From the NCBI GenBank assembly GCA_015039465.1, contig MU130307.1, forward strand, positions 1-30,248: 30,248 nt of DNA, written 5' to 3'. The stretch is from Phlegmacium glaucopus. Lineage: Eukaryota > Basidiomycota > Agaricomycetes > Agaricales > Cortinariaceae. Below the pieces are notes generated by a model. That model ran no database searches, was not told the DNA's origin, and saw only the letters and a list, made by a program, of their open reading frames with translations. Position 1 is the first letter of the stretch. Each line of letters begins with the position of its first letter. Below, one piece after another: positions 1 through 30,248 of this stretch. The position numbers and the translations under genes are program-made.

Positions 1-215
1 GGGAAAGTGATGACAAAGGAATAGTTGTTATGACAAAGGTGTGGTAAGGTGTTCGGGATGTCGTCGGAAGAGTCGGAGTGATACGGAGAAGTCTCGGAGT
101 CGGACGTAGGAGGAGTAGAGTCGGAGACAAGGGAAAGTACTGGAACGGAGTACGGACTACCGGAAACAACTCTGTCGGAGTCGGACCAGAGTAACGTGTG
201 ACGGAATGTAACACT
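1..215. other. Block that reads as complement without reversal (left edge)
   Basis: The first 210 bases contain 16 CG dinucleotides and no GC, the opposite of the usual CpG depletion in repeats. Reading the bases backwards without complementing them gives an Ala/Glu/Lys/Arg-rich helical peptide with only one stop (a TGA), containing for example MRRMQAEALKRHSEAEK and GLVEWCGNSIVDKE. Neither strand read normally gives a comparable frame. Ordinary sequence starts by about 220, where similarity to 4510-4611 begins. The right edge of the window (28.3 kb onward) behaves the same way and much more convincingly. The protein family was not identified. The block is short, so confidence is moderate. Confidence 0.6.
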
Positions 216-219
216 CGCG

Positions 220-326
220 CATATGGCTAAGAACATGCTTTCTGGACTTGTTTAACTGTCGAGAATAAGGATTCCTCAATTGCCCAGTGATCTTCACAGC
301 CGGACTTTGGGATCATACAGGCCCAG
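220..326 (+). repeat. Dispersed repeat, copy 1
   Basis: Matches 4510-4611 in the same orientation over about 100 bp. Shared landmarks are ATGCTTTCTGGACTT / ATGCTTTCCGGACTT, GAGAATAAGGATT and GATCATACAGGCCCAG. Similarity stops just after CAGGCCCAG in both copies, so that looks like an element edge. No coding potential was seen. Confidence 0.75.
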
Positions 327-417
327 TACACATTTTGGATCGGTATTCAGGAAACCGTTCAGACAACGAGAACCCAAAGTGGCTTAGCATTTCGACTGTT
401 ACATTACGAAGGCGGCT

Positions 418-440
418 ATACGCCGCCTTCCTTCTTTAAA
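418..440. repeat. Perfect 9-bp hairpin
   Basis: GAAGGCGGC (418-426) and GCCGCCTTC (432-440) pair perfectly around a 5-nt loop. It is GC-rich in an otherwise mixed context. No role can be assigned. Confidence 0.7.
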
Positions 441-583
441 TTCAGAACGGCTTCTCCACTTCTTCTACCCAGGCTTGAACCACAGCACTTGTGGGTGAGG
501 GCCACCGCTCCGCGTGGCATATACAAGTCCCTTCAAATGAAATTATATTGGTATTTTTATAGCGTCTTCGTGAGTGCTGAGTT

Positions 584-1518
584 TCTTAAAGATGCTAGGG
601 ACTGGTTCGAGTAGGCCGTTGCCTTCAGCACGGCAGATCCGAGTTCCCTTGCACATGGGAAATTATGTAAACAGCACTGCAATTTGTGATCGACAAATCC
701 CTAAGTCTGATATATCACCAATGTTGCCCTCAGTGCTACAGCGAAGAAAACGAAGTACAATATTATCAGGTACACAAAAGCAGCGAAGGAACCAAAAGAT
801 AAGGTCGTCCGACACATAACAAATACTCTAATAAATGCAATACAACTTATACAAGGGTTGAAACCCCAGGGCCACAAATATTTCGAATCGGAGACATAGT
901 TGAAATCCAGGTTTCATTAATTGTCGTACCACTCAAGGACAACAAATTCAAGATGATCGTGGTACTCAGGTCAATCGCATTGTTGGATCCGTATTTTAGC
1001 CAGGTAAGAATATCATTGTAAAGCTATCTATTGCATTCATTTACTCGTTATTATATGTACCAGGAAGCATCAAAAGTCGAATGCGATCGGAGCCACAGGC
1101 TATACAAACAACTTTGAAGCGACGGGTTGGATACGGGGATTTCTCAGATGACGAAGGAAGCCAAATGGCAGTTGACAAGCACATCGATCAGCGACAAAAA
1201 GCATGAATATCTTGGGGTTGTAACGTAGTTTTCTTGCCGCACTTGACAGTACAATACGCAAATATGATTCTCTCCATGTACGCTACAAGAAATTAGCTCC
1301 AGTGAAAACCAACTTTGCTTTCTCCTGTAAATAATGGTTGTCTTCTGTTTCGGCTTTAGACAGAACGTAAATATCCAAATTAGGTTAAATACAATCAGAT
1401 TGCAGATAAGTCCGAATTCGAATCCCGACCGGCTAAACCCGCACAAATAGATGCCAACTCGTTCATTTTGCGGGCCCAGGTTGTAAAGACCGAGTTCTCA
1501 ATACTGAGAACTCGGAAT
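584..1518. mobile_element. Insertion inside the left arm of the inverted-repeat element
   Basis: This stretch separates two arm segments that lie side by side in the opposite arm (2184-2444), so it is inferred to be a later insertion. Only short frames without convincing ATG starts are seen in it. Its right edge holds a perfect 11-bp hairpin (1490-1515). Exact borders are uncertain by about 10-20 bp, and no target duplication was recognised. Confidence 0.45.
1490..1515. repeat. Perfect 11-bp hairpin
   Basis: CCGAGTTCTCA (1490-1500) and TGAGAACTCGG (1505-1515) pair perfectly across a 4-nt loop. The hairpin sits at the right border of the inferred nested insertion and may be one of its termini. 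Confidence 0.75.
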
Positions 1519-1776
1519 ATTGACAGACAACAGTGAGTTCTCACGCGGCAAACAAGGCCATCGCCATCAACACGTGCAATCACGGAAGTTACCGGCAAGT
1601 CTTGCGTTACCTTTGAAAGCCACATCCACTTATAAGAACGAGCCCCTAAAGGGGACTCGTAATCAAGATAGATTACAAAATTTATAGCACCCCCCCCCTT
1701 GTGCATCAGGAGGTATCTAAGTGATATGGATTCGATAACTAACAACGCCCTGTTTGGATTCTGGAATGCCTGTGCT

Positions 1777-1836
1777 TGGGTTTTCGACCGCATGGGTTTT
1801 CGACCGCATGGGTTTTCGACCGCATGGGTTTTCGAA
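1777..1836 (+). repeat. 16-bp tandem repeat, 3.75 copies
   Basis: The unit TGGGTTTTCGACCGCA occurs at 1777-1792, 1793-1808 and 1809-1824, followed by a partial copy to 1836. The full copies are identical. It lies between the arms of the inverted-repeat element. A 16-bp period does not preserve a reading frame, so it is unlikely to encode a repeat peptide. Confidence 0.9.
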
Positions 1837-2462
1837 GTACTTGACTCTACGGTCGTATCTTGGCCATGTGCCGATTGTGAAGTTGTTAATCAGAAGAAAA
1901 AAATCACCTTCTATAGAAAACAACAATGGAGAGAGATCAGTAGAAATTATGTCAGTCCAGGGACTAGAGGCGATGGACGCTAGCAGAGACTTATAATTAG
2001 ATAGCAAAACTAGCAGAGTAGCCTTTATCTCTTTATCTACCTAATGGGGTAAGTACTCTTATCTACTCGGTTCTGACTTCAATCTCCTATCAACGCATGT
2101 ATGGACTCAAATACTCCAACCAAAGAGAAGAATAGTAAGCATCCTGTACAGTAAGCACACAAAAGTCACATGACATTGCTTAAATTACGAGTCCCCTTTA
2201 GGGGCTCGTTCTTATAAGCCGATGCAGCCTTCAAAGGTAACGCAAGACTTGCCGGTAACTTCCGTGATTGCACGTGTTGATGGTGATGGCCTTGTTGATG
2301 GGGCCTTGTTTGCCGCGCGAAAACAATTTACTCACTGTTTTGTTTGTCAATCCCTGCTCCCGAAGACACTATAAAAATACCAGTATAATTTCATTTGAGG
2401 GGACTCGTATGTGCCACGCAGAGCGATGGCCCTCACCCACAAGTTAGAACAAATATAAGTAA

Positions 2463-2942
2463 ATGCATCACTCGTCGAGTTCTTCATTTAACCCCGATGA
2501 TAGGGTCTGTTTCAAGGCCACGAGGGGCGCAAAGTTGAACGTCAAATGTATCTATAATGTCAGTAATACTTATGCTGCTGCAGCCAGCGACTGCCACCTG
2601 ACAATACTGATCGCAGACGATCAATGCTCGCTGGCTCGCCTTGGCCTAGCACCTTGCAGAAGCATGTCGGGCTTTCGTCAGTCAAGCATAGTACCTGCGC
2701 CAGGTAAGCTCACATTTCTAAGTTTCAAAAACCGTGTTTCTGATAGTAAACAGCTGGCAATGCTGCCTGCACAAATTGGGCGTCTATGCAGGCTTCACAA
2801 GGCTTTTTTTTCGCGGACGTTCAAGGATGTTAATATGATAGAAACGAAAGATGTAGGCCTCTACCGTGATTCTCGTCCTTGTTGCCCTGTTGATTTCCGA
2901 TCGCTGAAGATTTACTCAAGATCGAAGATATCAACGTTGTAG
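2463..2942 (+). CDS. Hypothetical 159-residue frame, doubtful
   Basis: An open frame starts at a true ATG (2463) just outside the right arm of the inverted-repeat element and runs to 2942. The peptide has a Ser-rich start and scattered Cys residues, with no membrane segment, repeat or motif that I recognise. Codon use gives no strong sign of coding, and no splice signals were resolved. It may be a chance frame in repeat-rich DNA or a relic exon. Confidence 0.2.
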   Translation: MHHSSSSSFNPDDRVCFKATRGAKLNVKCIYNVSNTYAAAASDCHLTILIADDQCSLARLGLAPCRSMSGFRQSSIVPAPGKLTFLSFKNRVSDSKQLAMLPAQIGRLCRLHKAFFSRTFKDVNMIETKDVGLYRDSRPCCPVDFRSLKIYSRSKISTL

Positions 2943-3265
2943 TTTTTAACAATATTATCAGCGATTCTTGAAGTTGTGCCCAACAAACATATATAGAGGG
3001 ACCCTAACACAAAACGTCTCCATGTCGATAGGTAACTTTCCATTCCAATTTTTGCGTAATCTTGTTTCATTTACCATCGTCTAGCATCAATGGCAAAAGA
3101 ATATTAGTTCTGCGTTGGCCAGCCTCAACATATCTTCGAAGTGGCCGAATCCCTAATTCAACCAAAAGCGAATATCAGAAGGCAGGCACCAAACATTTTC
3201 TTATTCGTATCCATTCTCTTATCTCTACCCAGCAGACCAAATCCAACTGAAATCGATCCCGATCG

Positions 3266-3297
3266 ATGATGGGCGTGTACGAGATGCCGCCCATCAT
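3266..3297. repeat. Perfect 10-bp hairpin
   Basis: ATGATGGGCG (3266-3275) and CGCCCATCAT (3288-3297) pair perfectly around a 12-nt loop. It lies about 440 bp upstream of the weak gene at 3711. No function assigned. Confidence 0.65.
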
Positions 3298-3710
3298 GCG
3301 AAGACGGCGGGTACCCCTCGGGTTGACCCCACTGGCTTGGCGTCCTATCACCTGTCCTCCGTGCGTCATCCTTTCTTTTCATCCTCGTTTCGCTTACCTA
3401 TAATTTTTCGTACAGCATATCCCATAGCAATCAAGCCCCCAGTTCTTTCGCCGCAGGCCTGTCCAGGCAAACATCAGCAGTCGTCATGACACTCTCTGTT
3501 ACTTCCCTTTCCGTTCTTCCCCGTTTTGCATGCTATAATTTCCTTACGGCGAATCCCACAGTAAACTCAGTTATTCTCGAATCTCCCGCCAGTGGTCCTT
3601 TGACCTCAGCCTGGACTGGGCAGCCAACTCTGGCGCCTTTAAATCTGCAAGGCCACTTTACGATCCTTAAGCCGCCGTGACCATCTCACCCTCCCATACA
3701 CACAATTCCG

Positions 3711-4260
3711 ATGGTTGGATCATCCACTCAACCGGCCACCGACGCTACTGCAGACAACGAAATGGATGTCGACTATTCTTCCATGGACATCGATGAGCCA
3801 GTTGACGATGATTTCATGGCCATCAACGAACCGGGCAGCCTTTCATCCTCAACTCTATGGGAATCTCTCCAGTGCTATGACCGTTGACGAATCTGGCAGC
3901 ATATATTAGGCCGGCCCCGCCCCATCAAAGTCGTCGAAACCCTCCAGTCTGAGTGCTCACAGTACCCATGTGCCTGCGGAACCGAACTTTGCAGCGTCGA
4001 AGCCTCTCCGTAATAGCAAAGGGTTTCCTCCTCGGACTCGTGCTCGCAAGGGTCTCTCAGTGTCAAATCCAGCCTTCCCCACACAGGCGGTCCCAAGGTT
4101 TGACTGGGATATCTCAAGCACTCCGAGGTCGGGCAGATCGAAGTCGTTGGCAGTAGAGGAAAAGGTGGGGCGAGAGAAAGGAAGGCCAAGGTCAAAGAAG
4201 CTGAAAAATGAACCATACCATAGGTCTACGGTGGTTTGGGAGGCTGCGGAGCCCAGATGA
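3711..4260 (+). pseudogene. Small acidic/basic protein gene, probably spliced or broken
   Basis: From the ATG at 3711 a frame of 58 codons gives an acidic, Ser/Asp-rich peptide (DNEMDVDYSSMDIDEPVDDD) and stops at 3885-3887. A second frame, open from about 3910 to the TGA ending at 4260, gives a Ser/Pro/Lys/Arg-rich peptide with the AT-hook-like cluster GRPRSKKLK. The two differ in frame and sit 25 bp apart. A short intron ending at ATATATTAG (3901-3909) would join acidic and basic halves, but no convincing donor was found, so a frameshift is equally possible. An acidic N-terminus followed by a basic tail suggests a nuclear protein. This is inference only; I do not recognise the family. Confidence 0.35.
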
Positions 4261-4959
4261 ACTACTTGAGGCTGCCTCGCAGTTGATTATTCCATCGACT
4301 GGCCATTCTTGGGCCGTGCTCTAAATTTCACTAAGGCAGCAGCAGCACTAAGTAGCTTCGTAGTTGCAAAGCTCGTCATTTGGCAATGTTCGTAAACCAT
4401 GCATTTTCGAGACCAATTCATTTCATCAAAGCATTATCAAAATGATAAATTGTTGCAAGTTGCAGTTGTGTAGATACCTCCCTTTCTGACCTCCGTCAAC
4501 GAAGAGCTGCATAATAAGCAATATGCTTTCCGGACTTAACTGCCGAGAATAAGGATTTCCCGATTACCCCTGTAATCTTCAGAACTGGACTTTGAGATCA
4601 TACAGGCCCAGGGGCAGGGATCTGTTGCCCTGATGACGGCGTTGTCCTGGCACCAGTCACGGTGGATTTATATAAATATTTGGTCCATCGCAAGGATAGC
4701 TATTTATTTGAGGCCTTGAGGAAGGACACTGAATGCAGAGATATTAGAGTCAGAAGCAGACCACGATTCAAGTAAGACGCGTACGTGGACCAATTTGAAC
4801 TTGTCAACTTGACCGACCGAATTTGTTACTTACACATTTTCCCTCACGCCGCCAGTCAGAAGAACATGAGATATGAATTTGGTAGGATAATGTACAAGGA
4901 GTAGTGAGAATATAAGACTGTAATTATACCAATGACGAAAGACGAAACAAAGAAATATA
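4261..4959. other. Non-coding spacer downstream of the TPR-CHAT gene
   Basis: No convincing gene is present on either strand. The stretch contains the second dispersed-repeat copy (4510-4611). The minus-strand TPR-CHAT gene ends at 4960, so 4800-4959 probably carries its 3' untranslated region; no clear polyadenylation signal could be chosen. Confidence 0.5.
4510..4611 (+). repeat. Dispersed repeat, copy 2
   Basis: About 100 bp similar to 220-326 in direct orientation, with substitutions and one small indel near the start (CGGACTTAACTG against TGGACTTGTTTAACTG). Both copies end in CATACAGGCCCAG. The divergence suggests an old repeat family. Confidence 0.75.
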
Positions 4960-7900
4960 TCAGTAGCCGAAGTGCACATATGGAACCCATGTCAAGAATG
5001 CGGCGTCACCTTCTCGAAGCCTCTCTCGAACCTTCCTAGTAGCGTAATCCAACGCATAGGCTGCCCGAGTGCTGTCCAATCCATCCAAACCCTTCTCTCT
5101 AAGCAAATATTCATAGAACTCTGTCGCAAACATTGGCCCATGCTTATCGGAAATACTCCACATCGTACCAACCACACCTCGATAACCAGCAGCAAGCATA
5201 CCAGCTGCAAGATGGACGACTTCCTCCGATAATTTGAGGTCTCCTTTGCTTGTCTGGCATGCTGAAAGGAAAGCCAAGTCCAGGTTTGGGATTTGCTCCT
5301 TCATGATCTCGAGCAGCTCCAAGCGCCCATCATGGAGACACAGGCCGCTCTCAAGAGGCTCCTGGACATCTTGCACTCCATGGCACGCAAAGTGAGCCCA
5401 GCTACGGGACTTCATCTCTGCCTTCACCTTCTCTCTAGTTGCCTTGGAGTCCTCCAACAACAATGCATCAACAGCGGTTCCTTTCATCAATGCTTCGAGG
5501 GCATGCGTCTCTGTTCGGGTTGAGGGTATGGAGGAAAGACCCGGAGTGTTAGGTTGGCTGATAAGGACGAGGCTGGTACATTTGGAAGGGGTGGATGATG
5601 CAATAAGTTTATCGTTAAGGGAGCGGACAGTTGGTGTATACGACGAAACCACGAAATCGGAAATGCATGATCCTGGCTGGTATGCTGAGCCATATACCCC
5701 AGCTGCGTGGAGTGGAAGAAATGCGAGTGGACCGGTTGGGCACCACCATATACGGCGGCGAACTGAAAGATTTGGAGGGGACTGCAAAAGATCAGTATAA
5801 ATAAGTTGACAATAGGCAACGCCTTACAGAGTATCCTAGCGCTTTGAGAATTGGTTGGACAACTTTACACCAAAGTTCATTTAGAACAACCAACATAGAT
5901 GATGGGTGAAGGGAGACACGCTGAGGCATGCGATCATGATCTTCCACCTTCCGTTGCTTGAGTAGGCCAAATTGAAGGGTCTTCTGTAGTTGCTCTGCTT
6001 GCACGAGACTGAAGTTCTCTAGAGGGATATGCAGAGGCTCCTCGTTCTCAGCTATAAGAGCCAAGGCATCACATCGGGTGCTGTGAATGTTGAAGATGAT
6101 GACTGGACCATCAGAAGGTAATGAGGACAGGAAGTCGCTGGCCTTAGGTGGTTGAAGAAAGTCATGGAAATCCGGAAGATCCCGAATCTCTTTGAGAAGT
6201 TGCCTGTACTCTGTAGCATGGAGGGTATGATTTCTAGTGGCATCCTGAAGACGAATGTCTTCTGCAAGTGTAGCATGCGAAGAAGGAATAGACAGTGCTG
6301 AACGAGTTCCGTAGGACTCTAAAGCACTTGCAACCTGTATGAAGTGATTGGCCAAGGATGGATTCTTGATGCGGAGATTGTCAATTGGTGTACGGAGTTG
6401 GTTGAGTTGATTCCACACCAAGCAGCGGCCTTGCTCAAGCCATTGAAGTGCAAGATCGGCTTTATTGAAACAGAGAGCGGTAGCCACAGCAGATCCCACA
6501 AGATCAGAATAGTCATGAAGGTTAGCATGACGGCGATGGATTGTTTGTTCCAACCCAGCAACCTCTGAGAGCAGACTAATGGCATTCGCAAAATCAATCA
6601 AGCAGTGAGAGTCATCATAGACTGAGGATAGCTGGGCCGCACGGATGGCAGACTTCAGACGAATGGATGGGGTGCCATTTGCGTCAGCAGCCCGACGATA
6701 TGAAGCAACACTGTTTTGGATATCAGGGAAATGATTAGCGTGTTGGAAGCGGTACCAGTAAGAATGGCCAAGATTTTTGAGGTAAGATGGAAGGTTTGCA
6801 TTGCCAGAAGGTGTGGATTCAACAGCATTCTGGCAGTGGGATATGGCATGGTCAATATCCTGGATGTCACCAGTGTATTTAAAGCGATATGAGCATGAAG
6901 CTCCAAGGTTGTTGAACAAACTTGCACAGTCAGCATGGCCAGAAGGAGTGGATTCAACAGCAGTCTGGTGGTGGGATAGGGCATGGTCAATATCATGGAG
7001 GTCACCAGTGTGTCGAAAACGAAGTAAGTATGAACTTCCAAGGCTGTTGAACCAACGGTGAGCATGGCCAGAAGGAGCAGATTCAACAGCCTTCTGGTGG
7101 TGGGATATGGCATAGTTGATATCCTGGAGGTTGCCAGTGCATTCAAAGCGACATGAGTATGAACTCCCAAGGTTGCCAAACAAAGTCGGAAGGTGCGCAT
7201 GGCCAGAAGGAGTGGATTCAACAGCAGTCTGGTGATGGGATAGGGCATGGTCTATATCATGGAGGTTACCAGTGTGTTGAAAGCGACGTAAGTATGAACT
7301 TCCAAGGTTGTTGAACCAACTTGGAAGGTCAGCATGGCCAGAAGAAGCAGATTTAACAGCCTTCTGGTGGTGGTATATGGCATGGTCAATATCCTGGAGG
7401 TTGCCAATGCATTCAAAGCGACATAAGTATGAATTTCCAAGGTTGTTGAACCGACTTGGAAGGTGAGCATGGCCAGAAGGAGTGGATTCAACAGCCTTCT
7501 GGTGGTGAGATATAGCATGGTCAATATCCTGGAGGTTACCAGTGTGTTCAAAGCAACGTGAGTATGAACTTCCAAGGTTGTCAAACAAAATTGGAAGGAG
7601 AGCATGGCCAGAAGGAATGCATTCAATAGCACTCTGGTGGTAGGATATTGCTTGGTCAATATCCTGGAGGTTGCCAGTGTGTTTAAAGCGAAGTGAGTAT
7701 GAAGTTCCAATGTTATTGAATCTGTTTGGAAGGTCAGCATGGCCAAATGGAGCAGATTCAACAGCCATCTGGTGGTAGGATATGGCATGGTCAATATCCT
7801 GCAGGTTGCCAGTGCGTTCAAAGCAAAGTGCATATGAATTTCCAAGGTTGTTGAACAAATTTGAAAGGTTAGGATGGCTGGAAGGAGTGGATCCAACAGC

Positions 7901-8079
7901 ATTCTGGTGGAGGGATATGGCATGGTCAATATCCTGGAGGTCACCAGTGTGTTTAAAGCGACATGCATATGAAGTTCCAAGGTTGTTGAACCAACTCAGA
8001 AGCTCAGAATGGCCAGAAGGGGTGGATTGGACAGCATTCTGGTGGTGAGATATGGCATGGTCAATATCCTGGAGGTTAC
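4960..8079 (-). CDS. TPR-CHAT protein, 3' part (ten TPR units and CHAT domain)
   Basis: Two exons: 8079-5828 and 5781-4960, separated by a 46-nt intron. Exon 1 begins inside a TPR-like array of 45-residue units (consensus NLQDIDHAISHHQ...STPSGHADLP...NNLGSSY..RF.HTG). A helical linker follows (LQWLEQGRCLVWNQLNQLRTP), as is typical between TPRs and CHAT domains. Exon 2 is the CHAT (caspase/HetF-like) domain, with His in HFACHG (codon 5380-5382) and Cys in LSACQTSKG (5257-5259), so the expected catalytic pair is present. It ends VPYVHFGY and a TGA. The family acts as caspase-like proteases or signalling modules; the substrate here is unknown. The copia insertion at 8080 removed the 5' part (13607-14704). 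The frame stays open into the LTR to 8110, but only a GTG is there, so this half has no ATG of its own at the junction. Confidence 0.9.
5782..5827 (-). other. 46-nt intron of the TPR-CHAT gene
   Basis: On the minus strand the intron starts GTAAGG at 5827, has a CTGAT branch-like motif about 12 nt before the end, and ends TTTTGCAG at 5782. It is phase 0: the Ser codon TCT (5830-5828) is followed by TCC (5781-5779). Removing it joins the linker to the CHAT exon in one frame; the unspliced frame ends soon after. Length and signals fit basidiomycete introns. Confidence 0.92.
6731..8074 (-). repeat. Ten TPR-like 45-residue units (135-bp repeat)
   Basis: Ten consecutive units of 45 residues, one of 43, show strong conservation of DIDHAIS.HQ, SGHA and NNLG.SY. 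Changes concentrate at a few positions in each unit, as expected for a ligand-contact surface. The period is 135 bp, so the array is also a coding minisatellite prone to unequal exchange. A degenerate unit (HFPDIQNSVASYRRA) follows at the C-terminal side. Four more units lie beyond the copia at 13610-14149. Confidence 0.93.
8075..8079. repeat. Target-site duplication, left copy
   Basis: GTTAC directly precedes the 5' LTR and recurs at 13607-13611 directly after the 3' LTR. Five bases is the usual copia duplication. On the minus strand it is part of a conserved Gly-Asn (GGT AAC) in the TPR unit. Confidence 0.97.
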
Positions 8080-8150
8080 TGTTGGTATTTGGAGTAAGCA
8101 AAAAGGCCACCGTAGACTAAGTAAGGGAAGGGCCACCGAAGTCAAATATG

Positions 8151-8175
8151 GATAGTGGCATTACGGGCCACTATC
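8151..8175. promoter_or_regulatory. LTR hairpin
   Basis: GATAGTGGC (8151-8159) and GCCACTATC (8167-8175) pair perfectly across 7 nt. It recurs in the 3' LTR at 13315-13339. It lies just upstream of the TATA-like tract, where a transcription-factor site or RNA structure could sit. Confidence 0.6.
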
Positions 8176-8187
8176 ATTGTTTCTACA

Positions 8188-8199
8188 AGTATATATACT
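8188..8199 (+). promoter_or_regulatory. TATA-like tract of the copia LTR
   Basis: AGTATATATACT is a palindromic TATA-like sequence about 100 bp into the LTR. It is the best core-promoter candidate. Because it is palindromic it could in principle also support antisense transcription into the truncated TPR-CHAT 3' part. Confidence 0.5.
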
Positions 8200-8222
8200 A
8201 CATAGACTTATTGCTCTACCTC

Positions 8223-8387
8223 AGTCCGTTGTATCGTGACTGAGGTGAGCAATCTACTAAACTTACTTTACCTTACTATGCTTACCGTTGCCTAGTCATT
8301 GTGATCTTAATCACTATCTAGGTACGGGAAAATATATTTAGTCCGTTGTATCGTGACTGAGTCATTGTGATCTTAATCACTATCTAG
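8223..8387 (+). repeat. Duplicated blocks inside the LTR
   Basis: A 22-bp block (8223-8244) recurs at 8340-8361, and a 27-bp block (8295-8321) recurs at 8361-8387; in the second occurrence the two blocks are fused. The first 22-bp block contains the inverted pair CTCAGTC/GACTGAG. The arrangement suggests duplicated enhancer or packaging modules. Confidence 0.85.
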
Positions 8388-8442
8388 CTTAATCTAAGCA
8401 TGTCTATACATAGACTACAACTTAGCGGTTCAGATTTCTACA

Positions 8443-8452
8443 GGTTATGGGC
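8443..8452 (+). promoter_or_regulatory. Primer-binding site (half-tRNA type)
   Basis: GGTTATGGGC begins directly after the LTR. It is complementary to GCCCATAACC of the anticodon arm of initiator methionine tRNA. Drosophila copia uses the same internal-fragment priming rather than the tRNA 3' end. Ten bases match; beyond that, comparison needs the host tRNA. Confidence 0.75.
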
Positions 8453-8561
8453 TTGCATCACGCTTTATACAAGACGTGATGTAGACATCTTTTCCGCGAA
8501 ACAAATACCGGAGTTATTTCTCTTTTGTTCTGGCAACTTCATTATTCTTCTGTCTGCAACT

Positions 8562-11500
8562 ATGACTGTCCCCTCCGAAAATGAGCCGTCTTCCCTCACA
8601 AACCACCTTACACTTGCCGACGCCTCTAAACCTATTATAACTAAGGAAACTATATCCTTCACCTTCAAAGGCGACCGACTCGACAAAGATGGGGGCAACT
8701 GGAAAAAGTGGAGCTCCGAAATTCTGGACCTCCTTGACATGGCTGGTCTCGGCTCCCACCTAACTGATGATATCTCTAAAGCACCCCCACCCGATGTTCA
8801 GCCGAACGCACATCGCAACTGGGTGTCCAACGACCGCTCTGTCCGGGGTTTTCTGCGATCAAGCCTTTCTCCCACTGAGAGAGATCTCGTGTCAGCATTT
8901 ACTGGCGCTAAAGAAACATGGGAAAAATTGGAATCCTACCATCTCGAGGAGGGACCGATAAAGCAAGCAAACCTCATCCAAAGTGCTCTCACTACTCGTA
9001 TTGACCGCGATGATCAAATGATGATCAAAGTCCGGCGTCTACGGGACGACTTACGTCGGGCGTTCCGTATGCAAGGAGGAATTAATGAGGAAACATTCAT
9101 CTCCATCGTCGTTCTCCAGGCTCTTGGTGCTGGGCTTGACCACTCCCGCGCCATTATCCAAAGAGATTTCCGTGCTTCCACTGCCTCTTCCCCTTACACT
9201 GTCGATAATCTTGTGGACTTCCTAGAACAGGAGTATCAGATGCTGATGGGAGATAAACAACGGGTTCCAAAGGGCGACTTCACGGTCGCTTTAGCCACCC
9301 AATCTGTCCAAAAAGGCAAAGCTCCCGTCATGTGTGCAAATTGCAAGCGACCTGGGCATACGGCCCCATGGTGCGTCCGTCCAAATGGAGGAATGGCTGG
9401 GAAAACAATTGAAGAGTCGAAGGAGGCCCGGCGAAAAGACAGGGAATCGAAGACCACTGTTCCCCCTGCTCCCACTTCTGGTTCTTCTCGTGTCCAGGTT
9501 TCTGTTCGAGGAACCGATGGACGCTCATACCTCATGTATACCGATACATCGTCACTCACCCCCTTAACTGAGACCCACCCTACCACCAGGGAGTTTGCTG
9601 GAATCGCATCCACGGAACCGGAACAACTTCCTGCAGATGACATTGAATACTACGGTTTCATGGCAGCGATTCAGGAGGAGCAACATGACCCGAAAGAAGA
9701 ATACAAAGCTAACGTCAACTGGGATGACTACTCAACAGAGAGCGTCAACACGACTGCGTCCGCATTTACCCACTCTGCCGTCAGCAACCCCTTCTTTCTA
9801 GACTCAGGCGCAAGCTCTGCAATCAGCCCAGTCAAAAGCGACTTCACCAACCTTCGACCTTTCTCTCGTAAGGTAAAAGGAATAGGTGGTTCAGTTATTG
9901 AAGCATTTGGTATTGGAAACATCAAAATTCCGGTAGCAAAGAACTCTTATCTATGGCTCAAGAACGCATTATATATACCAAACGCTACCGTACGATTAAT
10001 TTCGGTATCATCAATAACCAAAGACTCCAACGCATTAGTCCACTTCGACCACCTCACATGCTGGATAACCGATCGTACATCCGGGAAGACGATGGCACAT
10101 GGATCCTTAATCCATGGAAAGAACCTCTATGCACTTGACATCTATACAAGCGACGCTGCATACTCAATCACTCATTCTCCCAACCTCGAGACGTGGCATC
10201 GTCGTCTAGGTCATGCAAATTTTCAAGCCATCACTAATATGGCAAGAAAGGGCATGATTGACGGTATGCCCACCTCCTTTCCTGCCACACCACCTAAATG
10301 TGACTCATGTATCCTTGGGAAACAGACGAAGACGCCAGTTCCCAAAATACGAAAGGAGGAGAGCAAAGCAACTAGAAAGCTGGAAATAGTTTGGGTGGAC
10401 TTGACTGGGCCCATGGCAGTGGAATCACGAACAGGGAACAAGTATGTTATGAATATTGTTGATGACTACTCGAGTTACCCATGGTCCATCCTCTTAAAAT
10501 CAAAAAATGAAGCCTTCCATTATCTAAAAGCATGGGAGATCGCTAGAGAAAAAGAAACAGGATTATCAGTGGGAAAGTACAGGACAGATAACGGCGAATT
10601 GAAGACTGATGAAATGAAGCAATGGATCGAATCACGAGGAACACAGCACGAATTCACTGCACCATACACTTCGGCCCACATCGGACGAGTGGAACGCATG
10701 CATAGAACTCTAATGGGCAAGGCACGCACCATGCGAATCCATGCCAACCTACCCCCTTTCCTATGGGATGAACTGTACCTAACAGCATCACACCTACATG
10801 CAAAAACAATTACCCGCTCCTTAGGCGATGTTACCCCATATGAAAAATGGCACAACCGTAAACCCGACTACTCATACATGCGCGAAATTGGATGTAAGGT
10901 TTTCACACTCATACTAAATCGTAACAATCCAAAAATACATGAACGATCAGTTGAATGTGTCCTAATCGGTTACGACCTTAACGCCAAGAGCTATCGATGT
11001 TACCACCGCCCTACAAGACAAGTCGTCAGCTCATATCACGTCCGGTTCATCGAATCACATGAAGGCCATACACAATCAATCCCTGCAGGAGCTCCCGTTC
11101 CAACCTCCATATCAGAAAACACACCTGATCATGAGGACCCCATTCAATCAGAAGATGAAATTCGACCAATAAACAAAAATAGACCTGCCTATCACGAACC
11201 TATCGATGTACTTGAAACACCACCAACTGAGGACGCCAATCACAATACTCAAAACAACCATGTGGGCAACTCAGATATAGACATACCTAGGCGATCTTCC
11301 CGATTGGCACAAAAGAAATCTAACATGGCTGCCGGCCTGATGCGTCCCAACCGACTCGAAAATGCTATACGGCAATCGAAAGAAAGCGCAGAAAGGATAG
11401 TCCAAAACAAACTAAATCACACAGACAATTCCGAATCAAACAAATCAGGGGAGGAGCTTGTGGAAAAAGGGGAGAGCGAGGCAATTAAGGAACTCTGTGA

Positions 11501-13226
11501 TGTATTCGATCATCTAAAACTGGACACACCTGATGAATCAGAAATACAGAGAACTGATCGCATATTAGCAGCCATAGCGACGATTCCTGAAGCAAGTTTC
11601 GACAACTTCGATCTTGATGAGCCGAAAACCTGGCAGGAAGCTAAGGCATCTCCATATAGCGCCCAATGGAAGGAAGGTTACCTTGAAGAATTGGCCTCAT
11701 TGAAAGAAATGGGGGTCTACAAACTTATTCATCGGTCACAGGTACCTCCCACTACAAAAATTCGCAAGGGGCGCCCCGTGTTTAGGCTAAAACGAAACTC
11801 GGATGGTCTCCCTGTCAGATGGAAAGTACGTTTGGTATTCAAAGGTTTTGAGCAAATTTATGGCAAAGACTATACTAGCACGACCTCACCGACCGCACGC
11901 ATGGAATCTTGGCGTATACTTTTGCACCTCGCGGCTACACTCGATTGGGATGCCCAACAAATTGATGTCAAAACGGCCTTCCTTTATGGCCTATTGCCAG
12001 ATGACGAGGTCCAGTACATGGAGCAACCCATCGAATTTGAAGAAACCGGAAAGGAGGAGTACGTGTGGATGCTGCAACGAGGCCTATATGGAATGAAGCA
12101 GAGCGGGAGGATATGGAATAAGACGATGAACGACGCTATGTTGGCTTGGGGCTTCACCCGCTTGACTTGCGAATCATGCATCTACTACAGGAATACTCCG
12201 GCAGGTACAGTAATCTCTGCTGTCCATGTTGACGATTTTCTCTCAATAGCAAGCTCACGATCCGAAAATGAGAACTTCAAGTCCCAAATGAAATCATTAT
12301 GGACGATATCGGATCTTGGCGATGCCAAATACTGCGTCGGCATCGCTATCCTACGGGATAGACAAACGAGAACAATCTACCTATCCCAAACAGCACTTAT
12401 CGACAAAGTTGTTCAACAATTCGGTCAGAACCATAGCCACCCGGTTTCGACACCAATGGACCCGGGTCTGAAACTCAGTCGCCCTGACAAGTCATCATTA
12501 ACTCCTTTAGATGCCGACCGACTAGCGAAAACTCCCTACCGATCCCTAGTCGGCTGTCTCATTTACTTGGCCGTTGGCACTCGCCCCGACATCTCCTATG
12601 CGGTACAGCAGCTGTCTCAATTCCTCGACAACTACTCGTACGTCCATTGGAATGCAGCAGTACGAGTTGTACGATACCTAAAAGGTACTAGGTCATTACA
12701 ACTGAAACTTGGGGGTACCAATGAGGTAAAACTACTTGGTTTTACTGACTCGGACTGGGGCAATTGCCCAGACACCAGACGAAGCGTCGGTGGGTATTGT
12801 TTTACATTAGGATCGGGTCCAATCTGTTGGCAGGCACGACGACAACGCACCGTTGCTACCTCAACATGCGAAGCAGAATATACAGCAGCGTTTGAGGCAG
12901 CCAAGGAAGCGCTTTGGCTGCGAACTTTATTGTCCGGCATTCAGCTCCCACCCAACTCCCCTACAACTATCCTATGTGACAACAATGCAGCCATAACGCT
13001 ATCTGAAGATCCGGCTTTCCACGCTAGGGTTAAGCATTTTGACATCCGATATCACTTCCTACGCGAACGCGTACAGTCTGGCGACATTGCCCTGTCCTAC
13101 ATCAACACAAAGGACAACATTGCCGATATCTTCACGAAACCACTGGATGCTACCAAATTCACTCGGCTTCGCACTTTCTTGGGCATCACTTGCCACGATC
13201 CCATGCGAGGAGGAGTATCTACTTAG
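8562..13226 (+). CDS. Copia gag-pol polyprotein, 1554 residues, intact
   Basis: Start chosen at the ATG at 8562, after the primer-binding site. The frame is open back to an ATG at 8400 inside the LTR, which would add 54 residues, but that start lies in the LTR and is less likely. Order of domains: Gag-like region; CCHC zinc knuckle (9333-9374, C-X2-C-X4-H-X4-C); aspartic protease with LDSGAS (about 9798); HHCC integrase N-domain with CDSCILGK (about 10300); integrase core with Asp (10398), Asp (10587) and Glu (10692); copia-type reverse transcriptase with DVKTAFLYG and HVDD (12225-12236); RNase H with TDSDWG and FTKPLD near the end. All key residues are present and there are no stops or frameshifts. 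It makes the proteins for particle assembly, reverse transcription and integration. Gag and Pol share one frame, so the Gag:Pol ratio must be set some other way. Confidence 0.97.
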   Translation: MTVPSENEPSSLTNHLTLADASKPIITKETISFTFKGDRLDKDGGNWKKWSSEILDLLDMAGLGSHLTDDISKAPPPDVQPNAHRNWVSNDRSVRGFLRSSLSPTERDLVSAFTGAKETWEKLESYHLEEGPIKQANLIQSALTTRIDRDDQMMIKVRRLRDDLRRAFRMQGGINEETFISIVVLQALGAGLDHSRAIIQRDFRASTASSPYTVDNLVDFLEQEYQMLMGDKQRVPKGDFTVALATQSVQKGKAPVMCANCKRPGHTAPWCVRPNGGMAGKTIEESKEARRKDRESKTTVPPAPTSGSSRVQVSVRGTDGRSYLMYTDTSSLTPLTETHPTTREFAGIASTEPEQLPADDIEYYGFMAAIQEEQHDPKEEYKANVNWDDYSTESVNTTASAFTHSAVSNPFFLDSGASSAISPVKSDFTNLRPFSRKVKGIGGSVIEAFGIGNIKIPVAKNSYLWLKNALYIPNATVRLISVSSITKDSNALVHFDHLTCWITDRTSGKTMAHGSLIHGKNLYALDIYTSDAAYSITHSPNLETWHRRLGHANFQAITNMARKGMIDGMPTSFPATPPKCDSCILGKQTKTPVPKIRKEESKATRKLEIVWVDLTGPMAVESRTGNKYVMNIVDDYSSYPWSILLKSKNEAFHYLKAWEIAREKETGLSVGKYRTDNGELKTDEMKQWIESRGTQHEFTAPYTSAHIGRVERMHRTLMGKARTMRIHANLPPFLWDELYLTASHLHAKTITRSLGDVTPYEKWHNRKPDYSYMREIGCKVFTLILNRNNPKIHERSVECVLIGYDLNAKSYRCYHRPTRQVVSSYHVRFIESHEGHTQSIPAGAPVPTSISENTPDHEDPIQSEDEIRPINKNRPAYHEPIDVLETPPTEDANHNTQNNHVGNSDIDIPRRSSRLAQKKSNMAAGLMRPNRLENAIRQSKESAERIVQNKLNHTDNSESNKSGEELVEKGESEAIKELCDVFDHLKLDTPDESEIQRTDRILAAIATIPEASFDNFDLDEPKTWQEAKASPYSAQWKEGYLEELASLKEMGVYKLIHRSQVPPTTKIRKGRPVFRLKRNSDGLPVRWKVRLVFKGFEQIYGKDYTSTTSPTARMESWRILLHLAATLDWDAQQIDVKTAFLYGLLPDDEVQYMEQPIEFEETGKEEYVWMLQRGLYGMKQSGRIWNKTMNDAMLAWGFTRLTCESCIYYRNTPAGTVISAVHVDDFLSIASSRSENENFKSQMKSLWTISDLGDAKYCVGIAILRDRQTRTIYLSQTALIDKVVQQFGQNHSHPVSTPMDPGLKLSRPDKSSLTPLDADRLAKTPYRSLVGCLIYLAVGTRPDISYAVQQLSQFLDNYSYVHWNAAVRVVRYLKGTRSLQLKLGGTNEVKLLGFTDSDWGNCPDTRRSVGGYCFTLGSGPICWQARRQRTVATSTCEAEYTAAFEAAKEALWLRTLLSGIQLPPNSPTTILCDNNAAITLSEDPAFHARVKHFDIRYHFLRERVQSGDIALSYINTKDNIADIFTKPLDATKFTRLRTFLGITCHDPMRGGVST

Positions 13227-13234
13227 TCTACGGT

Positions 13235-13243
13235 GAGGAGGAG
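13235..13243 (+). promoter_or_regulatory. Polypurine tract
   Basis: GAGGAGGAG directly precedes the 3' LTR and should prime plus-strand DNA synthesis. A similar GAGGAGGAG lies at 13207-13215 within the last codons of pol. Confidence 0.85.
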
Positions 13244-13606
13244 TGTTGGTATTTGGAGTAAGCAAAAAGGCCACCGTAGACTAAGTAAGGGAAGGGCCAC
13301 CGAAGTCAAATATGGATAGTGGCATTACGGGCCACTATCATTGTTTCTACAAGTATATATACTACATAGACTTATTGCTCTACCTCAGTCCGTTGTATCG
13401 TGACTGAGGTGAGCAATCTACTAAACTTACTTTACCTTACTATGCTTACCGTTGCCTAGTCATTGTGATCTTAATCACTATCTAGGTACGGGAAAATATA
13501 TTTAGTCCGTTGTATCGTGACTGAGTCATTGTGATCTTAATCACTATCTAGCTTAATCTAAGCATGTCTATACATAGACTACAACTTAGCGGTTCAGATT
13601 TCTACA
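13244..13606 (+). repeat. 3' LTR of the copia element
   Basis: 363 bp, read as identical to 8080-8442. Read on the minus strand it supplies the stop that ends the 5' half of the TPR-CHAT frame at 13586, six codons into the LTR. Confidence 0.97.
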
Positions 13607-13611
13607 GTTAC
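13607..13611. repeat. Target-site duplication, right copy
   Basis: GTTAC directly follows the 3' LTR and matches 8075-8079. Confidence 0.97.
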
Positions 13612-14704
13612 CAGTGTGTTCAAAGCGACATTGGTATGAATTTCCAAGGTTGTTGAAGCAATTTGGAAGGTCAACATGGCCAGAAGGAGTGGATTCAACA
13701 GCATTCTGGTGGTAATATATGGCATGGTCAATATCCTGGAGGTCACCAGTGCACCTAAAGCGAGATAAGTATGAACTTCCAAGGTTGCTGAACCGATTTG
13801 GAAGGTCAGCATGGCCAGAAGGAGTGGATTCAACAGCATTCTGGTGGTGGGATATGGCCTGGTCAATATCCTGGAGGTTGCCAGTGCGTTGAAAGCAACA
13901 TAAGTATGAAGTTCCAAGGTTGTAGACAAAAACTGGAAGGTTAGCATGACCAGAAGGAGTGGATTGGACAGCATTCTGGTGGTGGGATATGGCATGGCCA
14001 ATATCCTGGAGGTCAGCAGTGTGTTCAAAGCGATATATGTACAAATTTCCAAGGGTGTTCAAATTTTTCGGAAGGTCAGTATGACCAGAAGGGGTGGATT
14101 CAACAGCATTCTGGAGGTGGAATATAGCATGGTCAATATCCTGGAGCTGGCCGGTGTGTTTGAAGTGACTGAAGTACAACATTCCAAGGTTGTTGGAGAC
14201 GGTGGCAAGAACATTAACACCAGTAGTTTCCAGTGATGTTGGTTGGTGCGACACATTGCTGGGGGGTGGTAGTGCATATGGGAGATCGTGCTCAGAGATC
14301 GAGATGGCTGAGCCTTTGAGTGGCGCTCCGGGCATTGAACTATGTTCAGGTTTTGTGACTGCCTCTGTCCCTTGTACCATGCTTCGCATGGATTCAAGGT
14401 ATGGAATTATTGGGTTCTGACTCGGAGTTGTGCTTTCCGAAGATCCTCCGTGCTGGAAGACGGTGATTACGCCTTGAAGTTGGTTGTCATCATCAATGAT
14501 TGACGTTGGGATTTTGAGTGGTCGTTCAGGGCTTGAAGTCGTCTGTCTCCGCTTCTTGGGGGTATCCCAGGTGTCTAGAACTGGGGTTGGAGTACCCTGT
14601 TGTGTGGTGTTTTCGGTCGCGGGTTCGAGCGGTGGTGGTTGTCCTTGACTGTGGGCGAAGCGGGCTGCGATCTCAACTTCGTCAGTATGGTTGAACGTGG
14701 CCAT
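13607..14704 (-). CDS. TPR-CHAT protein, 5' part (leader and four TPR units)
   Basis: Start chosen at the ATG 14704-14702 (G at -3, G at +4); the frame extends to a TTG at 14749, which is not a plausible eukaryotic start. About 185 residues of Pro/Ser/Thr-rich, low-complexity leader (MATFNHTDEVEIAARFAH, then TPKKRRQTT) precede a helical stretch and four TPR-like 45-residue units. The KKRR cluster could be a nuclear signal. The 3' LTR then interrupts at Gly-Asn, and translation would stop at 13586 after CRNLNR. Without the copia and one duplicated GTTAC, the frame continues exactly into 8074, giving about 1388 residues after splicing. As it stands this half encodes TPRs without the CHAT effector. 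No NACHT or NB-ARC domain is visible. Confidence 0.88.
13610..14149 (-). repeat. Four TPR-like 45-residue units
   Basis: Four units of exactly 135 bp match the ten at 6731-8074 and belong to the same array, which had 14 units before the insertion. The most N-terminal unit (QLQDIDHAIFHLQNAVES) and its partner with IYRFEHTA are the most divergent, as usual at the ends of homogenised arrays. Confidence 0.92.
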
Positions 14705-14782
14705 TGCGGATGCTGGAAAGACGGATAGATTGGCAGAGCGTTTTTGCAAGACAAAAGTATGTGTAAGGAGTATTGAAGTTGG

Positions 14783-14790
14783 GTATTTAT
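14783..14790 (-). promoter_or_regulatory. Possible TATA box of the TPR-CHAT gene
   Basis: On the minus strand ATAAATAC lies about 80 bp upstream of the ATG at 14704, followed by a pyrimidine-rich stretch that would suit a start site. There is no experimental support. Confidence 0.35.
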
Positions 14791-15196
14791 GAGTTTACGT
14801 CCTAGTATATGGAATCAACACTGCCTGCGTCATGTTGGCTTTGTGCTTTCATTGCAACATGCACGGCAAGAAACGAGGGCAAGAAATGCATGGCCGTGGC
14901 ATTGCATTGAACGGTATAGCACAGGTAAGATATGACTGAAATTCATATCTTAGTAATACCATAATGTCGGTCGAGATTGATATCAAGCACTTGCCTCCTA
15001 GATCCATGATCTCCGGAGTCTATGCTCATGCGCTATTCATTACTGCAGACCATGATCGCATCCCCATCTTTATATGCCGCAGAACAGATCCTCACCAGAT
15101 ACTGAGGCCCCGAGGCGTTGGTGAGGCGGGAAAGCGCAAGGAAGAAAAACAATTCTCATATACAGGGTGGTCAAGAGCCTACGGTTTCCCGGTAAT
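14791..15196. other. Upstream region of the TPR-CHAT gene, no gene seen
   Basis: This stretch separates the TPR-CHAT start from the partial paralogue at 15197. Only short frames without support are present. It probably carries the promoter. Confidence 0.4.
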
Positions 15197-15417
15197 TCCA
15201 GTTGGTGCGACACAGTGCCTTCGGGGATCGACACAGTGCCTTCGGGGATCGACACAGTGCCGCGGGCTAGTAATGCGTACGGGAGATCGTGCTCAGAGAT
15301 TGAAGCGGCTGAGCTTTGCGTGGCGTTAGGCTTCGAACTGTGTTCAGATGTCGTAAATGTGCCCTGTCCCATATACCATGTACCACGTACTATGCTAAGC
15401 TTGGATTCAAGGTACAA
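15197..15417 (-). pseudogene. Fragment of a TPR-CHAT leader paralogue
   Basis: About 220 bp on the minus strand resemble the leader at 14228-14402. Both contain YLES, then EHSS, then the block SISEHDLPYAL, then SHQ. DNA similarity includes GGGAGATCGTGCTCAGAGAT and TTGGATTCAAGGTA-like segments. The copy has a stop (TAG) just before the YLES stretch, no ATG and no TPR units after it. It has gained extra residues through a 21-bp tandem repeat. It is most simply a truncated duplicate of the neighbouring gene's leader. Confidence 0.8.
15208..15261. repeat. 21-bp tandem repeat, 2.6 copies
   Basis: Units at 15208-15228 and 15229-15249 are identical, and a partial unit follows to 15261 (core GACACAGTGCCTTCGGGG). 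In the minus frame the unit adds seven residues (GTVSIPE). It is present in the partial paralogue and absent from the TPR-CHAT leader. Confidence 0.9.
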
Positions 15418-15846
15418 CTACCGTCACAGCACGAAGGACCTTCGGAAAGTATGACCTAATACACCCCACACCACTACTTACCTTGACGTTGGCTGCGTTG
15501 GGACTTTAAGAAGAGAGATAAAGAATGAAAGCAAAAGTTGCATTGATACTTGATAAACAATGTCATGTGATCAGTACTTTTCCAGGATTACACATGTCGA
15601 CTCATTGTACAGCATATGAAAACCGGGCCTGGATAGACATTGATAGGGGGTCATCATCCGGACTTAAGTAACAGTCGAAAATAGGAACGGTAGGGTGGTC
15701 TAACGATGCGGCCTTGATGTTTCAAGCTTCACGCATCTGTTATATGCGCCTTCTCCGGGTGGGCTCGTCGACTTGCTGATGAGCCTGAAGGAGGAGAAAT
15801 AAAAGGATGAAGGAAGGAGAAGAGGAAGGTCGGGTAGCAGCACCAG
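15418..15846. other. Spacer, no gene seen
   Basis: No convincing coding frame on either strand. A weak match to the dispersed repeat (CCGGACTTAAG...CAGTCGAAAATAGGAA, near 15658) was seen but is too divergent to call. Confidence 0.35.
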
Positions 15847-16089
15847 TCACTGCAGTGGGCCAAGCAAAAGAGACGGTGCGCATAGTATCACCATATAAGT
15901 AGTACTTTGGCACGGTGGCAGCAGCGCCTGAGTTTGGGTTTGAAGTTGAATTTGAACATTGGGTGGAAGGATACGGTAGACGCGTTGATGGCCGTCCTCT
16001 GAACCATAAGCAACGTAGAGGTCACTGGCGACTACTGTCATGGGCGGTAACCCAGCCAACATTTGGGAGTATATGCCTGTGAACCACAT
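15847..16089 (-). CDS. Hypothetical 80-residue frame
   Basis: It begins with a true ATG (16089-16087) and encodes a mildly hydrophobic peptide with LPPMTVVASDLYVAYGSEDG. The family is not recognised. It may be an exon of a larger minus-strand gene together with 16230-16592, but no pair of splice sites could be fixed. Confidence 0.25.
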   Translation of the reverse strand: MWFTGIYSQMLAGLPPMTVVASDLYVAYGSEDGHQRVYRILPPNVQIQLQTQTQALLPPCQSTTYMVILCAPSLLLGPLQ

Positions 16090-16229
16090 TGTTTAAGCAA
16101 GAAATAATGAGATCATCGACTGCAGGTACTCGCCCATTGGCCTTGGGACCAGTCAAACCCAGCCTTCATAGCAGCATTTCCCCTGCAAGGTCCAGGCTCC
16201 GAAAGTAGATGCAACCTCAGAAAATCTTG

Positions 16230-16592
16230 CTACCACTCGTAGGCGCAGACGACACGCGGGACTTCCGCATCTGCCTCACGTCGTGCGCAGTCGGCGCATA
16301 CATTAATCCAACTGGACACATCGGACAGAGAGCTACCAGGATGATACCTTGGGCGCCGGGCAGGGCTGGTAGGTGATAAGCATGACGAAGAAAGAGTGGG
16401 ACGAGGGATGGGTGTGCCTGCTACTACCGGAAAACCTGGAGGGGCGCTGGATGTGCACAGAGCTTGATAGACAATAAGGCCAGAGAAGACAGACGTATAC
16501 ATGTAGGCTGTGATGCGGGCAGGAGGTGTAGTTGATGCTTGACTGTAGTGTTTGAAGATGCCGCAGCAGTGGGTAGCTGTGGATTGGGCCAT
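16230..16592 (-). CDS. Hypothetical 120-residue protein
   Basis: A true ATG at 16592 opens a frame ending with CADCARREADAEVPRVVCAYEW. It has one moderately hydrophobic segment (YTSVFSGLIVYQALC) and Pro/Ser-rich middle residues. It is unrecognised. It is the best-looking small frame in this spacer but could still be chance. Confidence 0.3.
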   Translation of the reverse strand: MAQSTATHCCGIFKHYSQASTTPPARITAYMYTSVFSGLIVYQALCTSSAPPGFPVVAGTPIPRPTLSSSCLSPTSPARRPRYHPGSSLSDVSSWINVCADCARREADAEVPRVVCAYEW

Positions 16593-17117
16593 ACAGGAGG
16601 AGGGCTGAGAAAAAGTTGATGTGTTGGCTTGAAGTCGAACGTTGAACCCTGTGACCGAGGAGGGTCAAATTGTATATGTCGACCGCTTGCTCCTGGGTTC
16701 AGAGTCGATTCAGAGCCCTGGAATAAAGAATCGTATGTTAGCTGGGATGAAAAGAGGGTTACAAATGTAAAAAAGCAGCCATTAGCACCAATTACACATC
16801 AAAGCTCTTGAAATGTTCTTGTGCGATGAATAACGTGAAGGTGGTTCGAAGCATGCTGCCGCAGCACCTTGCAGGCTAGTACGACTTGCAGAGGGCGAAG
16901 GTGACTTTTGGTCGTTGGCACAGCCTGCAAGTTTCCTCAAACGTGTGGTCCTCGTACTATCGAGGCCGGGCTAGTCAAAGAGGGAGGTAAGTCCACATAG
17001 AGATTGAAAGAACAGGTTCAAAAGGACGAACAACTAATATAGATGTAATGAACATTGAAGTGTTGGCTATACAGTAGAAGTTCTCATACTGCATAGCCTC
17101 GGGACCGACCATTGGGT
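16593..17117. other. Spacer, no gene seen
   Basis: There is no supported frame. Short direct and inverted words are present, but no element borders could be defined. Confidence 0.35.
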
Positions 17118-17139
17118 TATGCATTAATAGATTTATGCA
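17118..17139 (+). repeat. 22-bp AT-rich repeat, copy 1
   Basis: A 22-mer beginning TATGCATTAATAG and ending ATTTATGCA is repeated exactly at 17831-17852, 713 bp away and in the same orientation. It is nearly palindromic (TGCATTAAT...ATTTATGCA). Confidence 0.85.
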
Positions 17140-17830
17140 GGACGAAAAGTGTCACAAATGGTGACATATGTGACCCTCTGACCAATTGGGCGACAGCGTT
17201 ACTCTTTTTCGTTTGGTTTTCGTAAAATAACTGACGTTTGAGGAGAGCTAATAAGATTTTCATGCAACAACTGGGCTCTGTACTTGCGTAATTTACAAGG
17301 CAATTCTAAGGAGAAGCTCTCACCTCCTGATACCTGGCACAAACTTTTTCGAGCCTTTCACAGAGCTTCATGAGTTCACGTCGCGAGGGCAAATCATCGA
17401 CATCATCATCCTCCGAGTCCGAATCATCAAGTTTAATGACTTCACCACAGACAACTATGCATTCTTTGTAACAGAGCCTTAGGCTTTCGTATGTAAGGTT
17501 TTACTTTTGCGCGAGCCTGTTTACGGGTGGCTTCAGGACCAGCAGATATTTCCAATGATCGACTTTGTATCCATGGTGTTCGCTCGACTTTTTATGAGGA
17601 AAATTCTGTCATTCCACCCTTAGTACCATACCCTGTTAAGTTAAGCATTATTCTAATAAATTGCAAGCAGTTGGTGGCGTTCCCGACCCTATGTCGTCGC
17701 CATTCATCAGTACAAACAAAATTCCCACCTACTCAGATAATGCATATTGGGGTCCCCAGGCCTATGCATTATGCATTATGCAATATGCACCCCATTTCCC
17801 TGCGTCCCATGGTGGTTCCGACGCCAGACC

Positions 17831-17852
17831 TATGCATTAATAGATTTATGCA
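17831..17852 (+). repeat. 22-bp AT-rich repeat, copy 2
   Basis: Exact second copy of 17118-17139. It lies next to a run of ATGCAT-like words (17737-17789 and 17850-17872). The pair could be ends of a small element, but flanking duplications were not found. Confidence 0.85.
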
Positions 17853-18136
17853 TCATGACGTTATGCATTATGAAAACTTCTACTGTAATAAGATAACATA
17901 TTATTTCGGAGACTGCCGACTGAGTTACAACTAATATATCTTATCCTTCGGTTTCCATGATACGACACCAAGCCCAGTCGATTCTCCTCCTTTCATAGGC
18001 GGTCGCAAACCCACACCTCATTCAGTCCGTATCGTCAGCCTCGAGGACTCTTTTGTTCGCAGTGGAAAAATAAACACACTTCGCCCGTGAACCTACTGAC
18101 CAATCCCGCGTCAACATCCACCTTCCACCCAAGATC

Positions 18137-19080
18137 TTGTCACGAGCATCAGCAGTACCTCCAGCAACTTTCAATGCTTCTGAAAATGATGAATTCCTAC
18201 CTCTGCCTCAACCACGCTTTAACGCCAAAAATATGCATCTCCAGCTATTAAGAAATCCAACCAAGTGGATGAAACTCTACTTTTACCTCTGGCCTGTGCT
18301 TGTTTTGTATCACATACCTCTTTCTTCGACTTTACGCTGTATTCATCCTTTTGCAGTAAGTTTCTCCCCGCGTAATCCCCCTCATTCAACAATTTACCTG
18401 CCTTTTTTCGTTTCTAGAGTCTCCAAGTTTCCAAACCCCCAGTCCTCTGGAAAGAACTGGGCGCTGGGCGCTGCGGCCTACATTGCTTGCGTCTGGGTCT
18501 CCGTCATCTGTCTCGTATATGAACTCGTTTAATCTTTTGCCAGACGTTGGCGGCTGCGTATGTTCCATCTTTACCCTTTTTTCAACCGTACAATATCTCA
18601 TTCTTTCTTAGGCCGGCCCTTGATACTCTCCATCACCTGTCCTCTGTAGCTTTCTTCAACATATTTGCTTTTCCGCCTTCCGCCCACTCCACAATCTCCT
18701 TCAGATCGATTATGACCTTGATGATATTGCGACAGTTCACAAAAATTATGGAAATCTGGCTTTACAGAAACTTTTTTCTTCTATTCTCAAAATTTGCCCA
18801 CCGTAGCTTTCCTTCTCCCTCGCGCGGCATTGTGTATGGCTCTCCTTTTCGTTTTCTCCAAACCACCTCCTGCGCCTACAAATTCCCGCTCTCCGATGTC
18901 AGCAGGAGAGACCAGACTTTTTTCAACCCAGACGGAAGTGTCTAACTGATTATGCCCGAGGTGTCTTGTTTGCTAATGCAGGTTGGACGGCGTGGAAGTT
19001 ATTGGTGTTTATTGCATCCTGGTCAGTTGACTTATAGCTTTCTCGTCCTCTGAACTCACTTCTTTTTCTTTTTTGGCAAT
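18137..19080 (+). pseudogene. Possible membrane-protein exons, unrecognised
   Basis: The frame in 18137-18532 includes FYLWPVLVLYHIPL and AAAYIACVWVSVICLVYELV, both membrane-helix-like, but its 5' end is a TTG, not an ATG. A consensus donor GTAAGT at 18356 with acceptors TTTCTAG (18417) or CCCCCAG (about 18441) suggests splicing. Later islands (WTAWKLLVFIASWS near 18985) also look membrane-like but in other frames. This may be a multi-exon membrane-protein gene, intact or decayed. I cannot name it. Confidence 0.35.
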
Positions 19081-19100
19081 CAAGGCTTAGACTTTGGATA

Positions 19101-20555
19101 ATGTCCAAACAGCGTCTAGCAGGGCTTTGTGGTCCTCGGCATACATGGGAAGAATCAGACCAAGAAAAAACCCGTTCTATCTACTCTGGAGCCGTATCTG
19201 AATATGGTCTCTGTTTCTACCACGATGGGTCTGGTGCGGGTGGAGATGGGGCCTTAGATTATGCAGGCGACGAATTAGCTTGGGAATGGCGAGAAGCTAC
19301 TCGTATGAGGGTTCAAGATGCATTCGAATTCTGTTTGACTTCTGGGAGAGGAGGTTCAATAGGAATCGCTGGTTTGGGGTAGTCATGGTCTTCTGGTACT
19401 GCCTATGGCAGCAGGAACAGACGGTATATGAATATATATCAACGACGATAGTCGGCCAAGGGTAAAGAACCCTCCAACGATCCGAGTTTGGCGCGAAAGA
19501 TGTTGCTACTGCGAGTGATGAAGGTTTCGAGAGTATCGAGAAAGTGTTAGCGGCTGTTGGTTTCCCGAATGCGGCATTGCCTTCTCGGAGAGGTGTTTTG
19601 AGTGAAGATTTATTCGCTGCGTCTGCTCTTCGGTCTTGTCTACTCAACAAAAGCGGGAATTCCCTACGATTGAACCTTTGCGATATCTGCATGAAGAACC
19701 AGGACCTTCGATGGGCATGTTTAGGGGTTTGGAACCTCCCAAGATGGCAAAATGGAATTCGAAAGATAAGGTTCCGGGTTCGAGTACGGCTCCGTTGTTG
19801 AACTTGCTATACCCATTCTCGAACCATTCTCGAAGCGCGGAACTGGCCAGGTCTCATCGAATGATCTGATAGTGTTCTCTGGTAGTGCCAAACCGGACAG
19901 TAAAAAATCGAAGAGCAGTGGCAGCAAAGAAGGCGCACAGACCTCTCAGTCTGGGACGTCGGGATCAAAATCGAAGACCAGAGGCAGTGGAAGCACAAGT
20001 GACTCTGGGAAAGATAATGAAGAAGAGGGGAATGAGGATGATGACGAGGAAGAGGACCAGGAAGATGAAGAGGACCAGGAAGATGAAGATGACGAGCAGG
20101 GAGATGAAATTGATAGTGAGGAACCTTCAGAACTGCCTCGGGACCCATGTCTTCTCTCGGTCATCCCATCAACTCTCCATCTCGCTACCCCTTCGGTACT
20201 CGTCGCCCAGGTCACGGAAGAAGTCCATCAGGAGTCTCCTCTGGGATGTCCTTGGGTGGTGGTGCTGGCGTATCTGGAGGTTCACATGCTCACTGCCCAT
20301 AGCTTGTCATCATCTCATGGAACCAAGAGTGTGATGGGAGGTGCATCAGTACTTTCGCAGAGTACGGGTAATAAAGGAGTCTGGCGTTATTGTTGGGAGG
20401 AGCTTGAGTCATGGTAGTAGTCCTCTCAGTGGTATCCCAATGCGCATCCTGATCCACAAGGTCAAGGTCGTGGGCGAAGTGGGACTGCGCCGTCTTCTAC
20501 AGCTGCTGCTGCTTTGGCAGATGGCAGGGGCCTGGTGAAGTATGCGCATCTATGA
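19101..20555 (+). pseudogene. Decayed gene with Ser/Lys-rich and acidic tracts
   Basis: Coherent peptide islands change frame along this stretch: GAKDVATASDEGFESIEKV (from 19490, frame 2), PTIEPLRYLHEEPGPSMGMF (frame 1), then SSNDLIVFSGSAKPDSKKS followed by a Ser/Lys tract and a long Asp/Glu tract (frame 3, to about 20145). Further on come PSRYPFGTRRPGHGRSPSG and YPNAHPDPQGQGRGRSG in other frames, ending at 20555. The shift between the second and third islands is explained by an 11-bp tandem duplication (19813-19834). The acidic tract contains an 18-bp tandem duplication (near 20052-20087). It is unrecognised and possibly continuous with the membrane-like exons just upstream. Confidence 0.5.
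19813..19834 (+). repeat. 11-bp tandem duplication (frameshift)
   Basis: CCATTCTCGAA occurs twice head to tail (19813-19823, 19824-19834). Eleven bases shift the frame by two, which is exactly the shift between the peptide islands on either side. Confidence 0.85.
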
Positions 20556-21640
20556 GCAGACTAGGAAAAGGTCCCGGTAGGATAAACGCGATACGCGCCT
20601 CCAAATCACTGGGCTGGTATTGCGACATCAGTTGTTTCCAAAAAAAGGTTGTAAATTTATGTCGAAGACGCGATATCGGGGCATGAAGAGCTTCAATCCT
20701 CACTGCTACATAGATCCTTTTATATATGGACAATGGGTCAGAGACGGAACGGGCAGAATCATTTAATAAATGGTTAATCCTAGGGCGAGAAAACTAGAAA
20801 GTTAGTAGCACGGTTGATACGGGAGGAGGAGGCCGAAGACGAGGAAAATGAAAGTGCTGGATGAATGGTTTGATTCGGTTGTAGAACAGTCAGGCTACTT
20901 GCGCAGAGAAGTCCTAATATTGGTCTCTCCGCATGGTACATTCACTGCTGCGGCGGGACTATTTTGTAGCTATTGAAAATCCGATTCAAATGTGCAAACT
21001 TTTGTAAAAATATTTTGTTTTTTACAAAAGGAAGCCAAAATTTAACATTTTGTATTAAATAAAATTCATCCAAAATTGATAATCTACATCAAATTTTGAT
21101 CAGTAACGAATGATAAATTTTCCATTGTTTTTGTTCAGTCCAAAACGTGCCATAAATTGAAAATTTTGACAGAGTTTTGATTGTTACAAAACAATACATT
21201 TTCGCAAGTCGAACATTACAATAAGATTTAGAATTTAGCATAGATTTAGCAGCCGACAAAATGAAGAACAAAAGGCTAACTTTTGTTGCCCCGAAAACCT
21301 ACCAATAAAAGGTTATGTTTAGAATAAAGCAAATTTATACATTTTATCAAAAGATTTTGACAAAGACAAAAACAAAAGTTCAGGTTAAATATTTTTGACT
21401 CCTTAAAATGGGGGCTAAAGATATCATTTTAGGCAATGCAAAATCTATTGCGCGCTGAGTGCCTGGGAAGTGACACGCTCACTAGACGGTTGTTGCCTAA
21501 CTCAAAAGATTGCCAAAACATATATTACATGGCTACGAATATTACTGGAAATGAAAACATGAAAGATCAGTAATTATAATTGGGCAATGGAGCTGAAAAA
21601 TTGTTCGACATGTAGCAAGCGTACGGAGAAATAACAAGCC
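20556..21640. other. AT-rich spacer
   Basis: No gene seen. From about 20990 to 21430 the DNA is very AT-rich, with repeated TTTTGT/ACAAAA and TTTTGA/TCAAAA words and an 11-bp hairpin (TTTTGTAAAAA at 21000-21010 with its inverse at 21019-21029). It may be a worn foldback element, but its ends are not resolved. Confidence 0.45.
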
Positions 21641-23336
21641 CTATAGGTGTGCCTCAACAAACTTTTGGTAGGATGAAGTGATGAAGCTGTTGGTGTGCCA
21701 TGTGCTACTTGACCCGTGGATGTTTTGCCGCCATTGCTCAAAATTCAGGGGTTCAGCAGTTCCAGCCTGAAGCTTCTCGTGCCGAGTTCTAAAAAAGTAG
21801 TCAGACCTTTCTGTCCAATGGGTGTGTTGAGCATTTTTTTGCCAGTTGCTGTCCGTGGGCCACCATGATTTTGAAGCATAGTTATTTCCCTGACCTATGA
21901 ATATAACTGTTAGAAAATGAATGAGAAAGGTAAGAGAAATAGACCTGTATGACAATAGTAAAGACCACAAATGATATCAAGCTCAAGTTGACTCAGTCTG
22001 TCATCACACAGGGTTGAACCATCACTTGTGTTAATAACAATGCCACAACGCTGTAGTGTGGCAGCAGTTGTCGGTCCTTCAAGGACATCATCAAAACTTA
22101 GTGTTGCAATGGAAAGACGCCACACAATCCCACCACATAATAATGCAGACCGAGCTACACGAGGGTCTCTGAGAAGGGCAGTACATTGTTGTTCATATGC
22201 AAAATAATCTTGTTGTGTGAATTTGTAGTTGGATAGACAAACTAGAACGGTGGTTGCAGGGGTAATAGAACGTGGCAAGGGCCTGACAGGAAGAAATGTG
22301 CAGAATTGGATGCCACGGTTCAGCAGCTCTCGAGTGACTTTGAAGTCAGTGAGTTGCAGTCCTCCTGTGTGATCTAACTGACATACATAGAAGGCATCAA
22401 TTACATTGGGCAGTGCCACCTTCCAGGGCACTGTCGCTGCCTCCTTGAAGTCAAAGACATACCATCTTTCTTCCTCACTGTCATCGCCAGTATGTCTGAT
22501 TACATCCATTTGACGAAAAAGTTTTGAGCCAGAGATTGACATTCGGTTTCCATCCACAATGTCCCAAGTTGCATTCTTGGGGGTCTTTGACTCTTTGAGG
22601 AAGTCCAAGAATTTGAGGGCAAAAGATGTGACGGGGGATTTGAAAAATTCGGAATCGTCCCTCTGCAGTCCAACAATTGTTGAAAGGAGGCTGTGCCAAA
22701 TTTTACTGATGGAAGAAGGTCGAGTGGGAAGAGGAAGAGGGCCAACAAAGCCATAAACCTCATACAGGAGCTAGGAGGTTTCAAAATCTTCCCAATCGAA
22801 AGGTATTTCTGCTGGACGAACAACACGGAAGGACCTGTCATCCATAGCAGGGGCCGGTTGATCAAGAGCAGGCGTCAGGGGTTCCGGGGGTGGGGAATCA
22901 GGCCTCAATGCCTGGTCTACTGCTGAAGTCAAAGGGGCAGGCATCATGGGATAGTCGTCGTCAATGTCATCGTTGTCCACAAAATCATCTTGAGACTGTT
23001 CTCCAAATTCCAAACAGCAGTCCCATTTGTTTGAGAAGGCGTCATATATTTTCTGATTTTTGTTATAGGCGTCTAGATGCATTCCATTTTCTGCTTGATA
23101 AAAGCTCTCCCGGCGGTAGCTGCCACCTTCAATTTGGCTCCACAGGAAAACCTTTGTGCATTTGACAGGGGGATTCTTTTCACGACTCTCCCTAGATTGT
23201 CGTTGTTTATCTGTCTCTCAGGCCTTCAGATGCTCATTTTGCGCTTGTCGCTTTTCAAAAAAGGCCTTCCAGGAAGGGATTATAGCAGAGCTCACAGTAT
23301 CGCGCACCAATACTGATTGGTAGCATGAGAACAAAG
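21641..23336 (-). pseudogene. C-terminal part of an Agaricomycete repeat-family protein, with stops
   Basis: One minus-strand frame runs from about 23336 to 21945, then a 50-nt intron, then 21894-21641. Islands in order: SWKAFFEKRQAQNEHLKA, GSYRRESFYQAENG, NKWDCCLEFG, an acidic DDIDDDYP stretch, LLYEVYGFVGPLPLPTRP, ATWDIVDGNRMSISG, EERWYVFDFKEAATVPWKV, LSQLELDIICGLYYCHTG, then QGNNYASKSWWPTDSNW and FEQWRQNIHG. I recall this layout from many Agaricomycete genomes as a multicopy protein of unknown function. In-frame stops are a TGA at 23218-23220 and a TAG at 22771-22773, each one C-to-T step from a sense codon (CGA, CAG). It continues the part at 25638-26583. Confidence 0.75.
21895..21944 (-). 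other. 50-nt intron
   Basis: On the minus strand a GTCTAT donor at 21944 and an ATTCATAG acceptor ending at 21895 join CHTG to QGNNY in frame (phase 1). The donor is weak, but the join restores the family's expected order. Confidence 0.7.
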
Positions 23337-23383
23337 CTTAAAAGTTGCCATCATGAAAATAAGCGGACTTTGAATTCACTTAC
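23337..23383 (-). other. Possible 47-nt intron
   Basis: On the minus strand a consensus GTAAGT donor at 23383 and a TTTTAAG acceptor ending at 23337. The upstream side carries coding-like words (EDIEDMMGDEDVIVE, then TRFRAASKI in another frame), so this may be an intron within inserted material or within the split gene. Confidence 0.5.
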
Positions 23384-24084
23384 CTATTTTGGAAGCAGCC
23401 CTGAATCGCGTTCCTGGTCAACAAAATCATTCATTCAACAATAACATCCTCATCACCCATCATATCCTCAATATCTTCCACTATATTGTCTATCATTTAC
23501 ACTATCGACATGCTCCTTAACATCTACCATCTGTTTGTCCCTTGGCTAGTGATACAACAAAGCGATCAATCTACTATTCACATCAGTCATCGGCTTGCGT
23601 TTGATCACATCTATGGCCCATCATTTCAAGAACGGCCTGTTTATGGACGCATCAGCTACATCTCCCATTATGTCAAAGGCTTTGTTATTGTTGTTGTGGC
23701 TATGGACCCACAAGTCTTTCCCTCAGCTATCTATCTTGCCATACCTCGCTCCTGGATCTCACTCAGTCCCCTATCCTCAATTATCTACCTCTTATCTTAT
23801 CATTCACTGCCAAAACCATCATTCATGCGGTACCTGAAGCCTTCCCACCCTCTTTATGACAATTTAGGAAGTCCAGGAGGATCACAACTAAGCAGGAATT
23901 GCAGATGAATCAGCAGCAGAGGATTATTCTCGCAGAGTGTCAAGTGTTATCAAGGCTGCACGACATGGGATCATGGGCAAGTAGTATTTTCTTGGGAACA
24001 AGGCTGCGCCTTTCAAGTGTTGACTCAGGACCTTTCACATATTTGACATGACCACACGCCTATGGAGTCGATATATTTTTGCTA
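23384..24084. other. Inserted or unresolved DNA inside the split family gene
   Basis: No clear gene. A plus-strand frame is open for about 140 codons (23486-23908), but it starts at a TTG and shows no motif. On the minus strand, acidic coding-like words occur close to 23384-23470. This stretch belongs to the roughly 2.2 kb that separates the two halves of the family gene. Confidence 0.4.
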
Positions 24085-24095
24085 TTGGACTATGT
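24085..24095. repeat. 11-bp target duplication, left copy
   Basis: TTGGACTATGT, identical to 24952-24962 and abutting the inverted-repeat element. Confidence 0.85.
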
Positions 24096-24951
24096 GAGGT
24101 CTTTACACTAAGCCACTAATTCCGATCGGAATCCGATCAGACTCCGAGTAATCTGATCGGATTCTGATCAGACTCAAATTTGGCTGGAGCACCAGCCATT
24201 TTTCAAGTTTTGAGTCCGAGCCCAGTCCGAGTTCAGTCTGAGTAAATTGCTCGGACTTACTTGGAATCTGATCGGACTGTGTTTCATCGGATTCCGATCG
24301 GATTCTGATCGGACTTACTCAGACTCAGTCCAAGTAAATTGCTTAGACTACTTGTTTGTACCCATGTTTGTCCTCTTCCCACACAGACTATTGGTCACAT
24401 GATCACAGATAAGCATGATTTCAAGCATATGCTGGGTCAGAGTAGATTATATAAGATTCCAAAAAAGGAAATTTTTTAAAGATGGTAGAAAATTGTTTTA
24501 AGACCCTGAATATGTTTAAATTCTATTAATAGCAGCTCTCCTTATTGAGAAAATTACAAAATACTTTCCTGGACGTGGCGGTTAAACATTCTATATAAAA
24601 ATTTATAAATTCTAAATAAATTCTAAGGGACTCCCAGGGCCTTCTGATGTGATTTAATCCCTACCAAATATGGAAATAACAATGGGATGAGGTGTCAAAA
24701 TCATTTTCCTGATGCAGTCCGAGTTGAGTCCGAGTTGAGTCTAAGTTGAGTCCAAGTCCAAGTAATTTTTTACTTGGACTAGGACTCAACTCGGATAACT
24801 CGGACTTAGCTCAGACTGAACTCGGACTGAACTCGGACTGACTCGGACTGAACTCGGACTTTTAATGTTTTTACTCGGACTACTCGGATTCTGATCAGAT
24901 TCTGATCGGATTACTTGGAGTCCGATCGGACTGGTGGGGGAGTGTAAAGTC
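24096..24951. mobile_element. Inverted-repeat, Mutator-like non-autonomous element (856 bp)
   Basis: The ends are imperfect inverted repeats of about 75 bp: the left end reads GAGGTCTTTACACT...CCGATCGGA and the right end, inverted, reads GACTTTACACT...CCGATCGGA. Both are crowded with TCCGATCGGA-like words. It is flanked by an exact 11-bp direct repeat, TTGGACTATGT (24085-24095 and 24952-24962). A 9-11 bp target duplication fits Mutator-like elements. No transposase frame is present. The interior is itself a strong foldback rich in CTCGGACTGAA repeats. Confidence 0.8.
24720..24860. repeat. Internal foldback and 12-bp repeats of the element
   Basis: GAGTTGAGTCCGAGTTGAG-type words face CTCAACTCGGA-type words around a short centre near 24768 (CAAGTAATTTTTTACTTG). 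ACTCGGACTGAA then repeats in tandem to about 24860. The transcript could fold into a long hairpin. Confidence 0.75.
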
Positions 24952-24962
24952 TTGGACTATGT
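24952..24962. repeat. 11-bp target duplication, right copy
   Basis: TTGGACTATGT, identical to 24085-24095. Confidence 0.85.
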
Positions 24963-25589
24963 ACACTGCCTTCTCTTCTTTTCTCTCGCACTTTGACATT
25001 TTACAGATCTTTTTATTGTTCCTTATTCTTTTCCATTGTTCTTTCTTCTCACAGCTGTCCTCTCTTCATCATTCTTCTTCTGACAGCGCGTACTTCTTTC
25101 TTTTTTTAATTGGTCTAAAAAACCTCATCCTTAGGGTATAAATACTGCTCTTTTGTACCAGGATAGGTAGTTTATCTCAATTCATTCTTACTCCCCACAG
25201 TCATCCTTTCAGTGGAATTCCAGTGAATTCCTCCCTCAAGTTCGCTTTTTTTATCCCTTTACTGTCAATCCATACTGTCTACTGCTATAGTCTTGCTGAA
25301 GACTCCTTCTTATTCTTCCTCATCCTCTTCCTTAACCCCTCTAAGTTCGCTTTTTCAGTCCCTTACTGTCAACCCACTGTCAACTGCTATAGTCTTACTG
25401 AAGACTCTTTCTCATTCATCCTCATCCTCATCCTCCTTATCTCTATTCTCACCCCCTACCTCTGTGTGTTACAAGTCTAAGGTTATACCTTCCCTAAACG
25501 AACAACAGGGAGGCTTTTGACTTAAAGACTAGTCCATTGCTCTCTGGTTGGTGTTTATATACAACAACAACAACAATTTATAGCGGCAC
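24963..25589 (+). other. LTR-like or promoter-like pyrimidine-rich region
   Basis: A CT-rich stretch has a good TATA-like motif (GGGTATAAATACTGC, 25135-25149). A 105-bp imperfect tandem duplication follows, and it ends near GGTGTTTATATACAACAACA. This could be the remainder of an LTR that began before the Mutator-like insertion (a TGTTGACTC at 24018 is a candidate start). Matching target duplications were not found. No gene is supported. Confidence 0.35.
25235..25430 (+). repeat. 105-bp tandem duplication
   Basis: Two copies with a 105-bp offset share AAGTTCGCTTTTT, ACTGCTATAGTCTT, CTGAAGACTC and TTCCTCATCCTC-like segments. The copies are about 85 percent alike by eye, with small indels. Confidence 0.75.
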
Positions 25590-25637
25590 CTAAATAAAAA
25601 TAAGTATATATTAGGAGATAACATAAAAATAGCTTAC
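25590..25637 (-). other. 48-nt intron
   Basis: On the minus strand a GTAAGC donor at 25637 and a TTTTATTTAG acceptor ending at 25590. It follows the Pro/Gln/Thr-rich end of the family-gene 5' part. Confidence 0.6.
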
Positions 25638-26583
25638 AATCAAAGGCCTGAGTCTGGGGCTCCGGGGTTGGTTGTGGGTGTGGGGTTGGGCTCTTTGTTA
25701 AGAAAGTACCAACCTCTTGTAGCTGGTGTGGCAAAGGTGCAAAACGAGCAAGGCGAGGATCAGTCAGAGATGCCTTGGTTTCTTGGCTGCCCTAAGGATA
25801 CCATACAGGCACAGAAAAATCACATAGCCAGTCAATGGAAAACTGGTCTTGGTGACGTTGGTGCAACTGAATGAAAATGCCGGCTCAATTGACAGACGAA
25901 TCAAAGGTAGCCACAATTGATGACATTACTCCTGACAGCCAGATCTGAGAATACCCCCGCTTAGATAGGAATGAAAACCAGTGTGGCACCCCTTGGTGGA
26001 GATTGCCATGATGGAGCGTTATGCTGACTGCAATGGCATAGGAAAGGCCACCCATGAATTGGGAAAACTATTCCCTGGAATGCATAAAGTGAGCGTGAAT
26101 GTTGTGGACTTGCCTAAATGCGCCTGTGCAACTTATTGACGTTGGCGCTATCCATGTTCTTGGTGGTGCACGCTCATGGGTCAAAAGTAGCTCCATGGCG
26201 TCTTGTATATCCTTTTCAAGGCACGCCCACCCTAACATTGTTTGCGGATCAATCATAAAACCTCCATAGTGAAGCTGAGGGAAATAGGATATATGGAAAA
26301 GGTCCTGGAATGGTACACCAGCAAAGACTGGTTGAAGAGGCAGGAAGGTGAGGTAAGGGCAAGCGGGTTGCCACCAAAGCGGTTGGCAAAATTCCACAAA
26401 ACCATGCTTAAAGCAATCGCGATATGGAATCTCATCATAAACTAGTGGGAGTTGGACATCACGCCTTGAATTGGGGAAATAGAAAAGATCGCCTTCAATT
26501 AACTGGACACGACCACGAGAGTGATCCAAGTCAGAGTCCTTATCGGCAATAATGAAACGAGAGAAGGAAGCATTGGGTGGCAT
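25638..26583 (-). pseudogene. N-terminal part of the same Agaricomycete family gene, with three stops
   Basis: The frame starts at the ATG 26583-26581; extension to 26637 uses a TTG. It stays in one frame to the intron at 25637 despite a TAG (26068-26070), a TGA (25885-25887) and a TAG (25792-25794). Islands: GRVQLIEGDLFYFPN, VFAGVPFQDLFHISYFPQ, GGFMIDPQTMLGWACLEK, then FSQFMGGLSYAIAV, GYSQIWLSGVMSSIVATF, QFSIDWLCDFSVPVWYP, and a Pro-rich tail (TPHPQPTPEPQTQ). Each stop is one transition from a sense codon (CAG, CGA, TGG). The order fits the family whose C-terminal half lies at 21641-23336, so I read both as one ancestral gene split by about 2.2 kb. Function unknown. Confidence 0.75.
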
Positions 26584-26780
26584 TCTTGTGTAGAATTGTT
26601 CGGTTGGAGAGCGTAAAGTGGACAATGAAATCAACAAGGGTGACCCAAGATTGATTAAACAGATTTATTTGGGAAATCGTAGCTGTTAGGATAGTTTGAA
26701 AACAGTGCGTTGGGAATAGAATTAAGTCTAGTTGGGTATTTAGGACTAAAGATTGCGATTGTGAGAAACGAAGCAATGGG
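26584..26780. other. Upstream of the family-gene 5' part
   Basis: No separate gene. A partial array word (GGGTGACCCAAGA) lies at 26639-26651. The preceding minus frame is open for 18 codons beyond the ATG at 26583, so an upstream exon is possible. Confidence 0.4.
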
Positions 26781-27448
26781 TCAGCTAGGGTGACCCAGAC
26801 TAAGCGACTAAGAGTAGGCGAAGGAAAGTGGGAAGCAGGTTGGAAATTGAGACCGTTGTGTTGTATGAGAGACCAAGTGTTGATGAAGTCTCAATCACTT
26901 AGCTAGGGTAACCCAAGACTAAGTGAGAGTAGATGAAGGGAGCAGGTTAAAAACTTTGTTGCTTAGCTAGGGTGACCCAAGACTAAGCGATGAGAGTAGA
27001 GGAGAGTTGGAAGCAGGTTGGAAATTAAAGCATCATTGTGGGTTGTGTTGTCACTTAGCTAGGGTTACCCAAGTCTAAGTGGTGTTGATGAGTGGAAGAG
27101 AGTGGATAGTAAGTTGGAGTTAGAAGTGGGTTGAAAATTAAGCATTACGCCAAACAAGAAGTTGATAACTAAGTGTTTTGCCAAATAAGACAACACTCAA
27201 TTTTCAACCCACTTACTTCTCCCACTACTTAGTACTCTCATCATCAATCATCGCTTAGTCTTGGGTAACCCTAGCTAAGTGATTATTGAAACTCTACCAG
27301 CAATCTCTCACACATTAGTATGATCTTTAATATGATCATACAATCTCTTTCACAAACCCTCTGACAATGCTCAATTTCAACCCGCTTCCCACTTCCACCC
27401 ACTTCATTTGCTCTCAGTCGCTTAGTCTTGGGTCACCCTAGCTAAGTG
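26781..27448. repeat. Array of a 28-30 bp quasi-palindrome, 4 direct and 2 inverted
   Basis: The unit core CTTAGCTAGGGTGACCC, followed by a CTAAG-containing half, occurs at 26781-26805 (partial), 26896-26925, 26961-26988 and 27052-27081. In reverse orientation it occurs at 27253-27281 and 27420-27448. Most copies begin CACTTAG or GCTTAG and end with the inverse, so each can form a stem. Spacers also repeat: GAGAGTAG and AGCAGGTTGGAAATT-like words on the left, their inverses on the right. The whole stretch therefore folds back about a centre near 27165. It lies between two minus-strand family genes. Confidence 0.85.
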
Positions 27449-27625
27449 ATTGAGGGTTCTTCATCAATGCCTGAAGCCTGAACTCTCACCTGCTATGAAC
27501 TTGGGCCACCCTTGTCATGCTTGTGTCCCCATCTTCTTGAAGATGGATCTCTGCTTGACTCAGTAACTTTCCATTGTGAGTAGATTCCACATACAAATGT
27601 TGTAAATACCTTGTGACTAACTAAA
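27449..27625. other. Spacer between array and gene
   Basis: No gene seen; probably the 3' untranslated region of the minus-strand gene ending at 27626. Confidence 0.35.
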
Positions 27626-28170
27626 CTAGTGTTGTTTCAATAACAGTGGCTTTGACTCTTTTGCTGCAAGTTCCATTTTCTGACCTGGAGTCAAACCAGC
27701 ATACCAATTGGGATCGTAGAAGTTGAGAGGGAGTCCCGGAATTGCTTTTCTCAATGTCTCCCGCCCATCTTGACGTCTTCGAACTCGGGGCGGATTGCCT
27801 GCCCTTGTATTCCCATAAGCATTTGTAGTATTGCGGTCGTGGTCGATATCCATGAGCTTCCTAACCATTTCCTTACCACGCCATGGAACAATTTTTGCTC
27901 GATACACTGAATTTCCCAAGTCATCTGTATCGCTGTCATCTGAACTCATTGGCCCAGCACCCAAAGTGTCCAACGCCATATAGTTGTTCCTCCAGAGGAC
28001 AACTTCCTTGGTTTCTGGCTCTTCTGGATTTTCTGGTAGATGCCCAAGAGTTATTGTGAGTCTACTCTCAAATAACTGGTTCCACTCAGCATGTAGTCTG
28101 GTGAAATGTGATCCCTACTCACCTCTTTATGGGGGTCGGCAATGTCACATATAGCCGTGGCAATGTTTTG
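27626..28170 (-). CDS. 3' part of an Agaricomycete repeat-associated protein gene
   Basis: Exons at 28170-28123 (5' end open) and 28076-27626 on the minus strand, with a 46-nt intron between. The peptide runs ICDIADPHKE, then LFESRLTITLGHLPENPEE, TKEVVLWRNNYMAL, an acidic MSSDDSDTDDLG, VPWRGKEMVRKLMDIDHDR, NTRAGNPPRVRRRQDG, and GLPLNFYDPNWYAGLT. It ends KPLLLKQH. I recall similar C-termini in many Agaricomycete hypothetical proteins next to mobile elements; function unknown. There are no stops in the visible part. The gene is cut on its 5' side: the frame closes at 28171-28173, and the complement-only block begins about 130 bp further on. Confidence 0.7.
28077..28122 (-). other. 46-nt intron
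   Basis: On the minus strand a consensus GTGAGT donor at 28122 and a GGAACCAG acceptor ending at 28077. It joins HKE to LFESR in frame, phase 0. Confidence 0.75.
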
Positions 28171-28304
28171 TCATGTCACGTCACACAACCGGTCACAAAA
28201 CCTGGTACAACATGTTTTCAATGAGTTCTGCACTGTTTCACAAGATTTTTTCACTGTATAAAGCATGATATGGTATATTTATAAGCTGTACAACACTTTC
28301 AGAT

Positions 28305-30248
28305 GCTCAGAGGTATACTATCAGGTGAACGGTTTCTTGTTTCATCGAAGTGTGCAGAATAGTTACAGATAAGTTTCGAACGTCCTTACGTACGTCTAGT
28401 GACACGATTTCTTTTTTCTCTAATACTGAACTACCCCTTCTTCTTTTGTCTTCGTCAAGTGGTTCATGAGCCATTTTCTTCCTAATAACTACTATGTTTA
28501 CTTCTCGAATACGGAAAAAAAGAAAGACGTGTATTTCTTTACCACCTTTTTCGACCACCTCTCCGACTAACCTTGTTGGAACTACTTAGACGTGTTTTTC
28601 TCGTGTTTCGTCGTTACAACCTTTCCGAATGTTGTCTAGAACCAGTTCTACGTAAACTTTTTGATAGACTATTCCTCTTTCGATAAAAGTTCGATAAAGT
28701 GTTTCGTCGTTACAACCTTTTCGAGTGTTGTCTAGAATTAGTTCTACGTGAACTTTTTGATATGACTATTCCTCTTTCGATCAAAGTTCGATAAACAGAC
28801 CCAACCTACACCCCCAGTATTCCTAGACTCTTTTGACATGCACCTCGTATCCGACCTCGGTGGACAGAATGAAGGTTTGTTTAAGTTACTTCGGTATTAA
28901 GTCCTCCGACGATTTCTTCTGTTTTTACTAAGACTCCGACGGGTTGCTCGACAATTTTTAAGGAGTGTTCCACCATAATTTCGTTGTTTTGAACGTCCAC
29001 TATAGAACTTGTTGTTTTTACTGTTTAGAGCCGTAGTACTAGTTAAGGCATGGACCACCCTTTGTTTTCATCCGTTTTTTAAGTGGAAAGGACTATGCAG
29101 GTTATGTACAAAAGTTAGGGTAACACTCCGACGTCGTCGTAATTGTGAGGTGGTACTATTTAAACAACTTATAGAATTTATACGTTTTCTGTTTTTCCTC
29201 ACACGTACAATATCGGTATACCTCCTTTTAAACACCTTTCGGGAAGTACTATAAGGTTGATCTTGTCTTGAACGACAAAACCGAGAAATAAGAGTTCGTC
29301 AATCGGTAGGGATATACTCTCGTTATGTTTTCTACGTTCAAATTTACGAGATTTGGAACCTGGGAACGTATTTTTCTAACTTAGTAAAAACCACGCTTAA
29401 TATCTTCTAGGATGTAAAGACCAACCACTTGTACAAAGTGTAGTCGAAATCAACGTAAGACATGACCTCGTGACCACTGGACCTTCGCAAAGTGTAGACT
29501 TAAACGTGGACCACCGAATTAACTACTCCGATGTGTCCTTCTTTCTCTAAATCGTACCTACGGAAGTTGATTACTATAATTACTTCCTCGTGACCCTAGT
29601 AAGGTACAAGACTACGCCGCAGTTGGAGTTGAATGAGAAGATGTTATGTTACGTGTCTGTTACAAGAAGGCCTTGTTATGACCCCGTAAATACTTACTTT
29701 ACAAGAGTCTATGTTGAGTAGTTATATAGGCTCGTCAAAGTTCTCTCTCTCTATGAAGACTCTTCCTCGCAGAACTCTTTAACAAGTCGTATGACTCCTT
29801 TTTTAACGGTTCTTCCATCGACGATTTTGTTTCGTATGTCTTGCACGTCAAGTTCAACGTCTAGCATAAAGGTTTCAACGTGATTAAAAGTTCCTCCTAC
29901 TCTAACTGTTCGACTTTCCTCTTTTTGACTTCCTAGTAAAAGTCCGAAAGTTCTTTCGTCCACGAGGTTTAGAACCGTGTTAATTGTCGTTCAGTTTTCA
30001 ACGTCTCTTCTCTCTTCGATAGTTTCGTCGTTAGTCTAGTATATTGTTCCCTCTTACCTTTAACAGTGGTTTTATACATCTAGGACCTTATGTCTTACTT
30101 CTACTTCCTCTCCATAAACTACCTATACTACTAAAAGTGAGGAGTCTACTCTTATCACCGACCCTCCTACTTATCATTACATCATTACGATCAATCTACT
30201 TCTAAAGATGAACAAGAGTAAAAACTTGGTATAAAATCCATGATAAAG
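28305..30248. other. Block that encodes a protein only when complemented without reversal
   Basis: Neither strand read normally holds a frame longer than about 83 codons. If each base is complemented and the order kept, long coding stretches appear from about 28309 to a stop at 30173-30175. Examples: KLAGMHADHCAKEKRDYD, MVEKAGGEADWNNLDESAQ, a duplicated KAAMLE.LTTDL.QDA.EKL, GGIKATKLAGDILNNKNDK, FPDTSNTCFQSHCEAAAAL, RTELAVLALYSQAVSHPYM, FAPGGLIDEATQEERDLAWM, EGALGSFHVLMRRQPQLTLL and KLKGEKLKDHFQAFKKAG. I recall this order from a multicopy Agaricomycete protein family that behaves like a mobile-element gene. In complement space it is itself a relic, with four frame changes near 28765, 29342, 29455 and 29800. 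In 28561-29040 I count 27 CG and 2 GC as written, which becomes normal CpG depletion after complementing. Confidence 0.85.

Follow-up and report, generated by a model that had tools for sequence, protein, structure and literature searches.

Reversed letter order in a dispersed repeat beside an assembly gap of Phlegmacium glaucopus, likely a product of gap filling

What could leave nearly 2 kb of fungal DNA complemented but not reversed? The question is raised by the right end of the window, the whole 30,248-nucleotide stretch of Phlegmacium glaucopus DNA analysed here (C107:1-30248), in which a sequence-only reading had placed such a block at 28305-30248. The composition of this region differs from that of the sequence before it, with CG and GC dinucleotides standing at 93:17 in 28305-30248 (93:16 within 28316-30248, the extent at which we arrive below) as compared with 1065:1411 in 1-28300. 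The excess of CG over GC that had been read in 28561-29040 is real, with a count of 27:3 and not the 27:2 first given. A direction score, in which each 5-mer is compared with its own reversal in windows of 500 bases, is above zero in 51 of the 56 windows that precede 28001, whereas the three windows that fall inside the block score strongly negative. Long reading frames are likewise confined to the plain complement of 28305-30248, as had been claimed, where the longest stop-free frame has 303 aa (further frames have 153, 132, and 129 aa), while the longest reaches 82 aa as written, 92 aa in the reverse complement, and 96 aa in the plain reverse. Frame length was nevertheless dropped as proof of a flip, because 53 overlapping stretches of 1-28300, taken as controls, give a maximum frame in either complement or reverse that averages 120 aa and reaches 322 aa.

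More telling is what the complement matches. A DNA search of the same genome (60.5 Mb in 259 contigs) with the plain complement of 28305-30248 yielded 77 matches when 40 of the 62 candidates had been scored, and ten places match this complement at 94-99% over approximately query bases 1139-1944, that is, over the last 0.8 kb. With so many normally written copies agreeing with its plain complement, the block is one copy of a dispersed repeat, and that complement reads as the coding strand of the repeat. These alignments also fix where the flip begins. With query base 1 at 28305, the first aligned query base is 12 in twelve plain-complement matches and 13 in one further match (window 28316-28317), while the flank aligns normally as far as 28315; bases 28305-28315 therefore belong to the correctly written flank. 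The block thus spans 28316-30248 (1933 bases, no strand assigned), continuing in reversed and uncomplemented letter order the same repeat copy whose correctly written end, of approximately 186 bp, lies at 28130-28315 on the minus strand and matches many repeat copies at 97-99%. Immediately after the block comes a run of N of 19.5 kb (C107:30249-49784), and such runs are taken here to be assembly gaps, although stretches withheld from view would also stand as N.

At the protein level, a search with 131 aa of the plain complement returns three hits in other records, the best with an E value of 4.9e-41, whereas the frame at 29006-29251, the only as-written frame searched, has none among 4 candidates; this is the outcome that the sequence-only reading had anticipated. 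One of the three, annotated as hypothetical protein BYT27DRAFT_7103258, partial [Phlegmacium glaucopus], agrees at 85% with a stretch covering 34% of the query. The repeat thus resembles the BYT27DRAFT_7103258 gene through its complement piece, while its three gene pieces on C130 match no Pfam family. Nor does Pfam place the as-written frame (part 29006-29248) in any family, and with four pieces of the plain complement nothing rises above the cut-off, the only match being Ccdc124 at an E value of 0.24. Upstream of the intact repeat gene, a frame at L052 (C130:190397-190729) matches the end of a Plavaka transposase (PF18759, E value 7e-16, 36 residues), and five of 13 other copies compared have the element in common only from L052:2287 onward, so the frame is no more than a possible part of that element.

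Could the block as written instead be a genuine repeat family of its own, whose complement makes sense by chance? As written, it does match ten other places in the genome (11 of 11 candidates scored), some of them at 98-99%, as a separate family would. All ten, however, show a reversed-like stretch, nine adjoin a run of N within approximately 15 bases, and the plain complement matches far more places than the block as written. The protein hits to other records, found with the complement and not with the as-written frame searched, tell against such a family as well, and it is refuted by normal copies, to which the complement is 98-99% identical as DNA, leaving this explanation a negligible probability.

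Compared with the intact copy on C130, the block carries two local differences. A unit of approximately 97 bp that is single in C130 is present as an imperfect tandem duplication at 28603-28795 (28603-28698 and 28699-28795, 92.8% alike; no strand assigned), which could reflect either a faulty consensus in the fill or genuine variation. At 29442/29443 (no strand assigned), approximately 91 bp of the C130 copy, also present in a comparable block on C198, are absent. A spliced intron was considered for the missing segment and ruled out, as it lacks GT...AG ends.

The nature of the flip is revealed at its seam. We compared eleven loci with repeat copies for the window and for the blocks on C105 and C198. 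In the window, the last flank base (28315) and the base that opens the gap end once this is reversed (30248, the final base ahead of the N run, no strand assigned) are exactly consecutive in nine of the eleven copies; a tenth shows a single mismatch at the seam, and in the eleventh (L011) the flank does not align as far as the seam. At C105, the corresponding bases are exactly consecutive in ten of eleven copies and off by a base in one, while at C198 they are consecutive in all eleven, with one unaligned base at the seam. The base at the gap edge is thus the true neighbour of the flank at all three loci tested. Because the bases at 28315 and 30248 are adjacent in intact copies, the block has been flipped in place, its letters reversed without being complemented, and on a two-stranded sequence such a reversal reads as "complemented but not reversed". 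The earlier description is in this respect borne out, by the seam and by the complement matches to normal copies, with its left boundary moved from 28305 to 28316. As judged from these alignments, all three loci tested have a block whose sequence belongs where it stands but whose letters run backwards.

This arrangement bears on two biological comparisons. Like a chromosomal inversion, the block is turned between fixed ends; unlike an inversion, which yields a reverse complement, it is reversed without complementing. A two-strand search with the as-written block matched only reversed-like places, and no reverse-complement match to normal copies was encountered. The second comparison is with a true plain complement, as parallel-strand copying or "swinger" polymerization (A exchanged with T, C with G) would make, and here the letter rule fits exactly. 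Such copying would nevertheless preserve the order of its template across the seam, whereas here the order is flipped in place and the gap-edge base is the flank's true neighbour. Moreover, the blocks end at runs of N, and copying has no reason to stop at assembly gaps. We know of no polymerase that makes a plain complement, and we regard a biological origin of this kind as extremely improbable. Swinger DNA under the A<->T + C<->G rule has been claimed from GenBank entries, according to the available portion of the work of Seligmann (PMC4942731). The resemblance to swinger DNA as described there is that a stretch matches normal sequence only after plain complementing; the difference is that the present stretch is flipped in place at assembly gaps, for which an unusual polymerase is unneeded.

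The same arrangement recurs elsewhere in the genome, where the length of the flipped block varies by locus from approximately 0.6 to 2.7 kb. Among the ten places matched by the block as written, the tenth, on C224, has no adjoining run of N. There, the block on both sides of a 580-bp repeat matches C237 only after complementing, and lies between two normally written flanks. The fit to C237, which is without the 580-bp repeat, is within a base at one end, while approximately 91 bases of C237 are unrepresented at the other. On this alignment, the most fitting reading of C224 is a gap that was closed with a flipped fill. The 580-bp repeat (C224:119795-120375, L041) is itself of very high copy number and stands here in flipped form, its block's complement having 1128 first-look candidates. 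Had it been inserted normally into flipped DNA, the flipped DNA would have to be real. This possibility was rejected, because the complement of the repeat matches 34 places at 94-97% (40 scored of the 1128 candidates) and the flanking C224 block matches C237 only when complemented. As written, the 580-bp repeat has six other full-length matches at 92-97%, together with shorter and weaker ones. Two of these six were inspected: the copy on C145 begins exactly at a gap edge, and that on C147 lies at a scaffold end and has a weak direction score. That nested repeats are flipped together with their block is a further point against a biological plain complement.

Gap edges were also scored for direction, against 93 background windows of 800 bases taken from gap-free stretches. 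Among 11 distinct edges not picked by an as-written match, three fall below all background windows (C105 right, C167 left, and C171 right), three are borderline low (C107 right, C216 right, and C240 left), three look normal (C167 right, C189 right, and C171 left), and two have fewer than 130 bases (C198 left and C240 right); as only the C171 and C240 gaps come from stretches chosen regardless of the repeat (two of six such stretches had a gap), these counts give no genome-wide rate. Flipped fill affects some gap edges, not every one. On the right side of the 19.5-kb N run that borders the window block, C107:49785-52250 (L047) is weakly reversed-like over approximately 2.4 kb and is perhaps another flipped fill. 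The gap, the in-place reversal, and the recurrence are additions to what had been seen in the window. An error of data or assembly had been proposed as the likeliest cause, and this reading is supported because the block ends exactly at N, its gap-edge base is the neighbour of the flank, and other gaps carry similar blocks. Taken together, these comparisons point strongly to an artefact of assembly, found at several gaps in this genome, and not to a biological feature.

At which step of assembly could this have happened? When the C105 block is read in true order from the flank, its identity to the C130 copy is 95-100% over the first 800 bases and falls to 72-81% beyond them; mismatches total 185, against 99 insertions and 1 deletion, and the final 443 bases of the block remain unaligned. 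Such decay with distance from the contig edge would be expected where an extension is built from uncorrected reads that thin out. The window and C198 blocks, on the other hand, stay near 98% with no decay from the flank, apart from local indels (the 97-bp duplication and approximately 91-bp loss in the window block, and a small insertion at C198). PacBio errors are expected to comprise more insertions than mismatches, so that the C105 block, in which mismatches outnumber insertions, does not follow the textbook PacBio pattern. The available text of a paper that includes C. glaucopus states that its hybrid genomes, as a group, were assembled by ALLPATHS-LG with PBJelly patching from PacBio reads (PMC7550596). 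PBJelly, in the excerpted text of its description, starts at the contig edge, extends into gaps, and leaves the remaining N's, using reads with approximately 15% error (PMC3504050).

We therefore favour a gap filler that would use PacBio reads to lengthen contigs into the adjoining gaps; where a fill came from the opposite strand, it would be complemented while the reversal was omitted. In this light, what stands between flank and N at 28316-30248 is part of a dispersed repeat with its letters reversed, and it very probably stems from long-read gap filling and not from the organism, to judge by its match to intact copies, by the seam at three loci, and by the reversed-like stretches at other gaps. 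The program responsible is probably PBJelly, although with less assurance than the artefact itself. The blocks share with flank extension of the PBJelly type, as given in that excerpt, new sequence that grows from the contig edge into the gap while the rest of the N's remain (PMC3504050); they differ in that the inserted letters are in reversed order. The open-licence literature searched, PMC6733440 included, yielded, as far as its text was available, no report of a reversed but uncomplemented fault in assemblies or in PBJelly.

The same letters would result had a scaffolder or later file handling placed a whole contig in reverse, with the gap filler uninvolved, and this too would leave blocks at gap edges. 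Against this, there is no N between flank and block at 28315/28316. The seam instead lies inside one repeat copy, of which the flipped piece is exactly the next piece. The differing block lengths among loci and the fall in quality away from the flank at C105 also speak against reversal of whole contigs, which we consider very improbable.

The significance of a flipped gap fill is one of data quality, and its biological interest is low. Backwards sequence at several gaps would be accepted at face value by gene callers, repeat libraries, and studies of orphan genes. Its signature, an in-place reversal bounded by N, is nevertheless easy to scan for, and offers a plain alternative to test wherever plain-complement DNA is claimed as biology. 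It is conceivable, if rather doubtful, that a single error in gap filling put backwards sequence into many public hybrid drafts of that era, so that databases came to contain nonsense genes and at least part of the nuclear "A<->T + C<->G swinger DNA" described as biology has this source. If this were true, scoring gap edges for k-mer direction would reveal the backwards fills.

The remainder of the window holds several long frames of its own. On the plus strand, 8388-13226 contains an open frame of 1612 aa with the domains of a copia-type retrotransposon (gag, pre-integrase, integrase core, and RVT_2). On the minus strand, tetratricopeptide-repeat frames of 774 aa and 402 aa lie at 4960-8116 and 13586-14794, respectively, the first of which overlaps a 287-aa frame with a CHAT domain.
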